A stretch of DNA of 61,037 nt from an uncultured Lachnospiraceae bacterium (lineage in GTDB: Bacteria > Bacillota > Clostridia > Lachnospirales > Lachnospiraceae), in contig CADBZI010000003.1 in assembly GCA_902799015.1 (NCBI GenBank), positions 1-61,037 of the forward strand, written 5' to 3'. A program made the translations under genes and the position numbers. Shown here in pieces: positions 1 to 61,037 of this stretch (its first letter is position 1; every line of letters starts with the position of its first letter). A model generated the notes under the pieces. That model had not been told where the DNA came from. It saw nothing but the letters and a program-made list of their open reading frames with translations, and searched no databases.

Positions 1-80
1 ATGTGGCGGATATTTGTGTTTCCGTAAGCACCATCGTTCTGGTCTTCCTGGTGCTGTTCTACTATAAAGGAGACGTATAG
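1..80 (+). CDS. lspA: Signal peptidase II (lipoprotein signal peptidase), C-terminal fragment
   Basis: Only the last 25 or so codons are inside the window, read from base 3. The fragment begins VADICVSV, which matches the conserved NVAD block of signal peptidase II carrying the second catalytic aspartate. A hydrophobic final membrane helix follows, with a short charged tail (YYKGDV) before TAG. The enzyme cleaves signal peptides from diacylglyceryl-modified prolipoproteins in the cytoplasmic membrane. lspA directly before an rluD-type gene is a common Firmicutes order, which supports the call. The start lies outside the window. Confidence 0.85.
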   Translation, partial: VADICVSVSTIVLVFLVLFYYKGDV

Positions 81-146
81 TCGTGTAAAAAAGAGCTGTC
101 AGCCATACGCAGTCAAAAGCGCTCAGCTGCAGCCGGAAAGAAGCTT

Positions 147-1124
147 ATGTCAGATCTGAGTCAGAACAGGAATGAGACAATTCTTACAGCCATAATCCCG
201 GAAGCGCTGGAGCACGAGCGCCTGGATACCGCATTGGGCGTCCTCTTTCCGGAAAGATCCCGTTCTTTCTGGCAAAACCGGATCGAAGAGGGGGATGTTG
301 TAATAGATGGCGTCACCGTGACAAAGGCCGGGCGAAAAGGAAAAGCCGGACAGTCACTGACCGTCCGTGTTCCGGCAGCGCACGCTGCCCGGATTCTTCC
401 GGAGCGGATTCCTCTGGATATTCTGTATGAGGACCAGGATCTGATCGTGATCAATAAGCCAAAGGGGATGGTCGTCCATCCGGCTCCGGGACATGATTCC
501 GGCACTCTGGTGAATGCGTTGATGGAGCACTGCAAGGACTCTCTATCCGGGATCAACGGTGTGATGCGTCCGGGCATTGTGCACCGGATCGACCAGAATA
601 CAACAGGCTCCCTTGTCGCCGCAAAGAATGACAGGGCGCACGAGTGTCTGGCCGCGCAGTTTAAGGAGCACAGCATCACAAGATCCTACCGCGCCATCCT
701 GCATGGGAATCTGCCGGAAGAGGAGATCACCATCGATGCGCCGATTGGCAGGCATCCCAAAGACCGTAAGAAGATGGCGGTTCTGAGTCCCGGCCAGGGG
801 ACCTCGCGCCGTGCGGTCACGCATGTGAAAGTGATCGAGCGTTTCGGGGCCTATACCTATGTGGAATGTGTTCTGGAAACGGGCAGAACCCATCAGATCC
901 GTGTTCATATGGCTCACATCGGTCATCCCGTCCTGGGAGATGAAGTCTATGGCCCGAAACGATGCCCGTTTCACCTGGAGGGCCAGACATTGCATGCAAT
1001 GGTTCTCGGCTTCGTCCATCCTTCCAGACAGGAATACATGGAATTCACGGCTCCGCTTCCTGACTACTTCATACGGCTTTTGGAGCTCCTGCGCCGGAAG
1101 AAGGAGAGTGGGAGCACATCCTGA
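147..1124 (+). CDS. rluD: RluA/RluD-family 23S rRNA pseudouridine synthase
   Basis: A 325-residue protein with an N-terminal S4 RNA-binding domain (about residues 20-80) and a pseudouridine synthase domain (about 90-310). The catalytic block reads HRIDQNTTGSLVAAKN; its Asp aligns with the catalytic aspartate of the family motif HRLDxxTSG, and Ser-to-Thr and Leu-to-Ser changes are visible next to it. GRTHQIRVHMA near the C-terminus is the second family signature. It converts uridines in large-subunit rRNA to pseudouridine. It sits 66 bases after lspA and is probably co-transcribed with it. Its last 56 bases overlap, tail to tail, the end of the ABC permease gene on the other strand. The exact rRNA target cannot be read from sequence. 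Confidence 0.9.
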   Translation: MSDLSQNRNETILTAIIPEALEHERLDTALGVLFPERSRSFWQNRIEEGDVVIDGVTVTKAGRKGKAGQSLTVRVPAAHAARILPERIPLDILYEDQDLIVINKPKGMVVHPAPGHDSGTLVNALMEHCKDSLSGINGVMRPGIVHRIDQNTTGSLVAAKNDRAHECLAAQFKEHSITRSYRAILHGNLPEEEITIDAPIGRHPKDRKKMAVLSPGQGTSRRAVTHVKVIERFGAYTYVECVLETGRTHQIRVHMAHIGHPVLGDEVYGPKRCPFHLEGQTLHAMVLGFVHPSRQEYMEFTAPLPDYFIRLLELLRRKKESGSTS

Positions 1125-2706
1125 TCACGCTCAGATAGCTCAGCAGAGCAAGAACGCTTACCAATGCGATCAGCACAAGTGTCATGAGAACGTGATCCAT
1201 CTTTGTCCCCAGGAATACCACCAGGACAACCAGCCCCATTGTTACAAGCATATTCGGGAGCAGATAGATGGTGACGGCAGATCCCTGCTTGATCACTTCT
1301 ACCTCATTCTCCCAATCCAGACGCATATGCCTGATTCCGCATACACATCCCCATGCGGTCGAGAAGGCACACAATGCGATCCCAAGAATAACATAAAGAA
1401 TCGTATGCAATGCCGGAGTCTTTGCAGAGATACACAGGCACAGAGTCGAGATTACCATGAACGGAACTGTCAGATACAGATTGAACAGCATCTTGCCCTG
1501 GTAGATCGTTTTTTTCTCAATCGGCAGGCTTTGCAGAATCCAGTAATTCTTCCCCTCCAGGGAAGGAGAGCAGGCTGTGGTCGCCATCATTCCGATCAAA
1601 AAGTAAAGCACAAACGGGATTGCAGGCTGAAGCATGAAGACATCAATCGGAGCTCCCTGTGTGACGATTGCGATAATCTTGTCAAAGCCGATCACAAGTG
1701 TGACGATCGAGAGCAGCGCTGCCAGAATCTCCCCCAGCGCCGCATTGGTCATATATACCGTAGATCCGGTCAGCCGCTTGAATTCCTTAAAAGCGATAGC
1801 CTGCTTCACACTGTGCTTCTTTTGCGTGGACATCCGGAACTTTCTCGACGCGGCGTGTGATTTCAGAGCGGAATTGATATTCCTGTAGGACCTTCCGACA
1901 AGGAAAAACACGAGGACAAACAGCACGGTGCTGACGCAGGCCAGAAGCAGGATCCCTGTCATGCTTCCCTTCGTAATCGCATCCGAAAACCATTTTGCAG
2001 GAAAATAGATTCCTGCTGACTGGTCGGAGATGTTCGATATCTTTCCGACAACCTCCTCCACCCGGTCATTTTTGAAGATCCCTTCCAGAATGAAGCGCAG
2101 GCAGAAGCAGAAGATGAGCAAGACGAAGGTAAGAATCGTCTGGATCAAATTGGTTTTTCTGAATCCGGCACTGAACCGCGCGAGTAAAAAGCCCAGGAAC
2201 GCGGACAACAGCATGGGGATCAGCGGAAGGAATACGGAGAGAAGAATCCATACCGGATAGATATAGATCTTCGGCCTGGCATAGTATCCGTATCCGGCCA
2301 TCATGGACAAAGAGATGCTGAGATACCAGGGCAGACTCTTGATATACATGTAAGCAAACTTGCATGCAGCCACAGTATGTGCCTCAAACGGAAGCGACAT
2401 CAGCATATCATATTCCCTGAAGTTGAACAGGTATCCATTTGTCTTGAAAAATGTAAAGAAAAATGCAATCCCACTGATCACCAGCGCACACATCACCGGT
2501 GTGGAGCTGATCAGCCCGTAGGTTCCATATCCCACACACATCGCGATGCAGTACGCCATCAGCATGATGTACAGAAGGCCCGTACCGATCATGCCCCCGA
2601 TGATCTTTCTTTTTTTCTTTTTGTCGGTGCAATACCGATAGATATTTCTCTGACTGGTAGACAGCAATAGCGTCTTCAGCAGGATAATGCCTTTCTTCTT
2701 ATTCAT
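1069..2706 (-). CDS. ABC transporter permease subunit (large ABC-2-like membrane protein)
   Basis: A 545-residue polytopic membrane protein with about a dozen hydrophobic segments, starting with a basic cytoplasmic stretch (DKKKKRK) before the first helix. It has no recognisable soluble domain. Its start overlaps the end of the ATPase gene by 8 bases, so the two form one transcription unit and one exporter. The substrate cannot be inferred. The gene ends inside the 3' end of rluD on the opposite strand, a 56-base convergent overlap. Confidence 0.8.
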   Translation of the reverse strand: MNKKKGIILLKTLLLSTSQRNIYRYCTDKKKKRKIIGGMIGTGLLYIMLMAYCIAMCVGYGTYGLISSTPVMCALVISGIAFFFTFFKTNGYLFNFREYDMLMSLPFEAHTVAACKFAYMYIKSLPWYLSISLSMMAGYGYYARPKIYIYPVWILLSVFLPLIPMLLSAFLGFLLARFSAGFRKTNLIQTILTFVLLIFCFCLRFILEGIFKNDRVEEVVGKISNISDQSAGIYFPAKWFSDAITKGSMTGILLLACVSTVLFVLVFFLVGRSYRNINSALKSHAASRKFRMSTQKKHSVKQAIAFKEFKRLTGSTVYMTNAALGEILAALLSIVTLVIGFDKIIAIVTQGAPIDVFMLQPAIPFVLYFLIGMMATTACSPSLEGKNYWILQSLPIEKKTIYQGKMLFNLYLTVPFMVISTLCLCISAKTPALHTILYVILGIALCAFSTAWGCVCGIRHMRLDWENEVEVIKQGSAVTIYLLPNMLVTMGLVVLVVFLGTKMDHVLMTLVLIALVSVLALLSYLSVIRMCSHSPSSGAGAPKAV

Positions 2707-3424
2707 GATCCGCCTCCAGGAAGGTCTCTTCCAGGGAATGTCCCTCCGTCAGTTCCTGCATGGTCCCGGCTTCGATGATTTTTCCATGCCGGATGATCGC
2801 AACCTTATTGCACAGCTTCTCCGCGACATCCAGTACATGCGTGGAAAAGAAAATCGCCGTTCCCTTCGCACACATTTCATGCATCATCTGTTTAAGAGTG
2901 AAGGTGGCTTTCGGGTCCAACCCGACAAACGGCTCATCGAGCACGAGAAGCTTCGGATCATGAATCAAAGCGGAAATGATCGCCACCTTCTGCTTCATGC
3001 CGTGAGAGTAGGAGCCGATCTGATCGCCCAGAGCGTCCGTGATCTCAAACAGGTCCGCATATTTCCGGATTCGTTCCTCGCGCTGTGCAGCACTGAGATC
3101 AAATACATCCGCCACAAAGTTCAGGTACTGGATTCCCGTCAGATTCTCGTACAGATCCGGATTGTCCGGGATGTAAGCAGTCACCCTCTTGCATGCCAGC
3201 GGTTCGTCCTTCACAGAATGTCCGTCGATGAAGATCTCGCCCTGTGTAAAATCCAGAACACCGACGACAGCACGGATTGTCGTTGACTTTCCTGCTCCAT
3301 TGTGTCCGATAAAGCCATAAATGTCCCCGCTCATAACGCTCAGAGATACATCATCGGCAGCCTTTTTACCGCCGCCGTAGGATTTCGAATAGTGCCTGAT
3401 CTCCAGCATTGCTGTTTCATTCAT
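2699..3424 (-). CDS. ABC transporter ATP-binding protein
   Basis: A 241-residue ATPase partner of the downstream permease. Visible motifs are Walker A (GHNGAGKST), a signature-type stretch SYSHGMKQKVAI, and Walker B (LLVLDEPFVGLDP) followed by the H-loop (STHVLD). This layout is typical of single-nucleotide-domain ABC-2 exporters. I chose the ATG at 3424 rather than the one at 3436 because GGAG lies 6 bases before the former, and the earlier ATG is itself part of that ribosome binding site. A TATAAT-like box and a 19-bp dyad lie upstream (3536-3559). Confidence 0.9.
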   Translation of the reverse strand: MNETAMLEIRHYSKSYGGGKKAADDVSLSVMSGDIYGFIGHNGAGKSTTIRAVVGVLDFTQGEIFIDGHSVKDEPLACKRVTAYIPDNPDLYENLTGIQYLNFVADVFDLSAAQREERIRKYADLFEITDALGDQIGSYSHGMKQKVAIISALIHDPKLLVLDEPFVGLDPKATFTLKQMMHEMCAKGTAIFFSTHVLDVAEKLCNKVAIIRHGKIIEAGTMQELTEGHSLEETFLEADHE

Positions 3425-3535
3425 AGGATTCTCCATTCTGCCGTCTTGCTTTCGGCATTCATTTCTGTTAAAACATATCTCCAGGTTACAGAATCAATGA
3501 CAGGATTGCCCCATCGGCCAATTCCTATCTATTCT

Positions 3536-3559
3536 ATTATATGACAAAGGCCTTGTCAT
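3536..3559 (-). promoter_or_regulatory. Candidate promoter/operator of the ABC exporter operon
   Basis: On the minus strand a perfect TATAAT (plus 3536-3541) is preceded by a dyad with 7-bp arms, ATGACAA and TTGTCAT, separated by 5 bases (plus 3541-3559). No good -35 box is found at 17 bp, which suggests either regulator-assisted transcription or that the dyad is a weak terminator stem of the preceding small gene. The regulator is unknown; the ribbon-helix-helix gene next to it is one candidate. Confidence 0.4.
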
Positions 3560-3563
3560 CCCC

Positions 3564-3761
3564 TTAAGAAATGTCGAAGACGGGAGCCTCATCCAGATGC
3601 TCTGAAACGTACTTTCCGTTCTTTTTTCTCTGACGGACACACTCTGTCAGCAGATACTCGATCTGCCCGTTCACCGAGCGGAAGTCGTCCTCTGCCCACG
3701 CTGCGATCGCATCATAAAGCTTCTCACTGAGCCTCAGCGGAATCTGTTTCTTTGCTGCCAT
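3564..3761 (-). CDS. Small ribbon-helix-helix (Arc/CopG-like) protein
   Basis: A 65-residue protein starting [19 protein letters not shown]. The pattern of a short beta strand with alternating residues (QIPLRLS) followed by two helices fits the ribbon-helix-helix fold of Arc-type DNA-binding proteins, with a variable charged tail. It starts after an AGGTAGGAAA ribosome binding site. It follows the SPFH gene by 115 bases on the same strand. It may be a transcriptional regulator, or an accessory factor of the SPFH protein. The call rests on pattern only. Confidence 0.6.
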
Positions 3762-3876
3762 ATTTTCCTACCTGTTCTCTATAAAAATGATATGTTTTCT
3801 TTTCTCAGCCTCTTATCAGGTGTTTATCGCTCCTGCCTTTGGGAAGGCAGCAGGAGAGGAGTGGTCCGGTCGTGCC

Positions 3877-4884
3877 TCAGTACAAGGATCCGGAATTAAT
3901 CACCGGCTGCGTGTCGTGATTGCCGCACAGAACCACAAGAAGATTGGAAACCATGGCTGCCTTCCGCTCATCATCCAGATCAACAATCTCCTCCGAGCTC
4001 AGTTTATCGAGTGCCATCTGCACCATGCCGACCGCACCATCGACAATCATCTTCCTCGCGTCAATGACTGCGGAAGCCTGCTGCCTCTGGAGCATGACTG
4101 CGGCAATCTCAGGCGCGTACGCAAGGTAGGTAATCCTGGCATCGAGAATCTCGAGGCCGGCCTGGCGGACCTTGCTTTGAATCTCCTCGCGGATTCTTCC
4201 AGCAACAACTTCCGTAGAGCCGCGCAAAGATCCGTCATCCGCCTGCCCGTCACCGGTCGTATCCACATTCGGTGCGATGTCATACGGGTAGATCTTGACG
4301 ATGTTCCTCACAGCAGTATCACACTGCAAAGAGAGATATTCCTTATAATTGTCAACCGTAAACACAGCCTTGGCTGTGTCAACAACCTTCCACATGACGG
4401 CAACTCCGATCTCGACCGGATTGCCGAGAACATCATTCACCTTCTGCCTGGAATTATTCAGTGTCATAATCTTCAGAGAAATAACATTGCTTGTAAATGC
4501 AGGTTCCTGCTGATTGCTTGAGATCAGGCTGACAAGCGACTTGCTCTTGGCGCCTCCGTCCACATCGCCGCTTTGGCCGAGACGGGTTTTCTTCGCAGGG
4601 TTCACGCTGACCGAAAATGGATTAATCGCATAAAACCCGGGCCCTTTGAGCGTTCCCTTATAATCGCCGAACAGGGTAACAACAAGCGCTTCCTCCGGCT
4701 TCAGAACACGAAGGCCGAGCAGCGGAATCCACGCCACACACATGACAACAAGCGCGATTACCATGATTGCAAGATTCACAGCAATCCCATAGATGAATGC
4801 GACTATGGCGAGCAGTTCCAGCAAAATGCATCCAAGCAGAACCAGCATACCGTTCTTTCTGGTTGACAGAATCTTTTCTTCCAT
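3877..4884 (-). CDS. SPFH/Band 7 domain membrane protein
   Basis: A 335-residue protein with two closely spaced N-terminal hydrophobic segments (about residues 10-60), then a band-7 domain beginning at EALVVTLFGDYKGTLKGPGFY, and a later helical part with AYAPEIAAVMLQRQQASAVIDARK, typical of flotillin/stomatin/HflK relatives. Such proteins oligomerise as ring-like membrane scaffolds and often work with proteases or lipid microdomains; the precise role here is unknown. I chose ATG 4884 over an in-frame start at 4998 because AGAAAGGGG lies at correct spacing and the longer N-terminus is not conserved-looking. Confidence 0.85.
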   Translation of the reverse strand: MEEKILSTRKNGMLVLLGCILLELLAIVAFIYGIAVNLAIMVIALVVMCVAWIPLLGLRVLKPEEALVVTLFGDYKGTLKGPGFYAINPFSVSVNPAKKTRLGQSGDVDGGAKSKSLVSLISSNQQEPAFTSNVISLKIMTLNNSRQKVNDVLGNPVEIGVAVMWKVVDTAKAVFTVDNYKEYLSLQCDTAVRNIVKIYPYDIAPNVDTTGDGQADDGSLRGSTEVVAGRIREEIQSKVRQAGLEILDARITYLAYAPEIAAVMLQRQQASAVIDARKMIVDGAVGMVQMALDKLSSEEIVDLDDERKAAMVSNLLVVLCGNHDTQPVINSGSLY

Positions 4885-5041
4885 GACAAACCCCTTTCTT
4901 TTAAGCCATATATTCTGCTTACATATCGTTCTCTCACTGAAAAGCAAACACAACATCAAGCAGATCAGCAAGTCATTGTGATATCTTTTTGATATCATAT
5001 TATATCAGGGCTGTCAATACATCCTTTCAATAAAACAGCAA

Positions 5042-5073
5042 AAGCTGAGTCATCCGGCGTAGTGACTCAGCTT
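5042..5073 (-). terminator. Intrinsic terminator after the tyrosine recombinase
   Basis: Perfect 11-bp arms, AAGCTGAGTCA and TGACTCAGCTT, with a 9- to 10-base loop, followed on the minus strand by TTTGCTGTTTTATT. The position, 80 bases beyond the recombinase stop, fits termination of that gene. Confidence 0.75.
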
Positions 5074-5152
5074 ATCTATGGATTCCTTTTTTCATTGGCG
5101 TGCCGCCGTCAGACTTGCTGCGGTTGCAGTGTGCAGAAGGTGCAGACCAGGC

Positions 5153-6226
5153 TCAGTCCTCACGCAGCCTTACCGCTCTGGCTGCACTGCGCCTGCGCTG
5201 GTCATCCATTGCCGCATAGTGCTTCTTCGTTGTGTTGACGTCCTTATGCCCGAGTACATCGGCAACAAGATAGATATCGCCGGTTTCCCTGTACAGCGCG
5301 GTGCCATAGGTACTGCGCAGCTTATGAGGCGTAATTTTCTTGCTTGTCGTGACCATCCTGGAATACTTTTTCACCATATTCTCAACGGCCTGAACGCCCA
5401 TGCGCTTCCTCTGGGTGGAATAGAAGAGAGCGCGCTCATGGCCGGGAAGCGGCGTAATCGTCTCTCTGACCTCAAGATAGTCCAAAAGAGCTTTCTCCAC
5501 CTCATCTCCGAAGTAGACAACTGATTCGGAGCCACCTTTGCGTATAATGTGTATTCCATTGTTCCTGAAATCCACATCATCAACGTCCAGACCGACACAT
5601 TCACTGACACGGATCCCGGTTCCCAGAAGCAGCGTCACAATCGCCAGGTCACGAAGTTTTGTCTTTTCGTAATACAGTTTCTTCTGACCACTCAGCTGAT
5701 CCCCACCATGTTCAATCAGATCCAGCAAAGCGGCTGTTTCCCCTTCATCCATACGGACAATCGTATGTTCGTGCAATTTGGGCATGTCAACCAGAAGCGT
5801 CGGATTGGTCCGGATCATTTCACGTTTATAATAGAACGCGTAAAAGCTCCGAAGCGCCGACATCTTGCGCTTCAGGCCGAATTCATTGTTTGTAAAGGAA
5901 TTCTCCCTTGGAGCGCCCAGAAGAGACTCATTCACCTTGTAGACGCTCAGGAACGATTTATACTCATCAATATCCGTCGCGGTCAGATCATCCAGAACAG
6001 AGACATCCCACGTGCGGATATCACGATCCCGCAGGACAGGATTGTTCTCCTGAAGATACCGGAAAAACGTCCGGATATCGTACGCGTAAGAAAGACGCGT
6101 CCGTGACTCCTTGGACGCCTCCTGAGCCAGAAAATACTGTTTGGCAAACGGAGGAAAATCCTTCAGGATCTCACGGAGCTGAAGAATATTCTGTGTGTCA
6201 CGTTCACTGTGATAAGAGTCAGCCAT
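5153..6226 (-). CDS. Tyrosine recombinase/integrase (XerC/D-like)
   Basis: A 357-residue recombinase with an N-terminal SAM-like core-binding domain (about residues 15-140) and a catalytic domain. All catalytic residues are present: Arg206 (GTGIRVSE), Lys230 (RKGGSES), His301 and Arg304 (TPHKLRST), His327 (LGHKDV) and the nucleophile Tyr337 (KKHYAAMD). I chose the ATG at 6226, 6 bases after GGAGG; an upstream ATG at 6238 is inside that ribosome binding site. There are no phage or transposition genes nearby. The upstream region holds repeated 15-bp arms (6266-6523). It could be a chromosome-dimer resolvase relative, an orphan integrase, or an inversion recombinase. It is longer than typical XerC/D proteins (about 300). 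Confidence 0.9.
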   Translation of the reverse strand: MADSYHSERDTQNILQLREILKDFPPFAKQYFLAQEASKESRTRLSYAYDIRTFFRYLQENNPVLRDRDIRTWDVSVLDDLTATDIDEYKSFLSVYKVNESLLGAPRENSFTNNEFGLKRKMSALRSFYAFYYKREMIRTNPTLLVDMPKLHEHTIVRMDEGETAALLDLIEHGGDQLSGQKKLYYEKTKLRDLAIVTLLLGTGIRVSECVGLDVDDVDFRNNGIHIIRKGGSESVVYFGDEVEKALLDYLEVRETITPLPGHERALFYSTQRKRMGVQAVENMVKKYSRMVTTSKKITPHKLRSTYGTALYRETGDIYLVADVLGHKDVNTTKKHYAAMDDQRRRSAARAVRLRED

Positions 6227-6265
6227 AGAAACCTCCATAAAACGACAAGATAGAACTTCAGGAAA

Positions 6266-6316
6266 GGCAATCTATTACAAAAACCTCGACCATGTTTTTT
6301 CAATAGATCTCCAGGA
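6266..6316. repeat. 51-bp direct repeat, copy 1, containing a recombinase-site-like dyad
   Basis: It is identical to 6410-6460 except for one base (T at 6300, C at 6444). It contains a 39-bp dyad at 6270-6308: 15-bp arms of the form ATCTATTnnAAAAAC in inverted orientation around the 9-base spacer CTCGACCAT. The arm-spacer-arm architecture is what tyrosine recombinase core sites look like, though a 9-base spacer is slightly longer than usual. Confidence 0.8.
6274..6303 (-). promoter_or_regulatory. Candidate promoter of the recombinase, inside repeat unit 1
   Basis: On the minus strand TTGAAA (plus 6298-6303) and TGTAAT (plus 6274-6279) are 18 bp apart. Both boxes fall in the two arms of the first 39-bp dyad, so anything binding or recombining the dyad would affect transcription of the recombinase. 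The second dyad carries a matching pair TTGGAA-18-TGTAAT. Confidence 0.5.
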
Positions 6317-6360
6317 TAACTGCGATAGACATAAATCCTCAGGGAGATCTGACAGGAGAG

Positions 6361-6375
6361 GTTTTTTGAATAGAT
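6361..6375. repeat. Solitary inverted 15-bp arm between the two 51-bp repeats
   Basis: The reverse complement reads ATCTATTCAAAAAAC, matching the arm consensus ATCTATTnnAAAAAC. No partner arm is recognisable at the 9-base spacing. With the left arm of copy 1 it forms a long imperfect hairpin (arms near 6265-6290 and 6355-6380). Confidence 0.65.
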
Positions 6376-6409
6376 TGCCTGCAGAATCTCAGCATTAAAA
6401 ATATGTAAC

Positions 6410-6460
6410 GGCAATCTATTACAAAAACCTCGACCATGTTTTTCCAATAGATCTCCAGGA
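6410..6460. repeat. 51-bp direct repeat, copy 2
   Basis: It lies exactly 144 bp after copy 1, in the same orientation, with 50 of 51 bases identical. Its core dyad is 6414-6452 with the same CTCGACCAT spacer. The sequence after each copy is also related (ACATAAAT then GGGAGATCT or GGGGAGATCT), so a unit of about 144 bp appears to have been tandemly duplicated. Confidence 0.8.
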
Positions 6461-6489
6461 AAGTTACAAGTACATAAATTCCCGGGGAG

Positions 6490-6523
6490 ATCTATTGGAA
6501 AAACATGTGTTTTCTGTATAGAT
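6490..6523. repeat. Related dyad with a 4-base loop
   Basis: Arms ATCTATTGGAAAAAC and GTTTTCTGTATAGAT flank ATGT. They belong to the same arm family as the 51-bp repeats, but the spacer is 4 rather than 9 bases, so it may be a degenerate site or an RNA hairpin. Confidence 0.65.
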
Positions 6524-6600
6524 GTATATTGGTATCTTACTGCACTTTTCCGGAGGAATCAAGCTTTTTCAGTGCGTGGTTCCTGATTCACATGAAACAC

Positions 6601-6666
6601 AATAACACCCGGGAGGATAAACATAAGCAGAATAACACCCGGGAGGCAATTCCTTCCGGGTGTTTT
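6601..6666. terminator. Terminator hairpin with a duplicated left arm, after the DUF1002 gene
   Basis: The 16-base string AATAACACCCGGGAGG occurs at 6601-6616 and again at 6631-6646. The second copy pairs with CCTTCCGGGTGT (6652-6663), giving a stem of about 11 bp; TTTTC follows on plus, and TATTCT follows on minus. It lies between the stop of the minus-strand DUF1002 gene and the recombinase upstream region. The rest of 6524-6600 shows nothing recognisable. Confidence 0.6.
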
Positions 6667-6723
6667 CTTATGCTGTCATTCAGTTACTGATCATATTATG
6701 GCGGAATCAAGTCATCCGCTTTA

Positions 6724-8994
6724 TCAGCTGAAATAAATGGTATACTGTGCGGTGCCTGTCGCAGCTGCCGGGTCAACGGATACGCCGTCCTCCGGTGCAG
6801 CGGAATAATAGGTGATGGTCAGTGTCACCGGGCCGCTCTGAACCGGTGTGACTGTGACGACATCGCCTGCTCCGGCACTCACGCCGTAAGGAGCAGATCC
6901 GTCTGCTGCGGTGATCGCTACGCTTGCCATGCTCTGTCCGTCCGCAGTTACGGTTGCAAAAGTACTCATCCCGTCAGAGGGGAACAGAACACTTCCGGTG
7001 ATTCCTTCTGTATAGGACTTATTCAGGCAGGAGCCGTTTACGCTGAAGCCTTTCTCACTCACGCCGTTTCCATTGTACGGATCATAGTTGTTGATCTGGA
7101 TATCCAGCATCTGGTCTCCCATGGAGAACTGGGCGCTGAGCGTATAGGTATAGGATTCCCCTGCGACCGGAACATAGTCTGTCATAAGGCTGATATCATA
7201 AACATCCTTCGGTACCATGAGAATCTTCGTGGATCCGGCCGGAACATCCGGGGAATCCTGGCTGGTAAGAAGAACCAGATCCTGCGCGGAAGGATCGATG
7301 TTGAAAAGTGCCGCATCCGCTCCGCTGGAAGACGTTACATGAAGCGCTCCGCTGACAGGAGTCAGATTCTCATACGGAACAACCACCTCGACCGGAGAGA
7401 CACCGGATGCGGGCTGACTGCCGTTCTCTGCATTGCTGCATACCCGGAAGGAAACGGTTCCGTTGAAGACATCATCTGCTGTGATTGAAACCGCATTCTG
7501 CGTATCCGCCACTGCCGCATCATCTGTGGGGTTCTCCACGTTCCCGTCCGTTACCTCGCCCGGGTTCTCTTCCATTCCATCACCAAAAAGATCGTCCGGG
7601 TTCTCATCAGGAGTATCAACTGTTCCATCTGCAAAAGGATCTATTGTATTCGCATCCGGATTCTCTACCGTATCTGCCGGAATTTCATTCGCAGGATCCG
7701 TGCTCTGTGCGGTATTCTGATCCGTGGTGTCGTCTCCGCCGATCGAGGCGAAATCTGTCGGTTCCGGAATTCCGGTATCATTCGTTACGTTCTGGTCTGC
7801 AGGAGCCTGCTGTTCCTGCTGTTCCTGCTGCTGCTGTTCAATCTTCTCATCCAGATCCGTCGATACCGAGAGATCAATCGTCGTCTGAGCTGTTGAAGAA
7901 GTAATCACAGAGCCATCCGAGGATGTTTCCGCCAGGGCACTTTCATCAGTCGTATTCAGAATGCTGTCCTGAGACAGAGCCTGATCTGCCGCGGAAAGAG
8001 CCTGCTGGTCCTGAGAGGCTGTGTCAGTCGGTGCAGCTGCCGGTTCCTCAGTCGGTGCGGCTGCCGGCTCCGCGGTTGGTGCAGCATTCTGCTCAATCTG
8101 CGTCGTGCTGGCTGTACTTGGCGTCTGTGTCTGTCCTTCCAGAGTCTTCTGAATCTGAGCAAGCGCATCCAGCGTATTGCTGTCATAGGTCTGCTGGGAA
8201 ATGCTCACGGCAAGTTCCATCAGGGAGGCAACCTCAGCCTCTGTCAGGCCGTTATTGTTTGTAATATTCGTGGTGTTATTCGTTGTCGTATTCGTGGTAT
8301 TGTTCGTGGTATTGTTCGTTGTGTAATTGTTCACAACGTCATTGACAATCTTGGTAATCTCTTCATAAGAGATCGAATTGTCCTCCTCGAGCGTTCCGTT
8401 GATCACCTGCATCTTGACATCATTGACAATCTGCTGAGCTTCCTGCTGTCCGATTGTCTGTCCAAGCTCATAGGTGGTTGCGAACTCCTGCACCGCTGCT
8501 TCCTTCTTCGCGGGTTCCAATGTGACACCGGAAAGATTCTCATAAGCCATCAAAGCGCCTGTCAGAGCACCTGTGCCGGAGACCTGGAACGGAGCCGCCG
8601 CCAGTACTTCACAGTTCGTGACGCCTGCGGTTGCAAGGTTGGAAGCGATCATATTCGAAGTGACATAGGTCAGATTCGCGGTTTTGACCTGAATACCGCC
8701 GGAAGTCATCGGTCTGATCAGTGCGCAGCTGATCGTCTTGTATCCGACAATATCACGGCTCATGTAGCCGCCGAGATGTCTCCACTCATCATCATTCGTA
8801 ACAGTAATCGTTGTGTAGCTCTGCCCCGCCACATTAAAATAGCGAAGTATCATATTCTTCTGCTCTTCCGTCAGATCCGCGCCGACGGTAACAACCATCA
8901 TGGAATCCGCCATTGCGGTCATGGGAATGGCAAATCCCATGGCTGACAGAATCAGGACTGCGCTGAGCAGTATGCCAAACACCCTTTTTTTCAT
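6724..8994 (-). CDS. Secreted DUF1002 (YpuA-like) protein with long low-complexity and C-terminal extension
   Basis: A 756-residue exported protein. Residues 1-29 are a signal peptide (hydrophobic core GILLSAVLILSAMGFAI, cleavage near TAMA). Residues about 30-275 match the DUF1002 family (YpuA of Bacillus), usually a protein of about 300 residues. An Asn/Thr run occupies 222-249, interrupting the C-terminal part of that domain. Residues about 280-500 are Ala/Pro/Thr-, Gln- and Asp/Glu-rich, including a Gln-rich run near 387-397. The last 250 residues look like beta-rich extracellular domains. No sortase motif is seen. The function of DUF1002 is unknown. The start follows AGGAGGAAAG, and the gene has its own promoter. 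Confidence 0.8.
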   Translation of the reverse strand: MKKRVFGILLSAVLILSAMGFAIPMTAMADSMMVVTVGADLTEEQKNMILRYFNVAGQSYTTITVTNDDEWRHLGGYMSRDIVGYKTISCALIRPMTSGGIQVKTANLTYVTSNMIASNLATAGVTNCEVLAAAPFQVSGTGALTGALMAYENLSGVTLEPAKKEAAVQEFATTYELGQTIGQQEAQQIVNDVKMQVINGTLEEDNSISYEEITKIVNDVVNNYTTNNTTNNTTNTTTNNTTNITNNNGLTEAEVASLMELAVSISQQTYDSNTLDALAQIQKTLEGQTQTPSTASTTQIEQNAAPTAEPAAAPTEEPAAAPTDTASQDQQALSAADQALSQDSILNTTDESALAETSSDGSVITSSTAQTTIDLSVSTDLDEKIEQQQQEQQEQQAPADQNVTNDTGIPEPTDFASIGGDDTTDQNTAQSTDPANEIPADTVENPDANTIDPFADGTVDTPDENPDDLFGDGMEENPGEVTDGNVENPTDDAAVADTQNAVSITADDVFNGTVSFRVCSNAENGSQPASGVSPVEVVVPYENLTPVSGALHVTSSSGADAALFNIDPSAQDLVLLTSQDSPDVPAGSTKILMVPKDVYDISLMTDYVPVAGESYTYTLSAQFSMGDQMLDIQINNYDPYNGNGVSEKGFSVNGSCLNKSYTEGITGSVLFPSDGMSTFATVTADGQSMASVAITAADGSAPYGVSAGAGDVVTVTPVQSGPVTLTITYYSAAPEDGVSVDPAAATGTAQYTIYFS

Positions 8995-9056
8995 AATGCT
9001 TTCCTCCTATTGTAGATAGAATCCTCAAACGACGGTGATTGCACTTCGTTTTCTGT

Positions 9057-9085
9057 ATTATAACAATTTCAACACACGAAAACAA
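9057..9085 (-). promoter_or_regulatory. Promoter of the DUF1002 gene
   Basis: On the minus strand TTGTTT (plus 9080-9085) and TATAAT (plus 9057-9062) are 17 bp apart. The transcript would begin about 55 bases before the ATG. Confidence 0.65.
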
Positions 9086-9163
9086 TTCTGCAAACACGCT
9101 GCTTTTCTGTAGTGTTTCCTAAAAAAATCTTTCGTTCTGCCGGGAAAAAACCAAAGAAGGTTC

Positions 9164-9177
9164 CGAACAGATTTTCG
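9164..9177. promoter_or_regulatory. SOS box (LexA operator) before lexA
   Basis: CGAACAGATTTTCG differs from the Gram-positive consensus CGAACnnnnGTTCG at one position. A second, weaker palindrome, CGAAACATGTGTTTG, overlaps its end at 9176-9190 and reaches the -35 box. This arrangement fits negative autoregulation. Confidence 0.7.
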
Positions 9178-9187
9178 AAACATGTGT

Positions 9188-9216
9188 TTGCATCCTGCAA
9201 AAAGCTGTGTTATACT
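9188..9216 (+). promoter_or_regulatory. Promoter of lexA
   Basis: TTGCAT (9188-9193) and TATACT (9211-9216) are separated by 17 bp. The -35 box overlaps the second operator-like palindrome. Confidence 0.7.
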
Positions 9217-9280
9217 CGTACAAAAGGATGCATCACATCACGATGCGCATCGGATCCTGTCAGAAAGGTGGGTTATTTTC

Positions 9281-9901
9281 ATGGCATATGGAAAGATATC
9301 AAAAAAGCAGAAAGAGATTCTGGAATTTATCAAGAGCGAGATCCTGAACCGGGGATATCCTCCGGCCGTCCGGGAGATCTGTGAGGCTGTCAACCTGAAG
9401 TCCACCTCCTCTGTTCACTCTCATCTTGAGACGCTGGAAAAGAACGGTTATATCCGGAGAGATCCGACGAAGCCGCGCGCGATCGAGATCATCGATGATC
9501 AGTTCCAGCTTACGCGCCGTGAGATGGTGAATGTTCCGATTGTGGGAACCGTAGCTGCAGGGCAGCCGATTCTCGCAGAGGAAAACATCGAAAACTACTT
9601 TCCCGTTCCTGCCGAATACATGCCTGCCAATCAGTCCTTCTTCCTGAAGGTGAAGGGAGAAAGCATGATCCGTGCCGGTATCAATCCCGGAGATCTGGTT
9701 CTGGTGGAGCAGAAAAAAGATGTCCATAACGGGGATATCGTCGTCGCGCTGATTGAGGATTCCGCAACCGTTAAGACCTTCTATAAGGAGAAGGGACATA
9801 TCCGCCTTCAGCCGGAGAACGAGACCATGGATCCGATTATTGTCGACAAGAATCTGGAGGTTCTCGGTAAAGTGTTCGGGGTATTCCGTTTTATGCGTTG
9901 A
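9281..9901 (+). CDS. lexA: LexA repressor, SOS regulator
   Basis: A 206-residue repressor. Residues 1-65 form the winged helix DNA-binding domain, and 85-206 the S24 autoprotease domain. The self-cleavage site is Ala93-Gly94 (VAAGQP), the nucleophile Ser128 (GESMI) and the general base Lys165 (TVKTFY). RecA filaments trigger cleavage after DNA damage. ATG 9281 is used because AGAAAGGTGGG is properly placed; an upstream in-frame ATG at 9182 would lie inside the promoter. An SOS box lies just upstream. Confidence 0.97.
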
Positions 9902-9925
9902 TCATATTTATGTTTATATGATAAT

Positions 9926-9960
9926 AAAGCAGGAGGGGCTTAATCATCCCCTCCTGCTTT
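9926..9960. terminator. Bidirectional terminator between lexA and sseB
   Basis: Perfect 13-bp arms AAAGCAGGAGGGG and CCCCTCCTGCTTT with a 9-base loop. The minus strand continues TTTATTATCATAT, a good U-rich tract for the sseB operon; the plus strand continues TTTGGTTTACC for lexA. Confidence 0.85.
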
Positions 9961-10005
9961 GGTTTACCTATTCTTCAGATGGCAGGATATCCCTGACAGC
10001 ATGCG

Positions 10006-10938
10006 TTATCTTGACTTCGGATCCGGCATCTTCGTGACCTTATCCCGTACGGGAGCGGCCGGTGCCTTTCTCATCTGCGGTCCTGCCAGGGACATTGCCA
10101 GCTTTGCCGCCGCTTCACTGCCCTGCTTTACGGCATCCGGGAAGATCTCCATAATCTTGTCCAGCAACGGTATCTGCAGCGCAATCTGGCATCCGGCCGG
10201 ATTCAGAAGATATCCCTTTTCTCCGCTTGTAAGCGCGCCTTTCAGTCCTGCGAACGGCATCGTTATCACCTGGAACTGCTTCTTCTGCTGCTGAAGGAAT
10301 CTCTGAAGCTCCATATTGTCGGCAAAGAGCGGACGATACCGGTCTCCGTTTTTCATGGTCAGCTCCACATACGCGAATTCCTTCTTCTGCATCTTCTCCG
10401 CGACAGATCCCGCACCGCTTTTCACCTGAACCGGGATCAGGAACCGGGAGCGTGCAAGGTTCACAAAGAATTCCTCCTGCAGATCATTCAGATCTTCCTT
10501 CTCCTGTACCGGAACCTGCCTGGAAACCTCCTGCATCATATAGATGCCCGTAAGCATCAGCTGAGGATTCTCAAGCGGTCTGAGCGCTTCCGGAATATTT
10601 GACATATCCTTGAAGGTGACAAACTGGTCGATCGGAATCGGACAGCTGGCACCATTCTGCGTAAACACAATCTCCGTAACGCCGATATGAAGCAGCGATC
10701 CGAAAAAGCCGGTGAACTGTTCCTTCTTGATCTGTACTCCCTGGAGCAGTATCTTTTTTCCGGCAAACCGCTCTCTGAATTCCTTCAGCCCCTCCTCGTC
10801 TGCAAAGACCCAGACCTGATCCGCATAGCTGACCGGATCACAGTACAAAAAAGGCATTCTGGTCGATGCACAGAAGCAGGCAAGAAATGAATCTCTCTGT
10901 AATACTTTTTTAATCAGAAACTTGTTATCTACAGCCAT
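10006..10938 (-). CDS. SseB-family protein
   Basis: A 310-residue soluble protein with the pattern of the SseB (enhanced serine sensitivity) N-terminal domain twice in weak form. The C-terminal half contains PLFADNMELQRFLQQ and KGYLLNPAGCQIALQIPLLDKI, the latter resembling the family block GxxINPxGxxxxL. The biochemical role of the family is not established. It starts 5 bases after the rsfS stop and is the last gene of the yhbY-nadD-yqeK-rsfS-sseB operon. Confidence 0.65.
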   Translation of the reverse strand: MAVDNKFLIKKVLQRDSFLACFCASTRMPFLYCDPVSYADQVWVFADEEGLKEFRERFAGKKILLQGVQIKKEQFTGFFGSLLHIGVTEIVFTQNGASCPIPIDQFVTFKDMSNIPEALRPLENPQLMLTGIYMMQEVSRQVPVQEKEDLNDLQEEFFVNLARSRFLIPVQVKSGAGSVAEKMQKKEFAYVELTMKNGDRYRPLFADNMELQRFLQQQKKQFQVITMPFAGLKGALTSGEKGYLLNPAGCQIALQIPLLDKIMEIFPDAVKQGSEAAAKLAMSLAGPQMRKAPAAPVRDKVTKMPDPKSR

Positions 10939-10943
10939 GATTG

Positions 10944-11312
10944 TTATTTTCCTTCCTCGATATCCTCAATAGAGACCGCTTTTCCGTCTCTCCAGATCCT
11001 TTCCAGATCGTAGAACAGTCTGTTCTGCGTATCAAAAATATGGATGACAAGATCGCCGTAATCCAGGAGGATCCAGTTCGCATTCTGGTATCCTTCCTTG
11101 TGCTTGATCTCAAATCCTGCGCGTCCCAGTACCTCGTCCACTTCATCCGCCATTGCCTGAATCTGGTTCCGGTTGCTGCCGGACGCAATGATGAAGTAAT
11201 CCGCGAGCGTACTGATCTGCTCAATATCAATCATCGTGATATTCTCAGCCTTCTTATTCTCCAGCGCATGGTATGCAAGGCTCGCCATCTCTCTGGATCT
11301 GTTATACGTCAT
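10944..11312 (-). CDS. rsfS: Ribosomal silencing factor RsfS
   Basis: A 122-residue protein of the Iojap/RsfS family, with the characteristic TLADYFIIASGSNRNQIQAMADEV and GYQNANWILLDYGDLVIHIF regions. It binds ribosomal protein uL14 and blocks subunit joining under starvation. I place the start at 11312: GGGAGGAG lies 8 bases upstream, and an earlier ATG at 11330 is part of that site. The ribosome binding site is contributed by a dispersed repeat (see 11321-11461). It lies in a conserved neighbourhood with nadD and yqeK. Confidence 0.93.
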   Translation of the reverse strand: MTYNRSREMASLAYHALENKKAENITMIDIEQISTLADYFIIASGSNRNQIQAMADEVDEVLGRAGFEIKHKEGYQNANWILLDYGDLVIHIFDTQNRLFYDLERIWRDGKAVSIEDIEEGK

Positions 11313-11320
11313 ATCGCACT

Positions 11321-11461
11321 CTCCTCCCATAACGAAGTTCTGTTAATTGACTTACTATGTACGGATGCCGATTTTGTAATCTCGTTTACTTCGTCTTTCA
11401 GACTCGAAACCGAGAACAAAATCTGGCTCCTCCCATAACGAAGTTCTGTTAGTTGACTTAG
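11321..11461. repeat. Dispersed intergenic repeat, locus 1 (1.3 tandem copies)
   Basis: The block beginning CTCCTCCCATAACGAAGTTC occurs at 11321 and again at 11431, in the same direction. The interval between them (about 110 bp) contains GTACGGATGCCGATTTTGTA and CTTTCAGACTCGAAACCGAG, both also found, slightly changed, at 51245-51409. Read on minus it could encode a short repeated peptide (EEPDFVLGFESERRSKRDYK), but no independent gene is evident. It occupies the whole gap between yqeK and rsfS. Confidence 0.85.
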
Positions 11462-11464
11462 TTT

Positions 11465-12076
11465 TTATGAAGTCAGTGAATGTCCTTTGTCCTCTGTCTC
11501 GAAAAACAGATTATGGTAATACCGGAACGCGCTGCGGCTCATCGGATCGATCTCTCCCTGACCGGAATCCAGATAATGCAGCGTATCCTCTAGAATTCTG
11601 CAAACGGTAAGATTCAGGTCGTGAAAGGCCAGCTTCCTGACCTCGGGAAGATTCTCCGCCTTGCAGCGTGCGGGTTCAATATAATCCGCAGTGAAAATAA
11701 TCTTCTCCATCGTTGTCATGTTCGGGCGTCCCGTGGTATGCCACTGGATTGCGCTCAGAATCTCCGGATCCTTGATGCCGTACTTTTCTTCCGCCAGGCA
11801 GGCGCCCAATTTGGAATGCAGCAGATATGGTGCATCCAGCTCCACCTTCGTGATCTCAAGCCCTCTTTCTTTGCACATCCGTATCTTTTTATCATTCGGA
11901 ATACACTTCGCGCAGTCATGCAAAAGGCCTGCCACCTGCGCTTTTTCAATGTCCGCTCCGTATCTCATCGCGAGGGCAGCAGCTGTAAACATTACGCCGA
12001 GCGTATGCTGATACCGTGCAGCATCCAGCTCTTTCCTGACTTTTTTCTGAAGTTTTATCAGATTATATTCCGCCAT
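11465..12076 (-). CDS. yqeK: HD-domain hydrolase YqeK (symmetrical Ap4A hydrolase)
   Basis: A 203-residue HD phosphohydrolase. The metal ligands are visible in H-TLGV, LLHDCAK (HD pair), LLHSKLGA, QWHTTG and TADYIEP. Members of this family hydrolyse diadenosine tetraphosphate to two ADP in Gram-positive bacteria. It overlaps nadD by 14 bases, as in many Firmicutes, and starts after AAGGATATCT. Confidence 0.92.
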   Translation of the reverse strand: MAEYNLIKLQKKVRKELDAARYQHTLGVMFTAAALAMRYGADIEKAQVAGLLHDCAKCIPNDKKIRMCKERGLEITKVELDAPYLLHSKLGACLAEEKYGIKDPEILSAIQWHTTGRPNMTTMEKIIFTADYIEPARCKAENLPEVRKLAFHDLNLTVCRILEDTLHYLDSGQGEIDPMSRSAFRYYHNLFFETEDKGHSLTS

Positions 12077-12686
12077 AGATATCCTTATCCAGAATGTACG
12101 TTAATACCTCATCAGGAAGATAATACCGGGTACTCCACCCCTCTGACAGCCATTCCCGTATGTTATGCGAAGAGATATCCAGATTCGGACTCTCCAGTTT
12201 TCTCACATCCGCACTGTATCTGATTCTTACGTGCTCAATCGCTCTTTCCAGATCGTCCGGATCCATGCTGTCTCTTACCGCGACAGTAAGAATACACTGT
12301 CTGCAGATCTCCTCAGGACCATTCCAGCTGTCGAAAGCCAGCAGGGAATCCGCCCCCATAATAAAATAGTAGTCTGTATCCGGATGATTCTCCCGCAGTC
12401 TGCGCAGCGTCTCTTTTGTATAGATATAGCCCTGCTCATGCATCTCCTCCAGGGAGAGTTCAAAATGAGGGTTCGATGCGATCGCCAGACGTACCATATC
12501 CACCCTCTGCTGATTGGTGGCGCCGTCCCTGTTTCGCTTATGTGGAGGATTGCCGGATGGCATGAACAGCACCTTTTCCAGGGAAAATTGCTGCCATGCG
12601 CTCTCTGCCAGAATCAGGTGGCCGATATGGATCGGATCAAACGTACCTCCCATGATCCCAACGGCATGTCGCATGGGATTCTTCAT
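12063..12686 (-). CDS. nadD: Nicotinate-nucleotide adenylyltransferase
   Basis: A 207-residue nucleotidyltransferase. The phosphate-binding motif GGTFDPIHIGH is at residues 13-23, and the second signature ISSHNIREW, of the SxxxxR type, is near the C-terminus. It adenylates nicotinate mononucleotide in NAD synthesis. Its ATG overlaps the stop of yhbY in an ATGA arrangement, indicating translational coupling. Confidence 0.96.
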   Translation of the reverse strand: MKNPMRHAVGIMGGTFDPIHIGHLILAESAWQQFSLEKVLFMPSGNPPHKRNRDGATNQQRVDMVRLAIASNPHFELSLEEMHEQGYIYTKETLRRLRENHPDTDYYFIMGADSLLAFDSWNGPEEICRQCILTVAVRDSMDPDDLERAIEHVRIRYSADVRKLESPNLDISSHNIREWLSEGWSTRYYLPDEVLTYILDKDIYGGI

Positions 12687-13000
12687 CTTAAGGACCTGTC
12701 CGGCCTGACGGAAGGCAGAATAATCTTCTTTTTTTCCTCACTGCCCTCACGATAGAGTACAAACTTTCTTCCGATCACCTGTACCAGCTCAGAGCGCGTG
12801 CGTTCCGCTGCAGTCTCCGCAATCTGGTGAAGATCATCAAGGCAGTTTTTCCCGATCCCGATCTTGACTAATTCACGGGCAGTGAGCGCTTCCTCAATCG
12901 ATGCCGTATTCTCAGGAGTAATCCCTTCCTTCCCGATCTGAAGGATTGTGTCTTCCTTCGAAGCAAGGCTTTTGAGAAATGCTCTTTGTTTACTGGTCAT
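12683..13000 (-). CDS. yhbY: YhbY/CRM-domain RNA-binding protein
   Basis: A 105-residue protein consisting of one CRM domain: MTSKQRAFLKSLA at the N-terminus, IGKEGITPENTASIEEAL, and the GxxG-like VIGRKFVLYR. Members associate with pre-50S particles. The start at 13000 follows GCGGAGGATATT; a longer in-frame start at 13087 has no support. It is first in the yhbY-nadD-yqeK-rsfS-sseB operon. The C-terminal tail (EKKKIILPSVRPDRSLR) is not part of the domain. Confidence 0.92.
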   Translation of the reverse strand: MTSKQRAFLKSLASKEDTILQIGKEGITPENTASIEEALTARELVKIGIGKNCLDDLHQIAETAAERTRSELVQVIGRKFVLYREGSEEKKKIILPSVRPDRSLR

Positions 13001-13089
13001 AATATCCTCCGCTTTCTGAACCCGGCACCCGGCCTGTAGTCCGAAAGAATTCGCTACATGTTCAATCATTCTCTCCGAGAATAGCACAG

Positions 13090-14907
13090 TTATTGAAAAT
13101 ACGCAATCTGCAACTGAATGCCGGATATCCCCCGGAAGTCATTTATGACAGGGCGGTATGCCAAAGTGAGCCGGATGTCCGTCTCCAGGCCCATCTTAAG
13201 AGCCGCCACCTTCTGTTTTCCAAACTTCTCCTCCAGAGTAAGCAGAAATGCATCTGCATCCCCAAACCACACCGCTGTCATCTTGCAGCTTCCGTCCTCC
13301 ACCAGCATCCTGATACAGTTCCGGTTCTTTCCCACTACGCTCAGCCTGAGGACACGAACCTTGCTGCATCCAAGCAGCGGAGCTCTCATTCCGGATCCGA
13401 ACGGCTCGAGCTGTTCCAATTCCCTGACCAGTGATTCCCTGAGATAGGCAAAGGGAGGCACTGCATCCAGAAGAACTTTCTGGGTAAGGTCCTCCTGCGT
13501 CAAGGAGCAGTTCTCATTCAGCCTTTTTTGAAGCGGCTCAAAGGACGATCTTGGAATCGTCAGTCCGGCTGCCATCGGATGTCCCCCGAACCGCACAAAC
13601 AGATCTGACACCTTGGACAGCTCATCATGCATATTATAGGCTTCTATGGATCTGCCGCTGCCCTTCAGGTGATCCGGATTCTCCGTATCCGTGAATACAA
13701 TCACCGGCTGGTGGAGGGTTTCTTTTATTTTCGACGCAATGATTCCCGCAACAGATTCATGCGTTTCTTCCAGATAGAGAACCAGAACCCTGTCCCGTGC
13801 ATCAGAAGCCTGCGCAATCTTCTCAAATGCGCATGCCAGTCCCTCTTCGGTCATCTCTTTGCGCCGCTCATTCAATAGATACAGACTTCTGGAAGCGGCA
13901 TCCGCTTCCTCAGGATCCGTCTCCAGAAGAAGGCTGACAGCACGGGAAGCAGTATCCAGTCTTCCGGAAGCATTCAGACATGGCCCGATGGAAAATGCGA
14001 TATGGCCTGCTGTAAGCTTTTTTCCCTCCAGATTGCAATTGCGGATCAATGCGCGCATGCCGATATTCTCGGTCTCCGGAAGCAGCTTCAGGCCATATTT
14101 GACAAGAATTCTGTTTTCACCGGTCAGCTTCATCAGATCCGTAACCGTTGCCGCCGCGGCAAAAGGAAGATTCGCCATGGTCATCGGGCAGGAGGAAACC
14201 GGAGGCAGATTATCCTTGTCATCTGCCCCGGCTCTCATATATCTGCATTCATACAGATACATCAGTTTCCAGGCGACCGAGGCACCGCACAGATTCTTGT
14301 TCGGATACCTGCATCCCGGCTTTTTCGGATCGACGATGACATCCGCTTCCGGCAGCAGATACTCCTTTTCACCTGACAGAAGAATCCGGAAATTCGGCTC
14401 ATGATGATCTGTGAGAATCACCGTCATGCCAAGCTGCTTCGCGCAGGAGATCTCCGCATTCTGGGCGATTCCATTGTCGCATGTGATGATCGTGTTGATT
14501 CCGTCGTGATGCGCTTTTTCGACCAGCCGCATGCTCATGCCGAAGCCGTCCGCAAACCGGTCCGGAATGTCGTAGCTTACATCCGCTCCGGCCTGGCGCA
14601 GGGAAGCATACAGGATATACACGGAAAGAATTCCATCCGCGTCATAATCCCCGATAATGCGGATTTTCCTGTTCTGAAGAATGCATTCATGAAGCAGACG
14701 CGCAGCCTCCTCCAGCTGATCCATTGAGCGGGGATCCTCCAGATCCTCCAGTGTTCCATGCAGGAACTTTCTGATCTGATCCTCATCCCGAAGTCCTCTG
14801 TTCAGAAGAACCCTTGCAGTGATGGGGTCAACTCCGAATCGCTCCGCAATCTGTCTGTCTCCCCCTACCATCATCTGTTTCCAATTTTGCTGCGGCCAAA
14901 GCGGCAT
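13090..14907 (-). CDS. recJ: Single-stranded-DNA-specific exonuclease RecJ
   Basis: A 605-residue DHH-family nuclease. Motif I is GDYDADG, the DHH motif is LTDHHEP, and the DHHA1 motif GGHPMAAG is in the C-terminal half; an OB-like region follows. It degrades single-stranded DNA 5' to 3' in recombination and mismatch repair. The start follows AGGAGGG. Only 29 bases separate the secDF terminator from the start codon, so transcription must come from readthrough or a promoter overlapping that hairpin. yhbY begins 89 bases beyond its stop. Confidence 0.95.
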   Translation of the reverse strand: MPLWPQQNWKQMMVGGDRQIAERFGVDPITARVLLNRGLRDEDQIRKFLHGTLEDLEDPRSMDQLEEAARLLHECILQNRKIRIIGDYDADGILSVYILYASLRQAGADVSYDIPDRFADGFGMSMRLVEKAHHDGINTIITCDNGIAQNAEISCAKQLGMTVILTDHHEPNFRILLSGEKEYLLPEADVIVDPKKPGCRYPNKNLCGASVAWKLMYLYECRYMRAGADDKDNLPPVSSCPMTMANLPFAAAATVTDLMKLTGENRILVKYGLKLLPETENIGMRALIRNCNLEGKKLTAGHIAFSIGPCLNASGRLDTASRAVSLLLETDPEEADAASRSLYLLNERRKEMTEEGLACAFEKIAQASDARDRVLVLYLEETHESVAGIIASKIKETLHQPVIVFTDTENPDHLKGSGRSIEAYNMHDELSKVSDLFVRFGGHPMAAGLTIPRSSFEPLQKRLNENCSLTQEDLTQKVLLDAVPPFAYLRESLVRELEQLEPFGSGMRAPLLGCSKVRVLRLSVVGKNRNCIRMLVEDGSCKMTAVWFGDADAFLLTLEEKFGKQKVAALKMGLETDIRLTLAYRPVINDFRGISGIQLQIAYFQ

Positions 14908-14935
14908 CTTCCGGATCCCTCCTGATACTTGAGTG

Positions 14936-14965
14936 AAAAAGGACTGCCGGCAGCTCCGACAGTCC
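14936..14965 (-). terminator. Intrinsic terminator after secDF
   Basis: Stem GGACTGTCGG / CCGGCAGTCC on the minus strand with a short loop, followed by TTTTTCACTC. It lies 22 bases after the secDF stop and directly before the recJ ribosome binding site. Confidence 0.85.
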
Positions 14966-14986
14966 CGTTCCTTTCAACAGCGCTTA

Positions 14987-17239
14987 TTACTTCGCGTTCT
15001 TTTTCTTCTTTTTCTTACTTGCAGTGATCTTCTGTGCTTCCTTCGCCTGGGCGGCTGCTTTCTGTGCGGCCTGATCCCTCTTATCCTTTGCAAGGCGCAG
15101 GACATACCAGATCGGACCTGTCAGGCAGACGGAAGAGAAGGCACCGGCAACAATACCGACCATCAGCGGAAGCGCAAACTCACGGATGGAAGGTACACCA
15201 ACGACATACAGGCAGGCAATTGTTGCGAAGGTCGTCAGGGATGTGTAGATCGAACGTGTCATGGTGGAGGTAATACTCATATCCACCAGATCTTCCAGAG
15301 AATCGAAGGACTTACGCTCTTTCAGATTCTCACGGACACGGTCGAAGATAACAATTGTGGCGTTGATTGAATAACCGACGATCGTCAGCATGGCTGCGAT
15401 AAAGGTATTGCCGATGGAGATCCGGATGATCGCATAGGAAGCGAACACCAGCAGGACATCGTGGATCAGCGCAAGGACCGCGGCAGATGCGAATCTGACA
15501 TCCGAGAAACGGAACCAGATGTAAACCAGCATGCAGACAACCGCGATGATAACCGCGATCACGGCATCTCTGCGCATCTCATTCGAGATCGTGGAACTGA
15601 TGGTCTCATAGTTGATGGAAAGTGCATCATTTCCTTCATTGTCCTTGTAGGTCGCAATCTTGAATTCCTGATCCAGCGCATCTGTCAGCTGCTGTCTTTC
15701 CTCAACACTGAGCTGACGGGTCTTGAAGATGATCTCATTTCCTCCGGAGACCTTCTGGGACTGAATCTCCGCGCTTCCGATCACATCCGAGATCACAGGC
15801 TTGATCTTGCTGTCAATGTCCTCAATCGTATAGCTGTCCTCAAAGGTTACATCCGTTGCGGTACCACCGCGAAACTCCATGGAGAGATTCAGCGCGCCGC
15901 TGCCGTTCGCATGGTTGATCACGCAGAATACAGGACCGGATACCATGCAGATGATCGCAATGAGGAAAAGAACCTTTCTCTTCGATACAATGTGCAGTCT
16001 GTTGAACTTCAGTGCCTTTCCGAAGTACTTCTCATCCTGCATGCCCAGCGCGTAGCAGGCATTCACAAGGAGTCTGGAGATGACCAGGGCTGTAAACATG
16101 GACAGCACGATACCAAGTGCCAGAGACTGTGCGAAGCCCTTGACTGATCCGGTCGCCATCAGGTTCAGGACGAAGCAGGCAATCAGGGTGGTAACATTTC
16201 CGTCGATGATCGCGGAAAGTGCTTTTTTGAAACCGATATCGATGGCGGATCTGACAGACTTTCCGCTGGCAATCTCCTCGCGGATACGGGCATAGATAAT
16301 GACGTTCGCGTCAACCGCCATACCGATTGACAGGATAACACCGGCAATTCCGGGGAGCGTCAGTGTCATGTCGAACGCGTTGATCGCAACCAGATCCAGC
16401 GCAGCATACAGAATCAGCGCGAAGCCGGCGATAATGCCGGGGACCTTATACGCGATGATCATGATCAGGATAACAATCGCAAGACCAATGATTCCGCCTC
16501 TCAGGGAAGTGCTCAGTGCCTTCTGGCCAAGCTGTGCACCCACCACATTGGAGCGGATCTCTTCCAGCTCCAGGGACAGAGAACCGATACGGATAAAAGA
16601 AGCAAGCTCCTGTGCGGACTCGATGGTAAAGGAACCGGAGATCACACACTTCCCGTCGGTAATCGCTTCCTTGACACGCGGGGCGCTGATCGTCTCACCG
16701 TCATATACGATGGAGATGTTGCTTCCCACATTCTCGCTGGTTGCCTTTGCGAAGGCCTCTGTACCTTCCTTGTCAAACTCCAGCTGAACAACATATTCCG
16801 TGTTGTTCATGTTGTCTCTCTGAGAAGCCGCCTCCGCGGAGGTAACATGCGTTCCGTCAAGGATCGTCGTACCGTCAGCCAGCTGGAACTCAAGAGAGCC
16901 GGGCTTTCCGAGATCTTCCAGGATCTCATCCGCATTTGACACACCCGGGATCTCAATATTGATCCGGTTGCTTCCTTCCTGATAAACGGAAGCCTCTGTC
17001 GAATAGCCGTCAACACGCTGCTGCAGCTTATAGACGGTGTCTGACATGTCTTCCGCGGACGGATTCGAATCAACCGCCTGATAGGTGATGGAAACACCAC
17101 CCTCCAGATCGAGGCCAAGCTTGATGTTCTTCGCCGCGCCCGATCCGGTCGTACCCCAGCCGACAAATGCAGTGTAGATCAGGAGCACAAGTGCAATGGC
17201 AATCACCGCCAGGACGATCCCGGCATTTCTCTTTTTCAT
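14987..17239 (-). CDS. secDF: Fused protein translocase subunit SecDF
   Basis: A 750-residue fusion of SecD and SecF. One helix at residues 6-28 is followed by the SecD signature KLGLDLEGGVSITY, a periplasmic-type P1 domain, and the SecD membrane block ending near residue 405. A second leading helix near 425 and LSMEFRGGTATDVTF begin the SecF half, with GYSINATIVIFDRVREN in its membrane block. About 12 membrane segments in all. The C-terminus is Ala/Lys-rich. It uses the proton motive force to aid late protein export through SecYEG. The start follows AGAGGAAC. Confidence 0.97.
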   Translation of the reverse strand: MKKRNAGIVLAVIAIALVLLIYTAFVGWGTTGSGAAKNIKLGLDLEGGVSITYQAVDSNPSAEDMSDTVYKLQQRVDGYSTEASVYQEGSNRINIEIPGVSNADEILEDLGKPGSLEFQLADGTTILDGTHVTSAEAASQRDNMNNTEYVVQLEFDKEGTEAFAKATSENVGSNISIVYDGETISAPRVKEAITDGKCVISGSFTIESAQELASFIRIGSLSLELEEIRSNVVGAQLGQKALSTSLRGGIIGLAIVILIMIIAYKVPGIIAGFALILYAALDLVAINAFDMTLTLPGIAGVILSIGMAVDANVIIYARIREEIASGKSVRSAIDIGFKKALSAIIDGNVTTLIACFVLNLMATGSVKGFAQSLALGIVLSMFTALVISRLLVNACYALGMQDEKYFGKALKFNRLHIVSKRKVLFLIAIICMVSGPVFCVINHANGSGALNLSMEFRGGTATDVTFEDSYTIEDIDSKIKPVISDVIGSAEIQSQKVSGGNEIIFKTRQLSVEERQQLTDALDQEFKIATYKDNEGNDALSINYETISSTISNEMRRDAVIAVIIAVVCMLVYIWFRFSDVRFASAAVLALIHDVLLVFASYAIIRISIGNTFIAAMLTIVGYSINATIVIFDRVRENLKERKSFDSLEDLVDMSITSTMTRSIYTSLTTFATIACLYVVGVPSIREFALPLMVGIVAGAFSSVCLTGPIWYVLRLAKDKRDQAAQKAAAQAKEAQKITASKKKKKKNAK

Positions 17240-17265
17240 TGGTCAGTTCCTCTTTTCCTCTTTTC

Positions 17266-18633
17266 TTATTCAGCAAGAGCGGCCTTGATCATCAGCGCGC
17301 TCTCCACTCTCTTTCTCTCGAGCTCACACCCGATCTCATAGACGCTGTCGATGCGTCCATGGAAATTCCAGGAATTCGCCGCACAGCCGCCGCTGCAGTA
17401 ATACCGTGCGAAGCAGTCAGCGCACTCCTTCTTCGAATAGACATTGCAGGACTTAAACGTCTTTACGATATCCTCGCGCTTCACGCCTTCGTCCACATTC
17501 CCGAGAAGAAATGCTTCATTCCCGACAAACTGATGGCACGGATACAGATCCCCCCACGGTGTCACCGCAAGATACTCCGTCCCGCTTCCGCACCCGCTGA
17601 GTCTCTTATAAACACATGGGCCGCCGGTCAGATCGATCATGAAATGGAAAAATGTAAATCCCCGTCCTTCCCTCTGTCTGCGAATCATCTCCAAGGCCAG
17701 AAGATCATACTGCTCTTTGATGACCGGAAGGTCTTCCGGACGGATCGCGTACGGCGCATCAGCAGGCGCAACCACCGGTTCAATGGAAATCTGGTCAAAC
17801 CCAAGATCCGCGAAATGCAGCACATCCTTCGCAAAGTCCAGATTATAATGCGTGAAGGTTCCCCGGATATAATACTGCTTGCCAAGCTCTTTTCTCTGTC
17901 GGGCAAACTCCAGAAACTTCGGAACGATCAGGTCATAGCTGCCCTTCCCGTTCCTGGTCGGCCGCATCCTGTCATGGATCTCTTTCCTTCCATCCAGACT
18001 CAGGACAACATTGTCCATCTCAAGGTTGCAGAAGCGCATGACCTCTTCGTCAAGGAGAACACCGTTGGTGGTAAGGGTAAACCGGAAATGCTTGTCATGC
18101 GTTTTTTCCAGTTCCCGTCCATACGCGGTCAGCTTCCGCACAACCTCAAAATTCATCAGCGGTTCTCCGCCGAAAAAATCCACTTCGAGATTCCTGCGGC
18201 TGCCGGAATGCGCAACAAGAAAATCGAGCGCTTTCCTTCCCGTCTCATAGCTCATCAGAGCACGTCTGCCATGGTACTCTCCCTCACCCGCAAAGCAGTA
18301 TCTGCAGGCCAGGTTGCAGTCATGTGCCACATGGAGACAGAGCGCCTTGACAACGGTGGGATGATTCTGAAAATCCCAGACAGCATCCCTGTAAATATCG
18401 CGCGTAAACAGCTGCCCCTCCTTCTGAAGGGTGCGCACCTCTTCCAGCGCCTCCTTCAGCTCCTCCTCGAGATAGCGCGATCTAAGCTGCGCACAGACAG
18501 CTTCATCCGGAAGAGAAGGATCCTCCTTCAGCTGGTCAATGACGTCCGCGACCAGCGCATCCACCACATGGACGCTCCCGCTGTCTGAATCCAATACAAT
18601 ATGATATCCGTTGTTTTGATACTGATGAACCAA
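17266..18633 (-). CDS. scfB: Radical SAM SCIFF maturase (thioether-forming)
   Basis: A 455-residue radical SAM/SPASM enzyme. The SAM cluster ligands are Cys106, Cys110 and Cys113 (CNLACRYC); a RiPP-recognition-type domain precedes them (about residues 1-85), and Cys-rich SPASM ligands follow (CGSGTEYLAV and CADCFARYYCSGGC). It installs thioether cross-links in the SCIFF peptide encoded just upstream. The start is TTG at 18633, decided by AGGAGG 6 bases before it and by the natural N-terminus. secDF starts 26 bases after it. Confidence 0.95.
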   Translation of the reverse strand: MVHQYQNNGYHIVLDSDSGSVHVVDALVADVIDQLKEDPSLPDEAVCAQLRSRYLEEELKEALEEVRTLQKEGQLFTRDIYRDAVWDFQNHPTVVKALCLHVAHDCNLACRYCFAGEGEYHGRRALMSYETGRKALDFLVAHSGSRRNLEVDFFGGEPLMNFEVVRKLTAYGRELEKTHDKHFRFTLTTNGVLLDEEVMRFCNLEMDNVVLSLDGRKEIHDRMRPTRNGKGSYDLIVPKFLEFARQRKELGKQYYIRGTFTHYNLDFAKDVLHFADLGFDQISIEPVVAPADAPYAIRPEDLPVIKEQYDLLALEMIRRQREGRGFTFFHFMIDLTGGPCVYKRLSGCGSGTEYLAVTPWGDLYPCHQFVGNEAFLLGNVDEGVKREDIVKTFKSCNVYSKKECADCFARYYCSGGCAANSWNFHGRIDSVYEIGCELERKRVESALMIKAALAE

Positions 18634-18667
18634 AAGTGCCTCCTGCCAGGTATGTCATGTTCATAGA

Positions 18668-18702
18668 ACAGGCTGCCGCAGGTGCTTTCTGCGACAGCCT
18701 GT
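18668..18702 (-). terminator. Stem-loop between scfA and scfB
   Basis: Arms ACAGGCTGTCGCAG / CTGCGGCAGCCTGT on the minus strand form a strong stem of about 13-14 bp, followed by TCTATG rather than a long U run. It may act as a leaky terminator or RNA stabiliser, giving more peptide mRNA than maturase mRNA. Confidence 0.6.
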
Positions 18703-18741
18703 CAATTCCCTATATCAGCTGTTTTCCACTTCAGAAAGACC

Positions 18742-18885
18742 TTATCTGCTCTTCTCGCAGGTCTGGTTTCCGACAGTGCAGCTGGTCTTGCACGCGGACT
18801 GGCAGGATGTCTGGCACTCACCGCATCCGCCCTTCTTCATGCTTTCCTGAAGAGATCTGGTGTTCAAAGTCTTAATATGCTTCAT
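18742..18885 (-). CDS. scfA: SCIFF peptide precursor (six cysteines in forty-five)
   Basis: A 47-residue peptide, MKHIKTLNTRSLQESMKKGG followed by a Cys-rich core with Cys at 21, 24, 28, 32, 36 and 43. The six cysteines, the lysine-rich leader and the position directly before a radical SAM/SPASM maturase identify the ribosomally made SCIFF peptide that is nearly universal in Clostridia. The ATG follows AAAGGAGACCTTTCA. Its biological function is unknown. It has its own strong promoter. Confidence 0.95.
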   Translation of the reverse strand: MKHIKTLNTRSLQESMKKGGCGECQTSCQSACKTSCTVGNQTCEKSR

Positions 18886-18938
18886 TGAAAGGTCTCCTTT
18901 GAAAGGTCTGTTTGATATTGTTTTTCAACTACCACGGC

Positions 18939-18967
18939 ATTATAACATAGTGCCGTTTTCATTTCAA
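18939..18967 (-). promoter_or_regulatory. Promoter of scfA-scfB with an overlapping dyad
   Basis: On the minus strand TTGAAA (plus 18962-18967) and a perfect TATAAT (plus 18939-18944) are 17 bp apart. A 6-bp inverted repeat ACGGCA/TGCCGT straddles the -10 box (plus 18934-18956) and could be an operator or a weak terminator for the gene before it. Confidence 0.7.
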
Positions 18968-18968
18968 C

Positions 18969-21047
18969 TCAGCTCTCCATCTCCTTCGCGCGTGCCGCGA
19001 TCTCCTTCTCCTGGACATCAGCCGGCGCCTGCTCATAGCGGGCAAACTCATAAGCGAAGTCTCCGCTTCCGCCTGTCATGGAACGCAGCGTGGTGGAGTA
19101 GCCATACAGTTCACTCTGCGGAACATCCGCATCGATGATGGTATTTCCCTTGTGATCCGGATTCATGCCGAGCACACGTCCGCGCCTCTTGTTCAGGTCA
19201 CCCATCACATCACCGGTGAACTTATCCGGCACTGTGACATGCAGGGAAACGATCGGCTCAAGCAGAACCGGGCTGGCTTCCATGAAGCCCTTCTTGAAGG
19301 CCATGTTCGCTGCGGTCTTGAACGCCTGCTCAGAGGAGTCGACCGGATGGTAGGATCCGTCATACAGAATTGCCTTGACACCGACAACCGGATAGCCTGC
19401 CATCGGACCGGCTGTAACGGAATCCGCGATTCCCTTCTCAACCGCCGGGAAGTAGTTCTTCGGGACAGCGCCGCCGACAACGATCTGCTCGAATACATAC
19501 GGCGTATTCAGATCGCCTGACGGTTCAAACTTCATCTTGACATGTCCGTACTGGCCGTGTCCGCCGGACTGCTTCTTATACTTGGAATCGACATCGCTGT
19601 TCTTCCGGATGGTCTCACGGAACGCAACCGCCGGCTTGCTCAGCTCTGCTTCTACCTTATACTTGGACTGCAGCTTGCTGATGATGATGTCAAGGTGCTG
19701 ATCGCCCATTCCATACAGAAGCGTCTGATGATTCCCCGCATCATTGACGGTCTTCATCGTAAGGTCTTCCTGTGCGATCTTTGCGAGCGCCTGCGCTACC
19801 TTATCCAGATCGCCCTTGTTCTTCGCCGCATACTTCTTATAGGTATACGGTGTGGAAACATCAAACTTCTCAAAGAGAATCGGAGAAGCCTTTGTGGAGA
19901 TCGTGTCTCCGGTCGATGCGTCAAGCTTTGCGATCGCACCGATGTCTCCCGCGCGAAGCTCCGGAACCTCCTGCGGCTTATTTCCGCAGAATACATACAG
20001 CTTACCGGAACGGAACTCATCCTGGCTCTCGGTATCATAGAGCATATCATCCGGCTTCAGGACACCGGAAGCAACCTTGATCAGAGAGTATTTACCGATA
20101 AACGGGTCAACAATCGTCTTCCAGATAAAGGCACTCTTCGCGCCGTCCGGATTGTAATTCGCCTCATACGGCTTATCGTTCTTCACATCCTTGCCGGTGA
20201 TGGTGCGGTCTGCAGGGCTCGGGAAATACCGGACCACATCATCCAGAAGAATATTGATTCCCTGAAGATTGGTGGAGGATCCGATCGTAACCGGGCACAT
20301 GTCGCACTGGCAGACATTCTGCTTCAGCGCACTGAGGACTTCCTCCTGGGTAAACTCCTCGCCGCCGAAATACTTGTCCATGAACTCTTCACTGGTCTCC
20401 GCGACAGTCTCAAGCATCGCGTCGCGGCGCGCAGCGACATCGTCCTTCATATCGGCAGGCTCTTCGATCTCTGACTTCTTTTCCTTGTCGACATACTTGA
20501 AGGCCTTCTGGGAAACAACATCCACATAACCGACAAACTTCTCATTCTCACGGATCGGCAGATACAAAGGAGCGATCTTCGTTCCGTACAGCTCGGTCAG
20601 GGCGTCCACAACATTGACTGCGGAAGCGTTCTCGACATCCATGCCGGAGATGTAGAAGATTCTCGGAAGCTGATACTTTTCGCAAAGATCCCACGCCTTC
20701 TGGGTACCGACTTCCACGCCGCTCTTTCCATTGATGACGATGATGGCAGCATCCGCTGCTGCAGCCGCTTCTTCGGCCTCACCAACAAAATCAAAGTATC
20801 CCGGCGCGTCCAGAATATTAATCTTGACATCGCCGCGGATCACCGGGGCAACTGAGGTGCTGATTGAGAACTTTCTGTTCTGCTCCTCTTTATCATAATC
20901 ACTGAGGGTATTCCCGTCGGCGACGTTTCCCAGCCTGGTCGTGATGCCGGACAGATAGGCCATCGCCTCAAGAAGGCTTGTCTTACCCGCTCCGCCGTGG
21001 CCAAGCAGCACAACATTACGGATCTTGTCAGTGTTGTAAACTTTCAT
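18969..21047 (-). CDS. Elongation factor G paralogue (FusA2-like translational GTPase)
   Basis: A 692-residue protein with the full EF-G domain order. The P loop is GHGGAGKTS (residues 16-24) rather than the AHIDAGKTT of true EF-G; G3 is DAPGY; and the usual NKxD G4 motif is replaced by SGMD. Domains IV and V include the GHGQYGHVKM and GDLNKRRGRVLGM signatures. This matches the second EF-G-like family of Firmicutes rather than the housekeeping fusA that sits in the str operon. The role is unknown. The ATG at 21047 follows GGAGGATGATACTG; a longer in-frame start at 21125 has no ribosome binding site. Confidence 0.9.
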   Translation of the reverse strand: MKVYNTDKIRNVVLLGHGGAGKTSLLEAMAYLSGITTRLGNVADGNTLSDYDKEEQNRKFSISTSVAPVIRGDVKINILDAPGYFDFVGEAEEAAAAADAAIIVINGKSGVEVGTQKAWDLCEKYQLPRIFYISGMDVENASAVNVVDALTELYGTKIAPLYLPIRENEKFVGYVDVVSQKAFKYVDKEKKSEIEEPADMKDDVAARRDAMLETVAETSEEFMDKYFGGEEFTQEEVLSALKQNVCQCDMCPVTIGSSTNLQGINILLDDVVRYFPSPADRTITGKDVKNDKPYEANYNPDGAKSAFIWKTIVDPFIGKYSLIKVASGVLKPDDMLYDTESQDEFRSGKLYVFCGNKPQEVPELRAGDIGAIAKLDASTGDTISTKASPILFEKFDVSTPYTYKKYAAKNKGDLDKVAQALAKIAQEDLTMKTVNDAGNHQTLLYGMGDQHLDIIISKLQSKYKVEAELSKPAVAFRETIRKNSDVDSKYKKQSGGHGQYGHVKMKFEPSGDLNTPYVFEQIVVGGAVPKNYFPAVEKGIADSVTAGPMAGYPVVGVKAILYDGSYHPVDSSEQAFKTAANMAFKKGFMEASPVLLEPIVSLHVTVPDKFTGDVMGDLNKRRGRVLGMNPDHKGNTIIDADVPQSELYGYSTTLRSMTGGSGDFAYEFARYEQAPADVQEKEIAARAKEMES

Positions 21048-21154
21048 CAGTATCATCCTCCATTCACGTAATTCGGACAAATGCCCATATGCGAATATTT
21101 TACATAAACAGTGTGTTGATTGCAAGACTTTTGTGACTTTTCGACGATGTGCTC

Positions 21155-21183
21155 TTGCACTTTCGACGTCCTTGTGGCATACT
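21155..21183 (+). promoter_or_regulatory. Candidate promoter of tyrA-aroA
   Basis: TTGCAC (21155-21160) and CATACT (21178-21183) are 17 bp apart, 67 bases before the tyrA start, in the divergent gap with the EF-G paralogue. Confidence 0.5.
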
Positions 21184-21250
21184 CTATGACGAATTGCACT
21201 TTAACAGGTGAAATGATTAAAGCAGCAACAGCACCCTGCGGGAGGATGGT

Positions 21251-22345
21251 ATGACATACGGTTTTATCGGCCTTGGTCTGATCGGAGGATCTTTGGCAAA
21301 GAATCTGAAAAAAAATGAGCCTGCTTGCACGATTATGGCCTACACGCCTTCCGGTACAACCGCCGAAAATGCAAAAAAGCGCGGTCTGATCGACATCATC
21401 TGTCACAGCTGCCGGGATGCGCATTTTTCCGAATGTGATCTGATCTTCCTCTGCGCTCCAGCAGAAGAAAACATCAAGGTTCTTGCGGATCTGAAGAATG
21501 TGATCCGGAAGGAGTGCCTCCTGACAGATGTCGGATCTGTGAAGGCTCCGATTCATAGAGCTGTCGTCAATGCCGGACTGGCAGGGCAGTTCATCGGCGG
21601 ACACCCTATGACAGGATCGGAGAAATCCGGCCTTGACAATGCGACCGATCACTTGTTTGAAAACGCCTACTACATCATTACGCCGACGGAGGAAGTCTCC
21701 CGGGAACGTGTCCGGCAATTCTCGGACTTTACCCTGTCCCTGAAAGCGCTTCCTCTGATTCTTGACGCGCAGGAACATGATTATATCACCGCGGCAATCA
21801 GTCACCTTCCCCATGTGATCGCAGCTTCCCTCGTGAACACCGTGCACGATCTGGACAGCAGCAAGGAATACATGCGGCATATTGCGGCAGGCGGTTTCCG
21901 CGACATCACGAGAATTGCTTCCTCCTCCCCCGCCATGTGGGAGTCGATCTGCGTGGAGAACAGTCAGAATATCACCAGGGTGATGGATGCCTTCCTGGAG
22001 CGGATGATCGAGGCAAGAGACCGCATCAGCAATCAGGACGGCGGTTTTGTCAGTCATATGTTCGAAAGGAGCCGCAATTACAGGGATTCCTTCAGCTTCT
22101 CTTCCCCTGGCCCGGTCAAGCGTTCCTTCCGGATCTACTGCGATGTCATCGATGAAAGCGGCGCCATCGCAACGGTTGCGACCATCCTGGCCGTCAATGC
22201 CATCTCCATCAAGAACATTTCCATTGTCCATAACCGGATGTATGAGCAGGGAGCGCTTGCGATCGAATTCTATGAAGAGGCGCCCATGCGCAAAGCGGTG
22301 GAGCTTCTGCGGCATCACCGGTATACCGTGGAAGAGAATGATTGA
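21251..22345 (+). CDS. tyrA: Prephenate dehydrogenase with ACT domain
   Basis: A 364-residue enzyme. The NAD-binding loop GLGLIGGS is at residues 7-14, the TyrA signature GGHPMTGSEKSG near 118, and a helical dimerisation domain follows. The last 70 residues form an ACT regulatory domain, suggesting feedback control by an aromatic amino acid. It converts prephenate to 4-hydroxyphenylpyruvate in tyrosine synthesis. aroA follows after 12 bases. Confidence 0.95.
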   Translation: MTYGFIGLGLIGGSLAKNLKKNEPACTIMAYTPSGTTAENAKKRGLIDIICHSCRDAHFSECDLIFLCAPAEENIKVLADLKNVIRKECLLTDVGSVKAPIHRAVVNAGLAGQFIGGHPMTGSEKSGLDNATDHLFENAYYIITPTEEVSRERVRQFSDFTLSLKALPLILDAQEHDYITAAISHLPHVIAASLVNTVHDLDSSKEYMRHIAAGGFRDITRIASSSPAMWESICVENSQNITRVMDAFLERMIEARDRISNQDGGFVSHMFERSRNYRDSFSFSSPGPVKRSFRIYCDVIDESGAIATVATILAVNAISIKNISIVHNRMYEQGALAIEFYEEAPMRKAVELLRHHRYTVEEND

Positions 22346-22357
22346 GGAGGAACGGTT

Positions 22358-23659
22358 ATGAACAGAAGGATTCACAGCGCTTCGCACCTGAGAGGAGAGA
22401 TCTCCGTTCCCGGAGATAAGTCCATTTCCCACAGAGCCATCATGCTCGGAGCGATTGCCGACGGAGACACGAAAATATCCAACTTTCTGGACAGCGCAGA
22501 CTGTCTTTCGACAATCTCCTGCTTTGAAGCCATGGGAATCTCATTCGAGCAGGATCGGAAACAGAACACGGTCATTGTGCATGGCCAGGGCATGCACGGA
22601 CTTACGGCGCCTTCCAAGGTCCTGTATACCGGGAATTCCGGTACGACAACACGTCTGATCTCCGGCATCCTTGCAGGGCAGGAATTCGGATCACTTCTCG
22701 ACGGAGATGCTTCGATCCGGAAAAGGCCGATGAAGCGGATTATGGATCCGCTGCACAAGATGGGGGCAAAGATCCGCTCGGTCAGAGGCAATGATTGCGC
22801 CCCCCTGGAGATCTCTCCTTCTGTTCTTCACGCGGTTGATTATGTCTCTCCTGTGGCAAGCGCACAGGTAAAATCGTGTATCCTGCTCGCAGGTCTTTAT
22901 GCCGACGGGTGCACAACCGTAACAGAGACGGCTCTGTCCCGCGATCACACAGAACGGATGCTGCGCGGTTTCGGCGCAGAAGTCACCTCGCAGAAAACGC
23001 TAAGCGGATGGCAGGCCGGCGTGACGCCGTGCAGCCGTCTGAATGCCTGCGATATTACGGTACCCGGGGATATCTCTTCCGCGGCTTACATGATCGCGGC
23101 AGCCTTGATTGTTCCCGGAAGCGAGGTTCTGATCCGGAATGTAGGAATCAACCCCACACGCTGCGGGATTCTCACTGCAGTAAGGCAGATGGGCGGACAT
23201 GTGGAAATTCTGAACGAAAGATATGCGGGTACAGAGCCAGTCGCTGATCTTCTCGTGCGCACTTCTACTCTGCACGGCGTCTGCATAGAGGGAGAACAGA
23301 TCCCGACGCTGATCGACGAGATCCCGATTCTGGCTGTTCTTGCTGCCTGCGCCGACGGCACGACAATCATTCGCGATGCCAAAGAGCTGAGGGTCAAGGA
23401 ATCTGACCGCATTGAGACAACCTCAAAAGCACTTCGCGCTATGGGCGTCTGGGTTACGCCTACCCACGACGGCATGGTGATCGAAGGCGGAGCGCCCCTT
23501 CACGGCGCCGTCATCGAGAGCAGAAAAGACCACCGGATCGCAATGAGCATGGCAGTCTGCGCCCTTGCGGCCAGCGGTCCGACAACAATAAAAGATGCCG
23601 ACTGTGTCGGCATCTCCTATCCGTCTTTCTATTCTGATCTGATGCAGCTTTCCCTCTAA
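22358..23659 (+). CDS. aroA: 3-phosphoshikimate 1-carboxyvinyltransferase (EPSP synthase)
   Basis: A 433-residue enzyme with the family signatures GDKSISHRAIMLGAIADG near the N-terminus, LYTGNSGTTTRLISGILAG, and RVKESDRI and KDHRIAMSMAV in the second half. It adds enolpyruvate to shikimate-3-phosphate. The ribosome binding site GAGGAGG spans the tyrA stop. The last 20 codons carry, on the opposite strand, the terminator of pnp; the coding sequence there (DADCVGISYPSF) is still a normal AroA C-terminus. Confidence 0.96.
   Translation: MNRRIHSASHLRGEISVPGDKSISHRAIMLGAIADGDTKISNFLDSADCLSTISCFEAMGISFEQDRKQNTVIVHGQGMHGLTAPSKVLYTGNSGTTTRLISGILAGQEFGSLLDGDASIRKRPMKRIMDPLHKMGAKIRSVRGNDCAPLEISPSVLHAVDYVSPVASAQVKSCILLAGLYADGCTTVTETALSRDHTERMLRGFGAEVTSQKTLSGWQAGVTPCSRLNACDITVPGDISSAAYMIAAALIVPGSEVLIRNVGINPTRCGILTAVRQMGGHVEILNERYAGTEPVADLLVRTSTLHGVCIEGEQIPTLIDEIPILAVLAACADGTTIIRDAKELRVKESDRIETTSKALRAMGVWVTPTHDGMVIEGGAPLHGAVIESRKDHRIAMSMAVCALAASGPTTIKDADCVGISYPSFYSDLMQLSL
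23586..23614 (-). terminator. Terminator of pnp, embedded in the aroA coding sequence
   Basis: On minus, GATGCCGAC acag... pairs as a 9-bp perfect stem (plus arms 23594-23602 and 23606-23614) followed by TTTTATTGTTG. It is 53 bases past the pnp stop and inside the 3' end of convergent aroA. Confidence 0.8.
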
Positions 23660-23666
23660 GGAGCCA

Positions 23667-25778
23667 TTACGCGGACTGATAAGGTCCCTGCTTCACATCC
23701 TTCATGGAGAAGGAAAGTCTGCCCATCTTATCCTTTCCGAGGCATACAACCGTGACACGGTCTCCCAGGGTCAGGACATCTTCCACACGGTTGATTCTAT
23801 GCTTCGCGATCTTGGAAATGTGAACCATTCCCTCCTTGCCCGGAGCAAACTCGATAAATGCACCGAATTCCTTGATCGAGACAACGGTACCGGAAAGAAT
23901 CTGGCCTTCCTCGAAATCTGTTGTGATAATCCGGATCATATCAATCGCAGCGTGGATCGCATCCAGATCCGTACCGCAGACATTGACGCTGCCGTCTTCA
24001 TCGATATCGATCTTCGCGCCTGTGCGGGCAACGATCTCGTTGATGGTCTTTCCTCTCTGTCCGACGACATCACCGATCTTGGCCGGATCGATCTGGATCT
24101 GGACAATCTTCGGCGCGTACGGAGACAGCTCCTCACGCGGCTTTGCAATGCAGGGCGTCATAACCTCATTCAGGATATACTCTCTTGCCTGTTTTGTGCG
24201 GGCAATTGCCTCCTCCACGATCGGACGGGTCAGGCCATGGATCTTAATATCCATCTGGATCGCAGTGATTCCGTCATGCGTTCCGGCAACCTTGAAGTCC
24301 ATATCGCCGAAGAAATCCTCAAGTCCCTGAATATCGGTCAGAACCAGATACTCGTCATCCGTATCTCCGGTGACCAGACCGCAGGAAATGCCCGCGACCG
24401 GCTTCTTGATCGGCACGCCTGCCGCCATCAGAGACATCGTGGAGGCGCAGATGGACGCCTGGGAGGTGGAACCGTTGGATTCGAAGGTCTCGGAGACCAG
24501 ACGAATCGCGTACGGGAATTCTTCCTTGGACGGAATCATCGGACGAAGTGCTCTCTCCGCCAGTGCGCCATGACCGATCTCACGGCGTCCCGGTCCTCTG
24601 GACGGCTTGGTCTCTCCAACCGAATAGGACGGGAAGTTATACTGATGGATATACCGTTTCTCGGTGACATTATCGTCCAGGCCCTCGACTCTCTGTACTT
24701 CAGACAGAGGCGCAAGTGTCGTCACCGTGCAGATCTGTGTCTGTCCGCGGGTAAACATGGCACTTCCATGGACTCTCGGAATCAGATCAATCTCTGCTGC
24801 CAGAGGGCGGATCTCGTCAATCTTTCTGCCGTCCGGTCTCTTGTGATCCTTCAGGATCATCTTGCGGACTGTCTTCTTCTCATACTGGTACATCGCATCC
24901 GGAAGAACCGCAAGCCAATCCTCCTTGTCCGCCCATGCTTCTTCCACACGTTCGGTCAGAATACGGATGTTCTCCTCTCTTTGCTGCTTGACATCCGTGA
25001 AGACAGCCTTTTCCATCTCCTCGCCGGGCACAAGCTCCTTCAGCGCGGCGAAAACCTCTTCCGGAACAGCCGCTGACTCATACGCATGCTTCGGCTTGCC
25101 GACCTCGGCAACGATCTTGTTGATGAAATCGATAATGGTCAGATTGATCTCGTGGCACTTGTAGATCGCCTCGATCATCTTCTCTTCCTTTACTTCCTTC
25201 GCTCCGGCTTCAATCATGATGACCTTGGTGGAGGTGGAAGCAACGGTAAGCTGAAGATCGCCCTCATCCCACTGCTTCTGGGACGGATTTACGATGAATT
25301 CCCCGTCGATCAGTCCCATCTGCGTCATCGCGCAGGGGCCGTCAAACGGAATATCGGATACACAGGTGGCAATCGCGGAACCAAGCATGGCAACCAGCTC
25401 AGGTCTGCAATCCGGGTCGACGCTCATGACAAGATTGTTCAGCGTAACGTCATTGCGGTAATCCTTCGGGAACAGCGGACGCATCGGACGGTCAATGACA
25501 CGGCAGGTAAGAACCGCATTCTCGCTTGCCTTTCCTTCTCTTTTGTTGAATCCGCCCGGCATCTTGCCGACCGCGTAATACTTCTCCTCAAACTCAACGG
25601 ACAGCGGGAAGAAATCAATCCCATCACGCGGCTTCTCCGAAGCAGTCGCGGTGCTCAGAACCGTTGTGTCGCCATAGTGCATGAAAGCCGCACCGTTCGC
25701 CTGTGCCGCGACTCTTCCGATATCGACACTCAGCGTACGGCCGCCGATCTCCATGGAAAATGTTTTTCCTTTCTGCAT
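23667..25778 (-). CDS. pnp: Polyribonucleotide nucleotidyltransferase (PNPase)
   Basis: A 703-residue phosphorolytic 3'-5' exonuclease. The order is RNase PH domain 1, an alpha-helical linker, RNase PH domain 2 (with GDMDFKVAGTHDGITAIQMD, bearing the catalytic aspartates), a KH domain (VVGQRGKTINEIVARTGAKI) and an S1 domain (FGAFIEFAPGKEGMVHIS). It is a core RNA-decay enzyme. rpsO lies directly upstream, the classical rpsO-pnp order. The start follows AAAAAGGAGAATC. Its 3' end is 7 bases from the convergent aroA stop. Confidence 0.97.
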   Translation of the reverse strand: MQKGKTFSMEIGGRTLSVDIGRVAAQANGAAFMHYGDTTVLSTATASEKPRDGIDFFPLSVEFEEKYYAVGKMPGGFNKREGKASENAVLTCRVIDRPMRPLFPKDYRNDVTLNNLVMSVDPDCRPELVAMLGSAIATCVSDIPFDGPCAMTQMGLIDGEFIVNPSQKQWDEGDLQLTVASTSTKVIMIEAGAKEVKEEKMIEAIYKCHEINLTIIDFINKIVAEVGKPKHAYESAAVPEEVFAALKELVPGEEMEKAVFTDVKQQREENIRILTERVEEAWADKEDWLAVLPDAMYQYEKKTVRKMILKDHKRPDGRKIDEIRPLAAEIDLIPRVHGSAMFTRGQTQICTVTTLAPLSEVQRVEGLDDNVTEKRYIHQYNFPSYSVGETKPSRGPGRREIGHGALAERALRPMIPSKEEFPYAIRLVSETFESNGSTSQASICASTMSLMAAGVPIKKPVAGISCGLVTGDTDDEYLVLTDIQGLEDFFGDMDFKVAGTHDGITAIQMDIKIHGLTRPIVEEAIARTKQAREYILNEVMTPCIAKPREELSPYAPKIVQIQIDPAKIGDVVGQRGKTINEIVARTGAKIDIDEDGSVNVCGTDLDAIHAAIDMIRIITTDFEEGQILSGTVVSIKEFGAFIEFAPGKEGMVHISKIAKHRINRVEDVLTLGDRVTVVCLGKDKMGRLSFSMKDVKQGPYQSA

Positions 25779-25941
25779 GATTCTCCTTTTTACTCCTTTC
25801 GATGTGTGTCAGAAATAGGATCCTTTTCCCAGACACAGCCCATCTCCGAATCAACTGGAAAACCCACCTGGCCGCGTGCCAGATCAGCTTTACAGTTGCC
25901 TCGACAGATGTGCTGGTCCATTTTTGTTTCCTTCACAGCCA

Positions 25942-25974
25942 AAGCACCCGGCCCAGCAGTGGTCCGGGTGCTTA
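25942..25974. terminator. Hairpin between rpsO and pnp
   Basis: Arms AGCACCCGG and CCGGGTGCT flank a 12-base loop. Downstream U-runs are weak on both strands (minus TTTGGC). In other bacteria this gap carries a terminator and RNase III processing site; the same use is likely here. The remaining pnp leader (25779-25941) shows no further clear element. Confidence 0.6.
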
Positions 25975-25983
25975 TACTGCAAA

Positions 25984-26250
25984 TTACTTACGAAGTCCGA
26001 GCTTAGCGATCAGAGCACGATATCCCTCGATATCATTCTTCTTGAGGTAATCCAGAAGTCCTCTTCTCTTACCGACCATCTTCAGAAGTCCTCTTCTGGA
26101 ATGATGATCCTTCGGGTTCTCCTTCAGGTGCTCGGTGAGCTCTCTGATTCTCTCAGTCAGAACTGCGACCTGAACCTCCGGTGAACCGGTATCGCCGGGC
26201 TGTCTTCCATACTCTTCGATAATTGCTGTCTTCTTCTCTTTTGTAATCAT
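25984..26250 (-). CDS. rpsO: 30S ribosomal protein S15
   Basis: An 88-residue protein, the usual length. The signature [22 protein letters not shown] and [21 protein letters not shown] identify S15, which binds 16S rRNA in the platform of the small subunit. The start follows AGGAGGTTAACAA. The leader of about 90 bases contains a GGAGA/TCTCC hairpin and could hold the S15 autoregulatory site known in other bacteria. Confidence 0.98.
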
Positions 26251-26345
26251 GATTTGTTAACCTCCTGTTTGTAAAAACCGCCTGTCACGAAGAAGAGGCC
26301 GGAGAGTCCGTCTCCTGAGTGAAGGCTGTGAAACGATACCACCGA

Positions 26346-26374
26346 ACTATAACATTATCAGCACACAGAGTCAA
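26346..26374 (-). promoter_or_regulatory. Promoter of rpsO
   Basis: On minus, TTGACT (plus 26369-26374) and TATAGT (plus 26346-26351) are exactly 17 bp apart. The -35 box overlaps the stop codon of the preceding ribF gene. Confidence 0.8.
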
Positions 26375-27279
26375 CCCCGCGCAGCTTCTGCATCCTTTCC
26401 GATCTGCTCTTTCAGTGCTTCAAGGCTTGCAAACTTCTTCTCCGGGCGGATAAAACGCGTAAGCGCATGGCTGATCCGCTCTCCGTAGAGATCGGAATCA
26501 AAGTCAAAAAGCGTTGTCTCTGCCCTTCTTTCTCTTCCTCCCACAGTCGGCCGTATTCCAACATTCGTGAGTCCTTTTCTGACGATCTTTCCGGGAAGCA
26601 TCGTAACGGAAGCATAGACGCCGTCCGGCGGAAGAATCTTTCCTTCCTCCGGAAGAATGTTCACGGTCGGGAATCCGATCCCGGTGCCGATATGACGCCC
26701 GTGCCGGACGATTCCCGTAATCGGATACGGTCTTCCCAGAAGCTTCGCTGCAAGCTCCATATCAGCCTTACGAAGTGCCTCGCGCACCCGTGTGGAGCTG
26801 ACATCCGCACCGTCGAACCGTTCTTTCTCCAGAATCCTCGTCTGACAGCCGGCAGCTGCCCCAAGCTCTGCGAGCCCTTCGGCATTTCCCTCGCGGTGAT
26901 GCCCGAAGGCGAAGTCAGGTCCGACAGCGGCATACACGGCATGCAAGGCGCCGAAAAGAACCGTCCGGGCAAATTCCGGTGCGCGCATCTTCATCAGGGA
27001 TTCCGAAAAGGGACATTCCAGGAGGACATCGACCCCCATGGATTCCAGATACTCTGCCCTCTCTTCATGGCTGAGAATTGCCCCGTCCTTCATCTCGATC
27101 GCAAACACGATGCTGGTCAGTCCGGAAGCACCCGCCCGGGAGACAATATCCCGGATCAGTTTTTGATGCCCGATATGGATTCCGTCAAACTTCCCCAAAG
27201 TAACCGCACTTCCTGCCTCACCGCGGGAAAGCTCAGACGCTCTGTATTCTTCTATGGAATGAAATATCTTCAAGTTCAA
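26371..27279 (-). CDS. ribF: Bifunctional riboflavin kinase/FAD synthetase
   Basis: A 302-residue protein. The N-terminal FAD synthetase domain carries VTLGKFDGIHIGHQKLI, and the C-terminal riboflavin kinase domain carries TGIGFPTVNI and DGVYASV. It makes FMN and then FAD. The start is non-ATG: TTG at 27279, or a second TTG 6 bases on, which is better spaced from the GGAG. It is last in the rimP-to-ribF operon, following truB by 24 bases. Confidence 0.95.
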   Translation of the reverse strand: MNLKIFHSIEEYRASELSRGEAGSAVTLGKFDGIHIGHQKLIRDIVSRAGASGLTSIVFAIEMKDGAILSHEERAEYLESMGVDVLLECPFSESLMKMRAPEFARTVLFGALHAVYAAVGPDFAFGHHREGNAEGLAELGAAAGCQTRILEKERFDGADVSSTRVREALRKADMELAAKLLGRPYPITGIVRHGRHIGTGIGFPTVNILPEEGKILPPDGVYASVTMLPGKIVRKGLTNVGIRPTVGGRERRAETTLFDFDSDLYGERISHALTRFIRPEKKFASLEALKEQIGKDAEAARG

Positions 27280-27303
27280 TTGCTCCGGAAATTCAGATTC
27301 TTT

Positions 27304-28203
27304 TCACAGAAGCATCCGGTATGGGCGGTAGAGGTTCCTCTGACTGTCAAACCGGTATACCGCGACAAAGGTTCCATCCATCGTACACAGACGGATCCGT
27401 TCGCTGTCCTGCCCGGAAGGAATCGCCAGTTCCTCCGGCGTCAGTGCATTTCCATTGAGGAGCTTCTTCTGTACCAAAGCAGAAGGTGCAGCCACCCTCG
27501 CACAGTCAGAAAAAAGATTCTCACAGGGTGTCACGAATTCCTGAACCCTGTTTTCTGAGGCCAGCGCTTCGATCCGGCCAAGAGGAATGGCATGCTCGAT
27601 CGAAAACCCGCCCGCACTGACACGCTCAAGCGCCTGCATCGAACCGCCGCATCCAAGCTTCTGTCCGATGTCGTGGCAGAGCGTGCGGATATAGGTCCCC
27701 TTGGAACAGGTCACCAGAATCGTCACCTCGGGAAGATCGATGGACGTAATCCGGAGATTGGTTATGACAACCGGTACCTTGCTGCGGGCAATCTCTTTTC
27801 CCTCCCGGGCAAGCTCATACAGCCGTTTCCCGTTCACCTGCTTTGCGGAATACATCGGCGGAAGCTGGTCATAGCCCCCTTCGAACGACAGAACGGCATC
27901 TTCGATCTGCGCCTCACCGGGAAGCTCCTGATCCGATCTGGACAGTACCGTGCCGGTCATGTCCTGCGTATCCGTCACAACGCCCAGAAGAAGCACCGCA
28001 CGGTAGGTTTTCTCATGATCCATGACAAGAGAAGACAGTCGCGTTGCAGAGCCCAAAAGGATCGGGAGAACGCCTGTCGCCTCAGGATCCAGGGTCCCGG
28101 CATGTCCAATCTTTTTCTGATGAAGAATTCCGCGAAGCTTCGCGACGACATCGTTGCTGGTGAAGCCGCGCTCCTTATAGACATTCAGGATTCCGTTCAG
28201 CAT
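27304..28203 (-). CDS. truB: tRNA pseudouridine(55) synthase TruB
   Basis: A 299-residue enzyme. Catalytic Asp39 is in HAGTLDPEATGVL; the RNA-binding block TCSKGTYIRTLCHDIG and a C-terminal PUA-like region follow. It modifies U55 in the T arm of tRNA. Its ATG overlaps the end of nrnA by 7 bases. Confidence 0.96.
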   Translation of the reverse strand: MLNGILNVYKERGFTSNDVVAKLRGILHQKKIGHAGTLDPEATGVLPILLGSATRLSSLVMDHEKTYRAVLLLGVVTDTQDMTGTVLSRSDQELPGEAQIEDAVLSFEGGYDQLPPMYSAKQVNGKRLYELAREGKEIARSKVPVVITNLRITSIDLPEVTILVTCSKGTYIRTLCHDIGQKLGCGGSMQALERVSAGGFSIEHAIPLGRIEALASENRVQEFVTPCENLFSDCARVAAPSALVQKKLLNGNALTPEELAIPSGQDSERIRLCTMDGTFVAVYRFDSQRNLYRPYRMLL

Positions 28204-29180
28204 GTTTCCTTCCGCCTGCCTTCCGCCTGCGGCAGCTGCTTCTCAACCTGGCTGACGAGGCTGTCTATCACGTCGGAAAGACTGCCTTCCATGTTGCAGC
28301 CGGCAGCCCTCACATGGCCGCCTCCGGAAAAGTGCAGACCGATCCGGGCAACATCCACATGGCCGTTCGAGCGCATGCTTACCTTATATTCGTTCGGACT
28401 GATCTCGTAAAGGAACAGTGCCACTTCCACCCCTCTGGTCACGCGCAGCTGCTGGACAATCCCATCCAGGTCCTTTGTCCCGAGGTGATAGAACTCCAGA
28501 TCCGACTGCCGCACGACACTGTAGATCAGCCTGCCGTCCATCATCAGGACACTGTCCATCAATGCCTTTCCGAGGATCTGGTTCTGATGATGGCTTTTCA
28601 GAAAGAATGTCTCATCGCAGATCTTCGGAAAATCAATCCCGGTATCCATCAGTATGCCGGCTACCGCCATCGTTCTCGAAGAAGTGCAGCTATAGCGGAA
28701 CACACCGGAATCATGCACAATGCCCATGTACAAAGGCTCGGCGATCTGCTTCGTAATCCGGTCCTGGCCGATCAGAAGCGCGATCAGCTCGGATGTGGAG
28801 CTGGCGTCCGGCTGGATCTCATTGATCATGCCAAACCCCGAATTCGAGATATGATGATCGATCACAACCTGTTTTTTCGCAGCCTGAAAATACCCCAGGG
28901 ACTGTCCGAGCCTCATAAGATCCGAGCAGTCCAGCGCAAAGAACACATCGTGCGCTTCCTCCTTCGGATAATCATGAATGATCTCCTCAGAGCAGCTGAC
29001 AAACCGGAAGGATTCCGGATAATTGTCCTCCAGATAGACACGCGCGCGGATATGCGGATAGTAGGTCTTCAGAAACAGATAAAGCCCCATGCAGCTTCCG
29101 TAAGCATCTCCGTCCGGCTTGACATGACCGCAGATCCCCGCAGTGCTGACTCCGTCCAGAATAGAATCCAGACCAATCAA
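28197..29180 (-). CDS. nrnA: DHH-family oligoribonuclease/pAp phosphatase NrnA
   Basis: A 327-residue DHH/DHHA1 phosphoesterase. The motifs are GHVKPDGDAYGS, LDCSD, VIDHHISN and the DHHA1 loop SGGGHVRAAGC. It degrades nano-RNAs and dephosphorylates 3'-phosphoadenosine 5'-phosphate in Firmicutes lacking Orn. The start is TTG at 29180, supported by GGGGGAG 7 bases before it; this TTG overlaps the rbfA stop (TTGA). Confidence 0.94.
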   Translation of the reverse strand: MIGLDSILDGVSTAGICGHVKPDGDAYGSCMGLYLFLKTYYPHIRARVYLEDNYPESFRFVSCSEEIIHDYPKEEAHDVFFALDCSDLMRLGQSLGYFQAAKKQVVIDHHISNSGFGMINEIQPDASSTSELIALLIGQDRITKQIAEPLYMGIVHDSGVFRYSCTSSRTMAVAGILMDTGIDFPKICDETFFLKSHHQNQILGKALMDSVLMMDGRLIYSVVRQSDLEFYHLGTKDLDGIVQQLRVTRGVEVALFLYEISPNEYKVSMRSNGHVDVARIGLHFSGGGHVRAAGCNMEGSLSDVIDSLVSQVEKQLPQAEGRRKETC

Positions 29181-29593
29181 TCCGTGTCTCCCCCTTCCAG
29201 CAAACCGGCTTTCTCTTCATCCGCAACATGCCGGCTCTCATCCATCGCAATCACTTCATCAATCCTCCGGGACATGCCGACGCCGTAAGCTATGGAATCG
29301 TCCGCAATAAACCGGATCTGAGGTGTGTTGCGCAGATTAACGGTCTGTGCAAGCTCTCTGCGGATATATCCTTCCGCCCTGGAAAGGCCTTCCACCGTTG
29401 TTTCCAGAGCCTCACCACTTCCGAGCACGGAAATGTAGGCCTTGCAGGTTTTCAGATCAGGAGCAACCTCCACCTTCGTGACACTGGTCATCGGATCAAT
29501 TCTGGGATCCTTCAGCTCATGCATGATAATCTCCTGAAGCTGCTTGCGGACCTCTTCATTGATCCTGATATTTTTAATACTGTTTTTCCGCAC
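29177..29593 (-). CDS. rbfA: 30S ribosome-binding factor RbfA
   Basis: A 138-residue KH-type protein with ELKDPRIDPMTSVTKVEVAPDLKTCKAYISV, typical of RbfA, and RYIADD-like RFIADDS near the end. It assists 16S rRNA maturation at low temperature. The start is GTG at 29593 after GAGGTGATACG. It lies between infB and nrnA, the conserved order. Confidence 0.95.
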   Translation of the reverse strand: MRKNSIKNIRINEEVRKQLQEIIMHELKDPRIDPMTSVTKVEVAPDLKTCKAYISVLGSGEALETTVEGLSRAEGYIRRELAQTVNLRNTPQIRFIADDSIAYGVGMSRRIDEVIAMDESRHVADEEKAGLLEGGDTD

Positions 29594-29624
29594 CGTATCA
29601 CCTCAATCTCTCAAGTCTGTCTTC

Positions 29625-32501
29625 TCAGCTGCGCGCCACTTCCACCATCTGATATACCTCAGCCTGATCTCCTTCCCGGATCTCACTGAAGCCGTCAAAT
29701 ACCAGACCGCACTCATAGCCGGCACGGACTTCCCTGACATCATCCTTAAACCGCTTGAGGGATGCGATTGCACCGTCAAAGACCTGTTTTCCGTCTCTTG
29801 TAATACGAGCCTTGGATCCTCTCTGAACCACGCCGTCCAGCACATAGGATCCGGCAATGTTGCCGACGCCGCTTGCCTTGAAGATCTGACGGATCTCAAC
29901 ATGGCCCGTTACCTTCTCCTCATAGATCGGCTCCAGCATGCCCTTCATGGCGTTCTCGACATCATTGATGGCGTCATAAATGACCTTATAGAGTCTGATG
30001 TCTACCCCTTCATGCTCCGCGGTAGACTTTGCCTGGGCATCCGGACGGACATTGAAGCCGATGATGATCGCATTCGACGCGCTCGCAAGGGTAACATCCG
30101 ATTCATTGATGGCACCGACGGCAGAGTGAATAATCTTTACAATAACTTCGTCATTGGTAAGCTTCAGAAGACTCTGACGCAGCGCTTCCACCGACCCCTG
30201 TACATCCGCCTTGACGATCAGATTCAGATCCTTCAGCGTTCCTTCCTTGATCTGGTTAAACAGATCATCAAGAGAGGTTCTCTTGCGGGATTCTTCAATC
30301 ATCTTTTCCTTGCCGACGGTAATAAAGGTAGCGGCAAAGTTCTTTGCTTCCTTCTCCGTCTCCGGTGAGGTAAAGATCTCACCGGCTCCCGGAACATCCG
30401 AGAAACCGATCACCTCGACCGGCATGGACGGTCCGGCCTCCTTGACTCTTCTGCCCTTATCGTCTGTCATGGCACGGACTTTACCGAAGCACGAGCCTGC
30501 GTCGATGGGATCTCCCACGTGCAGGGTACCCTTCTGGATCAGCAAAGAAGCCACCGGGCCGCGGCCCTTGTCAAGCTTCGCCTCAATTACCAGGCCTCTG
30601 GCGCGCCGGTTCGGATTCGACTTCAGTTCCATGACGTCTGCGGTAAGCAGAATCATCTCCAGAAGGTCATCGATGCCCTCGTGAGACTTCGCGGATACCG
30701 GAACCATCGTCGTGCTTCCGCCCCAGTCTTCGGCGATCAGCTCATACTCCGTCAGCTCCTGCTTAACGCGGTCGATATTAGCACTCGGCTTATCAATCTT
30801 GTTGATTGCGACAATGATCTCAATTCCCGCAGCCTTCGCGTGGTTGATTGCTTCCACGGTCTGCGGCATGACGCCGTCATCCGCCGCGACCACCAGAACA
30901 GCGATATCCGTTGAGTTCGCGCCTCTCATACGCATGGCGGTAAATGCTTCATGGCCCGGCGTATCCAGGAAGGTGATGGTTCTGTCATTATAGTGAATGA
31001 CAGAAGCACCGATGTGCTGCGTAATTCCGCCGGATTCCCGGTCCGTGACATGGGTATCGCGGATCGCATCCAGCAGAGAAGTTTTACCGTGGTCGACATG
31101 TCCCATGACACAGACAACCGGCGGCCTGGAGACCATATCATCCTCATTCTCGTCTTCTTCCTTCAGAAGATCAGCGATCAGGTCCTTCTTCTCCTCATGC
31201 TCGCACAGGATCTCATATTCCACAGCGATCTCTTCCGCCTCCTCATACGTGAGGTCGGAATTCATCGTCACCATCTTTCCATCCATAAAGAGCTTCTTGA
31301 TGATCGCCGACGCCTGAACCTTCATCTTGTCGGCCAGCTCTTTCAGGGTAACATGATCCGGAAGAACGATGGTCTTGATCTTCTCTTCCACTTTCACAGG
31401 CTCTGCCTTGACAGCCTGCTTATTCGGATCCTTGCGGCGGCGTCCGGTCTGGACACGGTCATTCGCATCAAACCGATTGTACTTTTCGTTACGATCCTTA
31501 CCGTCTCTTCTTCCGCCTGCATTCTTTCCGCGGCCGGAAGCATTCTCGCGATTCTGATCAAAACGCCCCTTCGCAGAAGCATTTCTTCCCTGCGCGCCCC
31601 TCCCGGAACCGGCACCCGGCTTCGCGGAAACCGGTGCTGCTCCTTTCTGGGCGAAGCTTCCCGGCTGCGGTCTGCTCTGCGTCTGTGCGCCTCTGGAACG
31701 GTCCTGCTGATAGGGACGTCTTCCCTCCTGCGGCCTTCCTTCGGTACGCTGCGGATTCCGCTCCTGAGAAGAAGGCCGTCTTGTGCTCTGCCCTGCTGCA
31801 GGCGATGCTGCCTTCCGGACACCGGCACCCTTCGGAGCGCTCTGCTGCACCTGGCCAGCACCTTCTCTTCTCGCTCCCGCTGCAGGCTGTGCGGAGGATG
31901 TTCCTTTTACAGAAGCTACCGGCGGAGTGGGTGTGTTCACAGGAGTCTGGGCGCTCTTCTGAGGAGAAGCCATGACAGACGGATTCGGTGCCGCAGCCGG
32001 GGTCTGTCCCGCAGCCGGCGCAGCCTCCCTGGTCTGCCGTTCCACCCTCCTGGGCGCATTGGGCTGTCCATCCTGCATCCGGACCGGTCTTCCATTCGGA
32101 TCAATCGGGCGGCCGGAAGCATCCACCGGGCGTCTTCTGACCGGTCCGCGGGCAGAATGGGTCACCGGGGCACTGCTTCGCTGCTGCGCCTGTTTCGTCG
32201 GCATTCTGGAGATCACTCCGCTGCGTGCGTTTTCACGGCGGAAGACAGCAACGAACTTCTTTTTCTTCGGCGCAGCTTCCTCGCCTTCAGGTGCCTTCGC
32301 AGTGTTTTCCTTTGCAGGATTCTCCTTCACTGTGCCTTCCTTTCGTGCGGAAAGCTTTTCCCGCACCTTTGCTGCAGCGCTTTCATCGATTCCGCTGGCT
32401 GGCTTGGCATCCGTAATTCCCATTCCTTCCAGAATGGCGATCACGTCGCCGGAAGACTTTCCCAGCTCCTTCGCAAGTTCATGTACTCTGATCTTTCCCA
32501 A
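29625..32501 (-). CDS. infB: Translation initiation factor IF-2
   Basis: A 958-residue GTPase. Residues 1-50 are the IF2N domain ([19 protein letters not shown]). Residues about 55-375 form an Ala/Pro/Arg/Gln/Gly-rich disordered linker. A second IF2N domain ([19 protein letters not shown]) precedes the G domain with [18 protein letters not shown] and NKIDKP. It recruits initiator tRNA to the small subunit. The start is TTG at 32501, with GGAGG 8 bases upstream. The long linker makes it bigger than most Gram-positive IF-2 proteins. Confidence 0.97.
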
Positions 32502-32506
32502 ATCAA

Positions 32507-32830
32507 CTACCTCCGCGTACTGTACGCTTCCAACGCTTTCAGGATTGCTTTCGCAAATCCGTCATCCATCACTGCCAGGCTGGATCTCTCTGACCTGCCG
32601 ATGCCATGTCCCAGCGCATCCTTTCCGGACAGCTCCAGGATATTCACCCGGTAAAACGTACACATATTCTGAAACTTCTTTTTCGTATTCTCTGAGGCAT
32701 CCGCAGCAAGGATTACAAGCGCTGCCCTTTGCTCCTTCACAGCTTTTTCCGTCTGAAACTCGCCGGATGCAAGCTTTCCGGAACGCTGCGCAAGGCCGAG
32801 CAGGTTCAGGACCTTTTTTTCCTCATTCAT
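32507..32830 (-). CDS. L7Ae-family ribosomal/kink-turn-binding protein YlxQ
   Basis: A 107-residue L7Ae-like protein with [23 protein letters not shown] and [18 protein letters not shown], typical of YlxQ in the nusA-infB operon. It probably binds kink-turn RNA. The ATG overlaps the stop of the ylxR gene in an ATGA arrangement; infB starts 5 bases after its stop. Confidence 0.9.
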
Positions 32831-33114
32831 TGCAATGCCTCTGTCTTCTCTCTGAGCAGCGTATAAACATCCTGTCCGACACTGCATTTTAATGTGCGCT
32901 CAAGGCCGTGTCTTTTGATCGCCGTCTCCAGACAGGAAACGGAGAAACACAGATATGCCCCTCTGCCGTTTCGCTTCCTCGTCTCATCAACCAGAACCTT
33001 TCCGTCCTGGCTGCGGATAATCCGGATCATGTCCCGGCGGTCCTTCATGGCGCCGCAGCCGGCACATCTGCGGATCACTGCTTTTCCTGCATGCGTCACG
33101 TTCCTTATCCTCAT
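32827..33114 (-). CDS. YlxR/RnpM family RNA-binding protein
   Basis: A 95-residue protein carrying the YlxR signature: RRCAGCGAMKDRRDMIRIIR followed by NGRGAYLC. Members bind RNA, and in Bacillus the protein modulates RNase P. Two starts are possible: ATG 33114 used here, or TTG 33144, which has AGGA upstream and adds 10 residues. A 7-bp hairpin CAGGACA/TGTCCTG (33118-33138) covers the region between the two, so initiation may be structure dependent. Confidence 0.88.
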   Translation of the reverse strand: MRIRNVTHAGKAVIRRCAGCGAMKDRRDMIRIIRSQDGKVLVDETRKRNGRGAYLCFSVSCLETAIKRHGLERTLKCSVGQDVYTLLREKTEALQ

Positions 33115-33156
33115 GTACAGGACAGGTTGCTTGTCCTGAAACAAAACTGTCCTGAT

Positions 33157-34413
33157 TTACTCCTCATTCTGCTCGTTCTGCGGAGCATACGGTTCTTCAT
33201 AGTAAGCCTCGCCGTCATCGGTGTAGGTACCTTCCTCGTCATAGGGCTGATCCGGATCATAGCCGTCTTCATAGTACCCTTCCTCGTACGGAGCTCCTTC
33301 CTCGTACGGGGCACCTTCCTCGTCATAGCCCTGTCCGTAGTATTCTTCCTGGAACTCATCGAGCTCACCGGATTCGATCGCCTGTGTCTCGGACTTAATA
33401 TCAATCTTGAATCCGGTCAGTCTGGCGGTCAGTCTGGCATTCTGGCCTTCGCGGCCGATGGCAAGAGACAGCTGGTAATCCGGAACGACCACCTTTGCTT
33501 CCTTGTCTTCCTCATCGACGAGCACCGTGACAACCTTTGCCGGACTCAGCGCATTCTCGATAAAGTACGCCGGGTTCTCATTCCACTCGACGATATCGAT
33601 CTTTTCACCGTTAAGCTCATCCACAACCATCGCGACGCGGTTTCCGTTCTGTCCGACACAGGCGCCTACCGCATCGACGTTCTCGGATCTTGAGCAGACA
33701 GCCATCTTTGAGCGGGAGCCTGCTTCACGCGCGATTGCCATGATGTCAACCGTACCGTCCGCAACCTCCGCGACCTCCTGCTCGAACAGGCATCTGACAA
33801 GATTCGGATGCTTGCGGGAGACAAGAATGCGGGGGCCTTTCGGCGTATTGTCTACATGAAGCACATAGACCTTGATCCGCTGGTTGGGATAATAATTTTC
33901 CCCGCGGATCATCTCGCTCTCATTCAGAATGCCATCAACTCTTCCGAGATTGATTGCAACATTGCGCCCGATAAATCTCTGAACGACACCTGTGACAACC
34001 TTGTTCTCTTTATCATAATAATCTGCAAACAGACTCTTTCTCTCCGCCTCACGGATCTGCTGAAGGATCACGTTCTTCGCGTTCTGGACAGCGATTCGGC
34101 CGAAAGCCCTGGAGTTGATGTCAACATTCACGGTATCTCCAAGCTCATACTTGCTGTCGATCATCTTTGCGTCCGCAAGACTGATCTGCGTCATGCTGTC
34201 TTCTACATTCTCGACCACTTCCTTGGCCAGAAAGATCCCAAAAGACTTCTTCTCCTGATCCATGGAAACGACGATGTTCGTCAGATCCTGGCGGTTAAAG
34301 TTATTCCTGCAAGCCTGCTCCAGCGATTTTGCGATCGCCTCCAGAAGCACCTCACTCTTGATGTTTTTTTCTTTCTCAAGGATTACGAGAGCGTCAAACA
34401 GTTCGTCGTTCAT
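33157..34413 (-). CDS. nusA: Transcription termination/antitermination factor NusA
   Basis: A 418-residue protein: N-terminal RNA polymerase-binding domain (1-130), S1 domain, then two KH domains with AREAGSRSKMAV and SLAIGREGQNARLTARLTGFKIDI. It acts in pausing, termination and antitermination. After residue 355 there is an acidic, Tyr-rich tail with EEGAPY repeats that normal Gram-positive NusA lacks. ATG 34413 is used because it begins the conserved MNDELFDALVILEKEKNI; an upstream start at 34515 overlaps rimP. Confidence 0.96.
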   Translation of the reverse strand: MNDELFDALVILEKEKNIKSEVLLEAIAKSLEQACRNNFNRQDLTNIVVSMDQEKKSFGIFLAKEVVENVEDSMTQISLADAKMIDSKYELGDTVNVDINSRAFGRIAVQNAKNVILQQIREAERKSLFADYYDKENKVVTGVVQRFIGRNVAINLGRVDGILNESEMIRGENYYPNQRIKVYVLHVDNTPKGPRILVSRKHPNLVRCLFEQEVAEVADGTVDIMAIAREAGSRSKMAVCSRSENVDAVGACVGQNGNRVAMVVDELNGEKIDIVEWNENPAYFIENALSPAKVVTVLVDEEDKEAKVVVPDYQLSLAIGREGQNARLTARLTGFKIDIKSETQAIESGELDEFQEEYYGQGYDEEGAPYEEGAPYEEGYYEDGYDPDQPYDEEGTYTDDGEAYYEEPYAPQNEQNEE

Positions 34414-34450
34414 TTTCTTTTCCTTCTTCCTCCTGCGGTTCCTTTCTGTG

Positions 34451-34915
34451 TTACCAATCAAAGGCTTCTCTGACCAGAGCCAGTTCTTTCTTCTGAAATT
34501 CAAGTTCCCGGCCATCCGGCATAAGGATCGTTACGCAATCCTTCGTCCAAGCTTTCAGAACACCCCTCAGTTCTTTTTCATGTTCAAAGCTTTTATACAG
34601 CCTCAGTTCAATCTCTTTTCCCTCGTTTCGGATATAATCCTTCTCTTTTTTCAGCGGCCTTCCGAGACCCGGGGAAGAGACTTCAAGAACATAAGCTTCT
34701 TTGATAAAGTCTTCCTGATCCAGCAAAGCCTCCAGGGCCCGGCTGACGACTTCACAGTCATCAATGCTGATCCCACCCGGCTTGTCGATGTAGGACCGAA
34801 GATACCAGGTACTTCCCTCTTTTACGAATTCGACATCAACCAGCTCGAAGCCGTACTGCGCAAGGATCGGCGCAAGGAGTTCCTCTGTTCTTTTTTCGTA
34901 TTCGCTTCGATTCAT
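34451..34915 (-). CDS. rimP: Ribosome maturation factor RimP
   Basis: A 154-residue protein with GFELVDVEFVKEGSTWYLRSYIDKPGGISIDDC and YVLEVSSPGLGRPLKKEKDY, the RimP signatures. It is needed for small-subunit maturation. ATG 34915 follows GAGGGGGATTC. It is first in the rimP-nusA-ylxR-ylxQ-infB-rbfA-nrnA-truB-ribF operon. Confidence 0.96.
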   Translation of the reverse strand: MNRSEYEKRTEELLAPILAQYGFELVDVEFVKEGSTWYLRSYIDKPGGISIDDCEVVSRALEALLDQEDFIKEAYVLEVSSPGLGRPLKKEKDYIRNEGKEIELRLYKSFEHEKELRGVLKAWTKDCVTILMPDGRELEFQKKELALVREAFDW

Positions 34916-34935
34916 GAATCCCCCTCTGTACGACA

Positions 34936-34962
34936 GAAGAACGGGCTGCTCGCCCGTTCTTC
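34936..34962 (-). promoter_or_regulatory. Stable hairpin in the rimP leader
   Basis: Perfect 11-bp arms GAAGAACGGGC and GCCCGTTCTTC enclose a 5-base loop, 21 bases before the rimP ATG and after the mapped promoter. No U-run follows on minus, so it is not a standard terminator; it may stabilise the mRNA or be a protein-binding site. Confidence 0.6.
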
Positions 34963-34990
34963 CAGTCAACAGTTCTTTTCTTACGATGGC

Positions 34991-35019
34991 ATATTAGCAC
35001 CTGCAAACCGGAATTGCAA
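34991..35019 (-). promoter_or_regulatory. Promoter of the rimP-to-ribF operon
   Basis: On minus, TTGCAA (plus 35014-35019) and TAATAT (plus 34991-34996) are 17 bp apart. The start site would be near 34984, giving a leader of about 70 bases that includes the 34936-34962 hairpin. Confidence 0.7.
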
Positions 35020-35039
35020 GAGAAAAATTCCATTTTCCG

Positions 35040-35257
35040 GCATCTGCATACAAAATTGGTTACATTGAGTCACACCCCAACCAGAACCTGCGGCATAACA
35101 GGACTCTTTCGCTACGAGTCTCCGCTTCGCTCCGGTCGGCGCAAAGCGAGCGTCCACTGGACGCTCTGCGCCCCCAAAAGTCTCCGCTCAAGAGTCCTGT
35201 GTATGCCTTGCATCTGGTCAGGGTGTGACTTGTAGTCAAAATTGCATAAGTGCATGC
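35040..35257. repeat. Large imperfect inverted repeat (about 69- and 68-bp arms)
   Basis: Left arm 35040-35108 and right arm 35190-35257 are inverted copies sharing blocks such as AGTCACACCC, ACCAGA, GGCATA and ACAGGACTCTT. The 81-base centre is GC-rich and contains the hairpin GAGCGTCC/GGACGCTC (35148-35166) and the string AGTCTCCGCT twice. The right arm touches the parC stop codon. It may serve as parC terminator, be a MITE-like element, or encode a structured RNA. No coding potential is seen. Confidence 0.8.
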
Positions 35258-35258
35258 T

Positions 35259-37499
35259 TTACTTACGGATCTTTGTCCCCTTAGCGCCGCGCGAAGCAAT
35301 GCGCAGCCGGTTCAGGGCAACACTTCTTCCGTTCACTTCCGCCTCTGTGGGCGCTCCGTCCTCCAGGTAATGGACCTGCACAACCTCGTCGTCCTTAGCG
35401 AGGCGGATGCCGATCACGCCCCGGGCATTCTTTTTCTGCAGTGGAATGTCCTCCTCCTGAATCCGAAGCGCCATGCATGTCTTCGTGATCATCACACATC
35501 CGGCCTGGAAATGCGCGGGATGCACGCTGATCAAGCGGTCATCTTCTTCCAGCTTTGTCGCCGCGACCGTAAGCTTGGCGACATCAAACTCGCTCCCTTC
35601 CACCATCTTGATGAATCCGTGCGCAGTCAGGAATATCAGATGCTGCGCCTTGATCTCTTCGAGATTCATGATCGAGAGTAAGGACTCGGATGCGGAGTCA
35701 TAATTGCACAGGTTGTCAATCGGCGTTCCTTTATCACGGAATTTTCCGTGCGGAATCTTCTCCACCTTCAGAATATGTGCCTTTCCGATGTCCGTAAAGA
35801 TGCACAGACGGGAATCGCTCATGCAGTGGATGACGAACCGGTTTTCTTCCTCTGCCGCATCCTTGTTTTTCTCATAGACTGCTTCGTCCACTGTGCGGGC
35901 ATACCCGAAACGATCCATCAGAAGGACACACGGATAAGCCTCCGCCTTCCGCTCCTCGAGTACAATCTCTTCCTCTTCGCAGATCATCGTTCTGCGCTCG
36001 TTCGCGTAGTTTTTCCGGAATTCCTCCAGCTGCCGGACAATGACATCCGCCATGGAGCTGTAATTGTTCAGAATATCCGTGTAGCGTTCGATCTTTTTCT
36101 TCGTTTCCTCATACTCTGCCATCAGAGCATCGATCTCAAGTCCGATCAGCTTATACAGACGCATCTCCAGGATTGCGTTTGCCTGGGCCTCGGTAAAGCG
36201 AAGCTTCGCGGCGTCTGCCTTCGACTTCTTTGTCTTGAAGCGGATTCCATCCGTGTTGCCCGTCACCAGGCAGTTTCTCGCCATGCTGCGGTCTTTGGAT
36301 CCCCGGAGAATCTCAATGATCAGATCGATCACGTCAACCGCCCGGATCAGGCCTTCCTGAATCTCCTTTTTCGCCAGCTCACCATCCAGCAGGTTCCGGT
36401 ACTTCTTCGTCGCGATCTCAAACTGAAACTCAATGTGCGCCTCAAGTATATCGTGAAGGGAAAGGGTTTCCGGCTTCCCGTTGGAGACCGCGAGCATATT
36501 GACGCTGAAGGTATCCTCCAGCCGCGTTTTTTTGTAGAGCAGCTTCTTGATGTACTCCTCGTCCGCGCCTTTTCTCAGCTCCAGAACAATCCGGATGCCT
36601 TCCTTGGAGGATTGGTTGGAGATATCCGCGATATCGCTGCCAAGCTTGCTGTCCGCAAGCGCTGCCACATCGTTCAGGAACTTTCCGATTCCCGCCCCGA
36701 TCATGGGATAGGGGATCTGGGTGATGACGATCCTTTTGCGTTCCGAACGGGGAACCTTCTCTACCTCTACCTTGCCGCGGATGCGGATTCTTCCTGTCCC
36801 CGTCGAATAGATCTGTTCCAGGTCCGAAGCATTGACCACGATGCCGCCTGTCGGAAAGTCCGGGCCCTTCACGTATTTCATCAGATCCTGATTGGTCAGG
36901 GAGCTGTCACGGATCAGCGCGATCAGTGCGTCAATCACCTCGCCGAGGTTATGCGGGGGAATCGCGGTCGTCATGCCGACTGCGATGCCTTCTGAGCCGT
37001 TGACCAGGAGATTCGGGATGCGGGCAGGGAGAACAGACGGCTCTTTCTCGGTTTCATCGAAGTTCGGGACAAATTCCACGACTTCCTTATCGAGGTCGCT
37101 GAGAAATGCCTCCTGCGTCAGCTTTGTGAGCCTCGCCTCGGTATAGCGCATGGCCGCGGCTCCGTCTCCTTCGATCGACCCGAAGTTGCCGTGTCCGTCT
37201 ACCAAAGGCTGGCCCATCTTGAAGTCCTGCGCCATCACGACAAGCGCTCCGTAGATGGAGCTGTCCCCGTGCGGATGGTATTTACCCATGGTATCCCCGA
37301 CGATTCTTGCACTCTTCCGGTAGGGCTTGTCCCATCGGATGCCCAGCTCATACATGTCATACAGGCATCTTCTCTGGACCGGCTTCAGTCCGTCACGCAC
37401 GTCAGGCAGGGCTCTTGATACGATAACACTCATCGCATAGTCGATATACGACTTCTGCATGATTTCAGAGTATTCGGTTTGTATGAATTCATTTGACAT
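35259..37499 (-). CDS. parC: Type IIA topoisomerase subunit A, ParC-like
   Basis: A 746-residue breakage-reunion subunit. Catalytic Tyr119 is in [10 protein letters not shown]. The quinolone region reads [15 protein letters not shown], with Ser80 but Gly84 where ParC/GyrA usually have Glu or Asp. The C-terminal beta-pinwheel lacks a clear GyrA box (QRRGGKG), the main reason for calling ParC rather than GyrA; its length also fits. It pairs with the parE gene 28 bases upstream, and together they decatenate chromosomes. A gyrase-like activity cannot be excluded. Confidence 0.85.
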
Positions 37500-37527
37500 T
37501 GTTCTGCAATCCTATCGATGTGATTCC

Positions 37528-39453
37528 TCAGATGTCAAGCGCAGCATCCTGCGCATGTTCATAGATGAAATCCTTGCGCGGGGGGACATCAGAGCCCATC
37601 AGCAGAGCGGTGATATCGCTGGCCGTGCGGCCGTCCTCGATCTCGACCCTCCGCATGGTGCGGGTTTCCGGGTTCAGAGTAGTCTCCCAGAGCTGATCCG
37701 GGTCCATCTCCCCCAGGCCTTTGTAGCGCTGCAGCGTGAAAGGTCCTTTGTGCTTTTTGCGGTATTTTGCCAGAGCATCATCATCATACAGATACTCCTC
37801 CGCCCCCCGGGACGGAATCGCTTTGTACAGCGGCGGCATCGCAATGTAAACATGTCCCTCGTAGATCAGATCGGGCATAAACCGGTAAAATAAAGTCAGA
37901 AGCAGTGTACAGATATGTGCTCCGTCCACGTCCGCATCCGCCATAATGATAATCTTGTCATAGCGCAGCTTCGTGATGTCAAAATCAAATCCGTACCCTT
38001 CGGAGAATCCGCAGCCAAAGGAGTTGATCATGGTCTTGATCTCGGCGTTTGCAAGAATCTTGTCGATCGAGGCTTTCTCCACGTTGAGGATCTTGCCGCG
38101 GATCGGCAGAATCGCCTGAAAGTTGCGGTCCCTGGCCGTCTTGGCGGAGCCTCCCGCGGAGTCTCCCTCTACAATAAAGATCTCACACTTTTTCGGATCC
38201 CTGCTCTCGCAGTTTGCGAGCTTCCCGTTTGAGTCAAAGGAATACTTCTGTCTGGTGAGCAGGTTGGTCTTGGCCTTCTCCTCTGTCTTGCGGATCTTTG
38301 CAGCCTTCTCCGCGCACCCGAGCACCTCCTTCAGCGCCTTCAGGTTCTTGTCGAAATACCGGGTGATCTCATCTCCCGTCACCTTGGCAACGGCTTTCGA
38401 GGCATCGGCGTTGTCCAGCTTCGTCTTGGTCTTTCCCTCGAAAGAGGGCTGCGGATGACGGATCGAGATCACGGCAGTCATGCCGTTTCTGATATCCGCA
38501 CCGGTAAAGTTGGCATCCTTCTCTTTCAGGATTCCCAGCTCTCTCGCATAGGTATTCATCACTGTCGTAAAGGCAGTCTTGAAACCGGTCAGATGCGTGC
38601 CGCCCTCCGCGTTGAAGATATTGTTGCAGAACCCCATGACATTTTCATGGAACTCATTGACATACTGAACCGCGATCTCAACCAGGATCTGATCGCTTTC
38701 CCCTTTGATGTAGATCGGCTCGCAGACCGGCTCCTTACTCTTATTCAGATCCTTGATGAATCCGAGAATCCCGTCCGGCTCATGAAAGGTAACCTCCTGA
38801 TCCCTGCCGTCCCTCAGATCCCGGAACACAATGGTCAGGTCAGGGTTCAGGTAGGCAGTTTCATGCAGACGGTTCTGAATGTCTCCCGACGAAAACCGCG
38901 TCGTCTGTGTAAAGATACTTTCATCCGGCAGAAATGAAATCGTGGTTCCGGTTTCCCTTGTTTTCCCGATGACCGGAAGAAGGCCATTCTCCAGCTTCAG
39001 ATCCGGCTTGCCCTTCTTATACCGGTCGTGATAGATCTTTCCCTCCAGTCTGACCTGGACATCCATCCATGCGGAAAGCGCATTTACCACAGAGGAGCCG
39101 ACGCCGTGCAGTCCTCCGGAGGTGCGGTAAGCCCCCTCGTCAAACTTGCCGCCGGCGTGCAGCGTCGTAAAGACAACCCGCTCCGCGGATACGCCCTGTT
39201 TGTGCATACCGACCGGAATGCCTCTGCCATTATCGGAAACGGTCGCGCTTCCGTCCTCATTCAGTGTGACTGTGATCTGAGAGCAGTACCCCGCAAGATG
39301 TTCATCCACGGAGTTATCGACGATCTCATAGACCAGATGATTGAGTCCCTTTCGGGAGGTGCTCCCGATGTACATGCCGGGTCTCTTTCTGACGGCCTCG
39401 AGTCCCTCGAGGACCGTAATCGAGTCGGCGTTATAAGCTTTCTTCGGTGCCAT
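37528..39453 (-). CDS. parE: Type IIA topoisomerase subunit B, ParE-like
   Basis: A 641-residue ATPase subunit: GHKL motifs EIVDNSVDEHLAG and DNGRGIPVG, the transducer domain, then the TOPRIM motifs EGDSAGGSAK and DADVDGAH, and the C-terminal HKGPFTLQRYKGLGEM. The assignment to ParE follows from pairing with the ParC-like gene and the absence of dnaA/recF neighbours that would mark gyrB. Its ATG directly follows the stop of the hexapeptide-repeat gene. Confidence 0.88.
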   Translation of the reverse strand: MAPKKAYNADSITVLEGLEAVRKRPGMYIGSTSRKGLNHLVYEIVDNSVDEHLAGYCSQITVTLNEDGSATVSDNGRGIPVGMHKQGVSAERVVFTTLHAGGKFDEGAYRTSGGLHGVGSSVVNALSAWMDVQVRLEGKIYHDRYKKGKPDLKLENGLLPVIGKTRETGTTISFLPDESIFTQTTRFSSGDIQNRLHETAYLNPDLTIVFRDLRDGRDQEVTFHEPDGILGFIKDLNKSKEPVCEPIYIKGESDQILVEIAVQYVNEFHENVMGFCNNIFNAEGGTHLTGFKTAFTTVMNTYARELGILKEKDANFTGADIRNGMTAVISIRHPQPSFEGKTKTKLDNADASKAVAKVTGDEITRYFDKNLKALKEVLGCAEKAAKIRKTEEKAKTNLLTRQKYSFDSNGKLANCESRDPKKCEIFIVEGDSAGGSAKTARDRNFQAILPIRGKILNVEKASIDKILANAEIKTMINSFGCGFSEGYGFDFDITKLRYDKIIIMADADVDGAHICTLLLTLFYRFMPDLIYEGHVYIAMPPLYKAIPSRGAEEYLYDDDALAKYRKKHKGPFTLQRYKGLGEMDPDQLWETTLNPETRTMRRVEIEDGRTASDITALLMGSDVPPRKDFIYEHAQDAALDI

Positions 39454-40122
39454 TTACATTTCCTTTTCCACGATGTCGCTGCTGCTCTTATAGATGGAAT
39501 ACTCCGGGACCACGCCCCTGACACTGCTGAGCGGATAGATGTTGGTCCAGCGGCCGATCACCGTACCCGGATTCAGAACACTGTTGCAGCCGACTTCGAC
39601 ATGATCGCCGAGCATGGCGCCGAACTTGCGCAGCCCGGTCTCATAGCGCTTGTCGCCGTATTTTACCACAACGTTTTTGCGGTCCGCCTTGACATTCGAG
39701 GTGATCGCGCCGGCGCCCATATGCGCCTTCACGCCGAGGATGGAGTCACCGACATAATTGTAATGCGGTACCTCACAGTCTCTGAACAGGACGACATTCT
39801 TCAGCTCGGTGGAATTGCCCACTGTCGCGCCTTCGCCGACGATCGCGTTGCCGCGGACAAATGCGCACTGGCGCAGAGTTGCATTCTCACAGATGATGCA
39901 GGGTCCGGTGATGGATGCGGAAGGAGCGATCGTCGCGCTCTTCGCGATCCAGATGTTCTCGCCCTTGCATTCATAGATCTCCGGATCCAGGGTTGGTCCG
40001 AGCTTTTTGATAAAATCTCCGATCAGCGGAAGCGCCTCCCACGGGTATTTCAGTCCTTCAAAAAGAGCCCCGGCTATGGTTCCCGACATATCATACAGAT
40101 TCTCAATCAGACACTGTTCCAT
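39454..40122 (-). CDS. Left-handed beta-helix (hexapeptide repeat) protein, nucleotidyl/acyltransferase-like
   Basis: A 222-residue protein whose middle (about residues 55-200) is a string of hexapeptide repeats (IWIAKSATIAPSASITGPCIIC and following). The order resembles the C-terminal acetyltransferase half of GlmU-type sugar-phosphate nucleotidylyltransferases, but there is no N-terminal nucleotidyltransferase domain. The acyl acceptor is unknown. The start follows AGGAGG; two consecutive ATGs (40125, 40122) are possible, and the second is better spaced. Confidence 0.75.
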   Translation of the reverse strand: MEQCLIENLYDMSGTIAGALFEGLKYPWEALPLIGDFIKKLGPTLDPEIYECKGENIWIAKSATIAPSASITGPCIICENATLRQCAFVRGNAIVGEGATVGNSTELKNVVLFRDCEVPHYNYVGDSILGVKAHMGAGAITSNVKADRKNVVVKYGDKRYETGLRKFGAMLGDHVEVGCNSVLNPGTVIGRWTNIYPLSSVRGVVPEYSIYKSSSDIVEKEM

Positions 40123-40212
40123 CATGTTACCTCCTTCTCCATACAATATTCCTGTAATGATTGATTGATTTCCCGGCAGAATGAAATGCAAAGCATCCTT
40201 TCCGGCCGGCAG

Positions 40213-42300
40213 TTACTTCTTTTTTCTGGTCCGCGCGCGGCTGCCGCCCGCGGATTTACCCTTGTTACTGTAAAACTGCGCCGCATACCGGTACATCGGC
40301 ACCAGAGCGCCTGCGTTCGAAGCGCTTTTTACCTGATTGGTAAACTTCGCGACGTAGGAAGAGAGCTTATCCATGTATTCCCGGGAAGTGACCGTGCCCT
40401 CCACGACATAGTTCAGTCCCTTCTCCCAGCTTGCGGTAAAGGCAGGACTGAGCATGGCACTGATGCTGCAGCGCACCACATCACAGATCATCTCGCCCAG
40501 CAAGGTCGGTGTCAGAATCTGCGTCTTCTTATTCAGAGAGATATACTGATTCTTCTCCAGCTTTTTCAGGATCTCCGCCCTGGTCGCGCTTGTCCCGATT
40601 CCGCAGGTTTTGATCTGCTCTCTCAGTTCTTCGTCCTCAATCAGCTGGCCGGCATTTTCCATCGCCAGAATGATGGAGCCGGAATTATAGCGCTTGGGCG
40701 GGGTGGTCTTTCCCTCCCGGATCTCAAAATGATCGATCCGGATCCTGTCTCCCTTTTTGATCTTTTCAAGCTTTTCGTAGAGTTCCGGATTCCCCTGAAT
40801 CGGACCATCCTGACTGTCGGAAGTGCCTTCCGTTTGTGTTTTCTGATTCTGAGCGTCTTCCCGGTCTTTTGCCTCGTCCTTCTTCGGCGGTTTCATGACG
40901 GCAAGATACCCCTCTTCCTTCAGAACCCGGAAGGAAGCGAAAAACTGTTCCCGTTCATACGCGATGGTCAGGTTGATCTTGCGATATTGCGCAGGCGGAT
41001 AAAATATGCCAAGGAAGCGCTTCACGATCTGGCAGTAAACGCCGTAGCTCAGAGAAGACAGACTCGCAGAAGCCTGTGTCTGCCCGGTCGGAATAATCGC
41101 ATAGTGATCCGTGATCTGGGCATCATTGACATACCGGGTCTTCGTAAGCTTCTGCCAGGTTCCGCTGTTGAGCGCCTCCTGGGCAAATGCGCCTGCCGGG
41201 GCAAACTGGGTCAGTCCTTTCAGGTTTTTCCCGATTTCTTTGGCGATCGCCGTGGACAGTACCCTCGCATCCGTTCTCGGATAGGTGGTGAGCTTCTTCT
41301 CATACAGCTCCTGCGCGATATTCAATGTCTGATCCGGGCTGATCTTGAACATCCTGCTGCAATCATTCTGAAGCTCGGCAAGATTGTAAAGAAGCGGTGG
41401 ATTCTTTTTCTCGATCTTTCGCGAAATCTCCAAAATCGTTGCTTCCCATGGCTGCGGATGCTGACAGAGGGTATCGATCAGCTGCCTGGCGTCGGCCTTT
41501 TCCTTGAATCCATTTTCTTTGTACAGCTTCGGACTTTGGAAATACAAAGATCCCTCGACTGCCTTCCATTCGGCCTGGATGGAACCATCCTCCTCCCCTG
41601 TTACGGCAAAGACCCGGTAGAACAGGGTCTCCTGAAACTGCCGGATCTCCCGTTCCCGGGATACAATCATCCCGAGGACACAGGTCATGACACGGCCTAC
41701 CGATATGACGCAGTAGCGCTCTCCGAGAAAAGAAGCCATGGAATTGCCATAGCGCAGCGTCAAAGCTCTGGAGAAATTAATCCCCATGAGATAGTCTTCC
41801 TTTGCCCTCAGATAAGCTGCGTCAGACAGCGTATCATAAGCAGAGAGTTCTTTTGCTTCGCTGATTCCTCTGCGGATCTCCTCGTCTGTCTGGGAATCGA
41901 TCCAGACACGGCGCTCTTCCTTGCCTTTTACGCCTGCTTCCTGACGCACGAGGCGGTAGATGTATTCTCCTTCCCGCCCGGAGTCGGTGCAGACATAGAT
42001 CCGGTCGATGTCCTCACGGTTCAGAAGCGACTTCACAATGGCAAACTGTTTCGCCGAGGACCGGATCACCTCATAGCGGAACTGATCCGGAAGAAAAGGA
42101 AGGGTGTCAAAGCTCCATTTTTTATACTTGTCATCGTATGCGTCGGGGTAGCTCATGGTGATCAGATGACCGACACACCAGGTGATGACATGATGTTCCG
42201 ATTCCTGGTAACCATCATGCCTTTTCATAGTATCGCCGAGTGCCGCGGCAAAAGCCTGGGCGACACTCGGTTTCTCAGCAATAAATAATTGTTTTCCCAT
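40213..42300 (-). CDS. topB: DNA topoisomerase III (TopB)
   Basis: A 695-residue type IA topoisomerase. The TOPRIM domain has FIAEKPSVAQ at the start and DSGREGE (106-112); catalytic Tyr340 is in TTYPRTDARVL. There is no C-terminal zinc-finger array. The C-terminus is basic (ARTRKKK). TopB-type enzymes decatenate and resolve recombination intermediates; in Firmicutes copies also sit on mobile elements, but the core-gene neighbourhood here argues for a chromosomal gene. The ribosome binding site is weak. Confidence 0.93.
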   Translation of the reverse strand: MGKQLFIAEKPSVAQAFAAALGDTMKRHDGYQESEHHVITWCVGHLITMSYPDAYDDKYKKWSFDTLPFLPDQFRYEVIRSSAKQFAIVKSLLNREDIDRIYVCTDSGREGEYIYRLVRQEAGVKGKEERRVWIDSQTDEEIRRGISEAKELSAYDTLSDAAYLRAKEDYLMGINFSRALTLRYGNSMASFLGERYCVISVGRVMTCVLGMIVSREREIRQFQETLFYRVFAVTGEEDGSIQAEWKAVEGSLYFQSPKLYKENGFKEKADARQLIDTLCQHPQPWEATILEISRKIEKKNPPLLYNLAELQNDCSRMFKISPDQTLNIAQELYEKKLTTYPRTDARVLSTAIAKEIGKNLKGLTQFAPAGAFAQEALNSGTWQKLTKTRYVNDAQITDHYAIIPTGQTQASASLSSLSYGVYCQIVKRFLGIFYPPAQYRKINLTIAYEREQFFASFRVLKEEGYLAVMKPPKKDEAKDREDAQNQKTQTEGTSDSQDGPIQGNPELYEKLEKIKKGDRIRIDHFEIREGKTTPPKRYNSGSIILAMENAGQLIEDEELREQIKTCGIGTSATRAEILKKLEKNQYISLNKKTQILTPTLLGEMICDVVRCSISAMLSPAFTASWEKGLNYVVEGTVTSREYMDKLSSYVAKFTNQVKSASNAGALVPMYRYAAQFYSNKGKSAGGSRARTRKKK

Positions 42301-42325
42301 ATGGTATTCCGGGTACTCTCTCCTG

Positions 42326-42341
42326 CCGGCAGATCTGCCGG
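42326..42341. repeat. 16-bp perfect palindrome between asd and topB
   Basis: CCGGCAGATCTGCCGG is fully self-complementary. A second hairpin GGAATC/GATTCC follows nearby. There is no U-run, so it is more likely an mRNA processing or stability element, or an operator, than a terminator. Confidence 0.5.
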
Positions 42342-42396
42342 AGTCGGAATCACTCTCCTGATTCCTTCCGGGTCGGCTGTCTTTTTTGCCGCTGCC

Positions 42397-43479
42397 TTAC
42401 TTTTTCTGAATATACCCCATCGAAACGAGTGTTTCCGCACACAGAACCGCACCCCCCGCGGCTCCTCTGAGGGTATTGTGGGAGAGACCGATGAACTTCC
42501 AGTCATACACGGTATCCTTGCGCAGACGGCCGATGGACACGCCCATTCCTCCCTCATAGTCCACATCAAGGCTGACCTGGGGACGGTTGCAGTCCTCACA
42601 GTACTGAATAAACTGCTTCGGCGCGCTCGGAAGTGCCTTCTCCTGCGGATAGCCGCGGTAAGAGACCAGCTTCTCAATCAGCTCTTCCTTCGTGGCTTCC
42701 TTTCTGAACTTCACGAATACGGAAGCGGTATGCCCGTTCAGAACAGGAACGCGGACACACTGGCAGGTGATAAGAGGAAGCTTCGCCGGAACGATTCTGC
42801 CGCCTTCAACGCTTCCGAAGACCTTAAGCGGTTCCTTCTCGCTCTTCTCCTCCTCGCCCCCAATGTAGGGGATCACATTTCCGTTCATCTCCGGCCAGTC
42901 GGCAAAGGTCTTTCCCGCGCCGGAGATTGCCTGATAGGTGCTGGCGACGACCTCATAGGGCTCATATTCCTTCCATGCGGCCAGAGCCGGAGTGTAGGAC
43001 TGGATCGAACAGTTTGGCTTCACACAGATAAAACCACGCTGCGTTCCCAGCCTCTTCTTCTGATCCGCAATCACATCAAAATGTCCGGGGTTGATCTCCG
43101 GAATCACCATCGGAACGTCCTCGGTCCAGCGGTGAGCACTGTTGTTGGAGACAACCGGAGTCTCCGTCTTCGCGAAAGCCTCCTCGAAGGAACGGATCTC
43201 TTCCTTGGACATATCAACGGCAGAGAACACCATATCCACATCCGACGCGATCCGGTCTACATCATTGACATTCCGGACCACCATGTTTTTGACCCGGTCC
43301 GGCATGGCTGTGGTCATCTTCCATCTTCCGCCGGCTGCCTCTTCATAGGTCTTTCCCTCTGAACGGGGGCTTGCCGCCAGGGCCTCGATCTCAAACCAGG
43401 GATGCTCCGCAAGAAGCGTCACAAACCGCTGTCCGACCATACCGGTTGCTCCAAGAACTCCTACTCTCAGTTTTTCCAT
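42397..43479 (-). CDS. asd: Aspartate-semialdehyde dehydrogenase
   Basis: A 360-residue enzyme. The nucleotide loop GATGMVGQRF is at residues 10-19, catalytic Cys157 is in CVKPNCSIQ, and a His in VLNGHTASV is the likely acid/base. It makes aspartate semialdehyde for lysine/diaminopimelate, threonine and methionine. A promoter with a perfect TTGACA lies upstream. metH is divergently encoded. Confidence 0.95.
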   Translation of the reverse strand: MEKLRVGVLGATGMVGQRFVTLLAEHPWFEIEALAASPRSEGKTYEEAAGGRWKMTTAMPDRVKNMVVRNVNDVDRIASDVDMVFSAVDMSKEEIRSFEEAFAKTETPVVSNNSAHRWTEDVPMVIPEINPGHFDVIADQKKRLGTQRGFICVKPNCSIQSYTPALAAWKEYEPYEVVASTYQAISGAGKTFADWPEMNGNVIPYIGGEEEKSEKEPLKVFGSVEGGRIVPAKLPLITCQCVRVPVLNGHTASVFVKFRKEATKEELIEKLVSYRGYPQEKALPSAPKQFIQYCEDCNRPQVSLDVDYEGGMGVSIGRLRKDTVYDWKFIGLSHNTLRGAAGGAVLCAETLVSMGYIQKK

Positions 43480-43520
43480 TGCGCAATCTCCCTTACTGAC
43501 TGATTTTCCGATTTCCCAAA

Positions 43521-43549
43521 AGAGTAAAACGATTCGTCTTCGCTGTCAA
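43521..43549 (-). promoter_or_regulatory. Promoter of asd
   Basis: On minus, a perfect TTGACA (plus 43544-43549) and TACTCT (plus 43521-43526) are 17 bp apart. On the plus strand a TATACT at 43590-43595 could be the -10 box of the divergent metH operon, but no good -35 is seen. Confidence 0.6.
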
Positions 43550-43637
43550 GTGGTGGTATTCCGGGGATGCCGAATCCGCGCAAATGAATTATACTGTGCT
43601 ATAAGAGAATAAGAGAAAGAGAAAGGAACCTTCTGTC

Positions 43638-44360
43638 ATGCTCGAAGAACTCAGCCAATCCATCGAACTGTCTCCTCTGAATCAGGAGAAGATCCTTCGG
43701 ATGCTGCGCATGCCCCGTCAGGCGGATGCCGGGCCGCAGGATCCGGTATTCGATGCACAGCTGGCGAAGCAGGTCGGGCTGTGTGAGGCTGAGGTAAGAC
43801 GCTGCGCGCATCCCAGAGCGGTTCTGCGGATCCTCCCGGTCGGCGAGCTCGGGCCCCTTCTGGAGGGAAATGACATCCAGCGGCTGCTTGCAGACTGTGA
43901 GGAAGCTGTTCTGATGGCTGTCACACTCGGCGCAGAGCTGGAAAAAAGGCTGATGCAGGAAGAGGTTACCAATCTGTCCAATGCCTATGTGATGGACCTA
44001 TGTGCTTCCCAGGCAGTGGAGGAGGCGGCAGACCGTCTGGAAGGCAGGCTGCGGGAGAGAATCCGGGCAGAACAAAAATACCTGACGAATCGCTTCTCTC
44101 CCGGATACGGAGATTATCCGCTCCGTGTGCAGAGACCTCTGCTGGATTATCTGAACGCCGGACGGGCGGTCGGTCTGACGCTTACTCCGACAGGCCTGAT
44201 GGTTCCGAGAAAGTCCATTACCGCTGTGATGGGGATCTCGAAGGCGCCCAAGCCTGAGGTCTACGGCAGCTGCAGGCATTGCCCGCTTATCACAAAATGC
44301 TCCTGGAAATCCTTCGGTGAGCGTTGTTATGAACAGCCAGTTATAAACATAGGTTTATAG
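43638..44360 (+). CDS. Stand-alone methionine synthase reactivation domain protein
   Basis: A 240-residue protein similar to the C-terminal AdoMet-binding activation domain of cobalamin-dependent methionine synthase, with FSPGYGDYPL as its clearest signature and a conserved LTPTGLMVPRKSITAVMG. It ends in a Cys-rich tail, CRHCPLITKCSWKSFGERC, resembling a metal or iron-sulfur ligand set. It probably restores oxidised cob(II)alamin on the MetH encoded 19 bases downstream, which lacks this domain. Confidence 0.88.
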   Translation: MLEELSQSIELSPLNQEKILRMLRMPRQADAGPQDPVFDAQLAKQVGLCEAEVRRCAHPRAVLRILPVGELGPLLEGNDIQRLLADCEEAVLMAVTLGAELEKRLMQEEVTNLSNAYVMDLCASQAVEEAADRLEGRLRERIRAEQKYLTNRFSPGYGDYPLRVQRPLLDYLNAGRAVGLTLTPTGLMVPRKSITAVMGISKAPKPEVYGSCRHCPLITKCSWKSFGERCYEQPVINIGL

Positions 44361-44379
44361 ATGAGAAAGGAACGGATCT

Positions 44380-46836
44380 ATGAGGAATGATACCATCCTG
44401 CTTGTCGACGGTGCCATGGGAACCATGCTGCAGAAAGCCGGTCTGAAAAGCGGAGAAAAACCGGAAGTGTTCGGCATGCAGCATCCCGATGTGGTCAGAG
44501 ACATTCATCGAAGCTATATCGAAGCCGGGAGCCGCGTCATCTATGCGAACACCTTCGGCGTAAACAGCCGCAAATACGCTGACGTTCCTTATTCCGTGCA
44601 GGACGTGATAGCGGCAAATATCGCTGTCGCGAAAGAAGCGGCCGGCGCATTTCCTGACAGGAATGTGAAAACCGCCCTGGATGTCGGCCCGATCGGGGAA
44701 CTCCTGGAGCCGCTCGGAACCCTGTCCTTTGAGGAAGCCTTTGAATGTTTTCGTGAAGTTGTCTGCGCAGGAGCGAAAGCCGGCGCGGATCTGGTGGTCT
44801 TTGAGACCATGACCGACCTGAACGAGGTGCGCGCTGCGGTTCTTGCGGCAAAGGAGAATACCTCCCTCCCGGTCTGGGTGACCATGACCTTTGAAAAAAG
44901 CGGGAAGACCTTCGCCGGGACGGATCCCGAGGCCATGGCTCTGACGCTGGATGCCCTGGGCGTCGATGCAGTCGGGGTAAACTGCTCTCTGGGCCCGAAG
45001 GATCTGCTTCCTGTCGTAGAAGAGATCAGATCAAGGACTGCGCTTCCGATCATTGTAAAGCCGAATGCGGGACTGCCGGATCCTCGAAGCGGACGCTATG
45101 CCATGACGCCGGAGCGCTTCGCGGAGGAAATGTCCGTCTATCCGGACATGGGCATCCATATTATGGGCGGCTGCTGCGGAACCAGGCCTTCTTTTATAGA
45201 AGCGCTCCGCAGCATGTGGGAAAACAGAACCGCTTCCGGCAAGGAAGATTCGGCTCCTGTGAAAAACGGTATTTGTTCCGGTGGAAGGGTCGTCGATCTT
45301 GACGGAAAGGTCCATGTCATCGGAGAGCGCATCAACCCCACCGGGAAGAAGCGCTTTCAGCAGGCGCTGCGCGACCACGACATGAACTATATTATGAAAT
45401 GCGCCATCGAGCAGGCGGATGCAGGCGCCGAGATTCTGGATATCAATGTGGGACTGCCGGGCATCGATGAGGCTGCCCTGATGCGGGATGTCGTCCGCGC
45501 GGTGCAAAGCGTCACGGATCTGCCGCTGCAGATTGATTCCACGAAACCGGAAGTCATCGAAGCCGGACTTCGGGCGGCAGTCGGACGCGCGATCGTGAAC
45601 TCTGTCAATGCGGATGAGGAAACCTGTCGAAAGATCCTCCCTCTGGTCCGAAAATACGGTTCCTGTGTCATCGGCCTTGCCCTTCAGAAGTCTGGAATGC
45701 CGAAAACTGCCGAAGAACGCATTGAGAATGTGAAAACCATTCTTCAGTATACGGATGAATATGGGATTGCGCGCCGCGACGTCATCATCGACTGCCTGGC
45801 GCTGACTATCTCCGCGCAGCCGGAGCAGGCCATGGAAACCCTGCGTGCAGTTTCCTATGTCTCAAAAACCTTTGGCGTACACTGCACGCTTGGGGTCAGC
45901 AATATCTCCTTCGGTCTCCCGCTGAGAAAATATGTTACGGTCAGCTTTCTCACGCAGGCGATGTACTGCGGCACGGATCTTCCGATCGTCAATCCCAACC
46001 AGCTGGAGATCATGGACGCTGTTGCATCGTACCGTGCGCTCAGCGGGCAGGATGAATCCTGCAGTGCCTACATCGAAAGATTCTCCGCCCGCGCCCAACT
46101 TCCCGCCCCCGAAGCTGTCTCCTCTTTTACCGCAAAGAATGTTTCCGGAGCGGCAGCCGCGCAAAGCGTTTCCGGAATAGGATCCGCATCTGGTCTGGAT
46201 GCCGGCTCTGCCCTCCATCAGGCCATTCTCCGCGGACTGCCCGATGAAGTCCGCCTGCAGACGCAGACGCTCCTTCAAAGCAAAACCGCGATGGAGATCA
46301 TCGAAGAGCACCTGATTCCGGCGCTGGATGAGGTCGGAGAAAGGTATGAACAGCAGAAGCTGTTTCTTCCGCAGCTGATCAATGCCGCGAACGCTGCCTC
46401 TGCAGGATTTGATCTGATTAAGGAGATGCTGGCGCGAACAGACGGAGGAAGCGTCTCAAAAGGAAAGATCGTCCTCGCGACCGTGGAAGGAGACATCCAC
46501 GATATCGGAAAGAATATCGTCAAGGTGGTTCTGGAGAATTACGGATATACCGTCATTGATCTCGGACGTGATGTTCCTCCGGAAAAGGTGCTGGACGCGG
46601 CAGTGCAGCACGAAGTCAGGCTCGTAGGCCTTTCCGCCCTGATGACAACCACACTTCCGTCCATGGAAAAAACCATTGCACTGCTTAGAGAAGCCGGGTG
46701 CAAGGCGAAGGTCGTCGTTGGCGGTGCAGTCGTTACCGCACAGTACGCAAAAGAGATCGGTGCCGATTTCTATGCGAAGGACGCAAAGGAAACCGTCGAC
46801 GCGGCAAGGGCGGTATACGGAGTTTCCGGTCATTGA
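44380..46836 (+). CDS. metH: Cobalamin-dependent methionine synthase lacking the activation domain
   Basis: An 818-residue enzyme, versus about 1200 in enteric bacteria. Residues 1-290 are the zinc homocysteine domain (GVNCSLG and GGCCGTRP provide zinc cysteines), about 300-575 the pterin/methyltetrahydrofolate domain (IGERINPTGKKRFQ), about 610-695 the helical cap, and about 700-818 the B12-binding Rossmann domain with base-off motif DIHDIGKNIV. The reactivation domain is a separate upstream gene. It transfers the methyl group from methyltetrahydrofolate to homocysteine. Confidence 0.96.
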   Translation: MRNDTILLVDGAMGTMLQKAGLKSGEKPEVFGMQHPDVVRDIHRSYIEAGSRVIYANTFGVNSRKYADVPYSVQDVIAANIAVAKEAAGAFPDRNVKTALDVGPIGELLEPLGTLSFEEAFECFREVVCAGAKAGADLVVFETMTDLNEVRAAVLAAKENTSLPVWVTMTFEKSGKTFAGTDPEAMALTLDALGVDAVGVNCSLGPKDLLPVVEEIRSRTALPIIVKPNAGLPDPRSGRYAMTPERFAEEMSVYPDMGIHIMGGCCGTRPSFIEALRSMWENRTASGKEDSAPVKNGICSGGRVVDLDGKVHVIGERINPTGKKRFQQALRDHDMNYIMKCAIEQADAGAEILDINVGLPGIDEAALMRDVVRAVQSVTDLPLQIDSTKPEVIEAGLRAAVGRAIVNSVNADEETCRKILPLVRKYGSCVIGLALQKSGMPKTAEERIENVKTILQYTDEYGIARRDVIIDCLALTISAQPEQAMETLRAVSYVSKTFGVHCTLGVSNISFGLPLRKYVTVSFLTQAMYCGTDLPIVNPNQLEIMDAVASYRALSGQDESCSAYIERFSARAQLPAPEAVSSFTAKNVSGAAAAQSVSGIGSASGLDAGSALHQAILRGLPDEVRLQTQTLLQSKTAMEIIEEHLIPALDEVGERYEQQKLFLPQLINAANAASAGFDLIKEMLARTDGGSVSKGKIVLATVEGDIHDIGKNIVKVVLENYGYTVIDLGRDVPPEKVLDAAVQHEVRLVGLSALMTTTLPSMEKTIALLREAGCKAKVVVGGAVVTAQYAKEIGADFYAKDAKETVDAARAVYGVSGH

Positions 46837-46857
46837 TGAGGTGTTTTCTTCGATGAT

Positions 46858-46887
46858 TGCGTCCGGGCAGAAATATGTCCGGACGCA
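46858..46887. terminator. Stem-loop between metH and argH
   Basis: Nine-bp perfect arms TGCGTCCGG and CCGGACGCA with a 12-base loop sit in the 59-bp convergent gap. Neither side has a strong U-run, but position and symmetry suggest a bidirectional terminator. Confidence 0.55.
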
Positions 46888-46895
46888 TGACAGCT

Positions 46896-48281
46896 TTAAG
46901 AATGCTGTTCTGCCAGATATGCCTCGGCTTCCTTCACTGCCTGCTCCATGGCCTGAGGGCCCGGAGCACCGGCGGTCAGCCGCTTCTCCACACAGGTCTT
47001 CAGGGAGATCGCGTCATAGATGTCTTCCTCAAACCGGTCTGAGCAGGACCGGAACTCTTCCAGGGACAGATCATCCAGTGCACAGTCCTTTTCGATGCAA
47101 AGAAGCACCAGTTCCCCGGAAATCCTGTGCGCATCCCGAAACGGGATCCCTTTCCCCACAAGATAGTCCGCCACATCGGTTGCGTTGATGAACCCCTTTC
47201 TGGCAGATTCGGCCATCACATCTTTTCTGATCCGCATGGTCTCCACACAGCCGTCAAAGAGCCGGATATTGTTCTTCAGGGTATCGATCGCGTCAAAGGA
47301 CAGCTCCTTATCCTCCTGCATATCCTTGTTGTAGGCAAGCGGAATTCCCTTCATGGTTGTCAGGATCGCCGTCAGGGCACCGTACACGCGCCCGGTCTTC
47401 CCGCGCACCAGCTCCGCGATATCCGGATTCTTCTTCTGTGGCATGATGCTCGATCCGGTGGAATAGGCGTCATCCAGTTCAATAAACCGGTATTCATTGC
47501 TGTTCCACAGAATCATTTCCTCCGCAAACCGGCTCAGATGCATCTGGCAGATCGACAGTGCACCAAGGAACTCGATCAGATAATCCCGGTCGGAAACCCC
47601 ATCCATCGAATTGCGGGTCGGACGGATGAACCCCAGTTCCTTTGCCGAAAACTCCCGATCCAGCGGGTAGGTCGTTCCGGCCAGGGCGCCGCTTCCCAGC
47701 GGGCAGGTATCCATTCGATCCAGAATCGAGCCCAGGCGTTCCCGGTCTCTGCGGAACATCTCAAAGTACGCGCCGAAATGATGCGCCAGCGTCACGGGCT
47801 GCGCCTTCTGCAGATGCGTAAAGCCCGGCATATAGGTGTGAGTATGTTCCTTCATGATCTTCAGGAGCGTCCCGAGAAAATGCTTCAGAAGACCGTCCGT
47901 CTCACCGATCTCGTCGCGCACATACAGCTTCATGTCCAGCGCGACCTGATCGTTGCGGCTTCTTCCAGTATGCAGCTTCTTTCCGGTATCCCCGATCCGG
48001 TCAATCAGATGTGCCTCCACAAAGCTGTGAATGTCCTCATACTGAGAGGAAAACTCCAGTCTTCCCTCTTCCAGGTCCGCCTTGATGCTGCCCAGTCCCT
48101 CTATGATCTTCTCCGCTTCCTCATCGGTAATGATTCCCTGCTTCCCAAGCATGGCAGCATGGACGACACTTCCCCGGATGTCCTGCTCATACAATCTCTT
48201 ATCAAACGGAAGCGAATCATTAAACTGCTTCACCAGCTCGTCTGTTTCCTTTGTAAACCTGCCGCCCCAAAGCTGCGCCAT
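46896..48281 (-). CDS. argH: Argininosuccinate lyase
   Basis: A 461-residue enzyme with the fumarase/lyase-superfamily signature GSSIMPQKKNPD and the N-terminal MAQLWGGRFTKETDELV. It releases arginine and fumarate from argininosuccinate. ATG 48281 begins the conserved N-terminus and follows AGAGGGGG at 10 bases; a longer in-frame start at 48344 is not needed. argG is not in the window. Confidence 0.96.
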   Translation of the reverse strand: MAQLWGGRFTKETDELVKQFNDSLPFDKRLYEQDIRGSVVHAAMLGKQGIITDEEAEKIIEGLGSIKADLEEGRLEFSSQYEDIHSFVEAHLIDRIGDTGKKLHTGRSRNDQVALDMKLYVRDEIGETDGLLKHFLGTLLKIMKEHTHTYMPGFTHLQKAQPVTLAHHFGAYFEMFRRDRERLGSILDRMDTCPLGSGALAGTTYPLDREFSAKELGFIRPTRNSMDGVSDRDYLIEFLGALSICQMHLSRFAEEMILWNSNEYRFIELDDAYSTGSSIMPQKKNPDIAELVRGKTGRVYGALTAILTTMKGIPLAYNKDMQEDKELSFDAIDTLKNNIRLFDGCVETMRIRKDVMAESARKGFINATDVADYLVGKGIPFRDAHRISGELVLLCIEKDCALDDLSLEEFRSCSDRFEEDIYDAISLKTCVEKRLTAGAPGPQAMEQAVKEAEAYLAEQHS

Positions 48282-48393
48282 ATCTGTGGTACCCCCTCTG
48301 CTTCGTGATACTGTCTCATTCTTCACAGCCTGACGGCTGATCATTTTTCTATGTTTGTTTTATTCTGAATGATCTTTGGTGTATGTCCTGTGC

Positions 48394-49092
48394 TCAATCG
48401 GATTCCATCTGCGCTCTGGTTCTCTTCTCTCTCTCCCGCTCTGCCTTCGAGAACACGCATCCGCAGTAATCCTGCCGGTACAGACCGTGCTCCTTCGAAA
48501 GCTCGATGGATCTGAGGTATCCGCCTCTTTTCTTGAAGTCCGACGGCAGATGCTTCACACCGTATTGAACCTCCAGCTCCCGGCCGATCTCGTTGATCTT
48601 CTCCGCATTCTTCAAAGGGCTGATCGTCAGCGTCGTTGTAAAATAATCATATCCGCCCTTTGCGGCGAGCAAAGCCGCTTCTTCCATGCGCAGACGGTAG
48701 CAGGCAAAGCACCGCTCCCCGCCCTCCCGGATATGCTCCAGGCCCCGCACAGTCTCATAAAACCGCTCCGGATCATATTTTCCGGCGACAAAAGCAATCT
48801 CATACTTCGGATGCATCTCGCGGATCAGCCGTTTGAGTTCTTCTTCCCGGTACCGGTACTCCTCCTGAGGCGCAATGTTCGGATTGTAGAAGAAATCCGT
48901 GATCACAAAGTAATCGGAAAGATACTCCAGCACATAACTCGAGCACGGCGCACAGCAGCTGTGCAGCAGCAGGCGCGGCGCTTTGGCCCTGGTTTTGGCT
49001 TCGTCCTGCCCGCTGCTGTTCGATGCAGTCTTCTGCTCCAATGTGTGAATGATCTCGTCCAGCGCACGCTGGTAATTTGGTTTATTTGGCAT
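48394..49092 (-). CDS. queH: Epoxyqueuosine reductase QueH
   Basis: A 232-residue protein of the former DUF208 family. Cysteine ligands are SCCAPCSS, GERCFACYRLR and YCGCVFS, expected to bind an iron-sulfur cluster and a further metal. It reduces epoxyqueuosine to queuosine in tRNA, replacing the cobalamin enzyme QueG. queA, the previous step, is also in this window at 55716-56747. The ribosome binding site is weak (AGGA 16 bases upstream). Confidence 0.92.
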   Translation of the reverse strand: MPNKPNYQRALDEIIHTLEQKTASNSSGQDEAKTRAKAPRLLLHSCCAPCSSYVLEYLSDYFVITDFFYNPNIAPQEEYRYREEELKRLIREMHPKYEIAFVAGKYDPERFYETVRGLEHIREGGERCFACYRLRMEEAALLAAKGGYDYFTTTLTISPLKNAEKINEIGRELEVQYGVKHLPSDFKKRGGYLRSIELSKEHGLYRQDYCGCVFSKAEREREKRTRAQMESD

Positions 49093-49142
49093 ATTAGTGA
49101 TAAATGATATCCTGCGGAAATGGCAGAAAATGGCGATCAGCC

Positions 49143-49583
49143 TCAGACGATTCCGGTCGACCCGAATCCGCCTCTGGCCTGGTTCCCCAGTGTCTCAACC
49201 TCTTCAAAGGTAATCGCCGGCTGATGTTCGATGATCCGGAACTGGCAGATCCGGTCATTGACATGGATCACGGTGTCCCTCGTTGCGTAGCAGGGCCACT
49301 TCAGATGATCCTCATCCGCACAGTAGGATTCATCCACCACGCCGACCGCATTGGTCTGGATCAGGCCATAGTTCTTAAATGTCGAGCTTCTGGCTGCGAT
49401 CAGCATCTCATAACCGGGAGGAAGCTGTACGGATACCCCCAGGTCAACCAGACGGAAGTCACCCTTCTTCATGATGACCTCCTCGGCAGCGCGCAGATCG
49501 ATCCAGTCACTCTTGCCGCCGATATAGGCCAGGCGGTCAATCTGGTCAGAATGATATTTGATTCGGATTCTTTTTTCCAGCAT
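49143..49583 (-). CDS. dut: dUTP diphosphatase (trimeric dUTPase family)
   Basis: A 146-residue protein. The five dUTPase motifs are visible: WIDLRA (1), ARSS (2), GVVDESY (3), RICQFRI (4) and RGGFGSTG (5). After motif 3 it has CADEDHLKWP where canonical enzymes have a short GEW-type turn, so it belongs to a divergent subgroup. It removes dUTP and supplies dUMP. The GH13 gene ends 50 bases upstream and queH begins 50 bases beyond its stop. Confidence 0.88.
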   Translation of the reverse strand: MLEKRIRIKYHSDQIDRLAYIGGKSDWIDLRAAEEVIMKKGDFRLVDLGVSVQLPPGYEMLIAARSSTFKNYGLIQTNAVGVVDESYCADEDHLKWPCYATRDTVIHVNDRICQFRIIEHQPAITFEEVETLGNQARGGFGSTGIV

Positions 49584-49633
49584 AATATTGATTCACCCAT
49601 CAAAAGTCGATTACGGATTGCTCCATGGGTCCC

Positions 49634-51238
49634 TCAGAATACCACAAAGGACTGTGGCTGAAGCGTCAGCACTTTGTCTTTCAGGGTTCCTTCTCCAATC
49701 TTCCACACCACGTTCCGGTCTGCGGCATCCAGTCGGACGGATACCTGCCCCGAGGATGGATTCACCGCACAGATCCTCGCTCCTCGCTGATAGACAAAGG
49801 GAAGCTTCCCGGACTCAGCGTACAGGATCTTCAGGTTTGGCTGTCCGTGCAGGTCCTCCTCTTCCCGGCGCAGCTTCAGAACGGAGCGCACCGTATTCAG
49901 CAGGGAATCGGGATCCTCCAGCATCTCGCTGACCACAGGCGCATCCTGTGAAGCATCCACCGGAAGGTAGAGATCCTGCTCCCGGCCCTTGGAGAAGCCA
50001 AGATTCTCCTCCCTGCTCCACTGCATGGGCGTACGGCTTCCGGTGCGGAAGTATCCGCCCTCCTTCGTGCGCAGGCTCAGATACCGTTGGCCGATCTCGT
50101 CTCCGTAATAGAGGAAGGGAACCCCCGGCATCGTAAACAGGAACGCGTAAAACAGCTTCAGTTCTTTCTCATCCAGGCTGAAGGAGGGACGCACCGTATC
50201 ATGGTTGCAGGTAATCAGGCTGATGTACCCGGTCTCCTTCGTCTCCTCATACAGCCGCATGTATTCTTCCAGGAACCTGGAGATATCTCCTCCGCCGTCT
50301 TTTTTGAAGAAACTGTGATCTTCATATTCCGGAATCTGCTTCGGATCCAGGCCGGTAAAGAATGGATCGGAAAGAATGTTCCGGCCGGCATGGTTCTGAT
50401 AGTCCCGCACCAGTGAGGAATATGGACCGCCCGGCTCATTCAGCAGGAAATCCGCGTGAAATCCGGCCGGAAGAGACTGGTCCGGATGGCTCCACTCCGA
50501 AACAAGCGCGCATTCCGGATAATCTTTGTCGAGCATGGCACGGATCTCTTTCCAGATCCGGCTTGTCCCGGTTTTCTTCTCGTCGTCTCCCTTGACCAAA
50601 GATGCGGCCATGTCGACACGGAACCCGTCACAGCCACGGTCCATCCAGAAGCGCATGACATCCTTGATGGCTTCGATGGTACCGCGGGCACCTTCGCTGT
50701 CGGTGGAACACTTCCAGCTCTCGTCCGCGTCAAGCCAGCCGTAGTTCAGCGCCGGCTGGCACTTGAAAAAGTTGAGCAGATACGTTCCCGGACGCTCCGC
50801 CTCGCCGCCGACATAGGGATAGCCATGATTTCCTGCCCCCTGGAAACAATACTCCGTCCAGATAAAACGGTCAGAATATTCATTTCGCTCCAGACGGCAG
50901 CTTTCCTGAAACCAGGCATGCTCTTCGGAGGTGTGTCCGGGAACCAGATCCAGCAGTACATGGATCCCGCGTCTGTGTGCCTCTTCAAACAGGTGAATCA
51001 GGTCCTCATTCGTTCCATATCTGGGCGCTGCCTTCTTATAGTCGCGGACGTCATATCCGGCATCGTGGAACGGAGAGTCGAAGCAGGGATTGATCCACAG
51101 AGCATTGCATCCAAGGTCTTTGATGTAATCCAGCTTCGATACAATCCCCTGAAAATCTCCGATACCATCTGCGTTGCTGTCGCAGAAGGACTGCGGGTAG
51201 ATCTCATAAAATACAGCATCTTTCAACCATCCAGGCAT
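49634..51238 (-). CDS. GH13 alpha-glucosidase/alpha-amylase family glycoside hydrolase
   Basis: A 534-residue cytoplasmic enzyme (no signal peptide). The GH13 regions are ALWINPC, the nucleophile Asp209 (GFRVDMAAS), acid/base Glu248 (ALVSEWSHP) and stabiliser Asp347 (TCNHDTVRPS). An early YPQSFCDSNADGIGDFQGI resembles the calcium-site loop of oligo-1,6-glucosidases and related enzymes. The exact alpha-glucoside substrate cannot be set from sequence. Its ribosome binding site (GAGAGGAG) lies in the dispersed repeat upstream. Confidence 0.9.
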   Translation of the reverse strand: MPGWLKDAVFYEIYPQSFCDSNADGIGDFQGIVSKLDYIKDLGCNALWINPCFDSPFHDAGYDVRDYKKAAPRYGTNEDLIHLFEEAHRRGIHVLLDLVPGHTSEEHAWFQESCRLERNEYSDRFIWTEYCFQGAGNHGYPYVGGEAERPGTYLLNFFKCQPALNYGWLDADESWKCSTDSEGARGTIEAIKDVMRFWMDRGCDGFRVDMAASLVKGDDEKKTGTSRIWKEIRAMLDKDYPECALVSEWSHPDQSLPAGFHADFLLNEPGGPYSSLVRDYQNHAGRNILSDPFFTGLDPKQIPEYEDHSFFKKDGGGDISRFLEEYMRLYEETKETGYISLITCNHDTVRPSFSLDEKELKLFYAFLFTMPGVPFLYYGDEIGQRYLSLRTKEGGYFRTGSRTPMQWSREENLGFSKGREQDLYLPVDASQDAPVVSEMLEDPDSLLNTVRSVLKLRREEEDLHGQPNLKILYAESGKLPFVYQRGARICAVNPSSGQVSVRLDAADRNVVWKIGEGTLKDKVLTLQPQSFVVF

Positions 51239-51244
51239 ATTTGG

Positions 51245-51409
51245 CTCCTCTCATAATGAAGTTCTGTAAATTGGCTTCCTGCTTACGGATGCCGGTTTTA
51301 TTCTCTCGATTTACTCTGTACGCTATTTCACTAAGGCTCGCAGGCTCGTGAAATATGTGTCTTTGTCTTTCAGACTCGAAACCAAGAACAAAATCCGGCT
51401 CCTTTTCAT
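51245..51409. repeat. Dispersed intergenic repeat, locus 2
   Basis: It corresponds to 11321-11461: CTCCTCTCATAATGAAGTTC, then TTACGGATGCCGGTTTTATT, and later CTTTCAGACTCGAAACCAAG and AACAAAATCCGGCTCCT. It differs from locus 1 by an insertion of about 50 bases containing the hairpin ATTTCAC/GTGAAAT (51325-51354). The rest of this gap (51410-51548) shows nothing recognisable. Confidence 0.85.
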
Positions 51410-51548
51410 TCGCTGAACACACATGCCATTCTTCCGCGCGCAATCGTCCGAAAGCGGCCTGTCCTTCTGAGCAAATATACCACGGAATTTGCTTGGAAGA
51501 ACAGACCGCTGATGACGTTTCTAATATTCCGGACATCCCCGAACGAAA

Positions 51549-52622
51549 TCAGAATCCCACGCTTGCGTTCAGTTTCCGCTCCATCGCTTCAGGATTGTTG
51601 CAATACTGCACGGCAGTTTCCTTTGTGATCCTTCCCTTTCTGAAAAGATCATAGATGGACTCATCCATCGCGATCATCCCCTCCGAAGCACCGCTGCGGA
51701 TGGTTGCGTCAATCTGATGCGTCTTTCCCTCACGGATCAGGCTTCGGATGGCGGTATTCGCATACATGACCTCAAAGACAGCGGTAACGCCTCCGTCCAC
51801 CGTCGGAACAAGCTGCTGGGATATGACACAGCGCAGCATCATCGCAAGCTGAAGCCTGATCTGATTCTGCTGGCCGGCCGGATAGATATCAATGATTCGG
51901 TCAACCGCGTTCGCGGCACCCTGTGTGTGCAGCGTGGAGAACAGAAGGATACCTGTTTCCGCAGCGGTCATGGCCACTTCGATGGTTTCATGGTCACGCA
52001 TCTCACCCAGGAGAATGACATCCGGGCTCTCTCTGAGCGCACTGCGCAGCGCATGAATATAATCGACAACGTCATTGCCAATCTCACGCTGTGTCACAAT
52101 GCACTTGTTATGCCGGTGGACAAACTCGATGGGGTCCTCCATCGTGATGATGTGGCCCTCTCTGGTCTTGTTGATATGATCAATCATGCAGGCAAGCGTT
52201 GTGGACTTTCCGCTTCCGGTCGCGCCTGTGACCAGGATCAGTCCGTTCCGGATACTGGCAGCCTGCATCACCGAAGCCGGAATTGCCAGCTTGGAAGCAT
52301 CCGGGAGCCCGAAGCGGATCACACGCAGAACAACTGCCAGGGAACTCCTCTGATGGAAGACGTTCGCGCGGAATCTTCCGAAAGCCGCAATGGAGAAGGA
52401 GAAATCATCATCAAATGTTTCATCCTCCAGCACACGGTTGTGACGGCCGCACTGCGTATAGATCGCGCGGACGATTGCCTCTGTGTCCTCAGGGTGAAGG
52501 ATTCCTTCGGCACGGTCCTGCTTACCGAGAACCTTGTAGGTCAGCGGAAGGCCCGGAATGATGAAAACATCCGAAGCTTCCAGCCGAACCGCCTCATGAA
52601 GGATATCATTTAACTCTATCAT
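51549..52622 (-). CDS. pilT: PilT-type retraction ATPase
   Basis: A 357-residue hexameric secretion ATPase. Walker A is GATGSGKST (133-141), the Asp box TMEDPIEF (160-167), Walker B with Glu207 is DVILLGEMRD, and the His box is STLHTQGA. The C-terminal AIRSLIREGKTHQI is the PilT-specific block, so this is a retraction-type rather than a PilB assembly ATPase. It is last in a six-gene operon and follows the preceding small gene by 2 bases. No PilB is present in the window. Confidence 0.93.
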   Translation of the reverse strand: MIELNDILHEAVRLEASDVFIIPGLPLTYKVLGKQDRAEGILHPEDTEAIVRAIYTQCGRHNRVLEDETFDDDFSFSIAAFGRFRANVFHQRSSLAVVLRVIRFGLPDASKLAIPASVMQAASIRNGLILVTGATGSGKSTTLACMIDHINKTREGHIITMEDPIEFVHRHNKCIVTQREIGNDVVDYIHALRSALRESPDVILLGEMRDHETIEVAMTAAETGILLFSTLHTQGAANAVDRIIDIYPAGQQNQIRLQLAMMLRCVISQQLVPTVDGGVTAVFEVMYANTAIRSLIREGKTHQIDATIRSGASEGMIAMDESIYDLFRKGRITKETAVQYCNNPEAMERKLNASVGF

Positions 52623-52624
52623 CG

Positions 52625-53110
52625 TTATGCCAGACCTGTTCCTTCCACCGTTGTTTCCGGTAATGTGTCTATATAGCCATTCTCGTCTTCTGTCAGAAGC
52701 TGTACTCCCTCCGGAAGCGCTTCCGTAGACTCCGTCTCCGCAACTGTCTCAATATCCCACTTTGTCACATGCAGCATCAGATCGCTGTCTGCCTCTGCCG
52801 CAATATGAAGATACTGGTTCATCGAGAACTTGATCGTGGTACTGTATACATTCCCTTCCTGCACAGTATCCGGCGGAAGGAAAGCACCGCCGCGCAGATA
52901 ATCATCCATTGACGCCAGCCATTCCTGACCGGCCCGCTCACTCATCGCATTCTGCTGGGCATATGCCATCTGGCGGTCGGATAGGGCCTTGTCCGTCTGG
53001 GCACTGACCAGCGAAAGCAGAGCCAGCACCGCAAGCAGGATCAGTACACAGGTAATCACGATCGTTAACGCGCCGGAACGAACCGGCTGTCTGGGCTTTT
53101 TCACATTCAT
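52625..53110 (-). CDS. Membrane-anchored protein of the pilus-like operon (161 aa, unknown)
   Basis: A 161-residue protein with a short basic N-terminus, one hydrophobic helix (about residues 13-37, SGALTIVITCVLILLAVLAL) and an extracytoplasmic part. There is no Glu in the helix at position +5 and no recognisable prepilin cleavage site, so it is not a canonical pilin. The tail is acidic and Thr-rich. It overlaps the upstream gene by 4 bases (ATGA). Confidence 0.75.
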   Translation of the reverse strand: MNVKKPRQPVRSGALTIVITCVLILLAVLALLSLVSAQTDKALSDRQMAYAQQNAMSERAGQEWLASMDDYLRGGAFLPPDTVQEGNVYSTTIKFSMNQYLHIAAEADSDLMLHVTKWDIETVAETESTEALPEGVQLLTEDENGYIDTLPETTVEGTGLA

Positions 53111-53706
53111 GACGCTGCCTCCGTTTGATCGCTGTCTGCTGTCTGTTCCTCCTGCGCCGGGAATACGGATCCCTCCTCTGTCATGGCTTCGGTCTCCGTC
53201 CGGGCGATCGATTCAAAATCAATTGCCTCATCCGTTGACAGAACCGCATCGACATCATCCGGGAAGTAAATGGCGGTATCAAGCTGCGCAAGATTCTCTT
53301 CCGGCTGATCGACGTGTACGATATCCATATTGCCAGTGATCATATTACCGACCGCACGGACTTCACAGGTCATAAACAGCGTTACCTGATATACACCGTC
53401 GTCCGCAGGATTACCCATCTCGTCAAAATGCAGCGTGATAGTTGTCTGCGGAGTCTCGATCTCGCTGTACTCATCATTCGCCGTATCGATCAGTTCCTGC
53501 TGCGCCTCTCCGACCGCGCCTTCGCCTGCCTCAAACATGGCGACAACATTCTGGGCCACCTGGGCTGCCTGCGTTCTTCTCTCCGCATAGCGGGACTTCT
53601 GGGCCGCTGCTCCGAAGATTCTGACCAGAATCGTCAGCATCAGAAGGAGCAGGAACGTAATGATCAGTGTCTCTACGAAAAAGGCTCTGTTCTTTCTTGC
53701 TTTCAT
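53107..53706 (-). CDS. Pilin-like membrane protein of the pilus-like operon (199 aa)
   Basis: A 199-residue protein with an N-terminal helix RAFFVETLIITFLLLLML (residues 7-24). A Glu sits in the hydrophobic stretch as in type IV pilins, but the preceding residue is Arg rather than Gly/Ala, so canonical prepilin peptidase cleavage is doubtful. The C-terminal 60 residues are acidic and Gln/Ala/Thr-rich. It overlaps both neighbours by 4 bases. Confidence 0.75.
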   Translation of the reverse strand: MKARKNRAFFVETLIITFLLLLMLTILVRIFGAAAQKSRYAERRTQAAQVAQNVVAMFEAGEGAVGEAQQELIDTANDEYSEIETPQTTITLHFDEMGNPADDGVYQVTLFMTCEVRAVGNMITGNMDIVHVDQPEENLAQLDTAIYFPDDVDAVLSTDEAIDFESIARTETEAMTEEGSVFPAQEEQTADSDQTEAAS

Positions 53707-54188
53707 GAGGATACCTCCTTTGCGTGGAGATATATCCTCCGGGTCCCGTCCCCGGTGGTAACAGTAGCAATCCGATTCTCAATCGAAACCCGGAACTCGT
53801 CTGTCTTCGCGACCTTAACCGGCTCAGAGCTGATGTTCCCCGCCTGGTCCGACGAGATGGATTCCATCAGATATCCGTCCTCGAGCCAGATTCTGGTCTG
53901 GTACTGTCTTTCTCCCGACGGATCTACAATCACAAGAACATCGGAACCATCCTGCTGCTCAACCATCAGCGCTCCGGTTTCATCTGACGCAATAATCTTG
54001 GAGGCTGTATAGCTCAGCGCTCCTCTGCGGTTCATGTTTTCAGTCCGGTTCTCAGTGATGGAATCAAACAAACTGCCTGCCATCGCGGAGAGGACCATAA
54101 TCCCGATCAGCATGATCGAGAACAGGGCAACGACGAACAGGGATGCATAATCAATCTCCCGTCTGCCGCGTTCGGACCTTCTGTCCAT
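53703..54188 (-). CDS. DUF4860-like membrane protein of the pilus-like operon (161 aa)
   Basis: A 161-residue protein with basic N-terminus RRSERGRREIDYASLF and one helix (about residues 16-40). The IDYASLFVVALF start and the later GALMVEQQDGSDVLVI stretch resemble DUF4860 proteins that occur next to pilT/gspF genes in Clostridia; the match is from memory of the family pattern. The function is unknown. Confidence 0.65.
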   Translation of the reverse strand: MDRRSERGRREIDYASLFVVALFSIMLIGIMVLSAMAGSLFDSITENRTENMNRRGALSYTASKIIASDETGALMVEQQDGSDVLVIVDPSGERQYQTRIWLEDGYLMESISSDQAGNISSEPVKVAKTDEFRVSIENRIATVTTGDGTRRIYLHAKEVSS

Positions 54189-54205
54189 GCCGTTTCCCCC
54201 TCCCT

Positions 54206-54547
54206 TTATCTTCTCAGCGTGATCTGTACAGCCGGAAGTTCATTCTTCGCTCCGGCATCCAGCGACACAGCATACTTTGCGCCATCATAGCGGACCCCGT
54301 AATTCTGTTCCAGATAATGAATATTGGAAGGATAGGCTCCCTCGATGGCATAACACTGCACACAGGCTTCCGTAACGTTGTTCCGAAGGCTCTCCACTGC
54401 CTGCCGGTTCATATCAAGATCCATGCGGGTAAACAGGATCACACCAAGCATCAGGATAACAGCTGCAGCAATCAGAACCGCAGCGATGCGGATTGCCTTA
54501 TGCGCCGGACTGACGCGGGGCCTGTCATGATAGATAACGTCTCTCAT
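54206..54547 (-). CDS. Small membrane protein of the pilus-like operon (113 aa)
   Basis: A 113-residue protein: a cytoplasmic N-terminus of about 18 residues, one helix (about 19-40), then an extracytoplasmic domain with ACVQCYAIEGAYPSNIHYLE and NYGVRYDGAKY. The YAIEGAYP pattern is like the early globular part of pseudopilins (an aligned Glu-Gly-x-Tyr-Pro), but the N-terminus lacks the FTLIE motif. It contains a CxxC pair. It lies 17 bases after pilC. Confidence 0.65.
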   Translation of the reverse strand: MRDVIYHDRPRVSPAHKAIRIAAVLIAAAVILMLGVILFTRMDLDMNRQAVESLRNNVTEACVQCYAIEGAYPSNIHYLEQNYGVRYDGAKYAVSLDAGAKNELPAVQITLRR

Positions 54548-54564
54548 TGTCTACCCCCTTCAGG

Positions 54565-55614
54565 TCAGACTGCTCCAAGAATACCGATCAGCGGAATCAT
54601 CGTGCTCAGAAGTACGATGCCGACCGCAATCGTCAGGAAAGCGGAAATCACCGGTTCAATGGAATCAATCAGGCTGTCCACTGCCTCATCCGCTTCCAGA
54701 GAAAACGAATTGGCAAGTTTTCCGAGCATCTGCTCTGTCTGTCCTGCCTTAACAGCAGACATGAACAATCTCGCATACAGCGGCTCAAACAGGCCCTTGT
54801 CATAGATCGCGCGGGAAAGGCCGACGTTATCTTCCTTCATATGGGTGCGGACCGCGTCCACCTTAGCCCTCGTTTCCGGATCAGAAACAAGCTCCTGCGC
54901 TGCTGTGATGGATGTATCCACATCCGCGCCGCTGGCCACAAACAGGTGAAGTACCTGGGTGAAATGGGCAAGGGAAAGCTTGTTGATCGCGTCCCTGGCC
55001 GGGCCGAACTTCGAAAGAATCCCGACCGAAGCGGCGCTGTCGGTTCCGTTGCCGCGTACGGTTCTTGCCGTCAGCAGAAGGAAAATGCCGAACACAATCG
55101 CAAGCACAAGCGCAACCGTACCAACCACATAAGCTATTCTCAGATAAAGATAGGCTGAGGTGGTGAGACCGCCGGCCAGAGAGCGGTACACATTCGTGAA
55201 TACCGGAAGGACTCTGACAAGCAGGAGAACCAGAATCGCCGCAGTCAGGATCAGAAGAATCATCGGATAATTCACCGCGCTCTTCATCTTTCTTGAAAGC
55301 CGGTCTCTGCTCTCGTAATAATCAGCAAGGCTCTTCAGCACGCTCTCACTTTTTCCGGTCTTTTCACCTGCCGCAAGCATCTTACATGCATGAGACGGAA
55401 AATAACCGCTCTCAAGCATAGCCGCAGACAGCTGAGGCTGACCGGTCAGCATCTTGTTCTGTACTGCCTTCGCCGCATCGCGAAAATCATTCGCAGCAGC
55501 ATCGTCCGCCAGAAGGCCGACGGATTCCTCCGCGTCAATGCCGGCGGAGATCAGCATGGACATATTCCTGCAGAATATGCTCACAGCCAGATTTCCAAGT
55601 TCTTTCACTGCCAT
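54565..55614 (-). CDS. pilC: PilC/GspF-family inner membrane platform protein
   Basis: A 349-residue protein made of two GspF domains (about residues 10-130 and 215-345), each ending in hydrophobic segments (VNYPMILLILTAAILVLLLV, and VISAFLTIAVGIVLLSTMIP at the end). It would form the membrane platform on which a PilT-like ATPase acts. ATG 55614 follows GAGGAAGAG; a longer in-frame start at 55719 overlaps queA. It is slightly shorter than typical PilC (about 400). Confidence 0.9.
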   Translation of the reverse strand: MAVKELGNLAVSIFCRNMSMLISAGIDAEESVGLLADDAAANDFRDAAKAVQNKMLTGQPQLSAAMLESGYFPSHACKMLAAGEKTGKSESVLKSLADYYESRDRLSRKMKSAVNYPMILLILTAAILVLLLVRVLPVFTNVYRSLAGGLTTSAYLYLRIAYVVGTVALVLAIVFGIFLLLTARTVRGNGTDSAASVGILSKFGPARDAINKLSLAHFTQVLHLFVASGADVDTSITAAQELVSDPETRAKVDAVRTHMKEDNVGLSRAIYDKGLFEPLYARLFMSAVKAGQTEQMLGKLANSFSLEADEAVDSLIDSIEPVISAFLTIAVGIVLLSTMIPLIGILGAV

Positions 55615-55674
55615 TTTTTCTCTTCCTCCATCCTCTACGAAGTCGTATTCGTACAGTATCAAACATTCATTTTT

Positions 55675-55703
55675 ATAATAGCACAATGCGCACATGCTGT
55701 CAT
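55675..55703 (-). promoter_or_regulatory. Promoter of the pilus-like operon
   Basis: On minus, ATGACA (plus 55698-55703) and TATTAT (plus 55675-55680) are 17 bp apart, each one base off consensus. It lies between the queA stop and pilC. Confidence 0.65.
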
Positions 55704-55715
55704 GCGGTAAATCGT

Positions 55716-56747
55716 TCAAATGATCAGCATCGCATCCCCGAACGAGAAAAAGCGATATCTCTCCTCTACAGCCGTTTCATATGCCTTCAGCACATGCTCT
55801 CTTCCGGCAAATGCCGATACGAGCATAATCAATGTAGATTCCGGCAGGTGGAAATTCGTGATCAGTCCGTCCATGACGCGGAAGCGGTATCCGGGATAGA
55901 TAAAGATTCCGGTATCCATCTCACCACTTCGGACAATTCCGTCCTCTCCTGCCATGGATTCGAGCGTCCGGCAGCTGGTGGTGCCTACCGCAATCACACG
56001 ATGCCCTTCTTCATGCGTATGATTGATCAGGTCAGCCGTCTGATTCGTAATGATGCAATGCTCCGTATGCATATGATGCTGTGTGATGTCCTGCGTCTTA
56101 ACCGGCCGGAAGGTCCCGAGTCCGACATGGAGCGTCAATGGGGCAATGTTGACCCCTTTTGCGCGAATCTGTTCCAGAAGCTCGGGCGTGAAGTGCAGGC
56201 CGGCGGTCGGCGCAGCGGCAGATCCATCATACTTCGCGTACACCGTATTGTAGCGGGTACGGTCCTCGAGCTTGTGCGTAATGTACGGCGGCAGCGGCAT
56301 CTCCCCCAGCCGGTCCAGGATCTCTTCGAACACACCGTCATACTCAAACCGTACATAACGGTTTCCCTCCTCGGCGATCTCTATCACCTCGCCGGTCAGA
56401 AGACCGTCTCCAAAGGAAATCCTTGCGCCGGGTCTGCATTTTTTGCCGGGTCTGACCAGCGTCTCCCAGGTAGATTCCATGTCTTTCACCCGGTTCAGCA
56501 GCAGAACCTCGACGACAGCATTCGTATCTTCCTTTCTGCCGATCAGTCTCGCGGGAATGACCTTCGTATTGTTGATCACGAGCGTATCCCCCGGATCCAG
56601 GTAGTCAATGACCTCATAAAAATGTCGGTGGCTGATCTCCCCCGTCTCTTTGTCCAGACACATCAGCCTGGATGAGGAGCGGTCTTTCAGCGGATCCTGC
56701 GCGATCAGCTCCTTCGGCAGGTCATAATAAAAATCGGATGTCTTCAT
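55716..56747 (-). CDS. queA: S-adenosylmethionine:tRNA ribosyltransferase-isomerase
   Basis: A 343-residue enzyme with [19 protein letters not shown] at the start and the signatures [14 protein letters not shown] and [10 protein letters not shown]. It transfers and isomerises the ribosyl group of AdoMet to 7-aminomethyl-7-deazaguanine in tRNA, making epoxyqueuosine, the substrate of QueH. ATG 56747 follows AAGGAGCAATAC. Confidence 0.96.
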
Positions 56748-56776
56748 GTATTGCTCCTTCTGTCCCCATGAACAAT

Positions 56777-56820
56777 GGAAAGAGGACAGCATAATGCGTC
56801 CTCTTTCCGTACTTTTTTTT
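56777..56820 (+). terminator. Strong plus-strand terminator between queA and the 6S RNA
   Basis: Perfect 11-bp arms GGAAAGAGGAC and GTCCTCTTTCC with a 10-base loop, then GTAC and eight T residues on the plus strand. No plus-strand gene is annotated upstream. On the minus strand it would follow the 6S RNA but has only ATTGTT after the stem. Confidence 0.75.
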
Positions 56821-56997
56821 AAAGCCCGAAGTGCCGGTGCCCCGCCTTTTGACTCCTAGCGTAAAGCCAGGTGGGTAACCGCAGCATACGTTTCTGCCTT
56901 CCGTTCGAAGACGGCCTGACATCAGCCGCAGCAATCTGGGAAACCCATTCAAGTCGATGTAGGTTCAAAAATAAACAGAACTGTCGCACACCCCAGG
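56821..56997 (-). ncRNA. ssrS: Probable 6S RNA
   Basis: A non-coding unit of about 177 nt with its own promoter. On the minus strand the 5' end GCC(UGG)GGUGU pairs with GCACC GGC near the 3' end, giving a closing stem; a large internal open region and an apical hairpin-rich part lie between. The 3' half has ACCCACCTGGCTTTACGC and GGCGGGGCACCGGCACTTCG, which I recall from clostridial 6S RNAs. It would bind sigma-A RNA polymerase in stationary phase. The identification is by pattern and layout, not by a covariance search. Confidence 0.7.
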
Positions 56998-57002
56998 CAG
57001 CT

Positions 57003-57031
57003 TATAAACCTGTCTTGTTTTGACAAGTCAA
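57003..57031 (-). promoter_or_regulatory. Promoter of the 6S RNA
   Basis: On minus, TTGACT (plus 57026-57031) and TTTATA (plus 57003-57008) are exactly 17 bp apart, placing the start near 56996, just at the closing stem. Confidence 0.7.
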
Positions 57032-57042
57032 TTATGCCATGC

Positions 57043-59463
57043 TTATTCTCTCAAGTCAATATCCAATGTGTTCCTGAGGCGCTTCAATATTTTCTGGACA
57101 AATGCATCCAGCTTCTCTCCGGTCAGCTCTTCTGGTCCCGGCGTAAAGGTGATGGTGAAGGCCATGGACTTCTTCTGTGCAGGAATCGGCGCGCCTTCGT
57201 AAACATCAAACAGATGGACATCGCTGACATACTTGCACGCGGAGCGGATGACCTCTTCGACCTGGGCACAGGTGATGGTCTTGTCCATAATCAGCGCAAG
57301 GTCACGCTTTTCCACCGGATACTTCGGAATCGGTGTGAACCGCACCGGAATGTCATAATACTTCTCCAGAAGGCTCAGATCCAGCTCCATCACGTAGGCT
57401 TTCGTTCTGAGATTGAAGGTCTTCATGATCTCATACCGCGCAGTCCCCAGATATCCTACCTTCTCTCCCTGGCAGAAGATGTCCGCACACTGGTACGGAT
57501 GAAGGAAGGGTCTGACTCCTGGCTCATAGGTAAAGGAGATATGCAAAAATGCTGCAACCGCGTTTGCGATGCCCTTCAGCGTGAAGAAGCTCTCATTTGT
57601 TCCCCAGATTCCTGCGCACAATGTTTCCTTCTCACGAGGATAATCGGTCAGGGGAAGGGAATCCGCCTCAAAACGATTGGCGATTTCAAACAACCTTCCG
57701 TCGATGATGCCATTCTTCTGATTGCGCTCGATGGCATGCAGCATGCTCGGCGCAAGCGTCGTCCGCAGAATGGAAAGATCCTCATTGATCGGGTTCAGGA
57801 TACGCACGGCATGTCTTTCGGGCGCATCTTCCTCATACCCCAGAAGGTCAAGATCAGAGGGTCCAAAGAAGGAATAATGCATCGCCTCGTACAGGCCTTC
57901 CGCGCACAGTCTCTCCTTCAAAGCCTTCACGGTTTTCTGCCTGGAGGTCAGGCCGCCGGCTGTCACCGCGGCGCGCTCCAGCATGGTGGGCCTGATGTGA
58001 TCATAGCCGTACATGCGGATCACTTCTTCGGAGATGTCCGGGTAGTTTTCAACATCCGTCCGGAACGCCGGCACCATCAGCTTCAGGCAGTCGCCCTCCG
58101 CCTGCGGCGCAAAGCCCAGGTTCTTCATGATCCGGAGGATTTCCTCCGTCGGAACCTCGATGCCCAGAACCGCATTCACCTTTTCAATGGAAACCTCCAG
58201 CGGGGACGGCTCCACTGAATTGCCGGTATTGGCGTCACAGTGCGTCTTCGCGACCTTGCCGCAGCCCAGCTCCTCTACCAGATGGAGGGCGCGCTTCATC
58301 GCCATCACCGTCGTATACTCATCGACGCCTTTTTCATAGCGCGCGCTGGCATCCGTGCGCTTTCCGAGCGCTCTGCTCGTATGACGAATATTATCCCGCA
58401 TGAACTTCGCAGACTCGAATAACACCGCCTTCGTCGTATCCCGGATCTCAGAATCCCGGCCGCCCATAACGCCGGCCAGCGCTACCGGGCCTTCCTGGTC
58501 GCAGATGCACAGGGTATTCTCATTCATGACATACTCCTGCTCATCCAGGGTGACAATCACCTCATCCTTCTTCGCGCGCCTGACAATGATCCTTCCGCCC
58601 CGGATAAAGTCTTCGTCAAATGCATGCATCGGCTGTCCCAGCTCAGCCAGGACATAGTTGGTGATGTCAACAATATTGGAGATGGAATTCATCCCGACCA
58701 GCGCAAGCCTTCTCCGCATCCAGGCAGGAGACGGACCGATCTTCACGTCATGTACATAATGTCCGATATAGCGCGGGCACAGATCCGGATCCTCTACCGT
58801 GACGCTGAATCCTTCCTTCTCCACTTCATCCGCATGGAAGGAAAGGGAGGGCTCTTTGCATTCTTTTCCCAGGACCGCCGCGACTTCGCGGGCAATTCCG
58901 TAGATGCTCTGGCAGTCCGGCCGGTTCGCGGTGATCGCGATGTCAAACAGCCAGTCATCCAGTCCCACAATCGGCTTCACATCCGCACCGACCGGCGCGT
59001 CATCCGGAAGGACCAAAAGTCCGTTGTATCCGGCTCCTTCGTACAGATCCTCATTCAGTCCCAGTTCAACGCCGGAGCACAGCATGCCCGCAGACTCATA
59101 CCCGCGAAGCTTTCCCTTCTTGATCGTCATCACGCCTTCGATGGTGACGTGATCCTTTGCGGTCGCGTAGACCGTTGCCCCGACCAGGGCAAGCGGGAAC
59201 TTTTTCCCTGCCGCTACATTATCCGCGCCGCAGCACACCTGAAAGGTTCCATGCTCTCCCGCGTTTACCGTTGTCACATGCAGATGCGTATCCGGAATGC
59301 TCTCACACGTTTCGACCAGGCCGACGACGACGCCGCTGATCTCTTCTCCCGTCTGATGCAGTTCCTCCACCTCAAACCCGCAGGAGAAAAGCTTTTCCTG
59401 GAGCTGTTCAGGCGTCACGTCTATGTCAACATATTCTTTCAGCCAGCTGAATGGTGCTACCAT
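57043..59463 (-). CDS. pheT: Phenylalanyl-tRNA synthetase beta subunit
   Basis: An 806-residue subunit, normal length. Domains in order: N-terminal EMAP-like tRNA-binding domain (GVVVGLVETCESIPDTHLHVTTV), B3/B4 editing domain, B5 (LEVSIEKVNAVLGIEVPTEEI), the catalytic-like core, and the C-terminal ferredoxin-fold anticodon-binding domain ending at residue 806. It edits tyrosyl-tRNA-Phe and binds tRNA. It follows pheS by 11 bases. Confidence 0.97.
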   Translation of the reverse strand: MVAPFSWLKEYVDIDVTPEQLQEKLFSCGFEVEELHQTGEEISGVVVGLVETCESIPDTHLHVTTVNAGEHGTFQVCCGADNVAAGKKFPLALVGATVYATAKDHVTIEGVMTIKKGKLRGYESAGMLCSGVELGLNEDLYEGAGYNGLLVLPDDAPVGADVKPIVGLDDWLFDIAITANRPDCQSIYGIAREVAAVLGKECKEPSLSFHADEVEKEGFSVTVEDPDLCPRYIGHYVHDVKIGPSPAWMRRRLALVGMNSISNIVDITNYVLAELGQPMHAFDEDFIRGGRIIVRRAKKDEVIVTLDEQEYVMNENTLCICDQEGPVALAGVMGGRDSEIRDTTKAVLFESAKFMRDNIRHTSRALGKRTDASARYEKGVDEYTTVMAMKRALHLVEELGCGKVAKTHCDANTGNSVEPSPLEVSIEKVNAVLGIEVPTEEILRIMKNLGFAPQAEGDCLKLMVPAFRTDVENYPDISEEVIRMYGYDHIRPTMLERAAVTAGGLTSRQKTVKALKERLCAEGLYEAMHYSFFGPSDLDLLGYEEDAPERHAVRILNPINEDLSILRTTLAPSMLHAIERNQKNGIIDGRLFEIANRFEADSLPLTDYPREKETLCAGIWGTNESFFTLKGIANAVAAFLHISFTYEPGVRPFLHPYQCADIFCQGEKVGYLGTARYEIMKTFNLRTKAYVMELDLSLLEKYYDIPVRFTPIPKYPVEKRDLALIMDKTITCAQVEEVIRSACKYVSDVHLFDVYEGAPIPAQKKSMAFTITFTPGPEELTGEKLDAFVQKILKRLRNTLDIDLRE

Positions 59464-59474
59464 ATTCTCTCCTC

Positions 59475-60518
59475 CTACCTGTCATTGATCTGGTTCAGAA
59501 CTCTGAGGTCTGACTCAAAGAGCTGCTTGATATTGTTGATGCCGTATTTCAGCATGGCAACGCGCTCGATGCCGATGCCAAACGCGAAGCCGGAATAGAC
59601 GTCCGGATCAATTCCACAATTTTCAAGAACCTTCCGGTTCACGATTCCGGCGCCCAGAACTTCAATCCATCCCGTGTGCTTGCAGAAGGAGCATCCCTTT
59701 CCGCCGCATTCAAAGCAGCTCACATCCACCTCCACAGAGGGCTCGGTGAACGGGAAATAGGACGGGCGCAGTCTCGTGCGGGTCTCCTGTCCAAATACCT
59801 TCTTCACAAAAACATCCAGCATTCCCTGCAGATCGCCAAGCGTAATCCCCTTATCCACAACCAGTCCTTCCATCTGGGAGAACATCGGACTGTGTGTGGC
59901 ATCATCGTCCGAGCGGAACACCTTGCCCGGGCTCAGGATCTTGATCGGCGGCTTCTCATTTTCCATGACATGGATCTGAGCGGAGGAAGTCTGCGTGCGC
60001 AGCACGAACTCCGGGGACAGATAAAAGGTATCCTGCATATCCCTGGCCGGATGGTCCTTCGGCGTATTGAGGGCGGTAAAGTTATAGTAGTCATTCTCGA
60101 CCTCCGTTCCCTCATAGATCTCAAAGCCCATTCCCGAGAAGACCTCGATCAGCTGATTGCGGACTTGCGTCACAGGGTGGAGGTTGCCATGAGACCGGAT
60201 GTGAGACGGCATCGTAATATCAATCTTCTCCCTCTCATAGATCCGGTTCAGCTCTTCCTTCCTCATCTTCTCATCGAGAGAATTGAAGTAATCGAGCGCC
60301 CAGCCCTTCAGTTCATTGACCTGCTTGCCGAACTCAGCCCTCTGAGAAGGATCCACCTCCTTCATGTACTTCATCAGCTGCCCGACTCTGCCGGCCTTGT
60401 CAAGAAATGACTTTCTCAGCTCATAGACTGTCTTAGAATCCGACAGACCGCTGGACTCCGATTGGATTGCCTTCCTGACAGAAGCAATCTTTTTCTGCAG
60501 TTCTTCCAGATTTGCCAT
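59475..60518 (-). CDS. pheS: Phenylalanyl-tRNA synthetase alpha subunit
   Basis: A 347-residue class II synthetase subunit: N-terminal coiled coil (about 1-85), class II motif 2 ([20 protein letters not shown]) and motif 3 ([18 protein letters not shown]), with a [17 protein letters not shown] segment typical of bacterial PheS. ATG 60518 begins [10 protein letters not shown] after AGAGGAAAAG; an in-frame start at 60587 gives an unlikely basic extension. A T-box leader precedes it. Confidence 0.97.
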
Positions 60519-60579
60519 GTCTTTTCCTCTTTTCTCTTTTGTTCCTGTTTTTTGTTCCCGCGGCTTCGCCACGTTCCTT

Positions 60580-60606
60580 TTTATCACGCATGCGTGAACC
60601 GCACAC
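60580..60606. repeat. 27-bp direct repeat, copy 1, in the pheS leader
   Basis: It is identical to 60698-60724 and includes the 12-bp palindrome CACGCATGCGTG. Confidence 0.85.
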
Positions 60607-60675
60607 CATCTTCCGGGTTCCTTTTTTCGCCACGGAACCTCGAGGCTTCGCCCCTCGGTCGCGGCTGTCGCCGCA

Positions 60676-60740
60676 GATCATGGCATCTTCCGTGTGCTTT
60701 ATCACGCATGCGTGAACCGCACACGGAAGATGCCATGATC
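60676..60740. repeat. Perfect 22-bp-arm inverted repeat in the pheS leader
   Basis: Arms 60676-60697 and 60719-60740 are exact reverse complements, beginning GATCATGGCATC. The 21-base loop holds the palindrome CACGCATGCGTG and most of the second copy of the 27-bp direct repeat. The RNA hairpin lies between the T-box terminator and the pheS start. The segment 60519-60759 otherwise contains GC-rich short inverted repeats (CGGCTTCGCC-like) and no gene. Confidence 0.85.
60698..60724. repeat. 27-bp direct repeat, copy 2, in the pheS leader
   Basis: Identical to 60580-60606 at a distance of 118 bp; it overlaps the loop and right arm of the 22-bp inverted repeat. Confidence 0.85.
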
Positions 60741-60759
60741 CGTGGCTTGTAGTTTCACG

Positions 60760-60799
60760 GAAAATGACCCGCCCCGGTCTTTTCTCCGGGACGGGTCAT
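60760..60799 (-). terminator. T-box-controlled intrinsic terminator
   Basis: On minus, ATGACCCGTCCCGG pairs with CCGGGGCGGGTCAT (plus arms 60786-60799 and 60764-60777) and is followed by TTTTCC. It lies directly after the T-box sequence and would form when tRNA-Phe is charged. Confidence 0.85.
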
Positions 60800-61037
60800 A
60801 TGACTCGCGGTACCACCCAAATTCGGAAAGCTGCCCTGTGCAGTTTCCGCACTCAAACTGTCTGTATGCCGACAGGCCGCATCCGCTTAACCGCTGTGTT
60901 CACTCCGGCGTTTTCGCGAAAGGCTCCGGTGCTGAAATTCATTCAGAGGCTCTTCTGCCGTTCTTCCAGCCAATGGAACAGCTCTCTGTAAAGGGCTTCC
61001 TCCGAACTACTTACACACGTTCACAGCCAACGAAGAT
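60760..61037 (-). promoter_or_regulatory. T-box riboswitch leader of pheST
   Basis: On minus the conserved T-box GGGTGGTACCGCG is at plus 60806-60818, followed by the terminator. Upstream lies a stem-I-like region; a UUC followed by A (in GAATTTCAGCAC) is a plausible phenylalanine specifier. Uncharged tRNA-Phe would stabilise the antiterminator and allow pheST expression. The 5' end and promoter are at or beyond the window edge. Confidence 0.85.

Follow-up and report, generated by a model that had tools for sequence, protein, structure and literature searches.

A probable single-recombinase Xer/dif module with an array of extra arms in an uncultured Lachnospiraceae bacterium

We analysed a stretch of 61,037 nucleotides from an uncultured Lachnospiraceae bacterium, here called the window, and found that positions 5153-6523 very probably form a single-recombinase Xer/dif module for the resolution of chromosome dimers. 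The assignment is drawn from sequence comparison. The module is best read as the Lachnospiraceae counterpart of XerS/difSL and XerH/difH and as a system of the same kind. By its sequence, the version in the window is set apart from this core Xer/dif kind by an array of extra arms. Two recombinase protomers would bind both arms of the dif-like site (6490-6523). When sister-chromosome recombination yields a dimer, its two dif sites would be brought together at the septum. Probably under the control of FtsK, the strands would then be exchanged over the 6-bp dif centre, and two monomers would result. The recombinase seated on dif would also repress its own gene.

The recombinase is a single tyrosine recombinase of the XerS/XerH type, 361 aa long and encoded on the reverse strand (5153-6238); the site, promoter and array described below lie on the same strand. 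Its best NCBIfam model was XerS (199.6 bits), followed by XerA (165.7), XerC (158.8) and XerD (145.2), and its Pfam domain match was Phage_integrase. The XerS score is below the cut-off of the curated equivalog NF003462 (267 bits), and the XerC and XerD scores fall far under their curated cut-offs (335.15 and 329.6 bits). Judged in this way, the recombinase resembles XerS in length and profile, yet it is not XerS by the curated threshold. Its sequence matches in the PDB were XerA (6.7e-23), XerD (2.8e-20) and, weakly, XerH (6.3e-9). The first-pass annotation had credited the protein with a complete catalytic set. All six residues (R210, K234, H305, R308, H331 and Y341) are indeed present, and they are invariant in 81 of 81 aligned proteins, which are the window recombinase and those of 80 related loci. 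These loci (L013-L092) are the best 80 of 391 stretches from a scan of genome contigs, with 64-93% identity, and are mostly labelled Lachnospiraceae.

The same annotation had called the recombinase an orphan, which does not fit its distribution. A XerS-model match at E<=1e-30 was found in 144 of 150 genomes sampled from the family of the window, at a permissive cut-off that B. subtilis and C. glutamicum pass too. The model reached 180 bits in one stretch in 74 of the 150; the remaining genomes mostly had frames of about 336-428 aa that scored 133-167 bits. The curated XerS cut-off (267 bits) was passed by none of the 150 family genomes and none of 196 class genomes, and the class-wide scan gave matches at 1e-38 in 54 of the 196. 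XerD was patchy in the family. It was found in 91 of the 150 genomes at 1e-50 and exceeded its cut-off in 53, so the family as a whole cannot be described as having a single recombinase. At 1e-50, XerD was absent from the genome of the window (2.64 Mb in 168 contigs, 85% complete) and from G055 of the same genus (98% complete). The best other XerD-model match in the former reached 144 bits and belongs to a row of three adjacent tyrosine recombinase genes outside the window (G000:C2:5709-8447; XerD-model E 1.9e-17, 4.2e-15 and 4.3e-42), which looks like a recombinase-trio mobile element. Full XerD genes over the cut-off were seen at G085:C1:1352831 and G150:C2:3038471, and both genomes also carry a dif module at the terminus.

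Upstream of the gene, the annotation had reported seven 15-bp arms, and we recovered all of them, at 6270, 6294, 6361, 6414, 6438, 6490 and 6509. Six are exact copies of ATCTATTnnAAAAAC and the arm at 6509 has two mismatches to it. We also recovered the two 39-bp dyads, whose 9-base spacers (6285-6293 and 6429-6437) are identical, the direct repeat at 144 bp (54 bp, 96%) and a third dyad, in which 4 bases (6505-6508) separate the arms. The arms are non-random: the six exact ATCTATTnnAAAAAC matches in the whole genome all lie inside the array. When one mismatch was allowed, the genome gave two further matches, against three for the reversed control.

The 9-base-spacer dyads had been taken for the recombination core, and here the comparison gave a different result. 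The conserved core is the 4-base-spacer dyad, which measures 14-6-14 (34 bp, 6490-6523), with the left arm at 6510-6523, the centre at 6504-6509 and the right arm at 6490-6503. Of the 80 loci, 78 have at least 60 bases upstream, and in 72 of these the site, ATCTATACnnnAAAC nnnn GTTTTTCAAATAGAT or a variant with at most 4 mismatches among 23 fixed positions, lies no more than 1 kb before the recombinase. It was missing within 1 kb in L025, L037 (with only 93 bases upstream), L061, L065, L067 and L068. No second copy was found in the 694,139 bases of the 72 site-bearing loci, nor did the site turn up in 20 shuffled loci. Relatives commonly have GTTTTTCAAATAGAT as the right arm, and the window has its own variant, GTTTTTCCAATAGAT. 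The four central bases differ by lineage (ACAT in 53 of the 72 loci; others include GCGA, CATA, CCGA, CCAG and CTCG) while the arms are kept, and this is what is expected where recombination takes place. In 5 of the 72 loci the site points the opposite way to the gene. The recombinase very probably acts at this inverted-arm site before its own gene, as had been suggested.

When the 34-bp site was searched in the 150 family genomes with at most 3 mismatches, it was found once per genome in 15 of them, the genome of the window included, and the control gave no match. Site and recombinase share a contig in 14 of these 15. The exception is G010, where a perfect dif-like site and the recombinase are on different contigs (C2:11641 and C24:21618), being either unlinked or separated by an assembly break. 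In G069 the site is 3-4 kb from the recombinase. More distant relatives were covered by 57 further regions (28-80% protein identity, 600 bases upstream searched). A generalised 14-6-14 site scoring at least 18 of 22 was present in 32 of these regions, or in 29 of 51 genomes after duplicates were removed, and in none of 285 shuffles; it was not found in the other 25 regions within the 600 bases. Both arms of the generalised site covary, as in AACTATTCG/CGAATAGTT and ATCAGTTCG/CGAACTGAT. With 1200 bases upstream searched, the site was found in 15 of 21 regions, and 1 of 420 shuffles reached a score of 18. In G036 and G048 it is about 800 bases upstream, beyond the reach of the 600-base search. 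A B. subtilis-type dif pattern gave one weak match with 3 mismatches in 16 genomes and two in the reversed control. Since this is no better than the control, no evident B. subtilis-type partner site is seen for the XerD that co-occurs in some genomes.

Sequence comparison of the relatives places the conserved site at the GC-skew break of the replication terminus. In G085, a 3,589,629-bp contig with dnaA at base 22, the site is at 1,716,337. Measured in 2-kb bins, its skew runs at about +0.1 to +0.2 ahead of the site, is about zero at 1.716-1.720 Mb, turns mildly negative past the site and reaches -0.13 by 1.80 Mb. In G150 the site is at 354,543 of 3,297,096 and dnaA at 2,177,610; the skew falls from about +0.14 to about zero at 353-355 kb and is -0.15 at the next sample (516 kb). 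G151 is the same as L013, the closest relative of the window (93% identity). Its site is at 126,931 of a 308-kb contig, and the cumulative skew of this contig has its maximum in the 120-130 kb bin, which holds the site.

Mean skew changed from positive upstream to negative on the gene side in 15 of 21 regions (22 were fetched and G020, cut at a contig end, was excluded). The sign changed in 12 of the 15 regions with a site of at least 18 within 1.2 kb; in the others, G055 (genus of the window), G034 and G053, the skew goes from about zero to negative. Among the six regions without the site, three change sign (G147, G114 and G051, with scores of 16-17). The clearest regions without a flip, G109, G123 and G148, have the three poorest best site matches (13-15 of 22). 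In 8 of 28 genomes dnaA is on the same contig as the recombinase or site, and in six of these (G150, G036, G085, G026, G070 and G117) the two are 0.447-0.492 of the chromosome apart. The distance was off in G149 (0.34) and in G051 (about 0.18, a broken assembly), and both show the skew change. The contig of the window shows no sign change around the recombinase, with only about 5 kb of contig on the gene side. Since every matching genome has just one copy of the site, and this copy falls at the skew break in relatives, it points to dimer resolution rather than to switching or to the remote targets that had been proposed for the enzyme.

The probable promoter of the recombinase is at 6534-6562 and immediately precedes the third dyad. 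It consists of a -35 box TTGATT (6557-6562) and a -10 box TAAGAT (6534-6539) at 17-bp spacing, from which transcription would begin at dif or shortly ahead of it. In the window this pair is weak (8 of 12 hexamer bases). We scanned the 50 bases upstream of the site in the 66 loci with the site in gene orientation and found a strong pair (10-12 of 12) at about the same place in 42 of them, compared with 1.4% of shuffles. The strong pair was missing in 24 of the 66 loci and in 4 of 5 reversed sites. The -10 box in the relatives usually stops about 10-15 bases ahead of dif. This means that dif covers the start of the transcript, and the bound recombinase would then repress its own gene. Self-repression had been suggested before and is made plausible by this arrangement; going by promoter position, it probably operates, though not universally among the loci. 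The promoter assigned earlier by eye (6274-6303, TTGAAA-18-TGTAAT) is off this conserved place, and it may be a secondary promoter. Short inverted repeats, AACACCCGGGAGG / CCTTCCGGGTGTT, were also seen at 6604-6664, between the promoter and the upstream gene for a DUF1002 protein, and are possibly a terminator.

The leader between promoter/dif and the start codon (6265-6507) holds the extra arms and two long hairpins. In hairpin H1 (6486-6507 with 6435-6456), arm A2 (6438-6452) is the partner of the right arm of dif. Arm B2 (6414-6428) forms a 15-9-15 dyad with A2 and pairs with arm A3 (6361-6375) in hairpin H2 (6410-6431 with 6358-6379). A second 15-9-15 dyad (6270-6308, arms 6294-6308 and 6270-6284) repeats the A2-B2 dyad in tandem at a distance of 144 bp. 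The order is dif, 37-40 bases, A2, 8-9 bases, B2, 37-38 bases and A3. Such an array, with exact right-type arms, was found in 5 of 19 genomes of the genus: that of the window, L013, L014, L015 and G170. Just eight of these 19 genomes are clean with a completeness of 90% or more, and three of those without any arm are 68-72% complete, which makes the absence less than firm there. Among 28 loci scanned, extra arms occurred in just L013, L014 and L015. The arms had been expected before the genes of orthologous recombinases. This stood for one dyad, which is kept across most relatives, but not for the extra arms.

A second array unit is present in the window, L015 and G170, and a single unit in L013 and L014. 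The units are 96.6% identical within L015, 90% within G170 and 85% within the window, and 73-76% identical between species. We read the additional half-sites of the leader as a tandem amplification specific to this lineage. The 15-9-15 dyads are not normal partners for dif. If measured like dif they are 14-11-14, and an argument from helical phase against them as cores is a weak point, because difSL is reported to have an 11-bp central region.

Both hairpins vary in a way that keeps the pairing. In five of five species, 21 of the 22 pairs of H1 are preserved, and five positions show compensatory changes. For H2 the corresponding figures are 17 of 24 pairs, again in all five, and three positions with compensatory changes; one position within its arm never pairs. 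This covariation rests on five related species, and hairpin-templated correction or tandem duplication could yield part of it. The predicted RNA fold of 6233-6510 is -97.4 kcal/mol (z = -7.3), and none of 200 shuffles was as good. The 13 core bases of A2, B2 and A3 are 100, 94 and 100% identical over the five species, and the loops are 57 and 66% identical. Since pairing alone would not preserve the letters of the arms, binding by a recombinase is the natural reading, and from this conservation we think that it is probably the same recombinase that binds the extra arms.

The array may serve as an accessory or regulatory complex, may regulate dif or the mRNA by folding, or may be neutral. For the last, the extra arms would be debris of tandem duplications and of palindromes corrected by template switching, with no function. 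The restriction of the array to 5 of 19 genomes fits this, as does the greater likeness of units within species than between them, and hairpin-templated repair gives compensatory changes without selection. The near-identity of the arm cores next to much looser loops speaks against it, and we regard neutrality as possible but rather doubtful. More tentative still, and in our view unlikely, is the idea that the extra half-sites and the two covarying hairpins form a nucleoprotein or folded structure which times recombination or expression at dif. Such a structure might act as a topological filter, in the manner of the accessory motifs of TnpI. It could also sequester the right dif arm by extrusion or RNA folding, which is conceivable because in H1 A2 pairs with exactly this arm and with half of the dif centre. 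If the idea were true, this would be, to our knowledge, the first chromosomal dimer-resolution site with self-encoded accessory sites.

Other readings concern the module as a whole. The recombinase could be a self-switching element that deletes or inverts the 144-bp unit and so toggles its own expression. The two dyads do share an identical spacer and lie in direct orientation 144 bp apart, and the number of units varies between one and two by species. However, species-specific tandem duplication accounts for these numbers equally well, and the conserved promoter, being upstream of the unit, would survive its deletion. The array was not found in 14 of the 19 genus genomes (the three of 68-72% completeness among them), which means that the gene does not need it. 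We consider such switching highly improbable; with a single site at the skew break and an array in so few genomes, the switchable self-expression proposed by the annotation is left unsupported.

The site would be very unlikely to serve only as an operator for autorepression, with XerC/XerD resolving dimers at another dif. Its tight spacing to the promoter in 42 of 66 loci would suit an operator, and XerD over the cut-off in 53 of the 150 family genomes would supply the other system. An operator, however, need not occupy the GC-skew break, vary in its centre with the arms kept, be reversed or lie 3-4 kb away. Moreover, the genome of the window and G055 are without XerD at 1e-50, and the B. subtilis-type dif pattern was matched less often than its reversed control. 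It is barely credible that the recombinase is part of a phage or mobile element that has integrated here, with the arms as its attachment site. Core-type sites do adjoin this tyrosine recombinase and dif sites are usable by mobile elements, but the enzyme is near-universal in the family and its chromosomal place is conserved. A relative of rluD follows it in 56 of 80 loci and lexA is on the opposite side in 34 of 80 (the loci being of limited length), and no mobile-element genes were seen among the ORFs of 1-16 kb in the window, as the annotation had also noted. The dimer-resolution module is the reading that we carry forward.

Among known systems, XerS/difSL of streptococci and lactococci likewise has a single recombinase of about 356 aa and an atypical dif adjoining its gene (PMC5357621). 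XerS is also the nearest NCBIfam model of the window recombinase, although the latter stays under the XerS cut-off. In the same source difSL has 31 bp with an 11-bp central region, whereas the core site here has a 6-bp centre; it is the extra dyads that measure 11 bp between 14-bp arms. Unlike in XerS/difSL, XerD coexists in part of the Lachnospiraceae. XerH of Helicobacter and Campylobacter is a single recombinase of 353-363 aa whose difH is often gene-linked, and the 6-bp central region and terminus location are shared with our site (PMC2731167 and PMC5241119). The stretch TTTTCAAA of the difH consensus also occurs in the common right arm of the relatives, but not in that of the window. The arms otherwise differ, and the PDB match to XerH is weak.

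The module shares with XerCD/dif a terminus site, inverted arms, a 6-8-bp centre and the enzyme superfamily, but here one recombinase acts at a gene-linked site, and the XerC and XerD scores are far below the cut-offs. In the TnpI/IRS system of Tn4430 the recombinase itself binds extra motifs beside the core site during resolution of transposon cointegrates. Its likeness to the array is in architecture only and is a possible parallel, since here the site is a chromosomal dif and not part of a transposon. Further context comes from three papers: dif sites have been predicted in Firmicutes with XerCD (PMC3025954), Legionella has a single-recombinase system with a non-adjacent site (PMC9765430), and XerS and XerH have been placed in the Xer subgroup (PMC8138268).

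In the papers cited here, gene-linked single-recombinase Xer/dif modules are reported only for streptococci and lactococci and for Helicobacter, Campylobacter and their kin. Our literature search, with subscription journals mostly outside its scope, gave no such module in Lachnospiraceae among the matches listed. The results point to a further lineage of these modules in a major gut family. The defined 34-bp site is directly testable, can serve as a terminus marker, is a candidate target for dif-using mobile elements and offers a short portable recombination tool. In the lineage of the window, dif has gained hairpins and additional half-sites for the recombinase, a change that is relevant to the regulation of Xer reactions.

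The neighbours of the recombinase in the window include LexA, the DUF1002 protein and a Band_7 protein, all with family matches, as well as ABC transporter genes and an rluD-like gene judged from the ORF list alone. The order lexA, DUF1002, recombinase, rluD was found in 21 of 80 loci, and the window has this order with an added ABC/Band_7 block. Between the window (242-14850) and L013 (G151:C1:119876-134365), the recombinase-dif-DUF1002 and ABC/Band_7 blocks are rearranged around dif. L013 is the odd one in gene order because the order of the window recurs in the 21 loci. In 28 of 80 loci the recombinase has a DUF1002 relative on its upstream side. In the window (6724-8994) this protein has 756 aa, of which only residues 38-246 are the DUF1002 domain, and the remainder looks low-complexity.
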